In this document: piece after piece, positions 1 through 64,000 of the stretch
Numbering within the stretch: position 1 is the first letter of the stretch
Layout of the letters: the number at the start of each line of letters is the position of its first letter
Assembly: GCF_003403015.1 (NCBI RefSeq)
Contig: NZ_QURL01000001.1
Location: forward strand, 372,001-436,000
Origin: Fulvimarina endophytica
GTDB taxonomy: Bacteria; Pseudomonadota; Alphaproteobacteria; Rhizobiales; Rhizobiaceae
Direction of reading: 5' to 3'
DNA length: 64,000 nt
The notes under the pieces: model-generated
What the model was told of the DNA's origin: nothing
The model's database searches: none
The model's input: the letters and a program-made list of their open reading frames with translations, nothing else
Translations under genes and position numbers: made by a program

Positions 1-198
1 CCGCAAGTTGCTGTTTTGCCGATGGATCCGTTGAAATGCGTGCCGGGTCAAGCAGTCCAGATTTGCTCCAGCCCGGTATCGGATAGAGGGCAGGCGCGGC
101 CGCGCCGTCGTCCCCCACCTTCGCCTGTGTGTAGGAAGTGATCTGGGGGCGAGCCAAGAGCGACCGGTAAACGATTGAAAACCATAGGAAACGGTTCC

Positions 199-900
199 AT
201 GACCATTCCCGTTATCGCCATTGGTTCGCTCAAGTCCTCCGGCACCACCACGCTCGCCTTGACGCTTGCGGGCGTCGTTGCGGCAGCGAATATTCCGATC
301 CTGCTGATCGATGCTGCACGCGATGGGGACGCGACGAACTGGGCTGCAAAAGCTTCCATTCCTGCCAAGCTGCGTGTGGAACGCGAAACCGAAACGGTCG
401 AAATCGAGCGCCTCGTTCGTGGCGCCCGGCGCCGCGGCGAAGCCGTGATCATCGATTGTGGAACGCTGCCGGAACAGCTGCGCTTCGCCGAACGGATGGC
501 CGATACGACGCTCATTCCCGTTCGCTTCTCGCCGCTGTCGGCATACGCCGCCATCGAGACCGACCGGCTCTTCGACGAGACGCCGGGGATCGGCCGGCCC
601 GATCGCAAGCGTGCCTTCGTCGCAAGCGCCATCACCCCGATCCACAGCCGCGTCGCAAAGGCGGTGGAGGGGCTGATCGCACGCAGCACGACCCAGCGCC
701 TGTCAGTCGGCCTGTCACTGCGGGCTGCCTACGAGGCACCGTTCCTGACCGGCGGTACGCTGTTCGGCCTCGACGAGGCCGATGCGCCGGGGCTCGACCG
801 GGCCCGTGCCGAAGCGGCGACGCTCGCCTATGCCGTCGGCCTCCTCCAGATGCGCTCCGAGGCCACCCCGAAGTCTGAGATCAGCGAGATCGCCGCCTGA
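199..900 (+). CDS. ParA/MinD-like ATPase homologue with degenerate P-loop
   Basis: A 233-aa protein with the general layout of ParA/MinD-family P-loop ATPases, which position DNA or protein cargo. The N-terminus carries a Walker A-like stretch, LKSSGTTT, at residues 11-18. The signature lysine of ParA proteins (K12) is present, but the invariant lysine of GKT is replaced by threonine. A Walker B-like VIIDCG stretch follows near residue 90. The ATG at 199 is preferred to the TTG at 175 because AGGAAA lies just upstream of it. The gene stands alone, converging on the TRAP permease gene, with no parB or plasmid replication gene nearby. Fold assignment is moderately sure; nucleotide hydrolysis is doubtful given the missing lysine, and the cargo is unknown. 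Confidence 0.6.
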   Translation: MTIPVIAIGSLKSSGTTTLALTLAGVVAAANIPILLIDAARDGDATNWAAKASIPAKLRVERETETVEIERLVRGARRRGEAVIIDCGTLPEQLRFAERMADTTLIPVRFSPLSAYAAIETDRLFDETPGIGRPDRKRAFVASAITPIHSRVAKAVEGLIARSTTQRLSVGLSLRAAYEAPFLTGGTLFGLDEADAPGLDRARAEAATLAYAVGLLQMRSEATPKSEISEIAA

Positions 901-938
901 GGCGACTTCGCGAGTGACCGCGACCGCTTGTCCTTCGA

Positions 939-2894
939 TCAGTTGAACGAGGGCGGTTGCGAGAGGTCGACGGCCGGCGCGGACGTCGGCGACTGGCCGG
1001 AATTCGAGCCTCGTTCCGCATCCGTCGAAGGTGCGGACGGCGATCCGGGTTCAAGACTGCCCGGCCCGTCCAATTGCAGCGGTGGCAGGCCGAAGGCCGG
1101 CGCTGCCGCATCGTTGGGCGAGCGATCCGAACCGGTCTGTGCGTCCGCGTTCCCCCCGAGTTCCGGTGACAGCTGTCCGAGATCGGGCGCCGACGCGCCT
1201 GCGTTCGGCTGGCTGGCCGGCTGGCCACCGTCCGATCCGGGGAAGGTGAGAGGCGGAAGTCCGATCCCGCCCGCCCCGCCGAACGAGGGCAGCTCGATAT
1301 CGACCGATGCGGGCGCGCTTGCCGGAGCCTCGTCCTTGTACCGCATCACCATCTGCGGAAACAGGATGGTCAGCGCCACCATCAGGATCTGGATGCCGAG
1401 AAACGGGACGGCGCCCCAGTAGATCTGTCCGGTGGTGACCGGCTCCATCCGCTTGCCCGTGATCCGATCGAGATAGGGCACCTTCGCCGCGACCGATCGC
1501 AGATAGAAGAGCGCGAAGCCGAAGGGCGGATGCATGAAGCTCGTCTGCATGTTGATGCCGAGCAGCACGCCGAACCAGATGAGATCGATGCCGAGGGATT
1601 CCGCTGCCGGCGCCAGAAGCGGCACGATGATGAAGGCGAGCTCGAAGAAATCGAGGAAGAAGGCGAGGAAGAAGACGAGGACGTTGACGGCGATCAGGAA
1701 GCCTGTTTCGCCGCCCGGGATCGTCGTCAGAAGCTCTTCCACCCAGATATGGCCGTTGATGCCGTAGAAGGTGAGCGAGAACACCCGGGCGCCGATCAGG
1801 ATGAAGAGCACGAAGGAGGACAGCTTTGCCGTCGACTCCATCGCCTGAACCAGAAGGCTGAGATTGAGCCGTCTCTTGCCGAGAGCGAGAACCAGCGCGC
1901 CGACCGCACCCATCGCTCCACCCTCGGTGGGCGTTGCAACGCCCAGAAAGATCGTTCCCAGGACCAGGAAAATCAGGGCGAGCGGCGGGATCAGGACAAT
2001 GATGACCTGCTGCGCCAGGTTCGACAGAAGGTTGAGTTTCAGCGCTTTGTTCAGCGTGGCGACCGCGTAAATCGCGACCACGCCGATTGCGGCTCCCCAG
2101 ATCGCATGGCCCTGCGGCACGCGTCCTTCCAGATAGACCGAAACGGCCCAGGCGATCGCGAAGGCGGCAGCAAGAGCGACGAGCAGCGAGGTGACGCCCC
2201 GCCCGAGCGTGCGCGCCTCCGGCGGGAGGGCAGGGGCCGATCGGGCCGAGAAGACCGTCATCGCGAAGATGTAGAGAAGATAGAGCCCGCTCAGGATCAG
2301 CGCCGGCACGAGCGCGCCCGAATACATGTCTCCGACCGAGCGCCCCAGCTGGTCGGCCAGAACGATGAGGACGAGCGAGGGCGGGACGATCTGTGCGAGC
2401 GTTCCCGATGCGACGATGACGCCGGAGGCCAGCTTCCGATCATAGCCGTAACGCAGCATGATCGGCAGCGAGATCAGGCCCATCGCGATGACGGATGCGG
2501 CGACGACGCCGGTGGTCGCCGCGAGCAGTGCGCCGACGATGATGACCGCATAGGCGAGGCCGCCGGGAAGCGAACCGAAGAGCTGCCCGATCGTCTCGAG
2601 CAGGTCCTCGGCCATGCCGGACCTCTCGAGGATCAACCCCATGAAGGTGAAGAAGGGGATCGCAAGAAGCGTGTCGTTCGCCATGACGCCGCCGAAGAAG
2701 CGATCGGGCAGGGCGCCGAGCAGGGGATAGAAGAGGTTGATGTCGGGCGAGAGCGGCGCGAGCTCGACGCCGATGAAGAAGAAGAGAAGCCCGTTCGCCG
2801 CAAGCGAGAAGGCCACCGGATAGCCGAGGAGCAGGAACACGACCAGCGACGCGAACATGATCGGCGCGAGGTTGTGGGCGATAAACTCGATCAC
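939..2894 (-). CDS. dctM: TRAP transporter large permease subunit (DctM) with long C-terminal tail
   Basis: A 651-aa, very hydrophobic inner-membrane protein of the TRAP-T DctM family, the subunit that moves organic acids or similar solutes with sodium. Transmembrane segments fill residues 1 to about 520, with family-typical stretches such as IVPPSLVLIVLADQ and GVATPTEGGAMGAVGAL. This is longer than the usual roughly 430-aa DctM, as in the large-loop variants. The last ~130 residues are a Pro/Ser/Gly/Asp-rich, probably disordered tail. The GTG start at 2894 overlaps the dctQ stop by 4 nt (GTGA), so the two are translationally coupled. No DctP or TAXI binding protein is encoded nearby, so the substrate cannot be inferred. 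Confidence 0.9.
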   Translation of the reverse strand: MIEFIAHNLAPIMFASLVVFLLLGYPVAFSLAANGLLFFFIGVELAPLSPDINLFYPLLGALPDRFFGGVMANDTLLAIPFFTFMGLILERSGMAEDLLETIGQLFGSLPGGLAYAVIIVGALLAATTGVVAASVIAMGLISLPIMLRYGYDRKLASGVIVASGTLAQIVPPSLVLIVLADQLGRSVGDMYSGALVPALILSGLYLLYIFAMTVFSARSAPALPPEARTLGRGVTSLLVALAAAFAIAWAVSVYLEGRVPQGHAIWGAAIGVVAIYAVATLNKALKLNLLSNLAQQVIIVLIPPLALIFLVLGTIFLGVATPTEGGAMGAVGALVLALGKRRLNLSLLVQAMESTAKLSSFVLFILIGARVFSLTFYGINGHIWVEELLTTIPGGETGFLIAVNVLVFFLAFFLDFFELAFIIVPLLAPAAESLGIDLIWFGVLLGINMQTSFMHPPFGFALFYLRSVAAKVPYLDRITGKRMEPVTTGQIYWGAVPFLGIQILMVALTILFPQMVMRYKDEAPASAPASVDIELPSFGGAGGIGLPPLTFPGSDGGQPASQPNAGASAPDLGQLSPELGGNADAQTGSDRSPNDAAAPAFGLPPLQLDGPGSLEPGSPSAPSTDAERGSNSGQSPTSAPAVDLSQPPSFN

Positions 2895-3532
2895 GCTGCA
2901 TCTCCCTTTCTCGACGCCCCATTCGCATGCTCGGCGAGCGCGGCGCCACCCCTTGCAGGCGTTTCGGGCATGAGGGTCTCCATTTCCGAGGCGAGCGGCA
3001 TCTGCTTTGCCAGCGGCGTCGTGTCCGGTTCCCCGGCAAAGAGGATCGCCGCCCGTTTGATGAGTTCGGAGACCGCCTGCAGAAGAAGCAAAACGAAACC
3101 TGCGAGCAGCAGCGCCTTGGCGGGCCAGACGATCAGACCGCCGGCATTGGAGGAGTATTCCTGTCGCTCGAAGGAGCTGATCACGTAAGGCACGAGGATC
3201 CAGACCATCAGCACCGCGAAGGGCATGAGAAAGAGGATGTGCCCGAGAAAGTCGATCCAGTCGCGCGTGCGCTTCGAGAGCAGATTGGAGACGATGTCGA
3301 CGCGGATATGTTCGTTGCGCAACAGGGTCCATGCGCCCGCCAGCATGAAGACGGCTCCGAACAGATACCACTGGACTTCGAGCCAGGCATTGGACGAGGT
3401 GTTGAAGACCTTTCGGACGACGGCATTGCCCGCGCTGACGAGGACGACGACGAGGATGAGCCACGAGACGAAACGTCCGAAGAACGTCGTGACGCGGTCG
3501 ATCCCCCGGGACAGGGACAGGAACGCCTGCAT
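2891..3532 (-). CDS. dctQ: TRAP transporter small permease subunit (DctQ)
   Basis: A 213-aa membrane protein with four predicted transmembrane helices, matching the DctQ small permease family that stabilises the DctM subunit. Characteristic family features are visible in the middle (WLEVQWYLFGAVFMLAG followed by RNEHIRVDI). The ATG at 3532 begins MQAFLSLSRG; the reading frame stays open upstream but that part is not protein-like. It is the first gene of a two-gene unit with dctM and is divergent from recX. The C-terminal ~40 residues are a polar cytoplasmic tail. Confidence 0.88.
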   Translation of the reverse strand: MQAFLSLSRGIDRVTTFFGRFVSWLILVVVLVSAGNAVVRKVFNTSSNAWLEVQWYLFGAVFMLAGAWTLLRNEHIRVDIVSNLLSKRTRDWIDFLGHILFLMPFAVLMVWILVPYVISSFERQEYSSNAGGLIVWPAKALLLAGFVLLLLQAVSELIKRAAILFAGEPDTTPLAKQMPLASEMETLMPETPARGGAALAEHANGASRKGDAA

Positions 3533-3814
3533 GGGTGGGTCCTTCAGCCGATGCCGGAAAGGATGAGTTTGAAGCAGGGTGAAAACGCTCCGGGCGGGCT
3601 CCCTGCCATGCAATCTCAGTCCGTTACGAAGAGAGAACTCTTTTCGCAAGTCTCCATGCGGCAAAGCGAGCCGGCCGCAAGCTGCCTCGCAGGACTTGCG
3701 GCAGAGCCGAGCGTGATGATGGCGCGCGGCGTCCTAGGTTTCGTCTCGCAAGCGGATCACCTGCATGTCCCGCAGGCGGAAGACACGGGATCGCGAGGAA
3801 GAACGAGGACTTCG

Positions 3815-4354
3815 ATGGCAGAACCCCGCAGGAAAACGCCGGGACCGGTCTCGCGGGAATGGCTCATGCGCGCGGGAGCCCATTACCTCGAGCGCTATGC
3901 GACGTCCTCGGAGAACTTCCGCCGTGTTCTCGAACGTAAAACGAAACGTCGCATGATGCTTCGCGACGAGTTCGACACCGATCACTCGGATCTCATCGCG
4001 GACGTCGTTTCGAGATTTGACGAACTCGGCTTTCTCGACGACCGGAGTTTTGCCGAAGCGAAGGTTCGCTCGTTCAGGAGAAAGGGCTTGTCGATCCGCA
4101 TGGTCGAAGCCAAGCTTTCGGAAAAGGGCGTCGATCGCGGAACGATCGATGCGGTGGTTGCCGAGGATGAAACGCTGGAGGAGACGGCCGCCCGCAGCTA
4201 TGCGAAACGCCGGCGTCTCGGACCCTGGAGGCTCCGCGACCGAGCCGAACGGCGTGATCGCGACGTGGCCGCAATGATGCGCGCCGGCTTTGCCTATCCG
4301 CTGGCCTCGTCCGTCGTCGATGGCGAGGCCGACGATGAACGCGACGAGGCGTGA
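3815..4354 (+). CDS. recX: Regulatory protein RecX
   Basis: A 179-aa basic, helix-rich protein of the RecX family, which binds RecA filaments and limits recombination. The family's three-helix repeats are seen: an N-terminal RAGAHYLERYATSSENFRR block, the central DELGFLDDRSFAEAKVRSF block that is typical of RecX, and the KGLSIRMVEAKLSEKGVD segment. The ATG at 3815 is chosen because the homologous part starts shortly after it; the open frame further upstream overlaps dctQ on the other strand. It converges on a DUF2147 gene. No recA or lexA lies next to it. Confidence 0.85.
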   Translation: MAEPRRKTPGPVSREWLMRAGAHYLERYATSSENFRRVLERKTKRRMMLRDEFDTDHSDLIADVVSRFDELGFLDDRSFAEAKVRSFRRKGLSIRMVEAKLSEKGVDRGTIDAVVAEDETLEETAARSYAKRRRLGPWRLRDRAERRDRDVAAMMRAGFAYPLASSVVDGEADDERDEA

Positions 4355-4381
4355 ACCCCGCCGCTTTGTCAGTGATGATGC

Positions 4382-4741
4382 TCAGGCACGTGTCCAGGTC
4401 TGCGCCTTGCAAAAGACCTTGAGGGCGCAGCCTTCGAGCTTCAGCGAATTGCCGTCGTCGGCGATCTCCACCGTGCCCGTATAGGTCTTGTCCTCGCGCG
4501 GGTCCGTCACCGTCCCCTCGTAGTTCGTTCCGGAGCCCGCCATGCGGCCGACCGCCTTGCCTTTGTGCTGACCGGTTACGACGGTCGCACAGAACTCGCT
4601 GCCGCACGGATCCACCTGCACGATGCCGCCGTCCGGCGCGCGCCACTTGCCTTCGATCGGCTCGCCCGCCTGTGCCTGCGTCGCCATTCCGCCGATGAGG
4701 CATGCCAGCACAGCGGCTGCCGTAAGCGTTCTCGTTTTCAT
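4382..4741 (-). CDS. Secreted DUF2147 family protein, copy 1
   Basis: A 119-aa small secreted protein with a Sec signal peptide ending near TQAQA at residue 25, leaving a mature domain of about 95 residues. The DUF2147 pattern is clear: an early GKWR strand, a paired-cysteine element CGSEFCATVVTG, a middle GTVTDPREDKTY element and a terminal GCALKVFCKAQTW. Four cysteines could form disulphides in the periplasm. The biochemical role of the family is unknown. It is the last of three tandem paralogues transcribed leftward, and it converges on recX. Confidence 0.85.
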   Translation of the reverse strand: MKTRTLTAAAVLACLIGGMATQAQAGEPIEGKWRAPDGGIVQVDPCGSEFCATVVTGQHKGKAVGRMAGSGTNYEGTVTDPREDKTYTGTVEIADDGNSLKLEGCALKVFCKAQTWTRA

Positions 4742-4894
4742 GGGGTCGTCCTGTCGTTCATCGATATCGTGACCGCCGCATCTACGGCGGTTACGATGAA
4801 GAACGAAAGGTGCCGTCGAGCTTTCCCGCAGCGGCCTACACTTTGCCGTGACCGGGACTTATACCTGCTCAATGCCGGATCGGCGGCATCATGC

Positions 4895-5254
4895 TCACAC
4901 GCGTGACCAGGTCTGGCTCTTGCAGAAGATCTTCAGCGCACAACCGGTGAGCTTCAGCGATGCGCCGCCGCCGGAAATCGCGGCCGAGCCGTTATAGGTT
5001 TTCCCGGAACTCGGATCGGTGACCGTTCCGCGATATTGCCCGCCGCTGCCGGACAGCTGACCGATCCGCTTGCCCTTGTGCTCACCCGTGACGATCGTCG
5101 CGCAGTAGCTGCCGCCACAGGCAGAAACCTTGACGATATTGCCGGTTTCCGCACGCCACTGGCCGACGATCGGCTCGGCTCCCTGCGCCTGAGCGAAGGC
5201 CGTCGAAGCGGCAAAGACTACAATGGTGACAGCGGATCTCAGATTGATGCGCAC
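4895..5254 (-). CDS. Secreted DUF2147 family protein, copy 2
   Basis: A 119-aa protein closely parallel to copy 1: signal peptide to about residue 25, then GQWR, CGGSYCATIVTGEHKGK, TVTDPSSGKTYNG and GCALKIFCKSQTW in the same order. It uses a GTG start at 5254, supported by a strong Shine-Dalgarno GGGAGGAA a few bases upstream. The mature part and the four cysteines match copy 1 much better than copy 3, suggesting that copies 1 and 2 are the most recent duplicates. A gap of 153 bp separates it from copy 1, enough for its own promoter. Function is not known. Confidence 0.85.
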   Translation of the reverse strand: MRINLRSAVTIVVFAASTAFAQAQGAEPIVGQWRAETGNIVKVSACGGSYCATIVTGEHKGKRIGQLSGSGGQYRGTVTDPSSGKTYNGSAAISGGGASLKLTGCALKIFCKSQTWSRV

Positions 5255-5384
5255 GCGTTCTTCCTCCCGATTTCAAGCTCACCGATCCTCCCGATCGACG
5301 AGCCCTCCGGGCATGATGGTACGGCCAGAACAGGCGTCAGAGCAATCCACGACACGCTAGAATTCGAACTTTTACGTAAGATGC

Positions 5385-5765
5385 CTATCGGGCTTGCTGC
5401 CAATGCTGCACCGTCTTGCAGAAGACTTCCATGATGCAGCCCTTCACCGCGATCTGCCGACCTTCGAGGATGAGGGAACCGGGATAGCTCTTGCCGTCGC
5501 GCGGATCGCTCACCCGTCCCTTGTATTCCGGGCCGGGGCCGGAAACATGGGCGACCGACGCGCCCTTGTAGGCACCCGTCGCGACGGATGCGCAGTATCG
5601 GTCCCCGCAAGGCTCGATGGAGATGACTTCTCCGTCTTCCGTTTGCCAGGAACCGGTCAGTCCCGGTCCTGCGGAAGCTGGAGAGGCCGAGAGAAAGGCC
5701 GCGCACAGGCCCGCTGCGGCGAGGGCCGATGCGTGTCGGGATATCGAGAAAGGGCTCGCGAACAA
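5385..5765 (-). CDS. Secreted DUF2147 family protein, copy 3
   Basis: A 126-aa paralogue of the two downstream DUF2147 proteins. After a signal peptide ending around ASPASA it shows GSWQTEDGEV, CGDRYCASVATGAYKG, RVSDPRDGKSYPG and GCIMEVFCKTVQHW. It is more diverged than copies 1 and 2, notably in the last segment. The start is a TTG at 5765, the only in-frame initiation codon before the signal peptide, placed 6 nt after a GGAG. Its 5' neighbour on the same strand is the aminotransferase gene 108 bp away. Function is unknown; periplasmic location is inferred from the signal peptide. Confidence 0.82.
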   Translation of the reverse strand: MFASPFSISRHASALAAAGLCAAFLSASPASAGPGLTGSWQTEDGEVISIEPCGDRYCASVATGAYKGASVAHVSGPGPEYKGRVSDPRDGKSYPGSLILEGRQIAVKGCIMEVFCKTVQHWQQAR

Positions 5766-5873
5766 AGGGCGCTCCGGTTTGGTCTCACGTCCAGAAACGC
5801 CGCCCTCGTTATAAGGCGAACATGCCCATAAGAGGGCGGTGGAGGACCCGGAGGCTGCGACTGCGGTCCGCTT

Positions 5874-6980
5874 TCAAGCCTCGCGGTGGTGCAGCGCTCG
5901 TTCCAGTGCGTCCTCGAAGACTTGCGCGTCGGAGGCGGTGCCGACGCTGATCCGCAAGAGGTTGTCGAGACCCTTGGCGCGGGGCCTTCGGATGAACACG
6001 CCGGATGCCTCGATCCTCTCTGCGAGTTCGCCGGTATATTGCGCGTCGCCGGCAACGGCCATGGCGACGAAATTGGCAGCAGACGGCAAAGGCGTCAGTC
6101 CGTGACGCTCCGCCGCCCGCGTCAGACGCTCCCGGCCGTCGGCCACGAGATCGAGGACGGTTCGCAGGTGATCCTGGTCTGCAAGGGCCGCAATGCCCGC
6201 GACCTGTGCCAGACGAGAGAGTGAGAAGTGGTCGCGGATCTTATTGAACTGCCGGATGTCGCCCGGATCGCCGAAGACGTATCCCAACCGGAAGCCGGCC
6301 ATGCCATAGGCTTTGGAGAAGGTTCGAAACCGAAGGAGATTGGGACGGATGAAACCGGCTTCGAGCATGGCGCTCGCGGGCGCGAATTCGCAGTAAGCCT
6401 CATCGAGCGCGATCAGCGTTTCCTCGGGGACCCGTTCGATCAACGTCTCGATATCGGACGCCTGCCAGTATGACCCGGTCGGGTTGTCGGGATTGGTGAG
6501 GTAGAGAATGCGGGGTCGGATCCGCTCCGCACTTTCGGCAAGGGCCTGCAGATCCTGCCTGAAATCGGATTGATAGGGAACGGTCTCGACGCGCACCCCG
6601 GCAGCGCCCGCGAAGTAGGTGAAGGTCGGATAGGAACCGAGACTTGCCAGTACGCTGTCACCCGGCTCGCAACAAGCCGCGACGAGGTCCCGCAGCAAGC
6701 CGTCGATGCCGGTGCCGCAGAGAATGTTCCCGACTGCGAGGCCGAGATGCTCGGCGAGCGCCTCGCGCAGTTCGAACTGTTCGGGATCGCCATACATCCA
6801 GCCATCCGCCGCCGCCCTGCCGACCGCCTCGATGACCTTCGGGGAGGGTCCGAATACGCTCTCATTGGCACCGAGACGTGCCGTGAACGCGCCTCCGCGC
6901 ATGCGCTCCAACGTCTCCGGCCCGATGAAGGGCGAGCCGGAGGAGATCTGGCGGATACGCGGCGAGAAGGGTTCGTTCAC
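5874..6980 (-). CDS. HisC-like PLP-dependent aminotransferase
   Basis: A 368-aa fold-type I aminotransferase (class I/II). The order of motifs is typical of histidinol-phosphate aminotransferase relatives: LGANESVFGPSP near the N-terminus, the LTNPDNPTG loop, ALDEAYCEF, and the PLP-lysine stretch FRTFSKAYGMAGFRLGY. The RISVG element near the C-terminus would bind the substrate carboxylate. The frame is open upstream, but a GTG at 6980 begins the family-like sequence and avoids overlap with the carbonic-anhydrase gene. With no his genes nearby the substrate is uncertain; it may be a HisC paralogue acting on an aromatic or other amino acid. Confidence 0.85.
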   Translation of the reverse strand: MNEPFSPRIRQISSGSPFIGPETLERMRGGAFTARLGANESVFGPSPKVIEAVGRAAADGWMYGDPEQFELREALAEHLGLAVGNILCGTGIDGLLRDLVAACCEPGDSVLASLGSYPTFTYFAGAAGVRVETVPYQSDFRQDLQALAESAERIRPRILYLTNPDNPTGSYWQASDIETLIERVPEETLIALDEAYCEFAPASAMLEAGFIRPNLLRFRTFSKAYGMAGFRLGYVFGDPGDIRQFNKIRDHFSLSRLAQVAGIAALADQDHLRTVLDLVADGRERLTRAAERHGLTPLPSAANFVAMAVAGDAQYTGELAERIEASGVFIRRPRAKGLDNLLRISVGTASDAQVFEDALERALHHREA

Positions 6981-7036
6981 GGTTCGGATGCCTGCCTTGA
7001 TGGATGGGTGCGAGCCTATGCCGGTATCCGACGACT

Positions 7037-7603
7037 TCAGCGTTCGATCGGCTCCAGGCCCTTCGAGAAGCGCTTGGCATTCGCCACATAGTGTCTTGCC
7101 GATTGCTTCAGCTTCTCCGCCGTCGCATCGTCGAGTTCGCGAACCGCCTTGGCGGGCGAGCCGACGATGAGCGAATTCGGCGGAAAGGTCTTGCCTTCCG
7201 TCACAAGGGCATTCGCACCGACGATCGAATTGTCTCCGATGACCGCGCCGTTGAGAATGGTCGCGCCCATTCCCACGAGCACGTTGTCGCCGAGCGTGCA
7301 TCCGTGGACGATCGCGTTGTGGCCGATCGTGCATCCCTTGCCGATCGTCAGCGGAAAGCCGAGATCGCTGTGAAGGGTGGAGTTGTCCTGGATGTTCGTG
7401 TCGTCGCCGATCTCCATCCACTCGTTGTCGCCGCGTATGACCGCGTTGAACCACACGCCGACATTCGCCCCGAATCGAACCCTTCCCACCACGCGGGCAC
7501 CGGGCGCGATGAAGGGTTCGCTTCCCGCCGGCATTTCCGGGCGGTCGTTCTCAAGCTTGTAGGTCGGCAATTCGGTCTCTCCCATTTCCGTGATGCGCGG
7601 CAT
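7037..7603 (-). CDS. Gamma-carbonic anhydrase-like (YrdA/PaaY) protein
   Basis: A 188-aa left-handed beta-helix protein built from hexapeptide repeats such as IGKGCT, IGHNAI and IGDNSI. The three putative zinc histidines of the gamma-CA family are present: one in STLHSD and two in IGHNAIVHGC. Members include YrdA, CaiE and PaaY-like proteins; whether this one is an active carbonic anhydrase cannot be told. An alternative ATG at 7585 (MGETELP) is equally plausible as start. The aminotransferase gene follows 56 bp downstream on the same strand. Confidence 0.85.
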   Translation of the reverse strand: MPRITEMGETELPTYKLENDRPEMPAGSEPFIAPGARVVGRVRFGANVGVWFNAVIRGDNEWMEIGDDTNIQDNSTLHSDLGFPLTIGKGCTIGHNAIVHGCTLGDNVLVGMGATILNGAVIGDNSIVGANALVTEGKTFPPNSLIVGSPAKAVRELDDATAEKLKQSARHYVANAKRFSKGLEPIER

Positions 7604-7894
7604 TTGAACCGACGGACCGCGATCCGGTGAACCGATGGCTTCGAGCGTCGGGTCCGCACGCCCTATAGATCAGCCCACGCGGCCAGCCGGCAACCCTGCC
7701 GTGGATACTGTGCGCAATTTCCAGCGTGCGCCGCAACACGTTTGGACACGAGGCTCGATGTAAAACGGCTTGGCGCTCGGCACGAACTGTCCGCACGACT
7801 GTGCAAGCTCCGCAACGGAAACCGCATTTAGCTTCTCTCTCGGGCACAGACGCGACGCATTCGAAGCAATGTGATCGCGAGAGGAGGAAACGGC

Positions 7895-8104
7895 ATGTTC
7901 CTACGTGAACCGCAGCGCCTCGACGACGCGATTCTTTTGACGCGGGCGATCCGGAACCTGATGAAGGAGGGGCTCGATCGCAGGGGTATCGAGAAGGCGC
8001 TCGTAACCCATATTCCCGTCGATCTGGATCTTCTCGCCGGCTGCTACGCCCAGGCTCTGCGCTCGATGCCGACGGTGCCGAAAGAGCCGAAAAAGGTCGC
8101 CTGA
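7895..8104 (+). CDS. Small conserved-looking protein, unknown function
   Basis: A 69-aa protein starting at the ATG at 7895, 5 nt after a very good Shine-Dalgarno GAGGAGGAAA. The sequence is mostly helical and amphipathic (ILLTRAIRNLMKEGLDRRGI) with no signal peptide or membrane segment, and it ends in a basic Pro/Lys tail. Strong ribosome binding and coding-like composition support a real gene. I do not recognise the family. It lies between the carbonic-anhydrase-like gene, from which it is divergent, and the SDR gene, on which it converges. Confidence 0.6.
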   Translation: MFLREPQRLDDAILLTRAIRNLMKEGLDRRGIEKALVTHIPVDLDLLAGCYAQALRSMPTVPKEPKKVA

Positions 8105-8121
8105 GAACGCAGGTCCGTCGG

Positions 8122-8862
8122 TCATCCCGGCATGTGGTAATCGAGGAACCGGTTTTCGCGCACGTCGAAATAGCCGCCAGTCACGTTGAGCTCGGGAAGC
8201 GCCAGAGGCAGGATCTTCGAGGCGACCTCCTGCGGGGTCGGCAGCGTCTTCGGGTCTTCGCCGGGCATCGCCTGCGCGCGCATCTTGGTCGCCGTCGCCC
8301 CGGGATTGACCGAGTTGACCTTCAGGTTCGTCTTCGCGGTTTCGTTGGCCCATGACTTCGTCATGGCCTCGACCGCCGCTTTCGTCGCGGCATAAAGCGA
8401 CCAGTAGGCCTTCGCCGAATGGGCGGCGCCCGAGGACATCATGATCGCCCGGCCGGCATCGGACGCACGCAGCAGCGGATCGAGCGATCGGATGAGACGC
8501 CAGACCGAGGTCACGTTCGTCGCAAGCGTCTTCTCGAAGGTCTTCGGCTCGATATGACCGATCGGGGAAAGCACACCGAGCATTCCGGCATTGGCGACCA
8601 TCACGTCGAGCTTGCGATGCCGTTCGAAGATCGCGGCACCGAGACGGTCGATCCCCTCGTAATCGAGAAGATCCAGCGGGACGAGGGTCGCCGAACCGCC
8701 GGTCCGCCTGATGCGGTCGTCGAGTTCCTCAAGACCGCCCACGGTGCGAGCCACGCAGTAGACGTGCGCGCCTTCGGCGGCGAGAGCCGCTGCGAGTTCG
8801 TAGCCGATGCCGCGCGAGGCACCGGTCACCAGTGCGACGCGTCCGTCCAGTCTTGCAGTCAT
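8122..8862 (-). CDS. Short-chain dehydrogenase/reductase (SDR)
   Basis: A 246-aa classical SDR. The Rossmann TGxxxGxG motif appears as VTGASRGIGYELAAAL, followed by the NAG motif (VMVANAGML), a catalytic serine in MMSSGAAHS, and the YxxxK pair in LYAATKAAVEA. The PGATATKM stretch is the usual post-active-site loop. The ATG at 8862 follows an AAGGA element. It lies 20 bp after purF on the same strand, an arrangement common in Rhizobiales, and is probably co-transcribed. The substrate cannot be deduced. Confidence 0.88.
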   Translation of the reverse strand: MTARLDGRVALVTGASRGIGYELAAALAAEGAHVYCVARTVGGLEELDDRIRRTGGSATLVPLDLLDYEGIDRLGAAIFERHRKLDVMVANAGMLGVLSPIGHIEPKTFEKTLATNVTSVWRLIRSLDPLLRASDAGRAIMMSSGAAHSAKAYWSLYAATKAAVEAMTKSWANETAKTNLKVNSVNPGATATKMRAQAMPGEDPKTLPTPQEVASKILPLALPELNVTGGYFDVRENRFLDYHMPG

Positions 8863-8882
8863 GATGTCCTTCGAAGGCGTTG

Positions 8883-10334
8883 TCAGCCGAACCCGCCGAG
8901 GAGGGAGAGCTGCCTGACATTCTCGAACGAGTCGAGATCGGTGAGGGCGGTCGGATAGTCGCCCGTGAAGCATGCGTCGCAATATTGCGGCTGATGCTTG
9001 TCGCGCGCGTCTTCGTCGCAGGCCCGGTAGAGACCGTCGATCGAGATGAAGGCGAGACTGTCGACCTTGATGAACTCGGCCATCTGCTGGATCGACATGC
9101 GGGATGCGAGGAGCTTCCCGGTCTCCGGCGTATCGACGCCGTAGAAACACGCGCCGGTGGTGGGGGGCGAGGCGATGCGCATGTGGACTTCAGCCGCGCC
9201 CGCGTCCCGCATCATCTGGACGATCTTCTGGCTGGTCGTGCCGCGCACGATCGAATCGTCGACGAGAACGATCCTCTTGCCCTCGATCATCGCCCGGTTG
9301 GCATTGTGCTTCAGCTTCACGCCCATATGACGGATCGCGTCGCTGGGCTGGATGAAGGTCCGGCCCACGTAATGATTGCGGATGATGCCGAGCTCGAAGG
9401 GCATGTTCGACTGCTGGGCATATCCGATCGCGGCCGGAACGCCGGAATCGGGGACCGGTACGACGAGATCGGCCTCGACATGGCTCTCGCGGGCGAGTTC
9501 GGCGCCGATATTCTTGCGGATCGTGTAGACGTTCCGGCCTTCGACGTTGGAGTCGGGCCTTGCGAAATAGACATATTCGAAGATGCAGAAGCGGCTCTTG
9601 CGCTTCTGGAACGGGAAGAGGCTTTCGATGCCGTCAGCCGTCACGATCACCATCTCGCCGGGCTCGATGTCCCGGACGTAGTCGGCGCCGATGATGTCGA
9701 GGGCGCAGGTCTCGGATGTCAGGATCGGCGAGCCTTCGAGATCGCCGAGCACCAGCGGACGAATGCCGAGCGGATCGCGTACGCCGACGAGTTTCTTCGC
9801 CGACAGTCCGACCAGCGAGAACGCGCCTTCGAGCCGCGAGAGGGCATCGATCAGCTTGTCCTTGAAGAGGCGGGCCCCCGAGGTCGCGATCAGATGAAGG
9901 ATCGTCTCGGTGTCGGAGGTCGAGGAGAAGATCGACCCGCGCCGCTGCAGCTCGCGCTGCACCGTCATCGCATTCGTGATGTTGCCGTTATGGGCGACCG
10001 CGAACCCGCCGGCGGCGAGTTCCGCGAAGAAGGGCTGCACGTTTCGCAGGCCCCCGCCACCCGTCGTGGCGTATCGCGTGTGGCCGATCGCGCTGTCGCC
10101 CGGAAGCCGCTCCAGCACCGACTGCTTGGTGAAGGTGTCGCCGATGAGCCCGGGATGACGCTCCACATGGAACTGGGTCCCGTCGTAAGCGACAATGCCC
10201 GCCGCTTCCTGGCCTCGATGCTGAAGGGCATGCAGGCCGAGCGTGACCAACGCGGCGGCGTCGGTGCGACCGTAAATGCCGAAAACGCCGCATTCCTCAT
10301 GCAGCGTGTCGTCGCCGAAAGGCGTTTCGTCCAT
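8883..10334 (-). CDS. purF: Amidophosphoribosyltransferase
   Basis: A 483-aa enzyme of the first step of purine synthesis, making phosphoribosylamine from PRPP and glutamine. The N-terminal Ntn-glutaminase domain carries the nucleophile cysteine in HEECGVFGIYG, with HTRYATTG and AHNGNITN loops. The C-terminal phosphoribosyltransferase domain carries the PRPP motif IVLVDDSIVRGTTS. The ATG at 10334 leaves a propeptide of about 13 residues before the cysteine, as expected for self-processed PurF; an upstream GTG at 10373 would add 13 residues. C-terminal cysteines (CDACFTGDYP) fit the form that carries an iron-sulphur cluster, though this needs testing. Confidence 0.96.
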   Translation of the reverse strand: MDETPFGDDTLHEECGVFGIYGRTDAAALVTLGLHALQHRGQEAAGIVAYDGTQFHVERHPGLIGDTFTKQSVLERLPGDSAIGHTRYATTGGGGLRNVQPFFAELAAGGFAVAHNGNITNAMTVQRELQRRGSIFSSTSDTETILHLIATSGARLFKDKLIDALSRLEGAFSLVGLSAKKLVGVRDPLGIRPLVLGDLEGSPILTSETCALDIIGADYVRDIEPGEMVIVTADGIESLFPFQKRKSRFCIFEYVYFARPDSNVEGRNVYTIRKNIGAELARESHVEADLVVPVPDSGVPAAIGYAQQSNMPFELGIIRNHYVGRTFIQPSDAIRHMGVKLKHNANRAMIEGKRIVLVDDSIVRGTTSQKIVQMMRDAGAAEVHMRIASPPTTGACFYGVDTPETGKLLASRMSIQQMAEFIKVDSLAFISIDGLYRACDEDARDKHQPQYCDACFTGDYPTALTDLDSFENVRQLSLLGGFG

Positions 10335-10469
10335 GACGCTTCTCACTGCCTGCCGAACCCGAAAGGCCGACACCTGGCCGTTAGATAGACTTCAGCGTTC
10401 CGAGCGCTAACCCGACGCCGTCCTTGTGCCATACGCCCGTTTCCGGGCGCTGTGCAAATGAAATACGGT

Positions 10470-11051
10470 TTATTGTGCGTTCTCGATGACGCCGTCAACA
10501 TTTTCGCCGCCGGTCTCGGGCGCCTCTTCCTCGGCCGGGTTGAGACCGTCGATCTGGTCGAGGATGCTCTGTTCGGGATTGTCGGGCAGAGCGGCGATCA
10601 GATCCTGCCCGAAGTCGTCGAGCATGGGCTTGGACGCCGCGTTCGCGACCCAGGAGGGCTGATTCTCCGGCGCGAGCCAGTTGAAGAACAGCATGGCGAC
10701 GACCACGAGAAGAAGACCGCGGGCGGCGCCGAAGACGAAGCCGAGAACGCGGTCCACGGCACCGACACGGCTGTCGATGATGAAATCCGCGATCTTCAAC
10801 GTGATGAACGAGACGATGATCAGCGCGACGAAGAAGCAGATCGCCGCCGAGATCGCCAGCGCGACCGTGTCGGAGTTCACGTGTTCCGCGACATAGGGAA
10901 GGACATAGGGATAGCCGTAGAATGCGGCGACGGCGGCGACCAGCCACGCGACGATCGACAGCACCTCGCGGGAGAAGCCTCGCACCATGGCGAGCAGCGC
11001 CGAAACGAGCATGATGGCGACCAGGATCGCGTCGAGAATGGTGAATGACAT
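10470..11051 (-). CDS. cvpA: CvpA family membrane protein
   Basis: A 193-aa inner-membrane protein with four predicted helices in the first ~125 residues, including the conserved AMVRGFSREVLSIVAW segment of CvpA proteins. A proline- and acid-rich cytoplasmic tail follows. CvpA homologues were named for colicin V production and lie next to purF in many proteobacteria, as here. Their role is thought to concern envelope homeostasis. The ATG at 11051 is used because it opens directly into the first helix, although no strong Shine-Dalgarno is visible. Confidence 0.88.
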   Translation of the reverse strand: MSFTILDAILVAIMLVSALLAMVRGFSREVLSIVAWLVAAVAAFYGYPYVLPYVAEHVNSDTVALAISAAICFFVALIIVSFITLKIADFIIDSRVGAVDRVLGFVFGAARGLLLVVVAMLFFNWLAPENQPSWVANAASKPMLDDFGQDLIAALPDNPEQSILDQIDGLNPAEEEAPETGGENVDGVIENAQ

Positions 11052-11181
11052 CGCTGGGTTCAGATCCGTAGTCGGTTGATGATCGAAGCGGGGACGCCTC
11101 TCATTCGTCGCCGGAACCGGAAACGAACGCAATTCGAGGCGTTTCACACCTTCCTTGCGTCAAGATCAAGACGCCATGCCG

Positions 11182-12570
11182 TCAGTCCTCGGCCTGTGTG
11201 CTGGAGCCGGCCGCGATGGTTGCGACGAGGTCTGCGAGCGTCTCGATCTCGCTGACGCGAAGATCGCCCTTCGGAAGGTCTGGAATGTTGGCGGGGATCG
11301 TCGCGCGCGAGAAGCCGAGTTTTTCCGCCTCGCGAAGGCGCAGCGCCGATTGCGCGACAGGCCGCGTCGCGCCCGACAGGCTGATCTCGCCGAAATAGAC
11401 CGCGTCGGCCGGAAGGGTGACCCCGGAAAGCGAAGAGACGAGAGCCGCCGCGACCGCGAGGTCGGCAGCGGGTTCGGAGATTCGAAACCCTCCGGCGACA
11501 TTCAGATAGACGTCGTGCTGGCCGAGCCGCACGCCGCAGCGTGCTTCCAGGACCGCGAGCACCATCGCAAGCCGTGGCGCGTCCCAGCCGAGGACTGCAC
11601 GTCGCGGCGTGCCGAGAGAGGAGGGCGCGACGAGCGCCTGGATCTCCACCAGAACGGGGCGCGTTCCCTCGACCCCCGCGAAGACGGCGGCGCCGGGCGC
11701 CTTGTTGTTGCGTTCGCCCAAGAAGAGTTCCGATGGATTCGGCACTTCCCGCAGGCCCTTGTCGCCCATCTCGAAGACGCCGATCTCGTCGGTGGGGCCG
11801 AAGCGGTTCTTCACCGTTCTCAGAATGCGGTAGTGGTGGCCGCCTTCACCCTCGAAATAGAGGACGGCGTCCACCATGTGCTCGACGACGCGGGGGCCTG
11901 CGATCTGGCCCTCCTTCGTGACATGGCCGACAAGCACGACGGCGGCTCCGGACGCCTTGGCGAAACGGATCAGGGATTGCGCGCCCGTCCGAACCTGCGT
12001 CACCGTTCCGGGCGCGGACTCGGCGAGATCGCTCCAGAGGGTCTGGATCGAATCGATGATGACGAGATCCGGTCTGCCGCTGTCGGAGAGGGTCGCGAGA
12101 ATGTCCTCCACATTGGTCTCGGCCATGAGCTTCACGCTCGTATCGCTCGCCTTCAGGCGCTCTGCGCGCAGCCGGACCTGCGCGACCGCTTCCTCGCCGG
12201 ACACGTAGATGACCTTCGAGCCCTTGCGCGCGAGCGCGGCCGCCGCCTGCATGAGCAGCGTCGACTTTCCGATGCCGGGATCGCCGCCGATGAGAATCGC
12301 CGAACCGCGCACGATGCCGCCGCCCGTTGCACGGTCGAGTTCGGCGATGCCGGATGCGATCCGCGGGGCTTCCTCGCTCTCGCCGGACAGAGGCAGAAGC
12401 TGGCCCGGCGTGCCGCGCCGGCGTGAGCGTTGCGGTCCACCGGCGACCCCGCCGGCCGAGGATTCCTCGACGATCGTATTCCACTCGCCGCAGGCATCGC
12501 ATTTGCCTTGCCAGCGATTGTAGACGGCCCCGCAGGACTGGCAGATGAATGTGAGTTTCGCTTTGGCCAT
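11182..12570 (-). CDS. radA: DNA repair protein RadA/Sms
   Basis: A 462-aa RecA-like ATPase helping branch migration during recombinational repair. The N-terminal zinc finger is intact (CQSCG then CDACGEW, residues 10-27). It is followed by Walker A GGDPGIGKST, Walker B LVIIDSIQT, the RadA-specific KNRFGPTDEIG motif, and a C-terminal Lon-protease-like domain with the LNVAGGFRI segment. Length is normal for the family. It sits between alr and cvpA on the same strand; the gap to alr is 6 bp. Confidence 0.96.
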   Translation of the reverse strand: MAKAKLTFICQSCGAVYNRWQGKCDACGEWNTIVEESSAGGVAGGPQRSRRRGTPGQLLPLSGESEEAPRIASGIAELDRATGGGIVRGSAILIGGDPGIGKSTLLMQAAAALARKGSKVIYVSGEEAVAQVRLRAERLKASDTSVKLMAETNVEDILATLSDSGRPDLVIIDSIQTLWSDLAESAPGTVTQVRTGAQSLIRFAKASGAAVVLVGHVTKEGQIAGPRVVEHMVDAVLYFEGEGGHHYRILRTVKNRFGPTDEIGVFEMGDKGLREVPNPSELFLGERNNKAPGAAVFAGVEGTRPVLVEIQALVAPSSLGTPRRAVLGWDAPRLAMVLAVLEARCGVRLGQHDVYLNVAGGFRISEPAADLAVAAALVSSLSGVTLPADAVYFGEISLSGATRPVAQSALRLREAEKLGFSRATIPANIPDLPKGDLRVSEIETLADLVATIAAGSSTQAED

Positions 12571-12576
12571 GGCGGC

Positions 12577-13761
12577 TCAGTTAGTGCCTTGCGACCAGCG
12601 ACGATAGACCCTTGGGCCAAGACCGGTCAGCATTTCGTAGGCGATGGTTCCGGCCGCCCGCGCCACCTCGTCGATGGGAACGTTCGGCCCGAAGAACTCC
12701 GCGCGGTCGCCGGGCTGCACGCGGCCCTCGGGCAGGTCGCTGACATCCAGGAGAACGAGATCCATCGATATCCGACCGAGGATCGGCACCCGGTGGCCGT
12801 GGAGGAAGGCGGACGGCGTCGGCAGATCGGGACGCGTTGCGGCATGGTCTCCCGAAAGGGCACGGCGATAGCCGTCACCGTAGCCCATGCCGATGGTCGC
12901 GATCCGCGTCGGACGGGAAAGGCGTACCGTTCCGCCATAGCCGACGGCTTCGCCCGCCTTCGCGGTCCGGATCTGAAGAACCGCCGCGGTCAATGTCGCG
13001 ACCGGCTCGATCCCGCAATCATCCGGCAGGGAGCCGCGTCCTCCATAAAGAGCGATACCGGGGCGCGTCAGTTCGAAACCGAATTCGGGGCCGCAGAACA
13101 CACCCGCCGAGTTCGCGAGCGAGCGCTCGACATCCGGAAAGCGCTCGGCGATCTCGTTGAAGCGCCGGAACTGACTGCCCGTTTGCTCGCGCGACTCGTC
13201 GGCGCTCGCGAGATGGCTGAGAAGAAGCCCCGTCTTCAGATCGCCGGATGCGACGAGTGCGGCGACGAAGTCCAGATCCTGATCGTCGATCCCCAGCCGG
13301 TTCATTCCGGTCTCGACCTGAAGGGCAGCAATCGGTCGATCGCCGGGACGACTTGCGCCCTCGGTCCAGATCGCGATGTCGTCCCTGCTCGACAGGACGG
13401 GAATCAGCCGTTCCTGCCGGAAGAGTTCGATCGCATCCGGCTCGATCCCCTGAAGCACATAGATCCGGCTCTCGGGTGTGTCGCTCAAGGCTTCGATCGC
13501 CTGTCTGACGATTCCGCCTTCCTCGGGCCAGGCGACGAAGAAGTCGCGGCAGCCGGCTTCGTGAAGCGCTCGCGCGACCTCAGCCGCACCCAGCCCATAG
13601 CCGTCGCATTTCACCGCCGCTCCGGTCCGCGCGTTCGGCTGTCTCGCCGCGACCCTTCGCCAATTCCGCACGAGCGCGCTTCGATCGATTTCGACGCTCG
13701 GCATGCGCTGAGGTCCCGCTTCGCGAAGTCCCGATGCGGCGGGCTGCGCTGCCTCGCTCAT
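12577..13761 (-). CDS. alr: Alanine racemase
   Basis: A 394-aa PLP enzyme that converts L- to D-alanine for peptidoglycan. The PLP-binding lysine is in AAVKCDGYGLGA in the N-terminal TIM barrel. The TIGMGYGDGYRR segment and the catalytic Met/Asp region ISMDLVLLD lie in the C-terminal beta domain. The ATG at 13761 (MSEAAQPAAS) is preferred; a TTG at 13794 would overlap the dnaB stop codon. Gene order dnaB-alr-radA is standard in Hyphomicrobiales. Confidence 0.94.
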   Translation of the reverse strand: MSEAAQPAASGLREAGPQRMPSVEIDRSALVRNWRRVAARQPNARTGAAVKCDGYGLGAAEVARALHEAGCRDFFVAWPEEGGIVRQAIEALSDTPESRIYVLQGIEPDAIELFRQERLIPVLSSRDDIAIWTEGASRPGDRPIAALQVETGMNRLGIDDQDLDFVAALVASGDLKTGLLLSHLASADESREQTGSQFRRFNEIAERFPDVERSLANSAGVFCGPEFGFELTRPGIALYGGRGSLPDDCGIEPVATLTAAVLQIRTAKAGEAVGYGGTVRLSRPTRIATIGMGYGDGYRRALSGDHAATRPDLPTPSAFLHGHRVPILGRISMDLVLLDVSDLPEGRVQPGDRAEFFGPNVPIDEVARAAGTIAYEMLTGLGPRVYRRWSQGTN

Positions 13762-13790
13762 CGCCGTGAGAACCCGCCTCGTTGCGAGCG

Positions 13791-15281
13791 TCAATAGGTC
13801 TGCTCCGGCAGGTAGGCGTCGTCCGCGAGATCCGAGAACCGGGTATATTCCGGCTGGAAGGCGAGGCTGACCGTACCGACCGGACCGTGACGCTGCTTGG
13901 CGATGATCACATCGCCCTTGCCTCGCGCGTCATTCAAGGCCTGTTCCCATTTCAGGTGCTCGTCCGTGCCGGGCTTGGGCTCGCGATTGGCTAGATAATA
14001 CTCCTCGCGATAGACGAAGAGGACGACGTCGGCGTCCTGCTCGATGGAGCCGGATTCGCGAAGATCGGAGAGCTGCGGGCGCTTGTCCTCACGGTTCTCC
14101 ACCTGACGCGACAGCTGCGAGAGGGCGATGACCGGAACGGACAACTCCTTCGCCAGTGCCTTGAGGCCCGTCGTGATCTCGGTGATCTCCTGGACCCGGT
14201 TCTCGGAAGATTTCTTCGAGGAGCCAGTCATCAGCTGAACGTAGTCGATCACCATCAGGTCGAGGCCCCGCTGGCGCTTCAGGCGCCGGGCACGAGCCGC
14301 GAGCTGCGCGATCGAGATGCCGCCCGTCTGGTCGATATAGAGCGGGATCTTGCTCATCATCTCGGTGCAGGCGATCAGCTTCTGCAGTTCCGAGTCGTTG
14401 ATCTCGCCGCGCCGGATCTTGGAGGAGGAGATCTCGGTCTGCTCGGAAATGATACGCGTCGCCAGCTGCTCGGCTGACATTTCGAGGGAGAAGAAGCCGA
14501 CCACGCCGCCATTCTTCGCCTTGAAGCTTCCATCGGCCTGTTCGGCAGGCTCGTAGGCCGCCGCGACGTTGAAGGCGATATTGGTTGCGAGGGACGTCTT
14601 GCCCATGGCCGGTCGCCCGGCGAGGATGATCAAGTCCGAGGGCTGCAAGCCACCCATCTTCCGGTCGATCGAATGCATGCCGCAGGAGACGCCTGACAGG
14701 CCTCCGTCGCGGTCCTTGGCGGCGGTCGCCATCTGGACTGCCGTATCGATCGCATCGCGGAAGGACTGGAAGCCGCCGTCGTAGCGGCCGGTCTCGGCGA
14801 GTTCGAAGAGGCGGCGCTCGGCATCCTCGATCTGGCTCTTAGGCTCCATATCGAGAGGCGCGTCGAAGGCGATGTTGACGACATCCTCTCCGATCCGGAT
14901 GAGCGAACGTCGAATGGCGAGATCGTAGATCGCGCGGCCGTAGTCGCCGGTATTGATGACGGTCGTCGCCTCCGCCGCAAGGCGCGCGAGATACTGGGCG
15001 ATCGTCATTTCGCCGACGCGCTGGTCGCCGGCCAGAAAGGTCTTGATCGTGACCGGATTGGCGATCTTGCCCATCCGGATCATCTCCGAGGCCTTGGAGA
15101 AGATCTCCCGATGCAGCGGCTCGTAGAAGTGATCGGCCTTCAGGAAATCGTGGACGATGTAATAGGCGTCGTTGTTGACGAGGATCGCACCGAGGAGCGC
15201 CTGTTCGGCCTCCAGATTGTTCGGCGCCTCCCGATAGAGCGCCTGTTCGTCCTGCTCGAGCTTCCGCAATGCCTGAGCCAT
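13791..15281 (-). CDS. dnaB: Replicative DNA helicase DnaB
   Basis: A 496-aa hexameric helicase that unwinds DNA at the replication fork. The N-terminal domain (residues 15-120) starts with the typical PNNLEAEQALLGAILVN. The RecA-like C-terminal domain has Walker A GRPAMGKTSLA, Walker B LMVIDYVQLM and the ALSQLSRQVE element. No intein is present. Length is normal. It lies downstream of the rplI terminator, so transcription presumably restarts in the 290-bp rplI-dnaB gap. Confidence 0.97.
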   Translation of the reverse strand: MAQALRKLEQDEQALYREAPNNLEAEQALLGAILVNNDAYYIVHDFLKADHFYEPLHREIFSKASEMIRMGKIANPVTIKTFLAGDQRVGEMTIAQYLARLAAEATTVINTGDYGRAIYDLAIRRSLIRIGEDVVNIAFDAPLDMEPKSQIEDAERRLFELAETGRYDGGFQSFRDAIDTAVQMATAAKDRDGGLSGVSCGMHSIDRKMGGLQPSDLIILAGRPAMGKTSLATNIAFNVAAAYEPAEQADGSFKAKNGGVVGFFSLEMSAEQLATRIISEQTEISSSKIRRGEINDSELQKLIACTEMMSKIPLYIDQTGGISIAQLAARARRLKRQRGLDLMVIDYVQLMTGSSKKSSENRVQEITEITTGLKALAKELSVPVIALSQLSRQVENREDKRPQLSDLRESGSIEQDADVVLFVYREEYYLANREPKPGTDEHLKWEQALNDARGKGDVIIAKQRHGPVGTVSLAFQPEYTRFSDLADDAYLPEQTY

Positions 15282-15498
15282 CCGTCCATTATCCTCATGT
15301 CACGTCCGCCGAAGACAGAGGGATACACGAGGCGAGGGGGGGATGGAACGACGAAAGCACGAGGTCGGCACGCGTCACAACCGCCGGTGCATTACGGGAC
15401 AAGCTGTGGATAACATCGTGGACGATATCGCCGGGGCTCGCTTCCTTTCTGCCTATCCGCCGTGAAAGACCAGCCGTGCGCTCATAAGGAGATGGGGC

Positions 15499-15534
15499 AC
15501 GAAAAAAGGGCCCCGTGGCCGGGACCCTTTTCGA
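15499..15534 (-). terminator. Rho-independent terminator after rplI
   Basis: Read on the minus strand, a GC-rich hairpin (arms AAAAGGGTCCC and GGGGCCCTTTT with one mismatch around a short loop) is followed by a T run. It lies about 40 bp after the rplI stop codon and would end the ribosomal protein transcript before dnaB. Confidence 0.75.
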
Positions 15535-15571
15535 AACGCAGTTTGTTGGTTTCGGCGAAGTGCGAGGAGAC

Positions 15572-16198
15572 TTAGCTCGGCTGGCCTTCGGACTGGGCTT
15601 CCGCTTCGCGATCGATCGGCTCGCCGTCCTCGTCCTCGAATGCGCGATCCTCGTCCATGGCGTCGGGCGAGCCACCGAAGTTCGGCTCTTCCTCGCCGTA
15701 GATCGCCTCGTAGGAGGTGAGATCCTCACCGGCTGCCTGGCGCTCGGCTTCATCGTTGGAGCGGGCGACGTTGATCTTGACGACGACCTCGACCTCGGGG
15801 TGAAGCGCGATCGTGACGTCATGAACGCCGATCTGCTTGATGGGCTGCTGCAGGACGACCTCGTTGCGGCCGACCTTGAAGCCACCCTGTCCGATCAGAT
15901 CGGAAATGTCGCGCGCCGAGACCGAACCGTAGAGCTGGCCGCTCTCGCCGGCGGAGCGGACGGCAACGAAGGTCTTGCCTTCGATCTGGTTGCCGATCTG
16001 GCGGGCTTCACCCTTGCGCTCTTCGTTACGCTGGATGATCTGCTCCTTCTGCGCTTCGAAGCGAGCCTGGTTCGCGGCGTTCGCACGCAGGGCGCGGCCC
16101 GTGGGGAGAAGATAGTTGCGGGCAAAACCGTCGCGTACGCGAACGGTGTCGCCGATCTGACCGAGCTTGCCGATCCGTTCAAGAAGGATGACGTCCAT
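15572..16198 (-). CDS. rplI: 50S ribosomal protein L9
   Basis: A 208-aa L9 protein. The N-terminal RNA-binding domain is standard ([17 protein letters not shown], then [16 protein letters not shown]). A long connecting helix and the C-terminal domain follow. Beyond residue ~150 there is an acidic, disordered extension rich in Glu and Asp, making the protein clearly longer than the ~149-aa E. coli L9; such tails are usual in Hyphomicrobiales. It is the last gene before a good terminator. Confidence 0.96.
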
Positions 16199-16264
16199 GA
16201 TGGGTGTCCTTTGGTTCGAGTTTGGATTGAAGGTGATTGGGCGAGATGCGCCTGACCCGCGCGG

Positions 16265-17239
16265 TCAGCGTCCCCTGGCCGGTCTGATCCGCTCTCCGTG
16301 CTTCCACACGTGGACGATGCCGACGACGACGAAGATGAAGATCGGAAAGGTCAGGAAGAGAACGGCCGCATAGACCAGGAAGAGTGCAAATCCCCGTCCG
16401 GGGCGCTCCCTGGTCCGGCGGTGGAAGCGGGCGAGGCCGACCAGCGCGAAGGCCGTTCCGAACGCCCCCACGAAGACCGTCGCGATGATGCCGGCGGCAC
16501 CCGAGAGGAACGTACCGGCAAGTGCGAAAGCAAAAAGGAACAGCGCATCCTGCGGCAGGGAGGTGCTTTCGGGCAGGTCGTCCTTGGGCCTTGCGAGCCG
16601 ACCCGAGCGCCTGACGATCGAGGCCGCGAAATGCAGGCAGACGACGAGCGTCAGCGTGAGGATCGTCGGCTGGATCAACGGAACCAGCCCGACGACCACG
16701 CTGACGAGGTTCTCGAGTTGCACCTGCTGGGCAGGATCGAGAGTGACGTTCGGATCGAAGAACGCTTCGCGCAGGGCCGGTTCGATCTGCGCCGGGTCGT
16801 AACCCATCAGGGTTCCGATCGCGACGCAGGCGATGGCCGCGAGCGCGGCGAGGACGAAGAGAATTCGCCCGATCGGCATCCATGTGACATCGCCCGCGGC
16901 GGTCTGGAGCGAATGCGGCGAGTGCCCCGTGTCGACCTCGGACACCGCATGCATGCGGCGGGTCGCGAGATGGGCGAGGATCGCCATCGGAAGGGTCATG
17001 GAGCCGGCGATCGTCAGGGCGCTCGGGACGCTTCCGATGACGGTGAAGACGATTGCGGGAGCGATGATCGCGGAGAGAAAGCCGACGGCCGATCCCCATC
17101 CAAGGCCGGCGATCGCAACAGGCACCGGCGTCGCGAGGGCGAAACCGACGGCGAAGGCCGACTGGGTCGCCATGCCGGCAAAGAGCAGGGCGCTCGTAAG
17201 GCCTGCGCCGATCGCGATCAGGATGGATACTGGTGTCAT
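16265..17239 (-). CDS. DUF2232 family integral membrane protein
   Basis: A 324-aa polytopic membrane protein with about eight hydrophobic segments, placed between rpsR and rplI. That position and the sequence style match the DUF2232 (YybS-like) membrane proteins found there in many Hyphomicrobiales. The ATG at 17239 begins MTPVSILIAIGAG, directly in the first helix. Function is unknown. A hairpin terminator lies between rpsR and this gene, so it may be expressed at lower level than the ribosomal genes around it. Confidence 0.75.
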   Translation of the reverse strand: MTPVSILIAIGAGLTSALLFAGMATQSAFAVGFALATPVPVAIAGLGWGSAVGFLSAIIAPAIVFTVIGSVPSALTIAGSMTLPMAILAHLATRRMHAVSEVDTGHSPHSLQTAAGDVTWMPIGRILFVLAALAAIACVAIGTLMGYDPAQIEPALREAFFDPNVTLDPAQQVQLENLVSVVVGLVPLIQPTILTLTLVVCLHFAASIVRRSGRLARPKDDLPESTSLPQDALFLFAFALAGTFLSGAAGIIATVFVGAFGTAFALVGLARFHRRTRERPGRGFALFLVYAAVLFLTFPIFIFVVVGIVHVWKHGERIRPARGR

Positions 17240-17332
17240 GGTCTCGTCGCTGTCCTGCGGATCGCAGTTAGGGGACATTCCCCAGCCCGGCTGTCATTCT
17301 CGTTTCCGACCGTCGCCGTCAGGCGGAGGGAA

Positions 17333-17363
17333 AGAAAGGGGCCAATCGGTAAGGCCCCTTCCG
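17333..17363 (-). terminator. Hairpin terminator after rpsR
   Basis: Minus-strand arms AAGGGGCC and GGCCCCTT pair perfectly (17336-17343 with 17353-17360) over a 9-nt loop and are followed by a short T-rich stretch. It lies 38 bp after the rpsR stop and would end or attenuate the rpsF-rpsR transcript before the DUF2232 gene. Confidence 0.7.
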
Positions 17364-17397
17364 CTGTTCGTCAGGCGTCGTCGACGCCGGGTCCTGC

Positions 17398-17646
17398 TTA
17401 CTTCACGACGTAGGGGATGAGGCCCAGGATGCGGGCGCGCTTGATCGCCTTGGCGAGGGCGCGCTGGTTCTTCTGGGACACGGCCGTGATGCGGGACGGA
17501 ACGATCTTGCCGCGCTCGGAAATGTAGCGCTGCAGGAGACGGACGTCCTTGTAATCGATCTTCGGTGCGTCAGCACCGGAGAACGGGTCGGACTTGCGCC
17601 GGCGATGGAACGGGCGGCGGGTCGGAAGCTGTGCGATATCGACCAT
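17398..17646 (-). CDS. rpsR: 30S ribosomal protein S18
   Basis: An 82-aa basic ribosomal protein with the S18 core signature: [19 protein letters not shown], followed by [20 protein letters not shown] and the arginine-rich end. The length is the usual one for alphaproteobacteria. It lies 6 bp after rpsF. S6 and S18 form a heterodimer on the 30S platform and in many bacteria the pair represses its own mRNA through a leader structure; I did not identify that structure here. Confidence 0.97.
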
Positions 17647-17652
17647 GATGAC

Positions 17653-18120
17653 TTACTCCGAATCGCTGTTGCGGTCGCGGCGCGGGCCACGATCGTCTCT
17701 GTCGCCACGCGGGCCACGATCCTCGCGCGGACCGCGATCGTCGCGGTCGCGGCGCGGACCGCGATCGTCGCGTCCACCACGACGGGGGCCACGATCGTCG
17801 CGCTTCTGCATCATCGCGGACGGACCTTCCTCGTGCTCCTCGACGCGGATCGTCATGAAGCGCAGGATGTCCTCATTGAAGCGCATCTGACGCTCCATCT
17901 CATGAACCGCAGCCGAAGGCGCGTCGATGTTCATGAGCGTGTAGTGCGCCTTGCGGTTCTTATCCATGCGGTAGGCCAGGGTCTTCAGACCCCAGTTCTC
18001 GACCTTGGCGACCTTGCCGCCACCGGCTTCGAGAATTCCACGCAGGTTTTCGACCAGCTGTTCGACCTGGCTGTTCGAAACGTCCTGACGCGCGAGGAAG
18101 ACATGCTCGTAAAGAGCCAT
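17653..18120 (-). CDS. rpsF: 30S ribosomal protein S6 with Arg/Asp-rich repeat tail
   Basis: A 155-aa S6 protein. Residues 1-100 form the usual alpha/beta domain ([37 protein letters not shown]). The last ~45 residues are a low-complexity tail made of repeated DDRGPRRDR-type units, where RGPR recurs six times with charged spacers. The underlying DNA is repetitive as well. S6 tails vary widely between bacteria (E. coli has a polyglutamate tail), but this arginine/aspartate repeat looks suited to RNA binding or phase-separating contacts. First gene of the rpsF-rpsR unit. Confidence 0.96.
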
Positions 18121-18548
18121 ATGCAGTCGCCTTTCCGGTTTCGTTTCGCCGACGAATGGTGAAGAGAACCCAACGGCTAAGCCTCAGCGACCTTTCTCTT
18201 GACTGCCGAAAGGATCGGCATTGGACAGAAAGGCGCATCATGCGAAAAACGGTCGAGAGCGGAGACACGGGAAGCCGGGAGCTTTGAAAGCCCCCATGGG
18301 ACCGGAAAACCGGACGCCTTCCGTTCAGCCCCCAGCTGGGTTCTCAAACGTCGACGCTGGGGCCATACCGGTTCGAGTGCCCGAAATCAACCTCGGCCGC
18401 TCTTTTCCTGAGCATTTCGGCCTCCGGAAACCATCGAGGCGCTTGACACGATACGGTGGCGCCGAACATCCCCTGTCGGACACATCAGTCGAAGACGTCG
18501 GTGCCGCCGCACCGGATACGTCTTCAATCGAGCCGTAGAGGAGCATTC
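18121..18548. promoter_or_regulatory. 428-bp divergent control region between rpsF and fabD
   Basis: The space between the outward-facing rpsF and fabD genes must hold both promoters. A TTGACA hexamer at 18443-18448 on the plus strand is a possible -35 element for fabD, but no convincing -10 follows at standard spacing. The open frames crossing this region have no family resemblance. Nothing else is recognised. Confidence 0.4.
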
Positions 18549-19487
18549 ATGACGCTGGCAATCGTTTTCCCCGGGCAGGGCAGTCAATCCGTCGGGATGG
18601 GAAAGGCTCTCCAGGAAAACTATGCGGCGAGCCGGGATGTCTTCGCCGAAGTCGACGACGCGCTCGGAGAAAATCTCTCTCGGCTCATCTTCGAAGGGCC
18701 GATCGAGGAGTTGACGCTGACGGCGAATGCCCAGCCCGCCCTCATGGCGGTTTCGATGGCGACGATGAGGGCGCTCGAAAGCGAAGGGTTCGCGGTGAGT
18801 TCGGCTGCCTTCGCCGCCGGACATTCTCTCGGCGAATATTCCGCCCTCGCGGCGACCGGCGCGATTTCGATCGCCGAGACGGCCAAGCTTCTGCGAATCC
18901 GCGGCCTCGCGATGCAGGAAGCCGTGCCCGCGGGAGAGGGTGCCATGGCGGCGATCCTCGGGCTCGAAATGGAGGCGGTCCAGGCCCTTTGCGATGAGAG
19001 TTCGCAAGGCGAGGTCTGCGAACCAGCCAATGACAATGGCGGCGGCCAGATCGTGATTTCGGGCGCCAAGGGCGCCGTCGAGCGTGCCGTTGCACGCGCG
19101 GGCGAACGCGGGGCCAAGCGCGCCATTCCGCTCCCGGTTTCCGCGCCCTTCCACTGTGCGCTGATGAGCCCCGCGGCGGAGCGGATGGCGCAGGCACTGA
19201 AAGACGCGCGGATCTCGGTGCCTTCCATTCCGGTGATTACGAATGTCACGGCCGATGCGACGCAGGACCCGGAGATGGTCCGAAAGAGGCTCGTCGAGCA
19301 GGTCACCGGCTCGGTGCGCTGGCGCGAAAGCATGATCTTTGCCGCCGAAGAAGGCGTCGATGAACTCGCCGAAATCGGCGCTGGCAAGGTGCTTTCCGGG
19401 CTTGCCAAGCGCATCGACAAGCGGTTGTCCGCGCGCTCCATTGGAACGCCGGACGAGATCGCCGCCTTCTTGAAAGATCGCGGCTGA
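18549..19487 (+). CDS. fabD: Malonyl-CoA:ACP transacylase
   Basis: A 312-aa enzyme that loads malonate onto acyl carrier protein for fatty acid synthesis. The N-terminal FPGQGSQSVGMGKAL motif, the catalytic serine in AGHSLGEYSAL, and the catalytic histidine region VSAPFHCALM are all present in the correct order. The ATG at 18549 opens the conserved start. First gene of the fabD-fabG-acpP-fabF cluster and divergent from rpsF. Confidence 0.96.
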   Translation: MTLAIVFPGQGSQSVGMGKALQENYAASRDVFAEVDDALGENLSRLIFEGPIEELTLTANAQPALMAVSMATMRALESEGFAVSSAAFAAGHSLGEYSALAATGAISIAETAKLLRIRGLAMQEAVPAGEGAMAAILGLEMEAVQALCDESSQGEVCEPANDNGGGQIVISGAKGAVERAVARAGERGAKRAIPLPVSAPFHCALMSPAAERMAQALKDARISVPSIPVITNVTADATQDPEMVRKRLVEQVTGSVRWRESMIFAAEEGVDELAEIGAGKVLSGLAKRIDKRLSARSIGTPDEIAAFLKDRG

Positions 19488-19549
19488 CGCGCGAAGGAGC
19501 GGACGACGCGCCCTTCTTGGGCACAACGACGATTATGAAGAGGACACGG

Positions 19550-20287
19550 ATGTTCGATCTTTCGGGACGCAAAGCCCTGGTAACCGGCGCGAGCGGCGGT
19601 ATCGGCAAGGCGATCGCCACCGCGCTCCACGGGGCAGGGGCTACGGTCGGTATTCACGGCACGCGCCGTGAAGCGCTCGACGAATTGGCAGGAGAGTTGT
19701 CGGACCGTGTCCACGTGCTTCCGGCCGACCTTTCCGACCGCGCCGGCCAGCAGGCCCTCGCGGAAGAAGCGGAGAAGGTGCTGGAAGGTGTCGACATTCT
19801 GGTGAACAATGCCGGCATCACGAAGGATGGTCTCTTCGTCCGCATGTCGGACGAGGACTGGGACCAGGTTCTCGAGATCGACCTGACCGCCGCCTTCCGT
19901 CTGACGCGTGGCCTCACCCATCCGATGATGCGCCGGCGGTTCGGCCGCATCATCAACATCACTTCGATCGTCGGCGTCACTGGCAATCCGGGACAGGCCA
20001 ATTATTGCGCGGCCAAGGCAGGCATGATCGGCTTCTCGAAGTCGCTCGCATCCGAGATCGCCTCGCGAAGCGTGACGGTCAACTGCATCGCCCCAGGCTT
20101 CATCGCGAGTGCGATGACGGAGAAACTGAACGACAAGCAGCGCGACTCGATCATGGGTGCAATCCCCATGAAGCGAATGGGCGAAGCCTCCGAAATCGCC
20201 TCCACCGCAGTCTTCCTCGCATCGAACGAGGCCGCATATATCACAGGGCAGACGCTGCATGTGAACGGCGGCATGGCGATGATCTGA
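19550..20287 (+). CDS. fabG: 3-oxoacyl-ACP reductase
   Basis: A 245-aa SDR enzyme reducing 3-ketoacyl-ACP with NADPH. It shows TGASGGIGKAIA near the start, VNNAGITKDGLFVRM, a serine in NITSIVGVTGNPGQ, and the YxxxK pair in NYCAAKAGMIGFSK. The C-terminal TGQTLHVNGGMAMI ending is typical of FabG. The ATG at 19550 is preceded by AGGACA and begins the family-like MFDLSGRKALVTG; an in-frame ATG at 19535 is an alternative. It lies 62 bp after fabD. Confidence 0.95.
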   Translation: MFDLSGRKALVTGASGGIGKAIATALHGAGATVGIHGTRREALDELAGELSDRVHVLPADLSDRAGQQALAEEAEKVLEGVDILVNNAGITKDGLFVRMSDEDWDQVLEIDLTAAFRLTRGLTHPMMRRRFGRIINITSIVGVTGNPGQANYCAAKAGMIGFSKSLASEIASRSVTVNCIAPGFIASAMTEKLNDKQRDSIMGAIPMKRMGEASEIASTAVFLASNEAAYITGQTLHVNGGMAMI

Positions 20288-20418
20288 GGTTGCCGAGAGG
20301 CGCCCCGTATCCGATCTGAAGGGCGCAAACCTGCGTCCGGACGGGTGGGGCGCTTGATAATCAATGGCCGCGCGTCTAACGAGGGCGGCGACAGCACCAC
20401 TGCAATAGAGGACTCACA

Positions 20419-20658
20419 ATGAGTGAAACCGCTGACAAGGTCAAAAAGATCGTCGTCGAACATCTGGGCGTCGAAGAGAGCAAGGTGACCGAGAACGCCA
20501 GCTTCATCGACGATCTCGGCGCCGATAGCCTCGACACGGTCGAGCTCGTCATGGCGTTCGAGGAAGAATTCGGCGTGGAAATCCCCGACGATGCGGCCGA
20601 GACCATCCTGACCGTTGGTGATGCGGTCAACTTCATCGAGAAGAACAAGGCCAGCTAA
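20419..20658 (+). CDS. acpP: Acyl carrier protein
   Basis: A 79-aa acidic helical protein carrying growing acyl chains. The phosphopantetheine attachment serine lies in the canonical [17 protein letters not shown] stretch. Length and sequence are normal for a housekeeping ACP. The ATG is preceded by GAGGA at good distance. The 131-bp gap from fabG suggests a separate promoter, as ACP is often made in excess. Confidence 0.97.
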
Positions 20659-20803
20659 GGTCTTCTTCGGTCCGGCGCGGCTCGGGGGGTCGGAAATATT
20701 CGACCGCCGGGCCCGCCGTCATTGCGGACTCGGGTGAATGCGAAGTCGCCAGGGCCTGCTTCATCCGAACGATGAGTGCGAACGGTCTGCGACAGTGCGT
20801 GAG

Positions 20804-22069
20804 ATGAGACGAGTTGTAATTACCGGCCTCGGCATGGTGAGCCCCCTCGGGGCCAATGTCGGCGATACCTGGAAGCGGCTGTTGAAGGGCGAGAGCGGCG
20901 CGGCACGCGTCGAGACCTTCGAAGTCGAGGATCTCCCCTGCAAGATCGCCTGTCAGATCCCGCGCGGCGACGGACAGAACGGGACGTTCAATCCCGATCT
21001 CTGGATGGAGCCGAAGGAACAGCGCAAGGTCGACGACTTCATCGTCTATGCCGTCGCGGCCGCGTCCGAGGCGCTCGACGACGCCGACTGGCATCCCGAA
21101 AGCTACGAAGATCAGATCCGCACCGGCACCCTGATCGGCTCCGGAATCGGCGGCCTCGAGGGCATCGAGCGCAATTCGCTCCTTCTGGCGGAAAAGGGTC
21201 CGCGGCGCATCTCGCCATTCTTCATTCCGGGAAGCCTGATCAATCTCGCCTCGGGTCATGTCTCGATCCGGCATGGTCTCAAGGGACCGAACCATTCTGT
21301 CGTCACCGCCTGTTCGACCGGCGCCCATGCGATCGGCGACGCCGCGCGGCTCGTCGCGCTGGGCGATGCGGACGTCATGGTGGCGGGCGGCGCCGAGTCG
21401 CCGGTCATCCGGCTCTCGCTCGCGGGCTTTGCCGCCTGCAAGGCACTTTCCACGCATTTCAACGACGACCCGACGCGCGGCTCGCGCCCCTATGATCGCG
21501 ATCGCGACGGCTTCGTCATGGGCGAGGGCGCCGGCATCGTCGTCCTCGAAGAATACGAGCATGCGAAGGCACGCGGAGCGAAGATCTACGCCGAGGTCGT
21601 CGGCTACGGTCTGTCCGGCGATGCCTATCATATCACGGCGCCCGCTTCCGATGGCGACGGAGCCTATCGCTGCATGTCGGCTGCCTTGAAGCGTGCCGGG
21701 GTCACCCCGGACGAACTCGACTACGTCAACGCGCACGGAACCTCGACGCCCCTGGGTGACGAGATCGAACTGCGCGCATTCGAACGGCTCGTCGGCGACT
21801 CCGCGCACAAGATCACCATGTCGTCCACCAAATCGGCGGTCGGGCATCTTCTCGGAGCTGCAGGAGCGGTCGAGGCGATCTTCTCGACCCTTGCGATCCG
21901 CGACAATGTCGCGCCTCCGACCATCAATCTCGACAATCCGTCGGTGGAAACGAAAATCGATCTGTGTGCCAACGCCAAGCGCGAGAAGCAGATCGATGTC
22001 GTCCTGTCCAATTCGTTCGGTTTCGGCGGGACGAACGCCTCGCTCGTCCTGCGCCGCGTCGTGGACTGA
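20804..22069 (+). CDS. fabF: Beta-ketoacyl-ACP synthase II
   Basis: A 421-aa condensing enzyme elongating acyl-ACP. The Cys-His-His triad is visible: C170 in VVTACSTGAHA, H310 in VNAHGTSTPLGD and H347 in AVGHLLGAAG. The C-terminal NSFGFGGTNASL ending is typical. The ATG at 20804 starts MRRVVITGLGMVSPLG, the standard N-terminus. Followed by a good terminator before mltG. Confidence 0.96.
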   Translation: MRRVVITGLGMVSPLGANVGDTWKRLLKGESGAARVETFEVEDLPCKIACQIPRGDGQNGTFNPDLWMEPKEQRKVDDFIVYAVAAASEALDDADWHPESYEDQIRTGTLIGSGIGGLEGIERNSLLLAEKGPRRISPFFIPGSLINLASGHVSIRHGLKGPNHSVVTACSTGAHAIGDAARLVALGDADVMVAGGAESPVIRLSLAGFAACKALSTHFNDDPTRGSRPYDRDRDGFVMGEGAGIVVLEEYEHAKARGAKIYAEVVGYGLSGDAYHITAPASDGDGAYRCMSAALKRAGVTPDELDYVNAHGTSTPLGDEIELRAFERLVGDSAHKITMSSTKSAVGHLLGAAGAVEAIFSTLAIRDNVAPPTINLDNPSVETKIDLCANAKREKQIDVVLSNSFGFGGTNASLVLRRVVD

Positions 22070-22092
22070 CGTCTCGACCTCACAACGAGATG

Positions 22093-22116
22093 AGCCCGGC
22101 GACACGCCGGGCTTTC
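22093..22116 (+). terminator. Hairpin terminator after fabF
   Basis: Perfect 9-bp arms (AGCCCGGCG / CGCCGGGCT) around a 3-nt ACA loop, followed by TTC, lie 23 bp after the fabF stop. This probably ends most fab transcription before mltG. Confidence 0.65.
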
Positions 22117-22174
22117 GCCACATTGCCATGGTGGACGATTTGGCAGTTTGGAACGTTCGTCGAGGGAGCGAATT

Positions 22175-23284
22175 TTGAGCGATCACGAACCAGGTGACGT
22201 TGACCGCTCCGGCGGCGGTGGTGACGGATCCACGCGAGCGGTTCGCAAAACCAAGCCGAAGACGCGCTCGCGCCTTGCGCGCAGTCAGCTCGTCATCTTC
22301 CTGAATTTCTGCCTTTCCCTCGCCTTCTTCGGCGCCCTTGCGCTCGGAGCGGTGATGTATTGGGGAAAGGGCATGTTCGAGAACGAGGGGCCGCTGAGGA
22401 CCGAGGCGAACTACGTCGTCGCGCGGAACAGTTCGCTCAACTCCATTGCGGATGGTCTCGAAGAAAGCGGCGTGATTTCCAGTTCGCAGGTCTTCCAGGT
22501 GGCGGCCCGGATCGAAGGTGTCGGTGGTCAGTTGAAGGCCGGCGAATACGCCTTCGATCCCGGCGTCTCCATGCGGGACGTAATGGAGAAGATCGCACGG
22601 GGCGACTCCGTCCAGCATGCCATCACGATCCCCGAGGGTTGGACGGTCGAGCGGGCCTTTCAGCGGATCGCCGAGTCCCCGGTGCTGTCCGGCCCCATGC
22701 CCGACATGCCGCCAGAGGGCATGATGCAGGCCGAGACCCATCTCGTTCAGCGGGGCATGACGCGATCGCAACTGGTTCAGGCGATGCGTCAGTCGCAGGA
22801 AGCCATGATCCAGGAAATCTGGGATGGACGGGACGAAGATCTCCCCGTGGACGACATCGCCGAGTTCGTCACGCTTGCCTCGATCGTGGAGCGGGAGACA
22901 GGGATCGCCTCCGAGCGTCCGCATGTCGCGTCCGTCTTCATCAACCGCCTGCGCAAGGGCATGCGTCTCCAGTCCGATCCGACCTTCCTTTATGGAATTT
23001 ACGGAGGCGCGGGTAAGCCCAGCGAAGCCCCCATCACCCGCTCGGACATCGAGAGCGACACGCCCTACAACACCTATCGGATCAACGGTCTGCCGCCCGG
23101 GCCGATCGCGATCCCCGGCAGGAAGGCGCTCGAGGCGGTCGCCCATCCGCTGGAAAGCGACGACCTCTATTTCGTCGCGGACGGGACCGGCGGTCATGTG
23201 TTCTCGCAGACGCTCGATGAGCACAACAGAAACGTGCAGCGATATCGTGAGATCGAACGCGAACGCCGTGCCGATGCGCAATAG
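22175..23284 (+). CDS. mltG: Endolytic transglycosylase MltG
   Basis: A 369-aa membrane-anchored murein transglycosylase thought to terminate nascent glycan strands. A polar N-terminus precedes one membrane helix (residues ~38-62); a LysM-like region and the YceG catalytic domain follow. The catalytic glutamate is E239 in TLASIVERETG, and the RLQSDPTFLYG and TPYNTYRINGLPPGPI motifs are intact. A TTG at 22175 is chosen as start because GAGGGAG lies just upstream. The usual LPDTY-like motif after the PEG tripeptide is changed to QAETH (residues 185-189). Confidence 0.92.
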   Translation: MSDHEPGDVDRSGGGGDGSTRAVRKTKPKTRSRLARSQLVIFLNFCLSLAFFGALALGAVMYWGKGMFENEGPLRTEANYVVARNSSLNSIADGLEESGVISSSQVFQVAARIEGVGGQLKAGEYAFDPGVSMRDVMEKIARGDSVQHAITIPEGWTVERAFQRIAESPVLSGPMPDMPPEGMMQAETHLVQRGMTRSQLVQAMRQSQEAMIQEIWDGRDEDLPVDDIAEFVTLASIVERETGIASERPHVASVFINRLRKGMRLQSDPTFLYGIYGGAGKPSEAPITRSDIESDTPYNTYRINGLPPGPIAIPGRKALEAVAHPLESDDLYFVADGTGGHVFSQTLDEHNRNVQRYREIERERRADAQ

Positions 23285-23398
23285 GGTCGAGGTCACACCC
23301 GATCCGATCGATCGGCCCGGCCTTTTCGGAAACGTCCCGGCGGGAAACGCACGACCTTCTTACGGCACCTTCCCAATCTCTTGTCGGGAGATGAAGCG

Positions 23399-24283
23399 GT
23401 GAGCCTGCGCAGCATGACCGGCTTCGCGCGCTCGCAGGCCCGCTCTAGCAATGCATCCCTCGTATGGGAACTCAAGAGCGTCAATGGACGCGGGCTGGAC
23501 CTCAGGCTGCGCATGCCTGCCGGTTTCGACGCACTCGAACCGGACGTGCGTGCGCTCGCTTCCCGCTACCTCGCCCGGGGCAGCGTCCAGATCAATCTGA
23601 CGGTCGAGTGGGATGAACGGCCGTCAGCGCTACAGGTCGATCGTGATCGGCTGACACTCGTCCTTCAGATCAGCGACGAACTCGTGGCATCGGGACGTGC
23701 ATCTTTGCCGCGGACGGACGGCCTCCTCGGCTTGAAGGGCATCATCGAGTGGGAGCAGGCACAAGACGGCGCGCCGACGCTGCAGGACGATCTGATCCGT
23801 GCTTCGAAGGAAAGCTTCGCCGAAGCCGTCGAGCAACTTCGGCAGGCCCGGCAGGAGGAAGGCAGGAGCCTCGGGCGGGTGATTGCAGCACTCCTGGACC
23901 GGATCGGCGCGCTTGCGAGAGACGCGCGCGAGGAACGAACCCGTCACCCGGAATTCCTGCGCCTGCGCATCGCCGAACAGGCTGCCCGTCTGGCCGAACA
24001 GGCGATCGACGAGCAGCGCCTCGTTCAGGAACTCGCGCTCATCGCCGTGCGCGCCGACATTTCCGAGGAACTCGATCGACTGGACAGCCATATCGATGCG
24101 GCCCACGGCCTCCTGGCGGCCAATGAGCCGGTCGGGCGACGTTTCGACTTTCTGACCCAAGAAATGAATCGCGAATCGAACACGATCTGTTCCAAGTCGA
24201 ACTCGGTCGCCTTGACCGCCATCGGCCTCGACTTGAAAGTCGCGGTCGATCAACTGCGTGAACAGGTTCAGAATATCGAATGA
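23399..24283 (+). CDS. yicC: YicC family endoribonuclease
   Basis: A 294-aa protein of the YicC/YloC family, linked to RNA cleavage and stationary-phase survival. The conserved N-terminus MTGFARS and [18 protein letters not shown] are present, as is the C-terminal block [21 protein letters not shown] that is diagnostic of the family. A GTG at 23399 is the probable start, eight bases after GGGAG. Its stop overlaps the gmk start by 4 nt (ATGA), a coupling widely conserved in Hyphomicrobiales. Confidence 0.92.
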
Positions 24284-24948
24284 CGCCAGACAGCCATCAG
24301 ACCAAGACCGACGCGACAATCGCCCGCCGGGGTCTCAGCCTCGTGATCTCCTCGCCCTCTGGAGCCGGCAAGTCGACGATCGCACATGCTCTCATGGACG
24401 CCGATCGAAGCTTCCAGCTCTCCATCAGCGTGACGACCCGCAAGCGACGCGGAAGCGAGGTCGATGGTGTCCATTACCGCTTCATCGACAAGGAGGAATT
24501 CATGAGGTTGCGCGAGAAGGACGACCTTCTCGAATGGGCGGAAGTCCACGGCAACTTCTACGGAACTCCGCGAGCCCCGGCCGAGCGCGCGATGCGCAAC
24601 GGCCACGACATGCTGTTCGACATCGATTATCAGGGCGCCCTGCAGCTTCAGGAGAAGGCCGGAGACGACGTCGTCTCCATCTTCATCCTGCCACCGTCCA
24701 TGGCGGAGCTGAAATCGCGGCTGCTGCGCCGGGCGGAGGACTCCAGCGAGACGATCGCGATTAGGCTGGCCAATTCACGCGTCGAAATCGATCGCTGGCG
24801 CGATTACGACTACGTCATCGTCAACGACGATCTGAACCAGGCCTTCGAAGCCGTCCGGGCGATCATTGCGGCAGAGCGTCTGAAGCGTGAACGCCGTCCG
24901 GGTCTGGAAGTCTTCACGAAGGCGCTTCTCGAAGAGCCGATCGAGTAA
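24280..24948 (+). CDS. gmk: Guanylate kinase
   Basis: A 222-aa enzyme phosphorylating GMP/dGMP. The P-loop [12 protein letters not shown] is at residues 24-35, followed by the GMP-binding [16 protein letters not shown] and HYRFI, and the [12 protein letters not shown] stretch. Length is normal. Translation is probably coupled to yicC through the ATGA overlap. It converges on rsmA, 35 bp away. Confidence 0.96.
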
Positions 24949-24983
24949 GCCAACTCTTCGCGCAGTCGACGGATACGGCCCGC

Positions 24984-25811
24984 TCAGATGGCATTCGCGA
25001 TCTGCACGAATTCCTCGACGCTCAATGTTTCGGCCCGCCGCTGCGGGTCGATCCCGATCCGCTCGAGCAGTTGCTCGCCGCCGACCGGCTTGAGGCTTTG
25101 GCGCAGCATCTTCCGTCTTTGACCGAATGCGGCCGCGGTTACGGTCTCGAGCTTCGACAGATCGGCGGCGAGAGGTGCGGGCTTCGGCACGATTCGAACC
25201 ACCGACGACATCACTTTCGGCGGGGGTGTGAACGCCTCGCGCGGAACATCGAACAGGATCTTCGCTTCGGTTCTCCAGCCCGCCAGAACACCGAGCCGCC
25301 CGTAATGATCGCCGCGCGGCTGCGCCACGATCCGTTCGGCGACCTCTTTCTGGAACATCAGCGTCAGGCTGTCCCAGACCGGCGGCCAGGCGGGCACCGC
25401 GATCCAGTTGAGGAGCAGCTGGGTTCCGACATTATAGGGAAGGTTCGCGACGATCTTCAGGCGCTTGCCGCCCGCGATTTCGGCAAGATCGATCTGGAGC
25501 GCGTCGAGGTTCCGGATGTCCACTCGCGAGGGATAGTGCGCGGAGATCTCTTCGATCGCCGGGATACACCGGGGATCCTTCTCGACGACGACGAGCCGTC
25601 GAGCGCCGCTCGCGAGCAGCGCGCGCGTGAGCCCGCCGGGGCCCGGTCCGACTTCCAGCACCGTGCAATCCTCGAAGGGCGCTGCCTGCCGCGCGATCTT
25701 GGACGTCAGATTGAGGTCGAGAAGAAAGTTCTGGCCGAGCTGCTTGCGCGGTGCGAGATCGTGCGCGGCGATCACGTCGCGCAGCGGGGGTAGGTCGTCG
25801 ATCGGGCTCAC
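24984..25811 (-). CDS. rsmA: 16S rRNA dimethyladenosine transferase
   Basis: A 275-aa SAM-dependent methyltransferase that dimethylates two adjacent adenines near the 3' end of 16S rRNA (KsgA). The QNFLLD start motif, SAM-binding [15 protein letters not shown], and catalytic NLPYNVGT motif are present, with a helical C-terminal domain. The GTG start at 25811 overlaps the pdxA stop by 4 nt, so translation is coupled. Last gene of the lptF-to-rsmA unit. Confidence 0.95.
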
Positions 25812-26869
25812 GCGCTTGCCGAGGCTTTCTTGGTCGTGTTCCGACGATCGGACGCCTGCGCCATGTCCAGGGCCTGACGGAAGGCGGCACGGAAGCTGTC
25901 GGGGCGCGCGATGCCGCGTCCCGCGATGTCGGATGCCGTTCCGTGATCGGGCGACGTCCGGATGATCGGAAGACCGAGCGTGATGTTGACGGTTTCGTCG
26001 AACGCCAGGGTCTTGGCCGGGATGAGCGCCTGGTCGTGATACATGCAGATCGCGACGTCGTAGCTCGAGCGGGCGCGCGGATTGAACATGGTATCGGCCG
26101 GGAACGGACCCTTCGCGTCGATGCCTTCGACGCGGAGTATTTCGATCGCGGGACGAATGACGGTCTCGTCCTCCATCCCGATCGCCCCTCGTTCACCCGC
26201 ATGCGGGTTGAGGCCGGCGAGCGCCAGTCGCGGTTTCTCGACGGCGAATTTCTCGCGCAGATCGCGATCGACGATACGGCAGGTCTCGACGATGAGTTCC
26301 GTCGTCAGCAGGCCGGGGACCGCATGGATCGGCACGTGGATCGTGACGGGAACGCAGGAGAGATCAGGACCCGCGAGCAGCATGACCGGCGTCACGGGCT
26401 TTCCCGTCGCCCGTTCGCAAAGATCCGCGAGATATTCGGTATGGCCGGGATGACGGAAGCCGACGTCGTAGAGCGCCTTCTTGTCGATCGGCGCGGTCAC
26501 GATCCCACTGACCTCGCCCTTCAACGCAAAAGCCACCGCCCGATCGATCGCTTCGATCGTTCCCGCTCCATTGCTCGGATCGAGTTTGCCCGGCTCGTCA
26601 CGATGAGCGTTGACGAGTGGCAGGATCGTAAGGGTGTTCCGGTCGACCGACAGGCACTCGGCAGGTCGGGCGACCTCGCGGATATCCAAGCTGAGCCCAA
26701 GGCGATCCGCGCGCTGTCTCAGCATGCCCGGATCGGCGAGAACGACGCAGGGCGCGGCCGCGAGATCTCCCGCCTGGTGAAGCGCGAGAATCAGATCCGG
26801 GCCGATACCCGAAGGCTCGCCGACGGTGATCGCCAGCGGCGCCGTGCCGCGTGCATGAACGGAAGACAT
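25808..26869 (-). CDS. pdxA: 4-hydroxythreonine-4-phosphate dehydrogenase
   Basis: A 353-aa NAD-dependent enzyme of vitamin B6 synthesis. The N-terminal [13 protein letters not shown] motif, the metal-binding histidine in [12 protein letters not shown], the [11 protein letters not shown] segment and the terminal metal histidine in MYHDQALIP are all visible. The ATG at 26869 overlaps the upstream stop by one base (TGATG). It sits between the surA-like gene and rsmA, the common proteobacterial order. Confidence 0.95.
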
Positions 26870-27825
26870 CAGCGACGGACGATTTGCGCGCTCTCGCGAA
26901 GCTTCTTCAAAACCGCTGCGTCCGGGCCGTTCTCGCCGCCCTGCTTGTTGAGGGACTCCATGTCCTGCATCTGGAAGACCATCTGTGCGGCCCGATCGTC
27001 CGAGATCGTGCGGGCGTTGCAGACCGCGATCAGTTCGACGCCGCGCTCGGTTTCCTTGGGTGCGGTGGCCCGTCCCGGATTGGTCCGCATGACATCGTCC
27101 TTCCACAGCGCAGGCAATTCGGGCTGTGCCACGCGACCGAGATCGCGGACGGTCACGTCACGCAGTCCCTTGGCGATGTTGAACGAGTTCTCGCAGGACT
27201 GGAACCTCGACCTGAAGGCTTCGGCCTCGCGCTTGCGATTGCCGAGAATGGAGGCGCGCTGCCCGGTTGGAATGACGAAGATGACCTGCTGCAGGCTGTA
27301 TTCGGTCGTCGACGGCTTCTCTCCGCCGCGAGCGAGCATTCGCTGCACTGCATCCTGTTCGCTGAGGCGCTCCTCCTGGCGGATCCGCGTCGCGACTGCC
27401 TGACCCCAGCCCATCTGGACGCGGATATAGTCCTTGAAACCTGCTTCCGAGAAGCCGGCCTGTCCCAGCACCTGATTCAACTGGGCGAGAGTCAGCTTGT
27501 TGCTTTTCGCGAAATTCTCGTAGGCGCCGTTGACCGCTTGGTCCGGAATGCTGATGCCTTGGCGCTTGATCTCCTGCTTCTTGAGCGCCTCGTCGATCAG
27601 CTCGTCGGTCGCCTTCTGGGTGGTGTTGCCCGCGACGCGGCGCAGCTTCAGGAAGGCTGCCCGCTGGCGGATCTGGTAGGTGGTCACCGGCTGGCCGTTG
27701 ACCACGGCCTTCACCGCGCTCGCCGCTTGGACAGGCGTGGCACCGAGGCCGACCATGGCCGGTCCTGAGAGGCCGAGTACGGCGACGACCGTGCCGCGCA
27801 TCATCCAGGAGGTCAGTCGATTCAT
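26869..27825 (-). CDS. surA: SurA-like periplasmic chaperone/peptidyl-prolyl isomerase
   Basis: A 318-aa exported protein with a signal peptide (ending near VQAASA) and a SurA_N-type chaperone domain beginning VKAVVNGQPVTTYQIRQRA. The parvulin-like region from YSLQQVIFVIP onward is hard to align and may not be an active isomerase. SurA guides outer-membrane proteins such as LptD, whose gene is immediately upstream, 128 bp away. ATG 27825 is used; an upstream TTG at 27852 is less likely. Confidence 0.82.
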   Translation of the reverse strand: MNRLTSWMMRGTVVAVLGLSGPAMVGLGATPVQAASAVKAVVNGQPVTTYQIRQRAAFLKLRRVAGNTTQKATDELIDEALKKQEIKRQGISIPDQAVNGAYENFAKSNKLTLAQLNQVLGQAGFSEAGFKDYIRVQMGWGQAVATRIRQEERLSEQDAVQRMLARGGEKPSTTEYSLQQVIFVIPTGQRASILGNRKREAEAFRSRFQSCENSFNIAKGLRDVTVRDLGRVAQPELPALWKDDVMRTNPGRATAPKETERGVELIAVCNARTISDDRAAQMVFQMQDMESLNKQGGENGPDAAVLKKLRESAQIVRR

Positions 27826-27953
27826 TGCCACTGGTATCCCTTTGTCGTCCAATCCACCTTGGCCGCTAAAGCACGGATAGGGCGAAAGAATGATGTCCCG
27901 ACCTGCACTCCCTCGCCAACGGAGGGCCCTTCCGCAACCGCGGAAAGGCGACC

Positions 27954-30461
27954 TCAGAAGGACTGGCCGATCTCTCCGAGCGTCCTGAAGCCGACCTGGA
28001 ACTTGAAGGTCTGCGTATTCGCATCGAGCGCGTAGCGGTCCGTGCGCTCCTCATAGCCGACCAGAAGACTGAAGCACTCGTCAGCGTAGCGCACGCCGTA
28101 GTTCTGATCGACGATCGTCTCGTTTTCGAGATCGTAGGAGGCTCCGGCGATCGCAGTCCAGTTCTCGGCGAACTTCAGTTCGCCGGCGCCAGAGACCTGG
28201 CTTCGATCGTTCAGCGATCCGTAGATCGGCTGGGCGGCGATATTGGAGTAGCTGATGCTCGCACTTCCGCGTTCGAAGGAGGCATTGGCCAGAAGATCGA
28301 GGCGCTTCAGCGAGAGGTCTTCGTCGTCGTAGCGGGCCTGGGTGCCGAAGCTCAGTCCGTAAGGCGTCTGAACGGAGAAACCGCCGACATAGTCGGACAC
28401 GTCGTCTTCCAGACCCGAATCGAAACCGACCAGGGCGAGGCCCACTTGGTCGAATGAGTTCCGGCCGCCGAGGTGATAGGACTGCCCGACGAGAGCGTTG
28501 ATGTTCCAGTCCGAGCCGAGATCGGCCGAATATCGCAGGCCGACATTGGCCCTCTGGCCGCCTTCGATCCGATCGTAGCCGCTGAACTTGTCGAGCGCGA
28601 ACAGGTTGTTCGCGTTGAAGACGAAGGTGCCGGCATCCTCGTTCGGAATGAGGCCGACATCCTGCTCGTCGTTCCTGACGACCAGCTGGGCGACCGGCTC
28701 GATCACATGGCTCACGCCGCCGACTTGGATGAGGTAGGGATAGCGGGCCTCGAGCGCGGCCGTCGCCATGCCGCGTGTGCCGGTATCGTCGAGGTCGATG
28801 CGCCCCTGATTGTACCGTGTCAGCGCCGGATCGAAGACGTTCTGTCCCAGGGTCCGATCGAAACGGTAATACGGGTTCACGAACCCGTTCGCGGACATGT
28901 CGGCCGTGTAGAGATCGCCTCGAAGCGAGGCCGTCGGCGAGAGAACGAGGCCTGATTCGGAATAGTAGGTGTCCGACCAGGAAAGCTTTCCGGACCCGCG
29001 CGTGTAATCGCCTTCGAGGCCGTTATAGCGTGTCAGGAAGGGATCGAACTGGTAGCCGTCCCTCGGCAGGGTGCAGACCAGCGCATCGGAGGCGAGTTCC
29101 AGCGAGGTCGCGCAAAGCGGCGAAATCGAAGCGGCGTCGCGGCTGATCGATGTCAGATTGAGGTCGAGTTTCACCTCGCCTCCCAGGATGCTCTCCTGCT
29201 CGATCCTCTCGTAGTCGAACACCGGGTGCGCGCTCGCCTGCTGCTCGTCGAGCAGCGGGTCGATCGCCTGATAATCGAATTCCTGGACGCGAAGGTCGAA
29301 GAAGCTCTGGTCGCCGAGGCCGGTCAGATAGATCTCGGAGGTCCGGACCGTGTCGTCGAAGCCTTCGATCTCGTAGGTGTTCGAGAAGTTGTTGTCGGAC
29401 TGGAACAGCCAGTCCCAGCCGAACGTCCACTGCTCCGAAAGCGCGAACCGCCCTTTCGTGCCGACCATGCCGCGTTCGGTATTGGCGAAGTCCGGCGAGA
29501 ACACGGTCTGTCCATCCCGCACGAAGTTGTCGTCCGCGAACGCCGTTCTCTCGCCCTGGCTGATGCCCGCTGCCTGGATCGTGAAGATGCCGTTCTCGAA
29601 GGCTTGCCGATACTCGACCTCTCCGAGGAAGCCCTGCTTGGTGTAGTAGGTGCCCGCGACGGTCAGATCCTTGTCGTCGGAAATGACGTAGTAATACGGG
29701 ACGCGCACGCCGTAGCCGGTGCCGTCGGACGAACGGAAGGACGGCGCGAGAAAGCCCGACTTTCTCTTCACCGTCGGATCGGGCGACTGGAAGTAGGGCA
29801 GATAGGCGATGGGCGCGCCGAAGAACTCGAACTGGGCGCCGTAATACCGAATGACCTGTTCTTCCTGGTCCCAGACGATCTTGCGGGCCTTCACCTGCCA
29901 CAGGGGCGGGCGCTCGGGATTCTCGCGGCACGCCTCGCAAGCGGTGTAGACGCCCTGATTGAACGTCGTCACGCTGCCGTCGGCGCGCGTCGCAGACGCG
30001 GCCGCGAATCGCGTGTTGTCCGGCGTCTCGATTCGAAGGGCCTGAACGAAACCGTCCCGGAAATCGTCCGTCAGATCGAGCTGATCGGCATAGATACGAT
30101 TGCCGTCGGGCTGTTGCAGTTCGACGTCGCCGCGGGCGATCAGCCGGCGGGTGTTCTGGTCGTAGGTGATGTCGCGGGCGACGACCTTGTAGTCGCCATA
30201 GTCGATCTGCACGCCGCCGCTGGCGGACACGACTGCGCGATCACTGTCGTAGGTGACAGTGTCGGCTTCGAGAAACAGCTGCGCATCCGGCGAGATTTCC
30301 GCTGCCGTCATGGCAGGGATCTGCTGGGCGTTGGCGGACAGCCCGCCGTACCCCAGCATCGCCGCGGTCAAGGCGAGCGCCGTCCCGCTCGAAAGCGCCG
30401 CCTTACGCGAGACTCCGCCGATCCCCACCGGCGAAAGGTCGCTTCCCCTCATCACATTCAC
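27954..30461 (-). CDS. lptD: LPS-assembly outer-membrane protein LptD
   Basis: An 835-aa outer-membrane protein that inserts lipopolysaccharide into the outer leaflet together with LptE. A signal peptide ends near SANAQ. The OstA-like beta-jellyroll follows (VTYDSDRAVVSASGGVQIDY, then GDVELQQPDGNRIYAD). The C-terminal ~550 residues form the large beta-barrel with many aromatic strand ends. Cysteines occur in CEACREN and later loops. The start is GTG 30461 or ATG 30452, both close to the lptG stop. Part of the lptF-lptG-lptD-surA unit. Confidence 0.94.
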   Translation of the reverse strand: MNVMRGSDLSPVGIGGVSRKAALSSGTALALTAAMLGYGGLSANAQQIPAMTAAEISPDAQLFLEADTVTYDSDRAVVSASGGVQIDYGDYKVVARDITYDQNTRRLIARGDVELQQPDGNRIYADQLDLTDDFRDGFVQALRIETPDNTRFAAASATRADGSVTTFNQGVYTACEACRENPERPPLWQVKARKIVWDQEEQVIRYYGAQFEFFGAPIAYLPYFQSPDPTVKRKSGFLAPSFRSSDGTGYGVRVPYYYVISDDKDLTVAGTYYTKQGFLGEVEYRQAFENGIFTIQAAGISQGERTAFADDNFVRDGQTVFSPDFANTERGMVGTKGRFALSEQWTFGWDWLFQSDNNFSNTYEIEGFDDTVRTSEIYLTGLGDQSFFDLRVQEFDYQAIDPLLDEQQASAHPVFDYERIEQESILGGEVKLDLNLTSISRDAASISPLCATSLELASDALVCTLPRDGYQFDPFLTRYNGLEGDYTRGSGKLSWSDTYYSESGLVLSPTASLRGDLYTADMSANGFVNPYYRFDRTLGQNVFDPALTRYNQGRIDLDDTGTRGMATAALEARYPYLIQVGGVSHVIEPVAQLVVRNDEQDVGLIPNEDAGTFVFNANNLFALDKFSGYDRIEGGQRANVGLRYSADLGSDWNINALVGQSYHLGGRNSFDQVGLALVGFDSGLEDDVSDYVGGFSVQTPYGLSFGTQARYDDEDLSLKRLDLLANASFERGSASISYSNIAAQPIYGSLNDRSQVSGAGELKFAENWTAIAGASYDLENETIVDQNYGVRYADECFSLLVGYEERTDRYALDANTQTFKFQVGFRTLGEIGQSF

Positions 30462-30462
30462 T

Positions 30463-31545
30463 CTATCCGTCCTCCTGATGCAGCAGGATCGTTACGCCGA
30501 ACAGCCCTGCCGCCAGGACCGGGAACCACGCCGCGACAATGGGTGGCACAACGTCGTTGCTGCCAAGGGCCTGAGCAAGAAACGTCACCACGTACAGCAC
30601 GAATCCGGCCACGACGCCACTGACGAACACGCGACCCGACTGTCCCGTTCTGGAGAAGCGCGTGGCCACGGTAGCGGCCAGCAGCGTCATCGCCACGAAC
30701 AGTGCGGGCCGCGCGATCAGGGTATGGTACTGCATGGAGAATGCCATGGAGTTAAAGCCCAAGCTCGCCGCGACGTCTATTTTCGATCCGAGTTCCCAGA
30801 TCGATATGGTTTCCGGATCTGCCAGTCTGTTCTCGATATACTCCGGTCTGAGGCTCGTCGGGAGACGGTACTCGACGAGATCACGCGGAGTGTAACCGAT
30901 CCGCGTCACTCGCGGCCGGTAGAGGATCCACTCCTGCTCGACGAGTTCGGCCCGCGGCGCGTCGATGCGGGTCTCGACGGTGCCGTCCCTTCCGATCACG
31001 AAGGCCGTCGCATTGGAGAGGACTCGCCCATTCTCGGCCACCTGCTTGGCGCCGATGATCGAGGAGACGCCGTTCTCGTTCTGCCGAAGCCAGGGCGTCT
31101 GAAAGGCCTGCGACGACAGATCGACACCGTCCGTTCCCGCCTCGATTCGTGCGGCATAGGCTTTCGCCGACGCCGACAGGGGATTGTAGACGAAGGTCGC
31201 GAAGAGCCCGAGGAAGATCGATCCGGCGATGAAGGGAAGAAGGATCTGCCAGATCGAAACGCCGGCGGCACGGGCGACGACGAGTTCCAGGCGCCGGTTG
31301 AGGGACAGAAGCGTGAAGATCGAGGAGAACAGGACGACGAAGGGAAACGCCTGTTCGACGAATGCGGGCACGCGCATGGCCGAGAACAGCGCGACCACCG
31401 CGAAGGGCTGGTCGTCCGTGACGGAGCGCCTGCTCAGTTCGACGAGATCGATGAGGTAGATCAGCGCGAAAATTGCGATCAGCGTCGCGAAGAAGTTGAA
31501 GAGATAGAGCCGGAGAAAATACCGGTTGAACGTCATCCGTCTCAT
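30463..31545 (-). CDS. lptG: LPS export ABC transporter permease LptG
   Basis: A 360-aa permease of the LptB2FG complex that extracts LPS from the inner membrane. There are six transmembrane helices with a periplasmic jellyroll-like domain between helices 3 and 4. The first coupling region contains SLNRRLELVVARAAGVSIWQ, the typical LptF/G cytosolic helix. It begins with ATG 31545 overlapping the stop of lptF (TAATG). LptF and LptG are similar; order in the operon and length suggest this is LptG. Confidence 0.92.
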   Translation of the reverse strand: MRRMTFNRYFLRLYLFNFFATLIAIFALIYLIDLVELSRRSVTDDQPFAVVALFSAMRVPAFVEQAFPFVVLFSSIFTLLSLNRRLELVVARAAGVSIWQILLPFIAGSIFLGLFATFVYNPLSASAKAYAARIEAGTDGVDLSSQAFQTPWLRQNENGVSSIIGAKQVAENGRVLSNATAFVIGRDGTVETRIDAPRAELVEQEWILYRPRVTRIGYTPRDLVEYRLPTSLRPEYIENRLADPETISIWELGSKIDVAASLGFNSMAFSMQYHTLIARPALFVAMTLLAATVATRFSRTGQSGRVFVSGVVAGFVLYVVTFLAQALGSNDVVPPIVAAWFPVLAAGLFGVTILLHQEDG

Positions 31546-32738
31546 TATCGGCTTCCCGAACCCGCGCTTCGACCCGGCCGTTGTCCAGAACGGAGGATGG
31601 CGCCGATGATCCGGCCCGGCAGGTCGACGATCGCCTGGACAATCGGGAGCTGGGACACGTTGGTGCCGCTCCGGATCAGAAGAATATTGACGAGGATCGC
31701 CGCCAGCGGAACGGCGAAGGCGAGAATGCTAAGGCCCGGTATCTTGCCCACATTGCTGGCCACGATGAAGCCGACCGCCTGCAGGGCCACCGCACCCGAC
31801 AGTCCGAGGGTCATCGCCGCGTTCGAAGCCTGGCGGTTGGTTTGGGGCTGGCCGGCCACTGCGACCGCCCAGAAGGCGAAGGCGACGCAGTAGAGCCAGG
31901 TCGAGAACCGGTTGACCAGTTCGCGAATCGTGCGATCCGGCGCTTGCTGGATCGAGGCGTCGTTGAGGTCTGGATTGAGCAATTGATAGGTCGTCAGTTC
32001 CGAGGAGCGCGTCCAGTCCGATCCGGCATCGGGCCGAAGCTCCGAGAGATCGAAGGCATAGGTCTGAAATTCGATGATCGAGATCGCTCCGCTCTCGCGG
32101 CTCTTGCGATGCAGCTGCCCGTCATAGAGCATCAGAACGCTCTGATTGCCCTGTTCGACGATCGCGGCTTCCTTCGCGAAATAGGTGAGGTCGAGCTTGG
32201 GATCGCGCGTGTCCTGGATGAAGAGGCTCTCGATCGTGCCGCCATTCGTCTCGCCGACGGAAATGACGAGATCGGACTGGATCTGTTCGAACGCCCCCGG
32301 CCGCAGGAACACGCTGATCGTATCGACATTGACGGACCGGATTCCGTCGTAGAACGCCTTGGAGGCGAGGGGGCCGATGCCGTGGGCAATCACGAGCATG
32401 ATCAGCCCGCCCAGAAAACCGAGAAGCACGATGGGTCGGGCCACCAGCGTGATCGAGGCACCGGACGCCGATATGACGGCGCGCTCGGAATCGGCATTCA
32501 TCGCGTTGAGTGTCTGGATCGAGCCGAGCAGAACGGCGAAGGGAACGACGCCCGCCGCCAGATTCGGAAGCAGCATCAGCGCGATCCACAGGATGTTGCC
32601 GGCTGCCGATGCGCTGGTCTTGACGATGTCGATCCGAGAGAGCGCCTGGACGATCCAGACGATAAGGGCGAGCGAGGCGAGGGATCCCGCCGAGGAGACG
32701 AGCGCTCGGCGGAAGATGTAGCGTTCTATCAGCGTCAT
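31545..32738 (-). CDS. lptF: LPS export ABC transporter permease LptF
   Basis: A 397-aa partner permease of LptG. It shares the six-helix plan and the cytosolic coupling helix (MNADSERAVISASGASITLV), followed by a periplasmic domain and three C-terminal helices. The last ~30 residues are polar. First gene of the minus-strand operon, divergent from pepA across 297 bp, where its promoter should lie. Confidence 0.92.
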   Translation of the reverse strand: MTLIERYIFRRALVSSAGSLASLALIVWIVQALSRIDIVKTSASAAGNILWIALMLLPNLAAGVVPFAVLLGSIQTLNAMNADSERAVISASGASITLVARPIVLLGFLGGLIMLVIAHGIGPLASKAFYDGIRSVNVDTISVFLRPGAFEQIQSDLVISVGETNGGTIESLFIQDTRDPKLDLTYFAKEAAIVEQGNQSVLMLYDGQLHRKSRESGAISIIEFQTYAFDLSELRPDAGSDWTRSSELTTYQLLNPDLNDASIQQAPDRTIRELVNRFSTWLYCVAFAFWAVAVAGQPQTNRQASNAAMTLGLSGAVALQAVGFIVASNVGKIPGLSILAFAVPLAAILVNILLIRSGTNVSQLPIVQAIVDLPGRIIGAILRSGQRPGRSAGSGSR

Positions 32739-33035
32739 TCGGCCCTACCTGCGGTGCGGCGGCATTTCTTGCGGTTCATGGCGTCCAAATTGGGGCTTCG
32801 CTCATCTGCCGGGCAGCGGACGGTCGCCGATCATGTCCTTATAACCGTTCCAAACCGTTCGAGGCAGTAGCCCTCCGAGCGTCTCGATGCAATCGCGCGG
32901 CGCTGAACCCGACTCGCGCATCGAAGCGATGACGATCCCGGTTTCTACCCGGCGGCGGACCATGATAGGCATGCGCGACACGACGATTGCGTCGGGCCTT
33001 TGACCATCCGATCTATCACGAACATTGGACGCATC

Positions 33036-34535
33036 ATGACGAGCCTTCCGAACATACGATTCTCATCGATCGACGACCAGGCGCACGGCGTTCTCGTCGT
33101 CCTGGCGGGCGACGAGGCGAAACTGGCCGGGGCGCACGACGGATTTTCCGAGCTGGTCGCGAAGGCCGCGAAGGCGCGGAAGTTCAAGGGCAAGGCGCTT
33201 TCCAGCCTCGACATCCTCGCACCGTCCGGACTGGAGGTGGACCGCCTTCTGGTGATGGGCACGAAGCTTTCCCAGGAACCGGTCGAAGAGGATTGGCTGA
33301 AGCTCGGCGGCACGATCGCCGCGGCGACAAGCGGCGCGGAGGCGATCACGATCGACCTCGCGCTGCCGGGCGACAAGCAGGTCTCGCCCGAGGAGGCGGC
33401 GACCGTCGCCGCCGGTGCGATGCTGCGGACCTACAAGTTCGATCTCTACAAGACGAAGAAGAAGAAGGACGAGGACGAGGACGTCTCCGACACGAAGCAG
33501 GAGATCGTCATACGCGTTCCCGATGTCGCGGCTGCCGAGCGGGCCTTCGAGGCCGAGCGCGCGATCGCGGAAGGCACGATGCTCGCCCGCGACCTCGTCA
33601 ACGAGCCGGCGAACGTTCTTGGACCCGTGGAATATGCCGAGCGGGCCGAGGCGCTGCGTTCGGTCGGCATCGAAGTCGAGGTCCTCGGTCAGGACGAACT
33701 CTCGGACCTCAAGATGAATGCGTTGCTCGGCGTCGCACAGGGCTCGCCCCGTCCGCCGCGCCTCGTGATCATGCGCTGGAACGGCGCCGGCAGCGACGAG
33801 GCGCCGATCGCCTTCGTCGGCAAGGGTGTCGTGTTCGATACCGGCGGCATCTCGATCAAGCCGGCCGGGTCCATGGACGAGATGAAGGGCGATATGGGCG
33901 GCTCTGCCGCGGTCGTCGGACTGATGCATGCGCTCGGCGCGCGCAAGGCCAAGGTGAATGCCGTGGGCATCATCGGCCTCGTGGAGAATTCGGTCGACGG
34001 CAACGCCCAGCGTCCCGGCGATATCGTCACCGCGATGTCGGGCACGACGATCGAGGTGCTGAACACCGATGCCGAGGGCCGTCTCGTGCTCGCCGATGCC
34101 CTCTGGTATTGCCAGGACCGCTTCAAGCCGAAGTTCATGGTCAACCTCGCGACGCTGACGGGTGCCATCATCGTCGCGCTCGGCAATCATCAGGCAGGCC
34201 TGTTCTCGAACAATGACGAACTCGCCGATCGCCTGTTCTCCGCCGGGAAAATCAGCGGAGAGAAGGTCTGGCGCCTTCCGCTGGCGTCCGAATACGACAA
34301 GATGATCGAAGGGAAGTTCGCCGATATCAAGAACATCGGAGGGGGACGCGCTGCCGGCTCGATCACGGCCGCCCAGTTCCTCCAGCGCTTCGTCAATGAT
34401 GTTCCCTGGGCTCATCTTGACATCGCAGGCACGGCCATGGGTTCGCCTTCGAACGCCTACAACCAGTCCTGGGCCTCGGGCTTCGGCGTGCGCCTTCTCG
34501 AACGCCTGGTGCGCGACCATTACGAAGCGCGGTGA
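33036..34535 (+). CDS. pepA: Leucyl aminopeptidase (cytosol aminopeptidase, M17)
   Basis: A 499-aa di-metal aminopeptidase, normally a hexamer. Metal and catalytic motifs are intact: [27 protein letters not shown] and [14 protein letters not shown]. The linker between the N-terminal and catalytic domains contains a run of charged residues, [14 protein letters not shown]. Start ATG 33036 (MTSLPNIRF) is preferred over 33000 since homologous sequence starts there. It is followed 24 bp later by holC; this pepA-holC pairing is common in proteobacteria. Confidence 0.94.
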
Positions 34536-34559
34536 CCGAACGCCGCCGGGCTGGGGCAG

Positions 34560-35012
34560 ATGACCGAAGTCCTGTTCTATCATCTGACGGAGAGCCGTCT
34601 GGAGGAGGCCCTGCCGGACCTCCTCCAGCGGTCGGTCGATCGCGGCTGGCGCGCCGTCGTCCAGTGCGTCAGCGACGAACGCCTGGAAGCGCTCGACGCT
34701 GTGCTCTGGACGTTTCGCGACGACAGTTTCCTGCCCCACGGAACCGCCGGCTCGGAAGGAGCCGAGCGTCATCCGATCCTTTTGACGACGAGGTCCGACG
34801 AAGCGTCCAATCGGCCCGATATCCGCTTCATGGTCGAAGGCGCGACCCCCCCCGATCTTTCCGGCTATCAACGCGGCATCTACATGTTCGACGCATCGGA
34901 CGAGGAGCAGATGGCCCATGCCCGCGAACGCTGGAAAGTGGAGAAGGCGGCCGGTCGCAATCTGACTTACTGGCAGCAGACCGAGGATCGCCGCTGGACG
35001 AAGAAGGCGTAA
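34560..35012 (+). CDS. holC: DNA polymerase III subunit chi
   Basis: A 150-aa protein of the HolC family, which links the clamp loader to single-strand-binding protein. The start MTEVLFYHLTESRLEEALP and the central RGWRAVVQCVSDERLEALDA, WTFRDDSFLPHG and HPILLTT blocks are typical for alphaproteobacterial chi. It lies directly downstream of pepA and is likely co-transcribed. It converges on a membrane-protein gene. Confidence 0.93.
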   Translation: MTEVLFYHLTESRLEEALPDLLQRSVDRGWRAVVQCVSDERLEALDAVLWTFRDDSFLPHGTAGSEGAERHPILLTTRSDEASNRPDIRFMVEGATPPDLSGYQRGIYMFDASDEEQMAHARERWKVEKAAGRNLTYWQQTEDRRWTKKA

Positions 35013-35127
35013 CGCCCGGCAGGCGCGCGAACGCGTTCGTCTACGAAGGAGTGCGCTGGCTTCTCAGAGGGCGGGGGTCTGATCGTTCGAACGAAGCGGC
35101 CGTCCGGCGAGGGCCAGCCGGGCGCGG

Positions 35128-35847
35128 TCACCGTCTCGAAGGGCAATGCTCGTTCGACATGAACCCGTTCCTGCGCGCCGACGCTCTTTCGTTCCAACGC
35201 CGAGCATCGAACCAAGCCGGTCGAAGATTCACGAGAAGAGCGAGCATGAGGATCTGGAGATAGGCGGTCGTCTCGGCGATTTCTTCGAGCCACACATAGA
35301 TGTGCGTCCCGAAAACCTCGCTCGCGACGAGGCAGAGCGCGATGAGGACGCAAGGCACGGCATAGAAGAATTGCATCTCGCTCCATCGTCTCGCCAACGG
35401 CTCGCGCTTGATCGCCAGAATGGCGACGATTGCAGCCACCACCGCGAGGAAGACATAGACCTTCCCGTCCGCTGTCAGGCAGGCACCGCCATCGTAGAAG
35501 GACGACGAGCATCGCGGCGTCTCGCGTGTCACGGCGAAGACGCAGAGCAGGGCGGCCACTGCGCAGACATAGAAGATCTCGCCGCGAAACCGGTATGCGC
35601 CGACGAGAAAGAGCGTAGCAGCAAGCGCGAGGATGATGGATTGAGATCCCTCGTAGAGCCCGTTCTCGACAGGCCCGACATCCAGACTGTCGAAGGGAGC
35701 GGCGGCCGCGGCGAAGATCAGCGCCAGGACGAGTGAGATCAATGCCACGGACACGAACAGCGTCGCCTCACGCCGTGTTCTGGTCTGCAGGAATCGGCTA
35801 AATCCTCCTGAGATGAACGTCAGGATGGTTCGAGCTGGATTGGGCAT
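35128..35847 (-). CDS. Hypothetical integral membrane protein
   Basis: A 239-aa protein with about six hydrophobic segments starting at residue ~28 (LFVSVALISLVLALIFAAA). The loop between segments 3 and 4 has cysteines in PRCSSSFYDGGACL that may form a periplasmic disulphide. The ATG at 35847 opens the coding-like sequence. No family is recognised. It lies between holC (convergent) and the ABC-F gene (same strand). Confidence 0.65.
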   Translation of the reverse strand: MPNPARTILTFISGGFSRFLQTRTRREATLFVSVALISLVLALIFAAAAAPFDSLDVGPVENGLYEGSQSIILALAATLFLVGAYRFRGEIFYVCAVAALLCVFAVTRETPRCSSSFYDGGACLTADGKVYVFLAVVAAIVAILAIKREPLARRWSEMQFFYAVPCVLIALCLVASEVFGTHIYVWLEEIAETTAYLQILMLALLVNLRPAWFDARRWNERASARRNGFMSNEHCPSRR

Positions 35848-36062
35848 GGGGCATCGATTCCGGTTCGATCGTGGGGCGCCATCAGGCGGCGGCTCGTCCC
35901 GCATTCGGGACGGACACGGCGATCTTTCCCACCCGTCTAGCGCATCGTAACACCAGATACGAGCGCAACGCTGTAAATATTTGTAAGACTGACTGTTTTC
36001 CTGTCGTCTACGCGTCATGAAGAACGGTGGAACCGGGCTTTACTGGCACCGGCTCGGCCGCT

Positions 36063-37982
36063 TCAGCCGGCGATCGCAGCCTCGTACTCGCCGGACAGAC
36101 CCAGCCATTCCTCTTCGAGCGTCTGGAGCGAGCGCTCGGCCTCGGCCTTCTGCCGGTTGAGGTCGACGACGCGAACCGGATCGTTGCGGTAGATCGCAGG
36201 ATCGGCGAGCAGGCGATCCGTCTCGCTCAGCGTCTTCTGAACCTTCGCCATATCGGCTTCGAGCTTGTCGATCTTGCGCTTCAGGGGCTTCATTCGATCG
36301 CGCGCCTGCGCCGACTGACGCCGCAGATCGGCTTTGGGTGCCGAAGGTTCGATCGGCGCGATCGGAGCGGGCACGGATGCCGCATCCGCGTTGGTCTTCG
36401 TCGCCTTCGACGGCTTGCCGCCGGACAGGACCAGTTTCTTGTATTCCGACAGGTCGCCCTCGAAGCGGGACACCGTTCCCTCGTCCACGAGCCACAACCG
36501 ATCGACGGTCGCCTCGACGATATGCCGGTCATGGCTGATCAGGACGACGGCGCCCGGATAGTCATTCAGCGCGTGGATGAGGCTTTCGCGCGCCTCGATG
36601 TCGAGGTGGTTCGTCGGCTCGTCGAGAATGAGGAGATGGGGCGCGTCGATGGTCGCAAGGCCGAGGAGGAGGCGCGCCTTCTCGCCGCCCGAGAGCTTGT
36701 CGGCAACGGTTTCCATCTTGTCGCGCGGCAGGCCCATCTGCGCGACCCGGGCACGCACCTTCGGTTCCGGGGCGTCCGGCATCAGGCGCCGCACGTGTTC
36801 GATCGCATTCTCCTGGGGTCTCAGGTCGTCGATCTGATGCTGGGCGAAATAGGCGACCTTCAGACCCGGTGCCTTCGTCAGGCGTCCCTGGCCCGCATCG
36901 AGTCGCTCGGCCAGAAGCTTGGCGAAGGTTGACTTGCCGTTGCCGTTCTTGCCGAGAAGCGCGATCCGGTCGTCGTTGTCGATCCGCAGATCGAGGTGCT
37001 TCAGGATCGGCTGGCCCGGCTGATAGCCCACCTCGATCTTCTCCATCGCGATGATCGGCGAAGCGGGCTGTTTGTCGGGTTCCGGGAATACGATCGGCGT
37101 CACGCTCTCCTCGACGATCGCCTGGAGCGGCCCGAGCTTCTCCAGCGCTTTCAGTCGCGACTGGGCCTGCTTCGCCTTCGACGCCTTGGCGCGGAAGCGA
37201 GCGACGAACGCTTCCATGTGCTTGCGCTTCTCGGTCTGCTTCACGTTCTGCTTCTGGAGCAGTTCGATCTTTTCGGCCCTCTGGCGAGCGAAGGAATCGT
37301 AGTCGCCGCGATAGAAGACGAGCTTCTTCTGGTCGAGGTGGACGATCGAATTGACCGCATTGTTGAGAACGTCCCGATCATGGCTGATGAGGAGGACGGT
37401 ATGCGGATAGCGGGCGACGAAGTTTTCCAGCCAGAGCGTGCCCTCGAGATCGAGATAGTTCGTCGGCTCGTCGAGAAGCAGAAGATCGGGACTGGAGAAG
37501 AGGACGGCGGCGAGCGCCACGCGCATGCGCCATCCCCCCGAGAAGGACGAGGCCGGGCGGGCCTGCGCTTCCTCGTCGAAGCCGAGGCCTGCGAGGATCG
37601 AAGCCGCGCGTGCCTCGGCGGAATGGGCGTCGATGTCGAAAAGCCGCGTATGGATGTCCGCGATTTTCATCGGATCGGTCTCGGTCTCGGCCGCCGCCAT
37701 GAGCGCGGCGCGCTCCTGGTCGCCGGCAAGAACGATCTCGATCAGCGACTCCTCCGTGCCCGGCGCTTCCTGCGCGACCTGCCCGAGCCGCATGTTGCGG
37801 GGGATGCTGACGGACCCGCTCTCGGACGCCAGTTCACCCGTGATGACGCGAAACAGCGTCGACTTGCCGGCGCCGTTGCGGCCGACTAGCCCGGCCTTCG
37901 TGCCTGTCGGGAGGCTGAGGCTCGCATGATCGATGAGAAGGCGTCCAGCGACGCGAGCGGAAAGGTCGGTAATCTGTAGCAT
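36063..37982 (-). CDS. ABC-F family ATPase (ribosome-associated)
   Basis: A 639-aa cytosolic protein with two ABC ATPase domains and no membrane segments. Domain 1 has Walker A GLVGRNGAGKST, signature SFSGGWRMR and LLLLDEPTNYLDLE. Domain 2 has LLGKNGNGKST, LSGGEKARL and LLILDEPTNHLDIE. Between them lies the basic linker helix pair (KRKHMEAFVARFRAKASKAK), and the C-terminus is a coiled coil (residues ~540-630), as in Uup/YheS/EF-3-like proteins that act on ribosomes. Neither substrate nor antibiotic resistance role can be read from sequence. Confidence 0.92.
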   Translation of the reverse strand: MLQITDLSARVAGRLLIDHASLSLPTGTKAGLVGRNGAGKSTLFRVITGELASESGSVSIPRNMRLGQVAQEAPGTEESLIEIVLAGDQERAALMAAAETETDPMKIADIHTRLFDIDAHSAEARAASILAGLGFDEEAQARPASSFSGGWRMRVALAAVLFSSPDLLLLDEPTNYLDLEGTLWLENFVARYPHTVLLISHDRDVLNNAVNSIVHLDQKKLVFYRGDYDSFARQRAEKIELLQKQNVKQTEKRKHMEAFVARFRAKASKAKQAQSRLKALEKLGPLQAIVEESVTPIVFPEPDKQPASPIIAMEKIEVGYQPGQPILKHLDLRIDNDDRIALLGKNGNGKSTFAKLLAERLDAGQGRLTKAPGLKVAYFAQHQIDDLRPQENAIEHVRRLMPDAPEPKVRARVAQMGLPRDKMETVADKLSGGEKARLLLGLATIDAPHLLILDEPTNHLDIEARESLIHALNDYPGAVVLISHDRHIVEATVDRLWLVDEGTVSRFEGDLSEYKKLVLSGGKPSKATKTNADAASVPAPIAPIEPSAPKADLRRQSAQARDRMKPLKRKIDKLEADMAKVQKTLSETDRLLADPAIYRNDPVRVVDLNRQKAEAERSLQTLEEEWLGLSGEYEAAIAG

Positions 37983-38320
37983 GGCGCGCTTGTGCCACGG
38001 CTTTCGGTCGAGGTGAAGTCGCGCTTTGCACTCGCCGGATCGCAGGGGCGAAGAAACCGGCGAAACCTCGCTGCAGCAGGCCGCGCGCATCGATGGGGGA
38101 GAAGGCTTGACGCGGTCCCCGGCTTGGGCAGAGAGGAGAAGGGTGTGAATAGCCCGATCAGCATCGGCAAGCCTGCGTTGAGACGACGTCCCGATTTTCC
38201 TTTCGGGCCGACCGCCTTAGGTCCTGTCTCACGTTGAACGCGAGGCCCATACCGGTCGTTGGTAAGTTCCTTCGGTGTAATTGCGAAACGGTATCGAGCC
38301 CATCTGGCAGATGGACGCCT
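37983..38320. promoter_or_regulatory. Divergent intergenic region between ABC-F gene and GST gene
   Basis: 338 bp without a credible gene separate the two divergent start codons and presumably hold both promoters. No hairpin, repeat or recognisable operator was seen. Confidence 0.35.
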
Positions 38321-39016
38321 ATGAGCATCACACTCTACGAACTCGTCGGGAGCGACGAAACGCGGCCGTTTTCGCCCCACTGCTGGAAGGTGAGAATGGC
38401 GCTTGAACTCAAAGGCTTGTCCTACGAGTGCGAGCCGGTTCGCTTCACGGAAATCCCGACCGTCGCTGATGGTTCGGCGCGGACGCTGCCCGTCCTCAGA
38501 GACGGTTCGCGCCTCATCGTCGACTCGTTCAAGATCGCCGAACATCTGGAGGAGGCCTATCCTGAGCGGCCGACGCTGTTCGGCGACGGAGCGGGACGCG
38601 CCTATGCCCGCTTCATCGAGAAGTGGGTGCTGATGGAGCTTCACCCGCTCATCACGAGAATCGCGGTTCGCGAGATCCACGATCTTCTGGATCTGCCGGA
38701 CCAGAATTATTTCCGGCGTACGAGGGAGATGCGGCTCGGCGCGACACTCGAAGACGTCACCCGCAGCCGGGACGAGGCAAGGCCGAAATTCGCGTCCGCT
38801 TTGCAACCCGTTCGCGCCGTTCTCGACGAACAACCGTTCCTTGGCGGGGCGGAGCCCCGTTTCGTCGATTTCATCCTGTTCGGCGCCCTGCAATGGGTTC
38901 GCCTCGTCTCGACTTTCCCGGTTCTGGCGAAGGACGATGTGGTCGACATCTGGTTCGAGCGATGTCTCGATCTCTACGGCTCTCTTGGCCGATCCTATCC
39001 CGCCTGCGAGGGCTGA
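38321..39016 (+). CDS. Glutathione S-transferase family protein (LigE-like)
   Basis: A 231-aa protein with the GST fold. The N-terminal thioredoxin-like domain contains FSPHCWKVRMALELKGLSYE, the pattern seen in LigE/LigF-type and related proteobacterial GSTs, and a glutathione-binding TLPVLRDGSRLIVDSFKIAE stretch. The C-terminal domain is all-helical with the family DFILFGALQW element. ATG 38321 fits the start of homology. The substrate is unknown and there are no lignin genes nearby. Confidence 0.85.
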   Translation: MSITLYELVGSDETRPFSPHCWKVRMALELKGLSYECEPVRFTEIPTVADGSARTLPVLRDGSRLIVDSFKIAEHLEEAYPERPTLFGDGAGRAYARFIEKWVLMELHPLITRIAVREIHDLLDLPDQNYFRRTREMRLGATLEDVTRSRDEARPKFASALQPVRAVLDEQPFLGGAEPRFVDFILFGALQWVRLVSTFPVLAKDDVVDIWFERCLDLYGSLGRSYPACEG

Positions 39017-39038
39017 CCTCGTCGAAATGCAACCGAGG

Positions 39039-39932
39039 CTAGTCGCCGGTCACGAAGTAGGCGAGTTCTCCGTCCGGCGTGATGCCGAGCCGATAGAAGT
39101 TGTAGGCGCCGAAGTCCGCCATGAACTCGTAATCGCCGGCGGTGACGAGTTCGAAGAGTTCGACCTTCTGCGACGGTGTGAGCGTATCGAGGCGGGTCTG
39201 GGCGAAATAGGGCCAGACATAGATGGTGTCCTCGCTGTCCGGCTCGACTACGATATGACCGGCCTCCAGAACTTCGAGAAGGATCGCCAGGATCTCAATC
39301 CCATCCGGATCTCCCGAAAGACCCTTCAGATGCTCGATGGGGTTTGTGACGCTGCCACCGAAGGACAGGATGGTTTCGTTCTCGCCGGTCTGCAGAAACG
39401 GGCGCAGCTTTTCGATGATACCCGTTCGCGCGACCTCCATGAGCCTCGCCCTGAGGTCTCGCACCGGCTTCGGCAGGCCCTCGTCTCCGTAGAAGATGCG
39501 GGATGTGCGAAGACTGTCTCCGGTCGCAGGAGGTGCCTCGGTATCAGCTCCCCCAGCCGAAGGTGCCGGTTGCGCCGGTTGCGCCGGATCGGTGTCGGTA
39601 GCCGCGGATGGTTGAGATCGGCTGGTCGAGGGGAGGGATGGTTGCGACCCGGCCGCTCCCTCGCTTGCGGGCGCACCTTCCACTGGATTACCGCCCGCTG
39701 CTGGCTCGACCGAAGTTTGCGGCACCGAATCCACCGGCGAACCGGCACCGTCCGGAGTGGCTGGTACCGTCGAAGGCAGGGGCGGGAGAGGGACGGCGAC
39801 GATCCCTTCCCGGATCTCGCCCGATGCCTCGCCATTATCATCGACGATCTGCGAGAGGGCCATCGATGCGGTCGAAGCCGTGAGGCAACCGAAGAGTGCG
39901 GCCACGCGAACGAGTCCGTTCAAATTCGGCAT
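39039..39932 (-). CDS. Secreted protein with Pro/Ser/Ala-rich linker, unknown function
   Basis: A 297-aa exported protein. A signal peptide (residues 1-30, ending near SMALSQ) is followed by about 110 residues of Pro/Ala/Ser/Gly-rich linker. A folded C-terminal domain of ~140 residues begins at RTSRIFYGDEGLPKPVRDLR. That domain is acidic, with tryptophan and tyrosine near TIYVWPYFAQTRLDTL. Its FGAYNFYRLG end segment looks like a structured repeat unit, but I do not recognise a named family. It could be periplasmic or surface attached. Alone on the strand before the 86-aa gene. Confidence 0.7.
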   Translation of the reverse strand: MPNLNGLVRVAALFGCLTASTASMALSQIVDDNGEASGEIREGIVAVPLPPLPSTVPATPDGAGSPVDSVPQTSVEPAAGGNPVEGAPASEGAAGSQPSLPSTSRSQPSAATDTDPAQPAQPAPSAGGADTEAPPATGDSLRTSRIFYGDEGLPKPVRDLRARLMEVARTGIIEKLRPFLQTGENETILSFGGSVTNPIEHLKGLSGDPDGIEILAILLEVLEAGHIVVEPDSEDTIYVWPYFAQTRLDTLTPSQKVELFELVTAGDYEFMADFGAYNFYRLGITPDGELAYFVTGD

Positions 39933-40017
39933 CGTCTTCCTCGTCGAGCGGGACAGGGGAATGGGCTTGGACTCGGTAGAGGATCCGCCGGGCCGGGCCG
40001 GCGCAATCGCAGTCAAA

Positions 40018-40278
40018 CTACTGAAGCGTCGGATTCTGGCGGAACACGCCGAACTCCACCTGGCGCCGCAGGCTCTCCAGAACGTCGAGTGCATGGGTTT
40101 CGCCGTGGAGACGGACGAGCTCGGTCATCGCAGTAGAGAGAGCGGTCTCTGCGAGGATCTCCGATTCGATCCCCTCGCTGATGCCATCGGCCCATGCCTC
40201 GTTGTGATATTCGAGGGCGACCTGCTTCTTCTCGGCCTGAATGATCTCGTCGAGTTCGGTTTTCGGCAGGTCGAGCAT
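40018..40278 (-). CDS. Small hypothetical protein
   Basis: An 86-aa acidic helical protein (MLDLPKTELDEIIQAEKKQV) beginning at ATG 40278, with AAGGGA about eight bases upstream. There is no signal peptide or transmembrane segment. The glutamate-rich amphipathic helices suggest a protein-protein interaction role, but no family is recognised. Coding character is supported by length, ribosome binding site and lack of competing frames of protein-like sequence. Confidence 0.6.
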   Translation of the reverse strand: MLDLPKTELDEIIQAEKKQVALEYHNEAWADGISEGIESEILAETALSTAMTELVRLHGETHALDVLESLRRQVEFGVFRQNPTLQ

Positions 40279-40385
40279 GAAGGCATCCCTTGTTCTCAAT
40301 GCGGATTGCGACGATCCGTTTACGTTTCATTACCACGAAACACGGGATTGTCTGCGTCACCGGTGCAAAGATCATTTACGTTTGA

Positions 40386-40874
40386 TTAATTTCCGTAGCG
40401 CGTCAGCATGTCTCGCGAAAGGGCGACACCCTCTTCCCTGTAACGATTGTGAGCGATCCGAGCTGCCGGGGTGCAGTGGCGATAGGTCGATTCGAACGCC
40501 CTGTAGCCACTGTTGAAGCTCGCGATCATGCGCTTGCGATCGGTCTCGTTCGGCTTCTGAGCCTTGAGAAAGGCGCTCATTTCGTCTCGCCACACATTTG
40601 ATTTGGGATCGGCGCAAAGGGTGCTGAGGAAGTGCATCGACCCCATGACGGTCGAAAGGCGATTGATCGCATTGCTGAACGGGCCCTCGCTGGCCGCCGC
40701 GGGAGCCGCCGCGTCGCTCGCTTCGTCTTCCGCCTGCCCGGCCTTCCCCCCACTCTGCTGCTGCTGCGCGGCCTCCTGCGCCGGAGCCTCGCGCGGGAGG
40801 GCGAAGGAGAGCGGAAGAAGGGCGCAAAGGACGGCGAGCGAGGACGAGCGGCGGAGCGTGATCATGGTCGCCAT
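40386..40874 (-). CDS. TIGR02301 family secreted protein
   Basis: A 162-aa exported protein with a signal peptide (cleaved near EAPAQE), a Gln/Ala-rich linker, and a compact helical domain typical of the alphaproteobacterial TIGR02301 family (RLSTVMGSMHFLSTLC, KRMIASFNSGYRAF). Two cysteines, in FLSTLCAD and RHCTPAAR, may pair in the periplasm. Function is unknown. It lies downstream of a Nudix gene, a pairing often seen in Hyphomicrobiales. The start may instead be ATG 40865. Confidence 0.82.
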   Translation of the reverse strand: MATMITLRRSSSLAVLCALLPLSFALPREAPAQEAAQQQQSGGKAGQAEDEASDAAAPAAASEGPFSNAINRLSTVMGSMHFLSTLCADPKSNVWRDEMSAFLKAQKPNETDRKRMIASFNSGYRAFESTYRHCTPAARIAHNRYREEGVALSRDMLTRYGN

Positions 40875-40942
40875 TTTGGGTCCCGTGCGGACAATTTTAA
40901 GGCCGGCCGCCGCGGGTGCAGCAATGATGCGCTTTCGATGCG

Positions 40943-41365
40943 TCACCGCAACAGTTTCGCGCAGTCGGCGACGATGCGGCCGAGTTCGGGCGTCGTCTCT
41001 CCACTGGCCTCGAGCCCCGCGATCTCGGAACAGGGACGAAAGAGGACACGCGCGGCATCGCTTCCGGCGATGGGCGATGCGTTCTCGGGCAGCTTCCCGG
41101 TGAAGACGCAGATGACGAAATGAAACGCCTCATAGATCGCCTGATGATTCGTAACGAAGCGAAGCTCCGTCTCCTCGACGCGAACGCCGACCTCTTCCAT
41201 GATCTCCCGCGCGGCGGCCGCAGACAGCGTCTCGCCGAAACCGACGCGGCCACCGGGAAGCGATAGCAGACCTTCGAGAGTCTGCCCTTTGCTGCGCTCG
41301 ATCAGGAGCACGTCACCGTCGCGAATGAGAGCGACTGAAACGGCGATTTCGGGCTTCCTGGTCAT
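40943..41365 (-). CDS. Nudix hydrolase
   Basis: A 140-aa Nudix domain protein. The Nudix box is complete and well spaced (GGRVGFGETLSAAAAREI followed by MEEVGV, residues ~39-62), so metal-dependent pyrophosphate hydrolysis is expected. The substrate cannot be derived; ADP-ribose-type or nucleotide substrates are both possible. ATG 41365 starts directly before the first beta strand. It is divergent from the SRAP gene, with 74 bp between the two start codons. Confidence 0.88.
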   Translation of the reverse strand: MTRKPEIAVSVALIRDGDVLLIERSKGQTLEGLLSLPGGRVGFGETLSAAAAREIMEEVGVRVEETELRFVTNHQAIYEAFHFVICVFTGKLPENASPIAGSDAARVLFRPCSEIAGLEASGETTPELGRIVADCAKLLR

Positions 41366-41439
41366 TCTGATGAACCTTGCGTTTCCCGGGTGCGATGGCG
41401 GGCTTGACCCCGCGCGCCCAGCCCTGTTCTGTCGGCCGC

Positions 41440-42204
41440 ATGTGCGGACGCTTCGCCTTACACGCCAAACCCGAACTCGTCGCCGAATTCCTCTCGGCTG
41501 GCGACGTGACGGATTTCCCACCGCGTTACAACATCGCCCCGACGCAGCCGATCCTTCTGGCGATCGGCGACGAGGGTGAGCGCCCGAACGGAAATGCATC
41601 CGGCCGGTCGCTGCAACTCGCCCGCTGGGGCCTCATCCCGTCATGGGTAAAGGATGCGTCCGGGTTCCCCCTTCTCATCAATGCCCGGGGGGAGACGGCT
41701 GCGACCAAGCACTCGTTTCGGTCGGCGATGAAGTACCGACGATGCCTCGTCCCGGCAACCGAGTTCTATGAATGGCGTCGGGAAGGGAAGGGTGCGTCGC
41801 AGCCCTTCCTGTTCAGGCCCGCCGATCGCAGACCGTTCGCTTTCGCAGCCCTGATGGAGACCGCGATCGGGCCCGATGGCGGAGAGTTGGACACGGCGGC
41901 TCTCGTCACAACGGCAGCGAGCGGTGCCGCAAAGACGATCCACGATCGCATGCCGGTGACGGTGGGAGAGCCGGATTTTGAGAGATGGCTGAACTGCCGC
42001 AACTACGGCGTGGCGGATGTCAACGATCTTCTGGAGCGTTCGGATGTGCCGGATTTCGACATCGTACCGATCGGGCCTGCCGTCAATAAGGTGGCCAATA
42101 TGGGCCCGTCCATTCAGGACCCCGTAGAGAGACCGATCGAGGATCGGGACATGCCGGGTGACAGGAACGAGACGCCGCTCGGCGATCAGTTGCGACTGAT
42201 CTGA
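41440..42204 (+). CDS. SOS-response-associated peptidase family protein (SRAP/YedK)
   Basis: A 254-aa protein of the SRAP (HMCES/YedK) family, which forms a stable thiazolidine crosslink with abasic sites in single-stranded DNA. The essential N-terminal Cys2 (MCGRFALH), the N in RYNIAPTQ, the glutamate in ATEFYEWRR and histidine in HDRMPV are all present, so activity is expected. The ATG at 41440 puts cysteine at position 2, which fixes the start. C-terminal ~50 residues are polar and variable. Confidence 0.92.
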   Translation: MCGRFALHAKPELVAEFLSAGDVTDFPPRYNIAPTQPILLAIGDEGERPNGNASGRSLQLARWGLIPSWVKDASGFPLLINARGETAATKHSFRSAMKYRRCLVPATEFYEWRREGKGASQPFLFRPADRRPFAFAALMETAIGPDGGELDTAALVTTAASGAAKTIHDRMPVTVGEPDFERWLNCRNYGVADVNDLLERSDVPDFDIVPIGPAVNKVANMGPSIQDPVERPIEDRDMPGDRNETPLGDQLRLI

Positions 42205-42294
42205 AGGCTGCTTGTCACGGACGGCGTTTCCGAACGCGATATGATGGATGAACGGGGCCGTTTGCCGCGTGCGATCGGCCCCTTTCCTGGGTTG

Positions 42295-42474
42295 TCATTT
42301 GCCTGCGTTCTGGAACTGGGGCAGGGCGGCATGGGACTGGGCCACACGCTTGCCGCCGCAATAACTGGCTGCTGCGAGGATCGCGGCATTGCCGAGCTGG
42401 CGGTAGTTGTCTTCCAGTCGGATCTCGTTCTGGCGATCGGCCTGGGAGCGGAAGTGGATCTCGTTGTGCTTCAT
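42295..42474 (-). CDS. Small histidine/glutamine-rich hypothetical protein
   Basis: A 59-aa basic protein beginning at ATG 42474 (MKHNEIHFRSQADRQNEIR) with a short alanine-rich helix in the middle (LGNAAILAAASYC). It is rich in His, Asn and Gln. The start codon is well placed though the ribosome binding site is weak. It resembles small conserved proteins of Hyphomicrobiales in size and style, but I cannot name the family. It may be genuine; evidence is limited to codon-like composition and lack of any other gene in this 600-bp stretch. Confidence 0.45.
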   Translation of the reverse strand: MKHNEIHFRSQADRQNEIRLEDNYRQLGNAAILAAASYCGGKRVAQSHAALPQFQNAGK

Positions 42475-42804
42475 CGGGTGTTCGTGCCTGGCTGGTTGGA
42501 CGCCTGTCCTAGCCATCCCGCAATTGAGACAGTTTCGAGGCATTCACGCTCTCCACGAACGCTTTGTGACACCGTCCGATCGGCGGACGGATCGATGCCG
42601 GAGAGCCGTGTCCTTCCGGCCACGCTGCGCGCCATGATGGTAAAGAATCGGTTAAGGCGGGGTGGGTCCTTACAGGTCGGTGGGGCCGAGGAATGGACCC
42701 GTCATTTCGCGTTCCGTCGCGATACCGGATTTGAAAATCGCCCGGATTGAGCCTACCCACGCAAAACGCCAATACCGATCTTCGAAGCGACAGGACGTTC
42801 AACC

Positions 42805-44259
42805 ATGGCCGAGGCTTCTCGCGGTCTTCGACTGACCGATACGATGACGCGCCAGAAACGGGACTACACACCTCTGGATTGGCGCGACGACACCATTGCC
42901 GACGCCGACAAGCGCGTGCGGATGTATGTCTGCGGACCCACTGTCTACGATTTCGCCCATATCGGCAATGCGCGGCCGGTCATTGTGTTCGACGTCCTGT
43001 TCCGTCTCCTGCGCCATCTCTATGGCGCCGAGCGGGTGGTCTACGTCCGGAACATCACGGATGTCGACGACAAGATCAACGCACGCGCCGCCCGCGATTT
43101 TCCGGGCCTGCCGCTCAACGAGGCGATCAGGCTGGTGACCGAGAAGACCGCCGACCAGTTCCACGCCGATACGAAGGCGCTTGGCTGCCTTCCGCCGTCG
43201 GTCGAGCCGCGAGCGACGGAGTATGTCGCAGGTCATGCGGACGGGCACGACATGGTGACGATGATCTCGACCCTGATCGGGAAGGGCAACGCCTACGAGG
43301 CGGGTGGCGAGGTTCTGTTCGACGTCACCTCGATGCCGGACTATGGCGGATTGTCGAACCGCAAGCTCGACGAGCAGCAGGCCGGTGCCCGGGTGGCGGT
43401 GGAGCGGCACAAGCGAAATCCGGGCGATTTCGTTCTCTGGAAGCAGTCGAACGAGGGAGAGCCGGGCTGGGACAGTCCGTGGGGCAGGGGCCGCCCAGGC
43501 TGGCACATCGAATGCTCGGTCATGAGCGCGGCCCATCTGGGCGAGATCTTCGACATCCATGGCGGCGGGCTCGATCTGATCTTCCCGCACCACGAAAACG
43601 AGATCGCCCAGTCGCGTTGCGCGCACGGGTCGGACAGGATGGCCGAGATCTGGATGCACAACGGATATGTGCAGGTCGAAGGCCGCAAGATGTCGAAGTC
43701 CGAGGGCAACTTCGTCACCATTCGCGATCTCCTCGAGACCGAGACCTTCGGTGGCCGGACCTGGCCGGGGGACGTTCTGCGGCTTGCGATGCTGATGACC
43801 CACTACCGCGAACCGATCGACTTCTCGGTGAGACGGCTGGAGGAAGCCGAGACGGCGCTGAAGGCCTGGTTGTCCGACACGCGCGACGCCGCCGCGACGC
43901 GGCCGAGCGAGACGCTCGTCGCGGCGCTCTCGGACGATCTGGCGAGCGGAGCCGTGATCGCGGAACTGCATGCGCTTCGCCGATCGGATCCGGCAGCCCT
44001 GCGCGCCGGGCTCGACCTTCTCGGGATCGATCTCGAGCGTTTCGCGGGCGATGTCTCCCGGCAGGAGCAATTTCGTTCGCAGGTCCCGGTCGAGGAGATC
44101 GAGAGACTGGTCGAGGAGCGCCTCGCTCTCATCCGCGCGAAGGAATGGGCCGCCGCGGACGAGATCCGAGACATCCTTTCGCAGAAGGGCATCCAGCTGA
44201 AGGACGGCAAGGATGCGCAGACGGGCGAGCGGATCACGACCTGGGAGACGCGCCACTGA
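42805..44259 (+). CDS. cysS: Cysteinyl-tRNA synthetase
   Basis: A 484-aa class I synthetase. Signature motifs are intact: [17 protein letters not shown] (HIGH), zinc ligands in GWHIECSVM and [11 protein letters not shown], and [11 protein letters not shown] (KMSKS). The N-terminal ~25 residues precede the conserved core and are slightly longer than in E. coli. Length is normal for rhizobia. No apparent T-box or other leader, as expected for an alphaproteobacterium. Confidence 0.96.
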
Positions 44260-44474
44260 TCCGTCGGGACGGTTCGGCTGCTGCCGACCCTTCCCCGCGT
44301 TATGATCGATGCGGAAGATCGATGGACACGTCCATTTGACGCATGAGCGCAGATTTCTTGCCCGATCCGTTCGCTGGCGGCAGTGCGCACTATAGTTTCA
44401 TGTCGAAGAGCCGCGCCGAGGTTCTCGGAACCGTGGCTTCGACGAATTCAAATTCCGTTGCGAATCGATAGCTG

Positions 44475-45437
44475 ATGACATCCGACACGACGCGCAAAGC
44501 CTATCCCGCCATCGATCCGTACGAGACCGGCCGACTGCCCGTCGGCGATGGACACGAGCTCTATTACGAGCTCTGCGGGAATCCGAACGGAACGCCGATC
44601 GTCTTCCTGCATGGCGGACCGGGAAGCGGATGCTCGCCGCACCATCGCCGGCTCTTCGATCCGCAGCGCTACCGCATCCTGCTTTTCGACCAGCGAGGCT
44701 GCGGCCGATCGAGCCCCCTCGGCGGCCTCGATGCGAATACGACCTGGCATCTCGTCGAGGACATGGAGAAGCTGCGCCGCGCCCTCGATATCGAACGCTG
44801 GGTGCTCTTCGGCGGATCCTGGGGCGCGACCCTTGCCCTCGCCTATGCCCAGACCCATCCCGAGACCGTTTCCGCGATGATCCTGCGAGGCGTGTTCTCC
44901 GGCCGGCGCGCGGAGCTTTCGTGGTTCTACGAAAAGGGAGCGAACCATCTGTTCCCGGACGAATGGGAGAACCTGACGGCTCTGGTTCCTCAGGCGGAAC
45001 AGGGCGATATCATCGGCGCTTATCGCCGCCGTCTGACCGATCCCGATCGCGCCGTCCGCGCGGCTGCCGCTGCGAGCTGGACGCAATGGGAATCGGCGAC
45101 CGTCGCGATGCGATCGGGGCCGCCACCACAGCCGTCGCGATCCGTGTCCGATGCGACCATCGCCTTCGCGCGCATCGAGAACCATTATTTCCACCACGAC
45201 CTGTGGCTCGAAGACGGGCAGCTTCTCGATCGCGCCGATCGTCTGTCCCGGATTCCCGGCGTCATCGTGCAGGGTCGGTACGACGTCGTCACGCCGGCGA
45301 TCACGTCATGGCAACTTGCGCAGGTCTGGACGCAGGCCGATTATCGCATGGTCGAGGGTGCGGGCCATGCCTTCGCCGAACCCGGAATCCTTCAGGAGCT
45401 GCTTGCGGCGACGGATCGGTTCTCGTCGGCACTCTGA
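44475..45437 (+). CDS. pip: Prolyl aminopeptidase (proline iminopeptidase)
   Basis: A 320-aa alpha/beta hydrolase of peptidase family S33 that releases N-terminal proline. The oxyanion motif FLHGGPGSGCSPHHRRLFDP, the DQRGCGRS stretch, the nucleophile serine in FGGSWGATLALAYAQTH, the aspartate in QGRYDVVTP and the histidine in GAGHAFAEPG form the expected triad. Length is normal. It is followed 18 bp later by the GFA gene. Confidence 0.93.
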   Translation: MTSDTTRKAYPAIDPYETGRLPVGDGHELYYELCGNPNGTPIVFLHGGPGSGCSPHHRRLFDPQRYRILLFDQRGCGRSSPLGGLDANTTWHLVEDMEKLRRALDIERWVLFGGSWGATLALAYAQTHPETVSAMILRGVFSGRRAELSWFYEKGANHLFPDEWENLTALVPQAEQGDIIGAYRRRLTDPDRAVRAAAAASWTQWESATVAMRSGPPPQPSRSVSDATIAFARIENHYFHHDLWLEDGQLLDRADRLSRIPGVIVQGRYDVVTPAITSWQLAQVWTQADYRMVEGAGHAFAEPGILQELLAATDRFSSAL

Positions 45438-45455
45438 AAGGCGAGGCGGACTGCC

Positions 45456-45950
45456 ATGCAGAACGAAACACATATGATGAGTGGCGGATGCCAGTGCGGT
45501 GCCGTGAGGTTTCGTTGCGAACCCGATGTCGCGACCGCGCATATCTGTCATTGCCGGATGTGCCAGAAGGCCGTCGGCAACTTCTATGCGGCCCTCGTGA
45601 AGGTTTTCGACGGCCGTCTCGTCTGGACGAAGGATGAGCCGAGCGAGTTCCAGTCGTCTTCCGCCGCAAGCCGGGGCTTCTGCGCCCGATGCGGAACGCC
45701 TCTCACCTATCGCGCGCCCGACGGCATGTTCCTGCTCATCGGCGCATTCGATGACCCATCCAAGCTTCCTCCCCGACGCCAATACGGGATCGAGGCGCGC
45801 TGCGAATTCGTGCAGACCCTTTCCAGCCTGCCGGCATCCCGGACCAGCGACGACTTTGACGATCAGCCCTTCCTCGCCGATCTCGTCTCCCATCAGCATC
45901 CCGATCATCCGGGTGAGGACGAGCGATCGGATGACGAAGGTTTCCGGTGA
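45456..45950 (+). CDS. GFA family protein (glutathione-dependent formaldehyde-activating type)
   Basis: A 164-aa zinc-binding protein. The cysteine pairs of the GFA/CENP-V domain are seen in order: GGCQCGAVRF, CHCRMCQK and FCARCGTPL. The family includes formaldehyde-glutathione activators, but most paralogues have unknown substrates. It is close behind pip and probably in the same transcript. The C-terminal ~35 residues are acidic and lie outside the domain. Confidence 0.88.
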   Translation: MQNETHMMSGGCQCGAVRFRCEPDVATAHICHCRMCQKAVGNFYAALVKVFDGRLVWTKDEPSEFQSSSAASRGFCARCGTPLTYRAPDGMFLLIGAFDDPSKLPPRRQYGIEARCEFVQTLSSLPASRTSDDFDDQPFLADLVSHQHPDHPGEDERSDDEGFR

Positions 45951-46147
45951 TCGCAGCGATCACAAAAAACAGGACGCCCGAACTCGCGAAGGCTGATAGA
46001 CCGGGGGCAGGGGATACGGACCGGCAGATGCGTTCGCGATCCCATTCGTTTCAAACCTGAGACAAACGACGATCCCGCATAGTCCGTCAAACGACCGTCT
46101 GGTCCGTCATGGCGGTTTCGGGTTTTCGCTTCCGCAAGGCCATGTTC

Positions 46148-47134
46148 ATGCAGCCAGATCCGACCGAAACCCGCCGCGGGCTGCTCCTCGCGATCAGTGC
46201 CTACGGATTGTGGGGCATCGTGCTGCCATTCTACATGAAGGCGCTGGATCACGTCTCGCCCGTGGAGATCGTGGCGCACCGCATCATCTGGGCGCTGCCC
46301 TTCGCGGCCATTCTCCTGATGTATCAGGGGCGCTTCGCCAGGACCGTGCGTTATCTCGCGGACATGCGAACGACGGCCCTGGCACTGCTGACGGCGGCTC
46401 TGATCTCGATCAACTGGGGCGTCTACGTCTACGCCATCGTTGCCGGCCAGACGGTGGATGCGGCGCTCGGCTATTACATCAATCCGCTTCTCAACGTGCT
46501 TCTGGCCGCCCTGGTTCTGAAGGAGCGTCCGAGCCGGCTTCAGGCGATCGCCGTCGGGCTCGCGACGGTCGGCGTTGCGATCATGACGGTGAAGGCCGGA
46601 GGGCTGCCGTGGATCTCGCTCGTCCTCGCCTGCACCTTCGGGTCCTACGGCCTGGTGCGCAAAATGGTGAAGGTCGATGCGAGCGAGGGCTTCTTTCTCG
46701 AAGTCGTTCTCTTGACGCCCTTCGCGGTGGCCGCGCTCTTCATCGTCCCCGTGAGCCATTTCGGCGTCATTCCCTACGAGACCGTGATGCTGATGGGCGC
46801 CGGCCCCCTGACCGCTGTTCCGCTGATCCTCTTTGCGGCCGGAGCGCGGCTTCTGAACTTCGCGACGGTCGGCATCCTGCAATATCTCGTGCCGACCTGC
46901 CTGTTCCTCATCGCCGTCTTCATCTTCGGCGAGCCATTCAGCGTTTGGCAACTGGTCGCTTTCGCCTTCATCTGGACCGCGCTCGGCCTCTACACGGTGA
47001 CGCTTCTGCGGCAGGCGAGGGTGGAGCGCCAGAGGCGACGCCGACGCCAACCCTCCGCCGCGCAGACCTCCGCCCAGATGGACGGTCAGGCCGCAGCGCT
47101 CGATCAGCCCCCGTCGGACCAGGCGATCCGGTAG
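46148..47134 (+). CDS. rarD: RarD/EamA family transporter
   Basis: A ~328-aa membrane protein with about ten transmembrane helices and two EamA repeats. The N-terminal GLLLAISAYGLWGIVLPFY and central INWGVYVYAIVAGQTVDAALGYYINP (residues ~85-110) are diagnostic of RarD, linked to chloramphenicol sensitivity in Pseudomonas but of unknown substrate. ATG 46148 lies eight bases after AAGG; 46142 and 46109 are alternatives. The last 31 bp overlap the end of the convergent GNAT-nitrilase gene. The C-terminal tail is Arg/Gln-rich. Confidence 0.88.
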   Translation: MQPDPTETRRGLLLAISAYGLWGIVLPFYMKALDHVSPVEIVAHRIIWALPFAAILLMYQGRFARTVRYLADMRTTALALLTAALISINWGVYVYAIVAGQTVDAALGYYINPLLNVLLAALVLKERPSRLQAIAVGLATVGVAIMTVKAGGLPWISLVLACTFGSYGLVRKMVKVDASEGFFLEVVLLTPFAVAALFIVPVSHFGVIPYETVMLMGAGPLTAVPLILFAAGARLLNFATVGILQYLVPTCLFLIAVFIFGEPFSVWQLVAFAFIWTALGLYTVTLLRQARVERQRRRRRQPSAAQTSAQMDGQAAALDQPPSDQAIR

Positions 47135-48654
47135 AGATCCAGACGGCGGTCGCGCAGGTTCTTCACCGAACCCTCGTAGCGGGCCCAGGACAGGGTCGCC
47201 AGATTGAGATCGGCGACGGTCACCATCTCCACGTTTTCCGAGGCTTCGGCCGCGATGCCGTCGCGCGCGAAGGGAAAATCACAGGGCGTGAAGATGCCCG
47301 ATTGCGCATATTCGATATCGAGATTGTCCACATTGCCCAGATTGCCCGTCATGCCGCTCGTGACGACATAGCACTGGTTCTCCACCGCGCGTGCCTGACA
47401 GCAGTAGCGCACGCGCAGATAGCCGTGCCGCGTATCCGTGTTGAACGGCACGAAGAGGATGCGCGCACCCTGATCGGCCAGACGGCGGCCGATCTCCGGG
47501 AATTCCGAATCGTAGCAGATCATGATGCCGACCGGTCCGCAGTCGGTCTCGATCACGTCGAGCGGTTCGCCGCCCTTGATCTGCCAGTAGGTCTGCTCGT
47601 TCGGCGTGGGATGGATCTTCTCGCGGGTATGGACGGAGCCGTCGCGCAGGAAGGCGTATCCGACGTTCTGGATATCCCCGTCCTCGGTCTTGGTCGCATG
47701 GCTGCCGCCGATGATGTTGATGTTCCGGCGGATCGCCATTTCCGTCAGCCTCTCGACGAATTCGGGCGTGTGCTCGGTCAGGCGCTGGATGGCGGCTTCC
47801 GGCTTCAGTTCCTCCGGCTCGCACGACAAGAGCATGAGCGTGAACAGCTCGGGGAAGACGACGAAATCCCCGCCATATTCGGAGGCGACCTCCACGAAAT
47901 ATTCGACGGCATCGTAGAACTGCTGCGGCCTGCTGATGGTCCGCGCTTCCATCTGGACCGTGACGACGCGCACAATATCCGGATTGCCGCGATTGACCGG
48001 CTGATTCTCACGCTCGGGATCGTAATACGGATTGCGCCAAACCATCAGCACGCCGTATCCGCCGGAGTCCGCATCGGCGGGATAGTAGTTCTTCAGGAGC
48101 CGGACCGGCTCGAAGCCTGCATTAAGATGGAAGGTGGCGACGGGGTCCTTCACGTCGTTGCGCTTCACGGCTTCCAGATAATCCTCGGGCGATGCGAATT
48201 TTCTGGCATTGCGCTTGTAGCCCGGCATGCGGCCGCCGAAGGCGATGCCCTTGAGATGCTTGTCGGTCGCAAGGCGCCGCCGGGCATCGTAGAGCCGCTT
48301 CCCGATCCGCAAGCGGCGCTTGTCGGGATCGACACAGACCTCCATGCCATAAAGCCATTCGCCCCGCCGGTCGTGCATCGCAGCGTATCCGCCGCCGGTG
48401 ACTTCGTTCCAGGTGTGCTGGTCGAGCGCCTTTCGCTCCGGCAGCATCATGGTCGCGGCGTAGCCGACCACCTCGCCGTCGTAGACCACGACGAACTGGC
48501 CTTCCGCGAATGCCGACATCTGACCGAGGATCATGCCCCGCGTATAGGGCGCCTCGTTCCGGAAGACCTTCGAAGACAAGGCGATGATCTTGTCGACATC
48601 TCCCTTCTCGGCAACGCGAACGACGATCTTCGGGGTTTGGCTTTTGTCGACCAT
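47104..48654 (-). CDS. GNAT acetyltransferase / carbon-nitrogen hydrolase fusion
   Basis: A 516-aa two-domain protein. Residues 1-225 resemble a GNAT N-acetyltransferase (VRVAEKGDVDKIIALS, VCVDPDKRRLRIGKRLYDARR). Residues ~230-500 are a nitrilase-superfamily domain with the full Glu-Lys-Cys triad: FPELF, REKIHPTPNEQ and MICYDSEFPE. This fusion is known in bacteria and archaea and has been linked to amidase/acetyl-transfer reactions of small metabolites, but the substrate is not established. The 3' end overlaps rarD by 31 bp on the other strand. Confidence 0.9.
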   Translation of the reverse strand: MVDKSQTPKIVVRVAEKGDVDKIIALSSKVFRNEAPYTRGMILGQMSAFAEGQFVVVYDGEVVGYAATMMLPERKALDQHTWNEVTGGGYAAMHDRRGEWLYGMEVCVDPDKRRLRIGKRLYDARRRLATDKHLKGIAFGGRMPGYKRNARKFASPEDYLEAVKRNDVKDPVATFHLNAGFEPVRLLKNYYPADADSGGYGVLMVWRNPYYDPERENQPVNRGNPDIVRVVTVQMEARTISRPQQFYDAVEYFVEVASEYGGDFVVFPELFTLMLLSCEPEELKPEAAIQRLTEHTPEFVERLTEMAIRRNINIIGGSHATKTEDGDIQNVGYAFLRDGSVHTREKIHPTPNEQTYWQIKGGEPLDVIETDCGPVGIMICYDSEFPEIGRRLADQGARILFVPFNTDTRHGYLRVRYCCQARAVENQCYVVTSGMTGNLGNVDNLDIEYAQSGIFTPCDFPFARDGIAAEASENVEMVTVADLNLATLSWARYEGSVKNLRDRRLDLYRIAWSDGG

Positions 48655-48792
48655 GGAGGTTGGGCTGTCCTCGATTGATTAGGATTTCACCCAAACCTAG
48701 GCGGCAAAGGATCTGCCGCAACGCGTGAGCCGCATAATTCGCAGGAGAACCAGCGCGCCACTCCTGCGCGCCGGAACCTACACCGCCCGCAA

Positions 48793-49398
48793 TCAGAGCT
48801 TCTCGATGATCTCGCCTCGACCCTCGAGCGCCATCTCGCCGAGAGCGCCTTCGATTGCGGGAAGAACCTCGTCGATGTCGGTCACGGGCAGCGGTCGCAC
48901 ATGCTGTGAGCGATGGATGAAGCCTTCCGCATCCATATGGTCGAGGAGGCTGGTCAACGGGTCCCAGAACCCGTTCAGATTCGCGATCACGATAGGCTTG
49001 CGGTGACGGCCGAGCTGGCCCCAGGTGAGGATCTCGATCAGTTCCTCGAGCGTTCCGATACCGCCCGGCAGGGCGACGAAGGCGTCCGACCGCCGGAACA
49101 TCAGATGCTTGCGCTCATGCATGTCCTCGGTGACGATCAGCTCGTCGAGCCGCTTCAGCTCGCTCTCGGTCGCCTCCATATCGATGAGGAAACGAGGAAT
49201 GATCCCGGTGACGAGGCCGCCGCCTTCGATCACCCCATCGGAGACCGCACCCATGATGCCGCGGGTGCCGCCACCATAGACGAGACGGATATCGTGCTCG
49301 GCAAGCGCGAGGCCGAGACGGCGAGCGGCGGAGAGATATTCGGGATCGCGGCCGGTGGAGGAGCCGCAATAGACGCATAGGGAACGAATCGTTGTCAT
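48793..49398 (-). CDS. TIGR00730/LOG family protein
   Basis: A 201-aa Rossmann-fold protein of the LOG (lonely guy) family, which in plants and some bacteria hydrolyses cytokinin nucleotides to free base. The signature LPGGIGTLEELIEILTW and the YGGGTRGIMGAVSDGVI segment are complete. ATG 49398 begins MTTIRSLCVYCGSS, the normal start; the longer open frame is not protein-like. The substrate in bacteria is often AMP or other nucleotides, so plant interaction cannot be assumed. Confidence 0.92.
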   Translation of the reverse strand: MTTIRSLCVYCGSSTGRDPEYLSAARRLGLALAEHDIRLVYGGGTRGIMGAVSDGVIEGGGLVTGIIPRFLIDMEATESELKRLDELIVTEDMHERKHLMFRRSDAFVALPGGIGTLEELIEILTWGQLGRHRKPIVIANLNGFWDPLTSLLDHMDAEGFIHRSQHVRPLPVTDIDEVLPAIEGALGEMALEGRGEIIEKL

Positions 49399-49724
49399 GG
49401 CTCGGAAAATCGGTTTTGCGCGGGCAGCCGTCAAGCGTGAATCCGGCATTGCGTTACGTGTTCGGCGAAATGCTGCGCACGAGCCGACATACCGCCGTCT
49501 GCGACCGTTAGGTAAGGCTTGCAGGAGAGATGAAACCATCAGGCGCACATGCGAGACGCGCGATATCGAGTTCTTCCGAAGGACCGTCGGTTTCGAAGCT
49601 GCCTGGCGCGAGATGATTTTGCAGGCCGCGGGATGCCGTCTCGATCGCATGGCATAGATATCCATCTGCGACGATCGTGAACGATCGCGACGAATACCCT
49701 AGACGAGGCGGATATCGACCGCGC
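49399..49724. other. Divergent spacer between LOG gene and DUF454 gene
   Basis: 326 bp with no credible coding region; it should carry the promoters of the two outward-facing genes. No repeat or hairpin recognised. Confidence 0.3.
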
Positions 49725-50117
49725 ATGACGACGATCCGCATCTTCTGGTGGGCCATCGGCGCCCTCGCACTCGCACTGGGGCTGATCGGAGCCGTTCTGC
49801 CGCTCCTGCCGACGACCCCCTTCCTGATCCTCGCGGCCTTCGCGTTCTCCAAGAGCTCGCCACGAGTCGAACGCTGGCTGATCGAGCATCCGCGCTTCGG
49901 CCCGACGATCATGAATTGGCGACGCGAGAGAGCGATCGCCCGCAAGGCGAAATGGCTGGCGACGATCGTCATGCTGGTCACGCTCGCCGGCGGCCTGGTC
50001 TTCGGTCTCTCGTCGACGGTCCTGACGATCCAGGCGTTGGTCTTCGCCGGCGTCTGCACCTTCCTCTGGACGAGGCCGGAACCGCGCGCCGACCTGTTCG
50101 AGGAGAACGGGGCCTGA
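49725..50117 (+). CDS. DUF454 (YbaN) family inner-membrane protein
   Basis: A 130-aa membrane protein with two helices near the N-terminus (residues 5-40, containing the family hallmark VLPLLPTTPFLILAAFAF) and two near residues 75-110. The basic loop RWLIEHPRFGPTIMNWRRE is conserved among YbaN proteins. Function is unknown. The ATG at 49725 is the natural start. Confidence 0.88.
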   Translation: MTTIRIFWWAIGALALALGLIGAVLPLLPTTPFLILAAFAFSKSSPRVERWLIEHPRFGPTIMNWRRERAIARKAKWLATIVMLVTLAGGLVFGLSSTVLTIQALVFAGVCTFLWTRPEPRADLFEENGA

Positions 50118-50291
50118 AACCTGGCCGGCCGGCGCGCCACAGGAGCGGCCGGCCGGCCGAACACGGAAGGTTCGCGGCGCGCGGAGCTGGAAGCGAGCCT
50201 TCGGACGAATGAACTCAACGACGTCGGGGAACCGACGTATCGTCGTTGGGGGCATTCTCCCGCTCCCCCGCACCCTTCTCGCGCCCGCGCC

Positions 50292-51020
50292 TCACTTGCT
50301 GGAGCGGCACTGCTGATCGAAGGTGAGGATCGGCCAGCGGTTCATGCGCGTCGCGGTCTGCTTGATCCAGCCGGAGAAATTGGCGACCTGGGCCCGGCAC
50401 CAGTTCTCTCCAGACTGCGACTTGCACTCTTCGAGCCGGACGCAGGTTCCAGCAGGAATCGTCGCGACGACGTCGGCATCGCTGCGAGCTTCCTTGCGAG
50501 CATTGAGCGCGACGAGAACGCCCGCCTCGACGCTTCCGCCGTTCGGCGCGATCTCGGGAAGGCTCATATCCTTAGCGTCGGCGCAACTTGCGGTGTAGCC
50601 GTAATAGGTGCAGGGCGAGCGGGTGGACGGGGAGGGCGATCCGGCGCTTGCGGACTGTGTCACCCGCTCGAACACGATCGGGCCGCTGGTGGTGTCGCCG
50701 TTGATCCGCCGCTGATTGCCGCCGAGACGCGCCACGATCTTGTTGCTCGAATCGCGAAGGGCGAGCTGGTTGTCGACGATCGCCCAGTGATCGAGGTCGC
50801 TGAGCGTTCCGCCGCAATGTTCGGCCGACAACCCGAACCCGCCGTCGACGCTCTGGGAACGCAACTCCACGCGGCAGGCGCCGTCCTTCGTAAAACTCGG
50901 ATCGAGGGTCTGCCACGTTCCGGAAAACGCGGCGACAAAGTCCGCCTCGCTCTGGGCCAGGACGGGAGCCGTCAAGGCGAAAAAGGCGGCAGCCGCCGTC
51001 GATGTATAAATCCTGATCAA
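50292..51020 (-). CDS. Secreted Inh-like (AprI) / SH3 domain protein
   Basis: A 242-aa exported protein. A signal peptide ends near APVLAQ. Residues ~25-110 resemble the AprI/Inh metalloprotease-inhibitor fold: FSGTWQ, CRVELRSQ, two cysteines about 30 residues apart, then HWAIVDNQLALRD. A linker follows, then a bacterial SH3-like domain at residues ~165-230 (ALNARKEARSDADVVATIPA and VANFSGWIKQ). It is the last gene of the curli arm, 46 bp after the CsgH-like gene on the same strand. Periplasmic or surface location is inferred; a role in protecting or anchoring fibres is a guess from position. Confidence 0.65.
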   Translation of the reverse strand: MIRIYTSTAAAAFFALTAPVLAQSEADFVAAFSGTWQTLDPSFTKDGACRVELRSQSVDGGFGLSAEHCGGTLSDLDHWAIVDNQLALRDSSNKIVARLGGNQRRINGDTTSGPIVFERVTQSASAGSPSPSTRSPCTYYGYTASCADAKDMSLPEIAPNGGSVEAGVLVALNARKEARSDADVVATIPAGTCVRLEECKSQSGENWCRAQVANFSGWIKQTATRMNRWPILTFDQQCRSSK

Positions 51021-51066
51021 GATCTGTTCCCCGTACGATCTCTTTTGCTGGGCGTTCGGGCGGGCG

Positions 51067-51477
51067 CTACCTCTGCGTCAGCACCTGCGCCGATGCGATC
51101 TCGTGACCGCCGGCCTGAACGACGAAACGCACGCTCAGGCTATCTCCGGCGGAGGCGTTGACGCTGGTGGTCGCCACAACGGCGGTTTCCCCCGCTGCCA
51201 ATTTGGCGGTGCCGCCCTGGGCGGTGTTGATCCGGCCGGATGGCCCGGACTTCTCGATCGTGATCCTGCCCTCGTACTCGCCGGCGCTGAGACCGATGAT
51301 CCGCCCGGCGATCCGCAAGGTTCCGTCCTCCCCCGAAACGTCGATCGCGCCGATGGCCGAAGGCATCGGCGTGGCCCCGTCCGTCGCGGGTACTGGTGAA
51401 GAGGACTGGGCGAAGGAGGCGGTTCCGGCAGGGGCCATGGCCATGATCAGGAGCGAAAGGCAGAATGCTGCGCGCAT
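51067..51477 (-). CDS. csgH: CsgH-like curli accessory protein
   Basis: A 136-aa exported protein with a signal peptide (ending near ASFAQ) and an Ig-like beta-sandwich domain. The latter half, from RITIEKSGPSGRINTAQGG to VRFVVQAGGHEIAS, matches the alphaproteobacterial CsgH proteins, which act like CsgC to stop curlin aggregating in the periplasm. Its position directly after a curlin gene (1-nt gap) supports this. ATG 51477 is the start since it leads straight into the signal peptide. Domain assignment is by pattern reading and should be confirmed by profile search. Confidence 0.72.
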   Translation of the reverse strand: MRAAFCLSLLIMAMAPAGTASFAQSSSPVPATDGATPMPSAIGAIDVSGEDGTLRIAGRIIGLSAGEYEGRITIEKSGPSGRINTAQGGTAKLAAGETAVVATTSVNASAGDSLSVRFVVQAGGHEIASAQVLTQR

Positions 51478-51478
51478 C

Positions 51479-52186
51479 TCACTGCCCGAAGGTCGACTGC
51501 GTGATGAAGACCGTTGCGCCATTGCTGACCACGCTGGGCGGCGCGCCGACGAGATTGTTTCCGATCTGATTGTAGATCACGTTCGTGCCGGGCGCGCCGA
51601 CGACCGAGAGAGCGGCGGCATTGTTGTTGCCCTGCTGGAGGATGCCGCCGAAGACCTGGTTGCCTTCCACGTCGACTTCCGCCTGATTGTCGTTGCCGAT
51701 CTGGATCGCGCCGGCGCCGGAGAGCTGCCCGTTCACGGAGACGTCGGCGGAATTGCCGCGTCCGTCCTGGAAAACGAAGGCCGTGTTGCCTCCGGCGAAA
51801 TCGGAAGCCAGGGCCGAGCCTGCGTCCGGAGTGGCCGAGCGGCCGAGCGTTCCCGCAGCCGCATCGACGGCGATCGTCGCGCTGTTGCCCTCGCCGCTCG
51901 TCCCTGAATTCTGCTCGAGGGCGATTCGGTTGCCATTGCCGCCATCGAGGATGGTGGCTGAATTGCCTGCGCCGATCTGGCGCGCGAAGGCGGACTTGTC
52001 ATCGTCGAGGATAAGGGACCGTCCACCCACGATGCTTCCGACTGCTTCGGACTGGTCGACGATCAGCGTGTTCTGCCCCCCGTCCTGCGTGATCCGCAAC
52101 TGATTGTCCTGAGCGTAAGCCAACGTTACGGAAACTGCAGAGACGAAGATTGCGCCCGCAATGGCAGGGAAGGGGTGCAAGAACAT
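51479..52186 (-). CDS. Curlin-repeat amyloid protein, small (235 aa)
   Basis: A 235-aa secreted protein with signal peptide to about LAYAQ and imperfect curlin-type repeats in which a Gln and an Asn recur 5-6 residues apart, such as ITQDGGQNTLIV, ARQIGAGNSATIL, AIQIGNDNQAEVDV and LQQGNNNAAALSV. The spacing implies a stacked beta-strand fibre core. ATG 52186 follows GGAG at good distance (an in-frame GTG is one codon earlier). It may play the nucleator (CsgB-like) or subunit role; the two cannot be told apart here. Confidence 0.82.
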   Translation of the reverse strand: MFLHPFPAIAGAIFVSAVSVTLAYAQDNQLRITQDGGQNTLIVDQSEAVGSIVGGRSLILDDDKSAFARQIGAGNSATILDGGNGNRIALEQNSGTSGEGNSATIAVDAAAGTLGRSATPDAGSALASDFAGGNTAFVFQDGRGNSADVSVNGQLSGAGAIQIGNDNQAEVDVEGNQVFGGILQQGNNNAAALSVVGAPGTNVIYNQIGNNLVGAPPSVVSNGATVFITQSTFGQ

Positions 52187-52223
52187 CACAGTCTCCGTGG
52201 ATGGCTTCTATACTCGCCCTCTA

Positions 52224-52727
52224 CTACCATGATTGTTGTGATATGGATACCATATTACCGTTCCCGACCTGCGAAAAACCAGCGATATTGCCGCTTCCGA
52301 TCTGGCTCACGCTGGCCTGGTTGCCCCGACCCTCGATGAAGGCGGAGAGTGTGTTGTTCGCGCCGCGCTGGGCGGAGGCGAAGAGATTGTCGCTGCCCAC
52401 CACCTCGACGGTCATCGCGTTGCCGTAACCCTGCTGAAGCAACGAACCGAAGGGAAGCCCGTCGATGAGAGGCTTCGCGGCAAGACCTTCGCGCCCGCCG
52501 TTGCGATCGCCGCGAATGTCGATCGTGATCGCATTGGCGGAGAGGTCTGAACTCGAGTTATAGGTCTGGCGAATGTCGAGGCCGTTGTCGTTGCCCTCGA
52601 CCGCCAAAACCAGCGTGTCGAGGCTGTCGGCCGTGGTGTCGATAATCAGCCTGTTCTCAGTGGCCGAGGCGGTCGAAGCAGCGAGCAATCCGGCGGTTGC
52701 GAGAAGAAGAAGGCGCATGACGGTCAT
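52224..52727 (-). CDS. Curlin-repeat amyloid protein, small (167 aa)
   Basis: A 167-aa secreted protein close in size to E. coli CsgA/CsgB. A signal peptide ends near ASTASA. The first half has loose repeats, LVLAVEGNDNGLDIRQ for example, and the last 60 residues are regular: AQRGANNTLSAFIEGRGN, VSQIGSGNIAGFSQ, VGNGNMVSISQQSW. ATG 52727 is used; ATG 52718 is also possible. It lies 37 bp upstream of the 235-aa curlin. Because of size it is the best candidate for a classic curlin subunit or nucleator. Confidence 0.85.
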   Translation of the reverse strand: MTVMRLLLLATAGLLAASTASATENRLIIDTTADSLDTLVLAVEGNDNGLDIRQTYNSSSDLSANAITIDIRGDRNGGREGLAAKPLIDGLPFGSLLQQGYGNAMTVEVVGSDNLFASAQRGANNTLSAFIEGRGNQASVSQIGSGNIAGFSQVGNGNMVSISQQSW

Positions 52728-52856
52728 CCGATCCGTTGAGTTGGATCGATGATGCCGCAGTCCTTCTCACGCCCTCTTGCGCAATCTTTTCAAATTGTAT
52801 GGATCTGCCGTAACGTCGACGAACCTCGCATCACGGTTAAGACTTTCGAACGATCC

Positions 52857-54440
52857 TCAATACTGGCCGATCGACGCGCTGTTGCCCTCGCCCCCCTGCC
52901 GCACGCGCGCGAGTTGTCCCTCGCCGATCTGGCCGATACCGGCCTGATTGCCGTCGCCGACAGTGGTGATCATGGCCGAATGCGATGTGCCGGCCTGGAA
53001 GATCCCGCTAAGGTTCTCGTTGCCCACGATCGAGACCGAAGCCGTATTGTCCCGTCCGGCCTGAACGATGCCCCCCTGCGCGAGAAGGCTTTGAAGGAGC
53101 GCATCCCTGTCATCCCGTCCCGGGATCGATGCGCCGACATCGTTCCGGCTTCCGACGATCGTTACATCGGCGCGGTTCGAAAGGCCCGACTGGTTGATGA
53201 GGAGGTCGTTTGCGTCTCCCTCAAATGACAGCGATGCGATATTGCCGAGCCGGATGCCGGACTGGCGCGAGAACACTGCGTCCGAGTCCTGCACGATCGT
53301 GGCCGTGTTCCCATCGCCGGTCTGGCGGGCGTTCGTCTCGTTTCCGTCGCCCGTCATCGTCACGAACAGTCCGTTCTGAAGACCGGACTGCGAAAGGGAG
53401 AAGAGATTGCCGTCGGAACCGCCGCCTGTCGACGAGGCGCCGATGGTCAGTTGCAACTGGTTGCCGTCACCGACCTGCTCCACCGAAGCCGCGTATCCGG
53501 CAAGCTGCGAGCCCTGGGCGCTCATCGCGCGATAGCCGCCGATGCCTTCCCCCCCATTGTCGTCGCCGAAGATCGAGATGCCGGCGAGATTGTCGCCCCC
53601 GCCCGATGTCGTGAAGCCGGTCTGGCGAACCTGATCGACGAAGTTGCGGTCACCGACGAGCGACAGATCGAGCGCATGGCCCTGGCCCGTCTGCTGCAGG
53701 TTGCCGATCGTGTTGTCCTCGCCGGTGCTGATCAGGGTTGCCTGATTGGCCGCGCCATCCTGGGATGCGATGCGTAGGGCGTTGCCTCGCACGCTCTGCA
53801 AGACGGAAAGGCTGTTCTGCGCGCCGCTCTGGCGTATCTGCCAGATCGACTGACCGAAGCCCAACTGGTCGACCTCGAGACGATTGGTACCCGTCGTGGA
53901 CGCCGTCGGCAGCCATTGCTGGGCGAGTTCCTGGAAGAGGTGGTTCGCCGGACCGGACGATTCACCGAGCCGGCTCGTCGCCGGGTCGTAGCGGCCGCCG
54001 ATCTGCCGTATCTCCGCGCTGTTCGTAATGCTGGTGCCGGCGGAATCGGCGCGCTGATCGATGGCGCCGATCGTGCTTCCGCCTCCCATGTCGCGGCCCG
54101 ATCGTTGCTCGACGATTAGCTGGTTGACGTCGCCTGCCTGGGTGAGACCGGAGGCCGATCCGACCGTGCCGGTCAGAAAGCCGGGAACGCCGATCAGGTT
54201 CGAGGGGCCGACGGCATTGTCTTCGCCGACCTGTGTGATCGTCAGCGTGTTGCCCGCGCCGAGCTGATTGAGGCGGAGGTCGTTCGACGAGCCGCCGACG
54301 ATGTTGCGGGCACCGGTCTGATCGATCACCGCCTCGTTCTGGTCGCCGACCTGACCGAGAAACACCTCGTTGGACTGCGCGAAGGCCGCGGAGGCGGAAA
54401 GCCATAGAGCGAAGGCCGGAAGAACGCGATGCAAGACCAT
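52857..54440 (-). CDS. Very long curlin-repeat amyloid protein (527 aa)
   Basis: A 527-aa secreted protein with a signal peptide ending near AAFAQ. It has roughly 25 curlin-like strands, each with Gln and Asn/Asp at regular places: LGQVGDQNEAVIDQTG, NQLGAGNTLTITQVGEDN, VEQVGDGNQLQLTI, and the regular end region ITTVGDGNQAGIGQIGEG. Less regular loops separate blocks, e.g. residues ~110-170. At over three times the CsgA length it could form a long solenoid or cross-beta fibre subunit. It stands 97 bp downstream of the 520-aa curlin, with a stable hairpin between them. Confidence 0.85.
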   Translation of the reverse strand: MVLHRVLPAFALWLSASAAFAQSNEVFLGQVGDQNEAVIDQTGARNIVGGSSNDLRLNQLGAGNTLTITQVGEDNAVGPSNLIGVPGFLTGTVGSASGLTQAGDVNQLIVEQRSGRDMGGGSTIGAIDQRADSAGTSITNSAEIRQIGGRYDPATSRLGESSGPANHLFQELAQQWLPTASTTGTNRLEVDQLGFGQSIWQIRQSGAQNSLSVLQSVRGNALRIASQDGAANQATLISTGEDNTIGNLQQTGQGHALDLSLVGDRNFVDQVRQTGFTTSGGGDNLAGISIFGDDNGGEGIGGYRAMSAQGSQLAGYAASVEQVGDGNQLQLTIGASSTGGGSDGNLFSLSQSGLQNGLFVTMTGDGNETNARQTGDGNTATIVQDSDAVFSRQSGIRLGNIASLSFEGDANDLLINQSGLSNRADVTIVGSRNDVGASIPGRDDRDALLQSLLAQGGIVQAGRDNTASVSIVGNENLSGIFQAGTSHSAMITTVGDGNQAGIGQIGEGQLARVRQGGEGNSASIGQY

Positions 54441-54482
54441 GGCAGGAAATCTCCGCGATAGGATGCGTCTGAGGACGCGAGA

Positions 54483-54511
54483 AGGTCGGCCGGGAAAGCC
54501 CCGGCCGACCT
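54483..54511 (-). terminator. Strong hairpin between the two long curlin genes
   Basis: A perfect 12-bp GC-rich stem (AGGTCGGCCGGG and its complement) with a 5-nt loop lies 26 bp after the 54538 curlin stop. The 3' tail is only weakly T-rich, so it could be a partial terminator or a stabiliser that lets the first curlin mRNA outnumber the rest. Confidence 0.6.
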
Positions 54512-54537
54512 CTTATTCGACGAGTTCCGTCTACCGC

Positions 54538-56100
54538 TTACAGGCGGCCGTTCGGGGCGCCGCCCTGGGTCACATTGAGGACGTTGCCGTTCCCGCCCTG
54601 ATCGAAGTTCGTGTAGTTGCTGCTTCCGAACTGGGAGACCAGCGCGCTGTTTCCGTTACCGGAAACGGTACCGAAGATCTCGTTGTCGCTGGAGGTCTGG
54701 AAGAGGGTCGTGTCGTTCCCGTTGCCCGAAACATCCAGGTCGACCAGGTTGTTCATCCCGCCCTGGGAGGTGATCACGGTGTTGGTGTCACCAGAGATGT
54801 TCAGGCTGGCATTCTGGAGCGAACCGAGCTGGCTCAGGGAAACGGTATTGCCGAGGCCACCGTCGATCGCAACCGAAGCGAGATGGTCGCTTCCGTCCTG
54901 GAACATGACCGCAGTATTGAACGAGCCGCCGTCGATCGACAGGCCTGCGCCATTACCATTGCTTGACTGATCCACGAGGACGGTGTTTCGGTTCGCATCG
55001 TTGTCCATGCCGATGACGAAGGTGCTTCGGCCGGACTGGGTGGCGACGACGCCGTTGCGGTCGCTGCCGTTGGCGATCGAGACGAGGGCGCTGCCGAAGT
55101 CGGACTGGGTCGAAGTGATCTCGTTGCGATCGGACCCGGTGATCTCGAGTGCGAGGTTAGCGTTATTGGTCTGCGAGAGCGTCAGCGTATTGCCGTCGCC
55201 GTCGTTGACGGCAACATTACCGACGTTGTCGGTCGCGGTCTGCGAGAGCGTGATGATGTTGCCGTCGCCTGCGCCGACAAGCACGTTGCCGAAGTTGTAC
55301 GCGTCAACCTGCGAGACACCGATATCGTTGTCATCGCCGTCGTTCACCGAAACCGTGGCGCTGTTCTCGAAGGCCCAGGTCTCGGGGTCGTTCTGCGTGA
55401 TCGTGACCTTGTTGTCATCGCCCATGGTCGAGCTGGAGGCGCTGTTAACTTCGCCGATCTGCTCGATCGTCGTGTTGTTGCCGTCACCGTTCTGAGCGAG
55501 ATTGGCCGTGTTCGCATAGCCCGCGTCGAAATCGAAGGGGGACTTGATTTCCTGCGTGACGTCCGCCGTGTTGCCCTGACCGGTCTGGGCGATCGAGGTT
55601 ACGCGGCTGAAGGTGCTGCCGGTACCGCTCTGCGTCACGGTCGCCGTGTTCTGGCCATTCTGGGTGACTGCGTCGACGACGCTTCCGGCGCCGGCCGACT
55701 GATCGATGGTCAGCGTATTGCCCAGTCCACGTGCGGGACCTTCCTGAACGACGGATCCGACCACGTTGTCGTCCGAGGACTGCGTGACGTCGATCGAGTT
55801 ACGGTTGCCATACTGCTCGACGCCAACTCCGTCGAGGCCGATCACGTTGCTGTTGCCGCTCTGCGTAACGGTCAGCGAGCCGCGGGTGCCGCTCTGCAGC
55901 AGGAACTGGTCGCCGCTACCCGCCTTGTTGTCGTCACCCGTCTGCGTGACGGTGGCCTCGTTGGCGCGAGCGGTTGTGGAGCGCTGCGACGTCTGGGAGA
56001 CGAAGGCTTCGTTGCCGTTGCCGGCCGACTGCGCGAAGGCGGCGCCGCTGAGAAGCGTCAGCGCCGTGGCAGCCAGAAGTGAAGTCTTGAAAATGGTCAT
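54538..56100 (-). CDS. Very long curlin-repeat amyloid protein (520 aa)
   Basis: A 520-aa secreted protein with a signal peptide ending near GAAFAQ. The rest is one continuous array of about 35 strand units of 11-13 residues. Q-type units such as ATVTQTGDDN, LTVTQSGNSN and LTLSQTNNAN alternate in the second half with G/D-type units such as VAVNDGDGN and LSIDGGSFN. Composition is very rich in Asn, Gln, Ser, Thr, Gly and Asp, with almost no Lys and no Cys. ATG 56100 follows GAAAGGA at ideal distance. First gene of the minus-strand curli arm, hence probably the most highly expressed. Confidence 0.88.
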   Translation of the reverse strand: MTIFKTSLLAATALTLLSGAAFAQSAGNGNEAFVSQTSQRSTTARANEATVTQTGDDNKAGSGDQFLLQSGTRGSLTVTQSGNSNVIGLDGVGVEQYGNRNSIDVTQSSDDNVVGSVVQEGPARGLGNTLTIDQSAGAGSVVDAVTQNGQNTATVTQSGTGSTFSRVTSIAQTGQGNTADVTQEIKSPFDFDAGYANTANLAQNGDGNNTTIEQIGEVNSASSSTMGDDNKVTITQNDPETWAFENSATVSVNDGDDNDIGVSQVDAYNFGNVLVGAGDGNIITLSQTATDNVGNVAVNDGDGNTLTLSQTNNANLALEITGSDRNEITSTQSDFGSALVSIANGSDRNGVVATQSGRSTFVIGMDNDANRNTVLVDQSSNGNGAGLSIDGGSFNTAVMFQDGSDHLASVAIDGGLGNTVSLSQLGSLQNASLNISGDTNTVITSQGGMNNLVDLDVSGNGNDTTLFQTSSDNEIFGTVSGNGNSALVSQFGSSNYTNFDQGGNGNVLNVTQGGAPNGRL

Positions 56101-57448
56101 TGCAAGTCCTTTCAGCTCGAAGTCGCAACCCGCGTCCCGTAGATTGGCGGATGCGAGAATGAATTCTTGATGCGCCGGTTTTCCAGCGTGTCGTTGCGGA
56201 GCCAGACCCGTGGCCTGGCGCCGATTTTTCACCGAGTTGAGATGAGAGAGAACCAGAGAAACTCTGAAAGATGACATGAAGACAGTAATCACCTGACAGA
56301 AAGAGTCAGAATGCTGCAATTACTCTCGACATCTTTGGATTTTTTTCCGAACCTGACGGACGTCTTCACGACGACCCCGACAGAACCCCCTCGCTCGATC
56401 GCAATACCAGAGAGGGTTCTCCTCTCTTCGAAGATTGCGGGGGTATCGCACCCCTCGACCGGCCCGCTATCTTGAGGGAGTGTTTACACCAGGGGCGATT
56501 TTCGAGTCAACGAAATTAACCCCACGTAAGCCATTTAACGCCTGCTTAACCTTTAAGACTAAAATTTTAGGATTATCTAGTCCCGGCCGAAATCGGTTGG
56601 TGGCGAAAGGCTCTGTGAGATATCAAAAGCTTAAAATACTTTGCTATGCATAGCGAAGTAAAAAATGGGGCGGCCGCCCTTAAGACTTCTGCGCGTGAGC
56701 GCAGGTGGTCATTGGGTGACGGGCGAAAATGCGCGGCCGATCGAGCGGCCATCGGCAGAAAAGTTCGTACGGCAATGGTCCTGATGCCGCGCTTGGATCG
56801 GTACCCGCCGGCCAGATTTACCGACTCGTTTCTTACGCAATCGAAATACTCCGCCAGCGAAAGCCCGGCTGAGAAAATGATGTCGGCGCAGTCTGCCTGT
56901 CTGTGCAGTCGCCCTGCATTCCTAAGCCACACGACGAATATCCTTATGGATTTGGTGACGGGGCCTGCGTCGCCTGTCCGATCGAGGCCTGAACTGAAAT
57001 AATCGATCCGACTGCCGATCGGAAAGCCGGTTTGGGAGGGTCTCAGGCTCGGTCGAGCAGAGCGCGGCGCAGGAGGGCTGTCATGGAGAGGGGATGGACG
57101 GGGCCACATCGTCGTAGGATCGGTATGGTTCGTGGTTTGCTCTTCTTCCTCTGGGGCATCAACCGCTGAAGAATCCGAGGAGGGGCATCAGTTGTCTTCA
57201 TCGCGCCCTGCTGGAATGTGTCACGCAGACTTCCGAATACCTGAACCCAATCCAGTTTCGGACAGTGCCGATCGGTCATTGACTGTACCAGCGAGATGCG
57301 GGCGGGCCTTCCGTAACGGTAATCAGTAAGGCATACCATTTACCATCCTGTGGTGCAGAATGGCCACGTGAAGTGATTCAAGGCCACGATCCACGTTTTC
57401 TTATTCACCCGCTGCCACGCTTCCCCTATACAAGGCCAAACTCAGGAA
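56101..57448. promoter_or_regulatory. 1.35-kb gene-free divergent region of the curli locus, with AT-rich palindromes
   Basis: No credible gene is found between the outward-facing curlin and csgF genes. The stretch from about 56,500 to 56,680 is distinctly AT-rich compared with the genome. It holds TTAAC at 56516, 56535 and 56546, an inverted repeat CTTAA-3-TTAAG (56545-56557), a perfect palindrome CTAAAATTTTAG (56559-56570) and another, GCTATGCATAGC (56643-56654). A CTATAC hexamer at 57426-57431 may be the -10 of csgF. Regulator binding is inferred, not shown. Confidence 0.5.
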
Positions 57449-57931
57449 ATGAGGTCTTCCGTGTCCCTGCGCTTCCGGCTTATCAGTATATCTCTCTTAG
57501 TATCCGTCTCCGGCTCCGCAACGGCAGGTGACCTCGTCTATCAGCCGATCAATCCGTCATTCGGCGGCAACCCGCTCTATTCCGCTCATCTTCTCGGGAT
57601 CGCCAACGCCCAGCGTGACGCGACGGCGAGTGACGCCGGCCGCGATGATGCAGCCTCCGCGCTTACAGCAGGCCGAACGCAGGCTGGAACGTCGGATGCC
57701 GATCTGTTCGTACGTCAGTTGCAGGGCCGGCTGCTTTCCGCGCTCGCCGGGCAGGTGACGGACGCGATCTTCGGGGACCAGCCTCAGACGTCGGGAACGG
57801 TTCGGTTCGGCGACACGACGGTGACATTCCAGCGGGGGCTGGCCGAGATTCGCCTGTCGATCCTCAATTCCACCGACGGAACGATCACCGACATCGTCGT
57901 GCCGGTTCTTCAAACGAGCGCGATCAACTGA
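57449..57931 (+). CDS. csgF: Curli assembly protein CsgF
   Basis: A 160-aa exported protein with a signal peptide (ending near SATAGD). The mature start DLVYQPINPSFGGNPLYSAH is the diagnostic CsgF motif that plugs the CsgG pore and helps nucleation at the surface. The C-terminal part, with VRFGDTTVTFQRGLAEIRLS, is the family's exposed domain. The start may be ATG 57449 or, better placed after GAGG, GTG 57461. csgG lies 160 bp downstream on the same strand. Confidence 0.93.
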   Translation: MRSSVSLRFRLISISLLVSVSGSATAGDLVYQPINPSFGGNPLYSAHLLGIANAQRDATASDAGRDDAASALTAGRTQAGTSDADLFVRQLQGRLLSALAGQVTDAIFGDQPQTSGTVRFGDTTVTFQRGLAEIRLSILNSTDGTITDIVVPVLQTSAIN

Positions 57932-58091
57932 CCGGCAGTCTGCCGGTAACTTCAAAATGGCATCACCTTCCGTGCCGGAGGGGAACGAGCCGCCTGTCGA
58001 CGTCTCCATGCTGTGAGGCGATGAAGGGCTCGTCCGGCGATGAGGGTGGGGCAGGGCCGGGGAGCCGACAATGACTTCGAGGGGAGCTGCC

Positions 58092-59303
58092 ATGCAGCGT
58101 CGTAAAACCGTGTCGCGGGCACTTCTGATGGGGGCGAGCCTCCTGCTTCTTTCCGGTTGCGTCACCAGTTCGCCGCTCGACGCTCTGCCGGTCGTCGACC
58201 CCGTGAACCAGCCCAATGACGAACTTCGACGCATTCCGCCTCCGGCAAGCAAGACGGTGGTCGCCGTCTACGATCTCGAGGATCTGACGGGGCAGTTCAA
58301 GGAACGCGAGAACGTCCAGTCCCTGTCGCGGGCGGTCACCCAGGGTGGCGCGCCCATGCTCATCAAGGCCTTGCAGGACGCCGGCGAGCGTCGCTGGTTC
58401 ACCGTTCTGGAGCGCAAGGAGCTGGAAAACCTCCTGCGCGAGCGTCAGATCGTGACGGAGATGCGCCGCATCTACAAGAACGAGGTGAGCATCGACGCCA
58501 ACGTGCTGCCGCCGCTGATGCATGCCGGGATCATCATCGAAGGCGGGATCATCGGTTACGACACCAACATCATGACCGGCGGCATCGGTGCCCGCTTCCT
58601 CGGTATCGGCGGCGATACGAAATATCTGCAGGACGTCGTCACCGTGACCCTGCGCGCGGTCTCCACGAAGACGGGCGAAGTGCTGACGAGCGTGACGAGC
58701 CGCAAGGCGATCGCCTCCTACGCGCTTCAGGGCGGCGCGTTCCGCTTCGTGAAGATCGACGAATTGCTCGAGGGCGAGGCCGGGGTCACCTATAACGAGC
58801 CCAAGCAGATCGCCGTCCAGTCGGCGATCGAGAAGGCCGTCGAAGCGATGATCGTCGAGGGATCCGAGCTGGGTCTCTGGAGGTTCGCCGATCCGCACGC
58901 CGGCGCCGCCTATATCGCGAGCTATCGTCAGCAGAAATACGGGAACCGGTTCACCGCAGCCGCTGCGGCGCCAGTCCAGCCAAAAAGCTCTGGTCCCGTC
59001 GAAGTCGCCGCGACCGTCCCCAGTGCACCGAGGCAGGTCACGGTCACCCAGCGGCGTGTTCCGGCGTCCCAGGCCCGGGCGGCCCAGCAGGGCGTTCCCG
59101 CCCGCGTGACCCCGGCGGGTGGATCGGTGAGGCAGGTTCCCGGTGTCGGCTTCGTGCCGGCCGAAGACGCGTCGGATATCCGCCAGCCGGTCGACTCGAA
59201 CCCGCCCCAGCTTCCTCCGGCCCGTCAGGCGGATGAGCCCGCGGTGGGTATGAATCGCGGCTCGGATGCAGCGGAAAGCGAAGTCCAGGTCTCTCGTCTC
59301 TGA
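58092..59303 (+). CDS. csgG: Curli secretion channel CsgG with C-terminal extension
   Basis: A 403-aa outer-membrane lipoprotein that forms the nonameric curli export pore. The lipobox LLSGC places the lipidated cysteine at residue 23. The CsgG core (residues ~50-285) has VAVYDLEDLTGQFKE, WFTVLERKELENLLRERQI and the pore-lining GYDTNIMTGGIGARFLGIG. E. coli CsgG ends around here at 277 aa; this protein continues ~118 residues as a Pro/Ala/Gln-rich, low-complexity extension. ATG 58092 is preferred to 58071. It is the second gene after csgF. Confidence 0.94.
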   Translation: MQRRKTVSRALLMGASLLLLSGCVTSSPLDALPVVDPVNQPNDELRRIPPPASKTVVAVYDLEDLTGQFKERENVQSLSRAVTQGGAPMLIKALQDAGERRWFTVLERKELENLLRERQIVTEMRRIYKNEVSIDANVLPPLMHAGIIIEGGIIGYDTNIMTGGIGARFLGIGGDTKYLQDVVTVTLRAVSTKTGEVLTSVTSRKAIASYALQGGAFRFVKIDELLEGEAGVTYNEPKQIAVQSAIEKAVEAMIVEGSELGLWRFADPHAGAAYIASYRQQKYGNRFTAAAAAPVQPKSSGPVEVAATVPSAPRQVTVTQRRVPASQARAAQQGVPARVTPAGGSVRQVPGVGFVPAEDASDIRQPVDSNPPQLPPARQADEPAVGMNRGSDAAESEVQVSRL

Positions 59304-59955
59304 GCGAGCCCTGAGCTCATCGCCGAGCCATTTCGGTCATGACCCCCGCGCTCATCTCTGAGTTCGCTGGTGGTGGTGCACCGAAGCGGAACGGCGTTGC
59401 TTAAAGCTCACCCACCCTGCAGGCTTGGAGAATCCCCCAGCGGCCGGACGTGTCGATTATGGGCATGAGCCTGTCGCCGCTGGCGCCCGAGGAGGCTCCA
59501 GCCGCGTCGCAGTTGGCGCCAGCACGCCGAGAGAGGCTTTTCGCTTTGGCCGGGGGGGCAGCCGCCTTCAGGCTCGCTATGACGGTCGATGAATAGGTCG
59601 ACGATGTAGCCGCATGGGTCGCCTTCACCGCATTGAGATCCACGCAGGCGCGTCTGTCCTCAGACTGAGCAATCGGGAACGCTCGGAACCCAGGACTGGA
59701 TGGAGATCCGCTGACCCAAAGCGGGTCAGAAGCTGGAGACCTTGAGCCGATCTCCTTATCCGGTCAGACGCCGATTGGCTTTATCACCACCCATCTTCGT
59801 CGTTACCCCAAAAGGGCCGCAGACGAGCGGTCACGGAATACGAATTTCAGGGAAGGGGAATCGACCGCCATCACCACGCGGCAAACAGCAGTAAAACCGT
59901 CGGACGCGACTTTTCGCTTGAAACGACCGAGCTAATTATCAGGCGGAGAATTGAA
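59304..59955. other. Gene-poor stretch between csgG and tRNA-Lys
   Basis: 650 bp without a convincing gene. An 80-aa open frame on the minus strand (59401-59643) is alanine/serine-rich and has no family resemblance. The region abuts the 3' end of a tRNA gene, a common integration point, so decayed element DNA is possible; I see no integrase, terminal repeats or duplicated tRNA end. Confidence 0.3.
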
Positions 59956-60031
<76 letters not shown>

Positions 60032-60201
60032 ACGGTCGAACCGGCCTCAGCCGCTTCGACGCCCGATATAAAGGGAGGTTCGGGGCCTGTCTACCCATGG
60101 AAGCGCTGCTTTGACAGAAATATTGCCGAATTGCGGAGGAGCTCGGATCGAGGCCGCGGCTTGGGCAGGCGAGGGGGCTTCAAGTCCCCGTCTCTCGTCG
60201 T

Positions 60202-60672
60202 TCAGTGCGCTTTCCAGGGAAGATTGGCCACCACACGGAGCGGCAGGCGCTTCGCGGTGATCTTGATGATTGCGCCGTGGCCACGATCTTCGGCAGGAAG
60301 GGCGGGCTCACCGTTCGGAACGGCTGCGACCTCCCGAACCGCCGGAAGGCGTGCTTCGGGCGAAGGATCGGTTCCGGTCTTGGGTTTTTCACTTGTCGGC
60401 GCGTCGGCATATCGGACGCCTGCGAACATGGTCCTGCGATAGACGAGGCGGGCGGGCCGCGCCGGTTCGTCGCCGATCTTGATCTCGAATTCCTTCGGCA
60501 TGTGCGCGGATTCGGCGAGCGTCAACAGCGCGCCGGTCGCGGACATGTTGCGGACCACGCAGTCGAAGGTGGAAAAGCCGTTGTTGAAGATAATCTTCGC
60601 ACGCTTCAAAACGCGCATGCGGGGTGCCGTGCGACGCTCGGCGTCATCCGCTTCTGTTTCGAGCAGCCCCAT
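60202..60672 (-). CDS. PilZ domain protein
   Basis: A 156-aa soluble protein with an N-terminal PilZ-like domain (residues 10-85). The RxxxR-like segment RTAPRMRVLKR and the following NMSATGALL (an N/DxSxxG motif) suggest cyclic-di-GMP binding, although spacing is not perfect. The C-terminal ~70 residues are Pro/Ala-rich and variable. ATG 60672 lies eight bases after GGGGA; 60693 is an alternative. c-di-GMP commonly controls matrix such as curli, but the link to the neighbouring curli genes is only positional. Confidence 0.78.
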   Translation of the reverse strand: MGLLETEADDAERRTAPRMRVLKRAKIIFNNGFSTFDCVVRNMSATGALLTLAESAHMPKEFEIKIGDEPARPARLVYRRTMFAGVRYADAPTSEKPKTGTDPSPEARLPAVREVAAVPNGEPALPAEDRGHGAIIKITAKRLPLRVVANLPWKAH

Positions 60673-60854
60673 CTCGATCGGTCCCCGCATCATGGCACAT
60701 GCGCGGAACTTCGCGCGGAACTGGTTAAGACGAGCTTAAAGGCCGGCGCACGTGCATGCGGATCGATGTCGCATGCCGGAAGACAGGCGGGGTTGCGAGC
60801 GGCATTTTGGCGGTTATCGGACCAAGGAGCGATGTGGAGCGCTCCGCTTCCTGT

Positions 60855-60890
60855 AAACAAAAAGGGCGCGGGTCGAGCCGCGCCCTTTCT
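60855..60890 (-). terminator. Rho-independent terminator after ilvC
   Basis: Minus-strand 11-bp perfect stem (AAAGGGCGCGG / CCGCGCCCTTT; 60861-60871 with 60878-60888), 6-nt loop and T-rich tail, 61 bp after the ilvC stop. Confidence 0.85.
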
Positions 60891-60950
60891 CATGTGGCGT
60901 GCATCGGACGCCGCGAGCTTCGTCTCGGCCCGCAGCGTCTTACACAGGGA

Positions 60951-62006
<1,056 letters not shown>

Positions 62007-62669
62007 TTACCCTCGGTCCCCGTTGGGTTCCGGTCCGTAGAGGACCATGAATCGGTCGGCTGCGGACTTCGCAGTTCCGTCGATATCGATCATCGCGTTC
62101 TGGGTCTCGCCGAGCAGCATCCGGACCTGCAGGTCCTTGACCACCAGACCGAAGAATGTCGAAAACGCTTCGTCTTCCTGTGCGTAGCGCAGAAGACCGC
62201 TGGCCCTGGCTGCGGCGAAGAGCGGAGCGATGCGTCGAGCCATTTCCTCCGGCCCGTTCCGAAGCACGATCGCTCCAAGGTCCAGCGTCTCGGATCCGGC
62301 CTCGGCGATGGCGAGACGGTTGAGCGCGACGGAGGTCGAGCTGGAGAGGACCCGCAGCCAATCGGCTGCGAACCGGGTCAGGGCTTCGTTCAGAAATCCG
62401 GCATCGATCGGACCGTTCGGCAGGTCGACGCCGCGCACTTTCGCGGCCTGCCAGCGAACGGTCGCGGTCAGGAGCCCGTCGCGATCGCCGAACCAGCGAT
62501 AGAGCGTCTCCTTGGAACAGCTCGCCGCACGTGCGACAGCGATCATGGAGAGAGGTCGCTGTCCCTTGACGATGAGATCGAGAGTGGCTTCGAGGACGTC
62601 GCGCTGACGATCGGTCAGCGTCGCCGCCGCCGTTCTCGTCTCCATCGCTTCGCGCTTTGCGGCCTGCAT
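62007..62669 (-). CDS. TetR/AcrR family transcriptional regulator
   Basis: A 220-aa repressor-type protein. The N-terminal helix-turn-helix spans residues ~20-65 (VLEATLDLIVKG, then SMIAVARAASCSKETLYRWF), and the C-terminal domain is all-helical for ligand binding. ATG 62669 follows GAGGG at good distance. A 21-bp perfect palindrome (62686-62706) lies 16 bp upstream of the start and is a likely self-repression site. With ilvC 36 bp downstream, the two may be one transcript. The ligand is unknown. Confidence 0.9.
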   Translation of the reverse strand: MQAAKREAMETRTAAATLTDRQRDVLEATLDLIVKGQRPLSMIAVARAASCSKETLYRWFGDRDGLLTATVRWQAAKVRGVDLPNGPIDAGFLNEALTRFAADWLRVLSSSTSVALNRLAIAEAGSETLDLGAIVLRNGPEEMARRIAPLFAAARASGLLRYAQEDEAFSTFFGLVVKDLQVRMLLGETQNAMIDIDGTAKSAADRFMVLYGPEPNGDRG

Positions 62670-62685
62670 CGAACCCTCAAATGAT

Positions 62686-62706
62686 CGAACCGTACCGTAC
62701 GGTTCG
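62686..62706. promoter_or_regulatory. 21-bp palindromic operator candidate for the TetR regulator
   Basis: Two perfect 10-bp arms, CGAACCGTAC and GTACGGTTCG, flank a single central C. The size and position just upstream of tetR are those of a TetR-family operator. Binding is inferred. Confidence 0.7.
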
Positions 62707-62918
62707 GATGCTTATGCCGGATGCTTGATCGCTTCGCAAGAGAGATTCGGCAAGGGAACGCGTCGATGGACAGACCTTTTGAAGGCGATCCACCGCCAGA
62801 TCGAGTGATGTCGGGACCGTGCAATATTGGTCGGGACCGCTCGCATCTTTCGATGTTCGCCGGGTCTCGATGCGCGCGGTTCGGTTCGAGATCCGCGGCT
62901 AGCTGAGCTTCGTCCGGA

Positions 62919-63749
62919 TCATCGAGGCCTGGCCTTCGCTGCCACCCATTGCTCCTCCATCTCCGCGAGGCTTGCCTCTTCCAGTGTCTTGCCCACGCTT
63001 TCGAGGTGATCCTCGATCGCCGCGAAACGATGGCGGAACTTCGATACGCAGGCTCGCAGTGCCTTCTCCGGGTCGACATCGTAGAACCGCGCGAGATTGA
63101 CCGCCGTGAAGATCAGGTCGCCCAGTTCCTCTTCTCGTTTCGTCTCGTCTCCGTGTGTCACCGCCTGGCGGAACTCCAGAATCTCTTCCTCGAGCTTCTC
63201 GTAGATCGGCTCGGGTGCGTCCCAGTCGAATCCGCTCTTGGCGGCTTCCTTCTGGATCTTGAGGGCGAGCGTCAGGGCAGGGAAGTTTGCCGGCACCGCA
63301 TCCAGTCGCCGGGACTTCGGCGGTTCATGGTCGTCCTTCCGAAACCGGTTACGTTCTGCGGCCTTCTCGGCTTTCTCCTCGGCTTTGATCCTTTCCCATT
63401 GTCCCTTCGCGCTTCCGGCCGATCGTGCTTCGGCGTCTCCGAAGACATGGGGATGGCGGCGGATCATCTTCCGAGTGATCGCCTCGACCACGTCCTCGAA
63501 CGTGAACCATCGGGCTTCGCGGGCAAGCTGTGAATGATAGACCACCTGGAGGAGAAGATCTCCGAGTTCCTCCTTTAGGTCGGCCATGTCCTTGCGCTCG
63601 ATGGCGTCCGCGACCTCGTAGGCTTCCTCGATCGTGTAAGGGGCGATCGTCTCGAAAGTCTGTTCGAGGTCCCACGGGCAGCCGCTCTCCGGCTCTCGAA
63701 GCGCTACCATGATCTCGACGAGGCGCCCGATCTCGCGTGATGGTTCCAT
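62919..63749 (-). CDS. mazG: Nucleoside triphosphate pyrophosphohydrolase MazG
   Basis: A 276-aa protein with two tandem MazG domains. The first, at residues 20-120, is the canonical EEAYEVADAIE then KEELGDLLLQVVYHSQLA. The second, at residues ~170-260, shows EEEILEFRQA and EEELGDLIFTAVNLARF, so both retain acidic metal ligands. It hydrolyses NTPs and may lower (p)ppGpp under stress. It lies upstream of tetR with a 249-bp gap. Confidence 0.95.
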   Translation of the reverse strand: MEPSREIGRLVEIMVALREPESGCPWDLEQTFETIAPYTIEEAYEVADAIERKDMADLKEELGDLLLQVVYHSQLAREARWFTFEDVVEAITRKMIRRHPHVFGDAEARSAGSAKGQWERIKAEEKAEKAAERNRFRKDDHEPPKSRRLDAVPANFPALTLALKIQKEAAKSGFDWDAPEPIYEKLEEEILEFRQAVTHGDETKREEELGDLIFTAVNLARFYDVDPEKALRACVSKFRHRFAAIEDHLESVGKTLEEASLAEMEEQWVAAKARPR

Positions 63750-64000
63750 CGGTCTGTCCTCGCTCGTTTTGTCCGTAATGGCCGTCGGCTACAAAGCCGA
63801 ATGGTGGCTCGCGCATCAAGTCACCACGACGAAAAGTTTCCACGAAAGGCGGTACGTCCGCCGGTGCAGGGCTGCACGTCGCCGCCGATGACTGAGGTGA
63901 GTGCGGCAAGGACACGCTTTCTCAACGCGGGTGAATTACCGATCTGCGTGGAGGATCAGGTCGCGGGTCCCAATCCGGCTGCGTAAGGGCTATGGTTAAC

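Follow-up and report, generated by a model that had tools for sequence, protein, structure and literature searches.

A predicted CsgFGH-type curli locus with four curlin classes and an Inh-SH3 gene beside csgH

Gene content and relation to described curli systems

The best-studied curli are built from a single short major subunit together with a nucleator. In the enterobacterial system (csgBAC/csgDEFG) CsgA and CsgB comprise about 150 aa each. For alphaproteobacteria, csgH was found beside curlin genes and csgE was reported to be missing (Dueholm 2012, PMC3521004; cited, like all papers below, for the parts consulted), and CsgH of Rhodopseudomonas inhibits amyloid formation of CsgA (PMC4838910). 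Long curlins are also on record, with up to 22 repeats in the survey of Dueholm 2012, 4–62 repeats, with lesser peaks at about 15 and about 22, in that of Sleutel 2023 (PMC10192328) and 3–52 repeats in a third one (Adv Sci 2025, PMC12822426), which counted operons by csgA–H models. Genomes with multiple curlins are likewise known from these surveys (PMC3521004, PMC10192328, PMC12822426).

The locus described here spans positions 50292–59303 of the window, i.e. of the whole analysed stretch of 64,000 nucleotides, and all of its eight genes were confirmed at their positions. Four curlin genes, referred to as classes A to D, are located on the minus strand and encode proteins of 520 aa (A, 54538..56100), 527 aa (B, 52857..54440), 167 aa (C, 52224..52727) and 236 aa (D, 51479..52189). 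They are followed on the same strand by csgH (51067..51522), coding for the curli amyloid-inhibiting chaperone of alphaproteobacteria, and by the gene of a 242-aa protein with an Inh fold and an SH3 domain (Inh-SH3; 50292..51020, TTG start), while csgF (57449..57931) and csgG (58071..59303), the latter encoding a secretion pore lipoprotein of 410 aa, are oriented on the plus strand. An earlier note, made from the letters of the window, had described the same arrangement, which the family matches bear out except that its fourth curlin was given as 235 aa and that the Inh match falls just under the cut-off. Translation of csgH probably begins at an ATG at position 51477, one base past the stop codon of class D.

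All four curlins exceed the cut-off of the Pfam curlin repeat (PF07012, 20.7 bits), class A with 101.7 bits in 11 stretches (scanned as a version with one extra residue, 521 aa), class B with 67.9 bits in 5 stretches, class C with 40.7 and class D with 34.8 bits; the profile search that the earlier note had proposed for the two long proteins is thereby answered positively. No other Pfam domain was detected in any of the four. The proteins of 520, 527, 167 and 236 aa contain 10, 13, 4 and 5 QxGxxN motifs, compared with means of 0.49, 0.48, 0.09 and 0.24 and maxima of 4, 4, 1 and 3 in 500 shuffles; the counts thus exceed those expected by chance. CsgF (PF10614, 87.0 bits, cut-off 25.8) and CsgG (PF03783, 189.6 bits, cut-off 20.8) are clearly recognized, CsgG being the single one above the cut-off in the genome. 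CsgH passes the NCBIfam model NF041112 (66.4 bits, cut-off 35) but stays below the Pfam CsgH cut-off (12.8 versus 27 bits), and a sequence search of solved structures with it yielded nothing at E≤0.1. Across the whole genome, a search for CsgE returned nothing at E≤1, while the same search finds it in the E. coli controls. Judged by its protein families, the locus is a CsgFGH-type curli biogenesis locus, as it combines curlin repeats, CsgG and CsgF, and CsgH; a genome-wide search revealed it as the only curlin locus. Another genome of the same genus, G001, contains no CsgF match.

Curlin repeats, the CsgG pore and CsgF are thus shared with enterobacterial curli, from which the locus differs by the lack of CsgE in its genome, by the presence of CsgH, by the lack of csgC and csgD among its eight genes and by curlins of 167–527 aa. 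It agrees with the alphaproteobacterial CsgH-type curli of Dueholm 2012 in having csgH beside curlin genes and no csgE, and adds to them csgF, csgG, two giant curlins and Inh-SH3. Four of the other CsgH loci, L146–L149, carry two short curlins (143–174 aa), and the stretch read there contains neither csgF nor csgG. The two long curlins of the window comprise about 19–22 repeats each and are, as the earlier note had claimed, several times longer than classic curlin; they are, however, not exceptional in this respect, since the published distribution of repeat numbers has a local maximum at about 22 (Sleutel 2023). Giant curlins as such were therefore rejected as a novelty on the basis of the published repeat counts. 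They share the repeat and the predicted β-solenoid with the long curlins of that survey (R15.5, and up to 62 repeats), but in the present locus the length class is tied to gene class and position.

Curlin classes and conservation of the cassette

Related loci were compared as a set of 21 cassettes, made up of the window, L037 from the same genus, 11 named relatives and eight loci of a second family, f44. The gene order csgFG-A(1–3)-B-C-D-csgH-inhSH3, or a version of it without B and/or C, is found in 21 of 21. Classes A and D are present throughout, with D adjoining csgH in every cassette, and all four classes occur in 16. Class B is missing from L037, L046 and L048, and full-length class C from these three and from L104 and L111, so that four obligate classes had to be rejected. 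Giant and small subunits, which the earlier note had pictured as possibly mixed in one scaffold, are found together as a gene set in those 16 cassettes. L037, which lacks B and full-length C, belongs to the window's own genus. A further locus, L141, contains A-, C- and D-like curlins and neither csgH nor inhSH3 in the 19 kb read.

The identity of the classes is retained between the two groups. Each of the 73 curlins entered into the cross-group comparison has its best match in the class expected from its position; this set leaves out class D of L047, L050 and L051 (over-long ORF start) as well as the loci L037, L049 and L052 altogether, and class profiles, trained on close kin, place the omitted curlins in the classes expected by position. 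For the window proteins, the best cross-group matches are class A to class A (30.7% identity, E 7e-30), class B to class B (32.5% over an alignment length of 535, E 1e-35), class C to class C (41.8%) and class D to class D (31.8%). On this sequence basis the four curlins are separate classes, arranged in the same order in f44. A sorting of A to D into major (CsgA) or minor (CsgB) roles by profile score was rejected, as the scores do not separate the classes: the CsgB profile outscores the CsgA profile in 7/10 class A and 7/10 class B proteins, and the equivalog cut-offs (NF007470, 160 bits; NF007506, 165 bits) are not reached, the best window scores being 75.5 and 73.4 bits.

These data bear on the foremost alternative, according to which the locus represents ordinary alphaproteobacterial curli, whose long curlins reflect a drift in repeat number, whose paralogues are largely redundant and in which Inh-SH3 is a hitchhiker. 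The wide variation of repeat number among curlins in general speaks for it, as do the length range of class A (304–639 aa, in 1–3 copies per cassette) and the five of 21 cassettes with B and/or C absent or short. In contrast, B (476–570 aa where present) and C (166–188 aa, 14 proteins entered) keep narrow lengths and their class identity across the two groups, the 73 best matches are without exception class-true and Inh-SH3 adjoins csgH wherever a strong homologue exists (26/26, see below). We therefore regard this alternative as possible but rather doubtful. We consider it moderately probable instead that the locus codes for curli of the CsgFGH type that use dedicated curlin classes, and that Inh-SH3 is an undescribed accessory, perhaps one guarding unfolded curlins in the periplasm. 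The novelty appears to lie in the conserved cassette and not in the long curlins, which are of a known sort; it comprises up to four distinct fibre proteins and one additional helper gene of which the literature consulted gave no description.

The Inh-SH3 protein and its association with csgH

No part of the locus is less familiar than Inh-SH3, whose gene the earlier note had listed without giving it weight. The protein exceeds the Pfam cut-off for SH3_4 (29.9 versus 24.1 bits) and falls marginally short of that for Inh (PF02974, I38; 24.7 versus 25 bits), the Inh profile being matched at E≤0.01 by six of the nine proteins of the alignment. The modelled Inh domain (residues 21–120, block pLDDT 69–94) forms an eight-stranded barrel that matches the folds of U-Omp19 (7mhw, Z 14.6), Inh (1smp_I, 10.2) and APRin (1jiw_I, 9.7), and the sequence is related to Omp19 with an E of 7e-8. 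The SH3 half is poorly modelled (block pLDDT 60 or less), and the SH3 assignment depends on the Pfam match. Compared to the Inh/APRin/U-Omp19 inhibitors, with which it shares the N-terminal β-barrel fold, Inh-SH3 has an SH3 domain and eight invariant cysteines and, as judged by eye, no lipobox cysteine; unlike them, its strong homologues occur, in the set examined, only beside csgH. From its sequence, it appears to be a secreted, disulfide-rich protein. The inhibiting part of U-Omp19 is a long disordered N-terminus (PMC9486555), which Inh-SH3 seems to lack, and a candidate function in protease inhibition is for that reason uncertain.

Strong matches to Inh-SH3 (>200 bits) were obtained in 5/101 relatives and 14/397 genomes of the order, the window genome being in both sets, hence in 18 genomes altogether. 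All 18 have a CsgH match beside it, which in G178, G234 and G278 lies under the curated cut-off. In total, 26 genomes carry a strong homologue, and in all 26 Inh-SH3 is encoded next after csgH; 18 of these genomes were found without curli genes as query. The count excludes many partial-length matches below 30 bits as well as three weak matches in the order (59–69 bits; G131, G238 and G363); none of these three adjoins a CsgH match, and the motif filter detected no curlins in the 12–15 kb read around them. Outside the order, among 384 other genomes drawn from the class, only one weak match emerged (42.8 bits, G645). The pairwise divergence of Inh-SH3 follows that of CsgG (r=0.94, 171 pairs), which also reflects shared phylogeny, as the 13 f44 genomes belong to one genus. 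Inh-SH3 is mentioned neither in the consulted parts of the curli surveys PMC3521004, PMC10192328 and PMC12822426 nor, judged by title and beginning of the abstract, in any paper found by a search that mostly excluded subscription literature. Established for Inh-SH3 is its genetic association with curli genes and nothing beyond.

That association might also be explained by Inh-SH3 standing in for the absent CsgE as a periplasmic adaptor which docks curlins on CsgG. The lack of a CsgE match in the genome, the reported absence of csgE from alphaproteobacteria (PMC3521004) and the conservation of a secreted-looking, disulfide-rich protein with pore genes would fit this role. However, neither the Pfam nor the NCBIfam search matched Inh-SH3 to CsgE, and 17 of the 31 CsgF-bearing genomes of the order, in which CsgE was not searched for, possess no strong Inh-SH3, such that the pores of these genomes apparently function in the absence of Inh-SH3. 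A general CsgE substitute is thereby disfavoured and this explanation is unlikely; the same CsgFG loci imply that curli as a whole do not require Inh-SH3.

Predicted curlin fold and proposed mechanism

The AlphaFold2 model of the 520-aa class A protein (mean pLDDT 74, 18-row alignment) contains 38 strands of at least three residues from residue 30 on, close to the about 35 strand units anticipated in the earlier note. Its best fold matches are rod-like adhesins, tailspikes and β-helix enzymes, with EtpA at the top (Z 19.7), and include no curlin chain among the best 50 listed. The β-helix enzymes, adhesins and tailspikes matched are right-handed. For curlins, the models published so far have been described as left-handed (Sleutel 2023, PMC10192328), and owing to this discrepancy, the pLDDT and the small alignment, the model supports a β-solenoid but not its details. 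It is highly improbable that the 527-aa protein and the other curlins are adhesins or matrix proteins using the repeats as a rigid rod instead of fibre subunits, as the rod-like matches of the model and the large curlin-repeat adhesins of Shewanella (PMC3521004) might suggest, because generic β-helix matches carry little weight and the curlin repeat is the sole Pfam domain of four proteins neighboured by CsgF, CsgG and CsgH.

For the favoured curli system with dedicated classes and an Inh-SH3 guard, we propose the following scenario. The curlins would leave the cytoplasm via Sec signal peptides, of which that of the 520-aa protein was seen by eye, would be held unfolded in the periplasm by CsgH and would be exported across the outer membrane by the CsgG pore, with CsgF as its gate. 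At the surface they might fold into β-solenoids that stack end to end into an amyloid fibre, which would draw on A and D in every cassette and, in most, on one giant B of narrower length range and the small C. Fewer joints and a distinct stiffness of such a fibre, as envisaged in the earlier note, would be conceivable consequences of the long subunits. Class A, with its variable length and copy number, is probably the bulk subunit, while C and D are candidates for a nucleator, anchor or cap. Inh-SH3, encoded after csgH, would act as a secreted, disulfide-rich curli accessory, fixed at the envelope by its SH3 domain, and most likely guard the long unfolded curlins by blocking an envelope protease or by binding the chains directly. 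Going further, the cassette could define a distinct curli subtype, a heteromeric amyloid of specialised subunit classes in which A and D form the constant core, B (giant) and C (small) are nearly constant components and the tasks are shared out more finely than between a major subunit and a nucleator, served by a new periplasmic guard of giant amyloid precursors composed of an Inh barrel and SH3; this extension is speculative and at present somewhat improbable.

With its conserved, ordered series of up to four classes of curlin, two of them about 500 aa long, the cassette offers a natural system for studying how the length and mixing of subunits influence amyloid fibres, and it provides in Inh-SH3 a concrete candidate for a novel factor of curli biology. 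Promoter-like (one versus a shuffle mean of 1.7) and terminator-like sites (nine versus 7.6) show essentially no excess in the locus. The cassette also poses the question of how the CsgG pore handles unfolded chains of 500 residues without CsgE; in the window protein the Pfam CsgG match covers residues 57–271 of 410, and about 140 residues extend beyond it.

The curli locus of the window

The eight genes at window positions 50292–59303 constitute a real curli locus. The minus strand encodes, in this order, four curlins of 520, 527, 167 and 236 aa (classes A to D), CsgH and Inh-SH3 (50292–51020, 242 aa), a protein with an Inh fold and an SH3 domain; csgF and csgG lie on the plus strand. Curlin repeats, postulated for the four proteins in the earlier note, were found in each of them above the Pfam PF07012 cut-off of 20.7 bits, with scores of 101.7, 67.9, 40.7 and 34.8 bits and 11, 5, 3 and 3 matched stretches, respectively. 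The frequency of their QxGxxN motif exceeds the mean of shuffled sequences by a factor of 20 to 44. CsgF and CsgG both score above their Pfam cut-offs, and CsgH lies over the NCBIfam NF041112 cut-off and under that of the Pfam CsgH model. In the whole genome (4.37 Mb, 28 contigs) curlin matches are confined to this locus, a single CsgG exceeds the cut-off and CsgE, the periplasmic adaptor of E. coli-type curli, gave no match at E ≤ 1.

The mature 520- and 527-aa proteins correspond to 21–22 repeats at ca. 23 residues per repeat, which is the curlin mean in an excerpt of Sleutel 2023 (PMC10192328). An AlphaFold2 model of the 520-aa protein (mean pLDDT 74, pTM 0.74, 18 aligned rows) contains 38 predicted strands from residue 30 on, equivalent to about 19 two-strand rungs, and thus agrees with the ca. 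35 strand units counted earlier. In passages of published surveys, repeat numbers reach 22 (Dueholm 2012, PMC3521004), span 4–62 with secondary peaks at about 15 and 22, alongside as many as 30 curlin copies per genome (Sleutel 2023, PMC10192328), or span 3–52 (2025 review, PMC12822426). The giant curlins are therefore of a known sort, and their repeat number is not unusual.

A recurrent cassette with four curlin classes

Scanning of genome contigs with the window CsgG yielded 12 loci, one from a Bacteroidetes MAG and 11 from named bacteria, all of them Hyphomicrobiales: Aurantimonas marianensis, A. marina, A. coralicida and A. manganoxydans, Aureimonas psammosilenae and A. ureilytica, Mangrovicella endophytica, Consotaella salsifontis, Tianweitania sediminis, Rhizobium albus and Pararhizobium haloflavum. 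In all 11 named bacteria csgF-csgG, at least one class A curlin, a class D curlin, csgH and inhSH3 are clustered, the last being located by genome search in A. coralicida and A. manganoxydans, where it lies mostly or wholly beyond the fetched flank. Further cassettes come from another member of the window's genus (L037, G002) and from all eight loci read in f44, a second family within the order, which amounts to 21 cassettes including the window. Among the 19 compared for gene adjacency, only the window has csgFG in divergent orientation to the curlins; elsewhere it shares their strand, downstream in Consotaella and upstream in the rest. Within the literature searched, outside of which most subscription papers lie, this conserved cassette of distinct curlin classes and Inh-SH3 appears to be new.

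Classes were assigned by position, D adjoining csgH, C being a gene of 166–188 aa before D, B a giant before C or D, and A the remainder. The 73 entered curlins (28 A, 16 B, 14 C, 15 D), some with probably over-long starts, measure 365–639 aa for A (1–3 copies), 476–570 for B, 166–188 for C and 235–282 for D. When the f44 loci were compared by BLASTP with the window and its named kin, the best match was of the same class for 73 of 73. L144 (G153), which comes from a third family, was scored by the class profiles at 375 bits for A and 552 bits for B. On 14 of 16 other curlin-bearing loci no class profile rose above 90 bits. The two exceptions were L141, where one gene reached 140 bits for A and another 86 bits for D, and the Bacteroidetes MAG, with maxima of 146 bits for class B and 103 bits for class A. 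In the same survey no curlin was found at L043, L138 and L143. Judged from these same-class matches and profile scores, A–D look like old, separate lineages rather than recent copies.

A and D are present in 21 of 21 cassettes and the full set in 16, because class B is absent from L037, L046 and L048, and class C from L037, L046, L104 and L111, with only a 69-aa C-like frame in L048. A strictly four-part fibre is disfavoured, since B and C are dispensable in some carriers. Sequence does not point to the nucleator, as the classes are not resolved by the CsgA and CsgB profiles; the CsgB profile scored higher for 7/7 C, 7/10 A, 7/10 B and 2/3 D proteins tested.

Inh-SH3 and a proposed secretion path

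Strong Inh-SH3 homologues (over 200 bits) were sought without reference to curli in two sets: 101 relatives, of which 5 carry one, and 397 genomes of the order, of which 14 do. As the window genome is in both sets, these are 18 genomes. All 18 contain CsgF and, directly upstream of the Inh-SH3 gene on the same strand, a CsgH match placed by locus or by coordinates, counting weak ones down to 23.3 bits with our own profile, three of them under the NCBIfam cut-off. With eight further named genomes gathered via CsgG, the adjacency holds in 26 of 26. CsgF occurs in 31 and CsgH in 68 of the 397 genomes, so that a strong Inh-SH3 is missing from the majority of genomes with CsgH; in a sample of 385 genomes from the class, the window's own has the only strong match. 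Divergence of Inh-SH3 correlates with that of CsgG (r=0.94, 171 pairs), partly by shared descent, and independent lineages are few because the 13 f44 genomes all fall in a single genus and the named genomes are closely related.

Inh-SH3 aligns over its full length with eight orthologues at 42–52% identity, and eight cysteines are kept in all 19 proteins compared. SH3_4 exceeds the Pfam cut-off and Inh scores 24.7 bits (cut-off 25). The modelled N-terminal domain resembles Brucella U-Omp19 (7mhw; Z 14.6, rmsd 2.1, 95 aligned) well above the unrelated rows at ca. 8 and less, and Erwinia Inh (1smp_I; Z 10.2) and APRin (1jiw_I; Z 9.7) slightly above them; Omp19 was also matched by sequence (E 7e-8). 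The name CsgI is unsuitable, being already used for YccT (PMC10002515). According to passages of PMC9486555, inhibition resides in the disordered N-terminus of U-Omp19, and in ca. ten N-terminal residues plus the barrel of classical I38 inhibitors. In contrast to U-Omp19, Inh-SH3 seemingly has no disordered N-terminus, which speaks against a role on proteases, but it could possess the N-terminal residues and barrel of the classical inhibitors.

CsgG and CsgF form the curli pore. From established knowledge of curli, the curlins would be exported by Sec, held by CsgH, secreted through CsgG-CsgF and folded at the surface. CsgH is described as an inhibitor of amyloid nucleation in PMC4838910. Inh-SH3 might act as a periplasmic guard of the long unfolded curlin chains, since it shares the fold of protease inhibitors and its gene is found together with csgH and these curlins. 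Class A, which varies in both length and number of copies, may for that reason provide the bulk subunit, and B, C and D, which are single-copy and vary less in length, specialised subunits.

Related loci and neighbouring genes

The Bacteroidetes MAG locus contains csgF, csgG and four curlins of 300, 440, 372 and 186 aa (L056:9539–15652), a parallel multi-curlin layout; csgH was not found in the stretch nor Inh-SH3 in the genome. At L144:20–3076 (G153), class A and B curlins accompany csgFG, and the contig ends after B, before the expected C, D, csgH and Inh-SH3. In another genome of the window's family (L042:4643–8164, plus strand; G039), the gene beside csgG encodes a curlin-like protein of 1173 aa that contains 44 loose repeat motifs; neither csgH nor Inh-SH3 was matched within the 19 kb read.

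The window CsgG (58071–59303) extends ca. 140 residues beyond the CsgG domain. As called, cassette carriers have CsgGs of 322–453 aa, the shortest being split into two overlapping pieces in different frames (L104, f44); the NCBIfam CsgG model has 277 positions. LuxR-type response regulators (receiver plus GerE) adjoin csgG in Mangrovicella (L047:11260–12045) and Consotaella (L050:11210–11935) and are possible CsgD-like regulators; none is among the eight curli genes of the window. About 0.9 kb past csgG, the window encodes a PilZ-domain protein (60202–60693, minus strand; 24.3 bits, cut-off 22.5), a possible c-di-GMP link to curli. At 47104–48654 (minus strand) lies a 516-aa fusion of a GNAT acetyltransferase and a carbon-nitrogen hydrolase.
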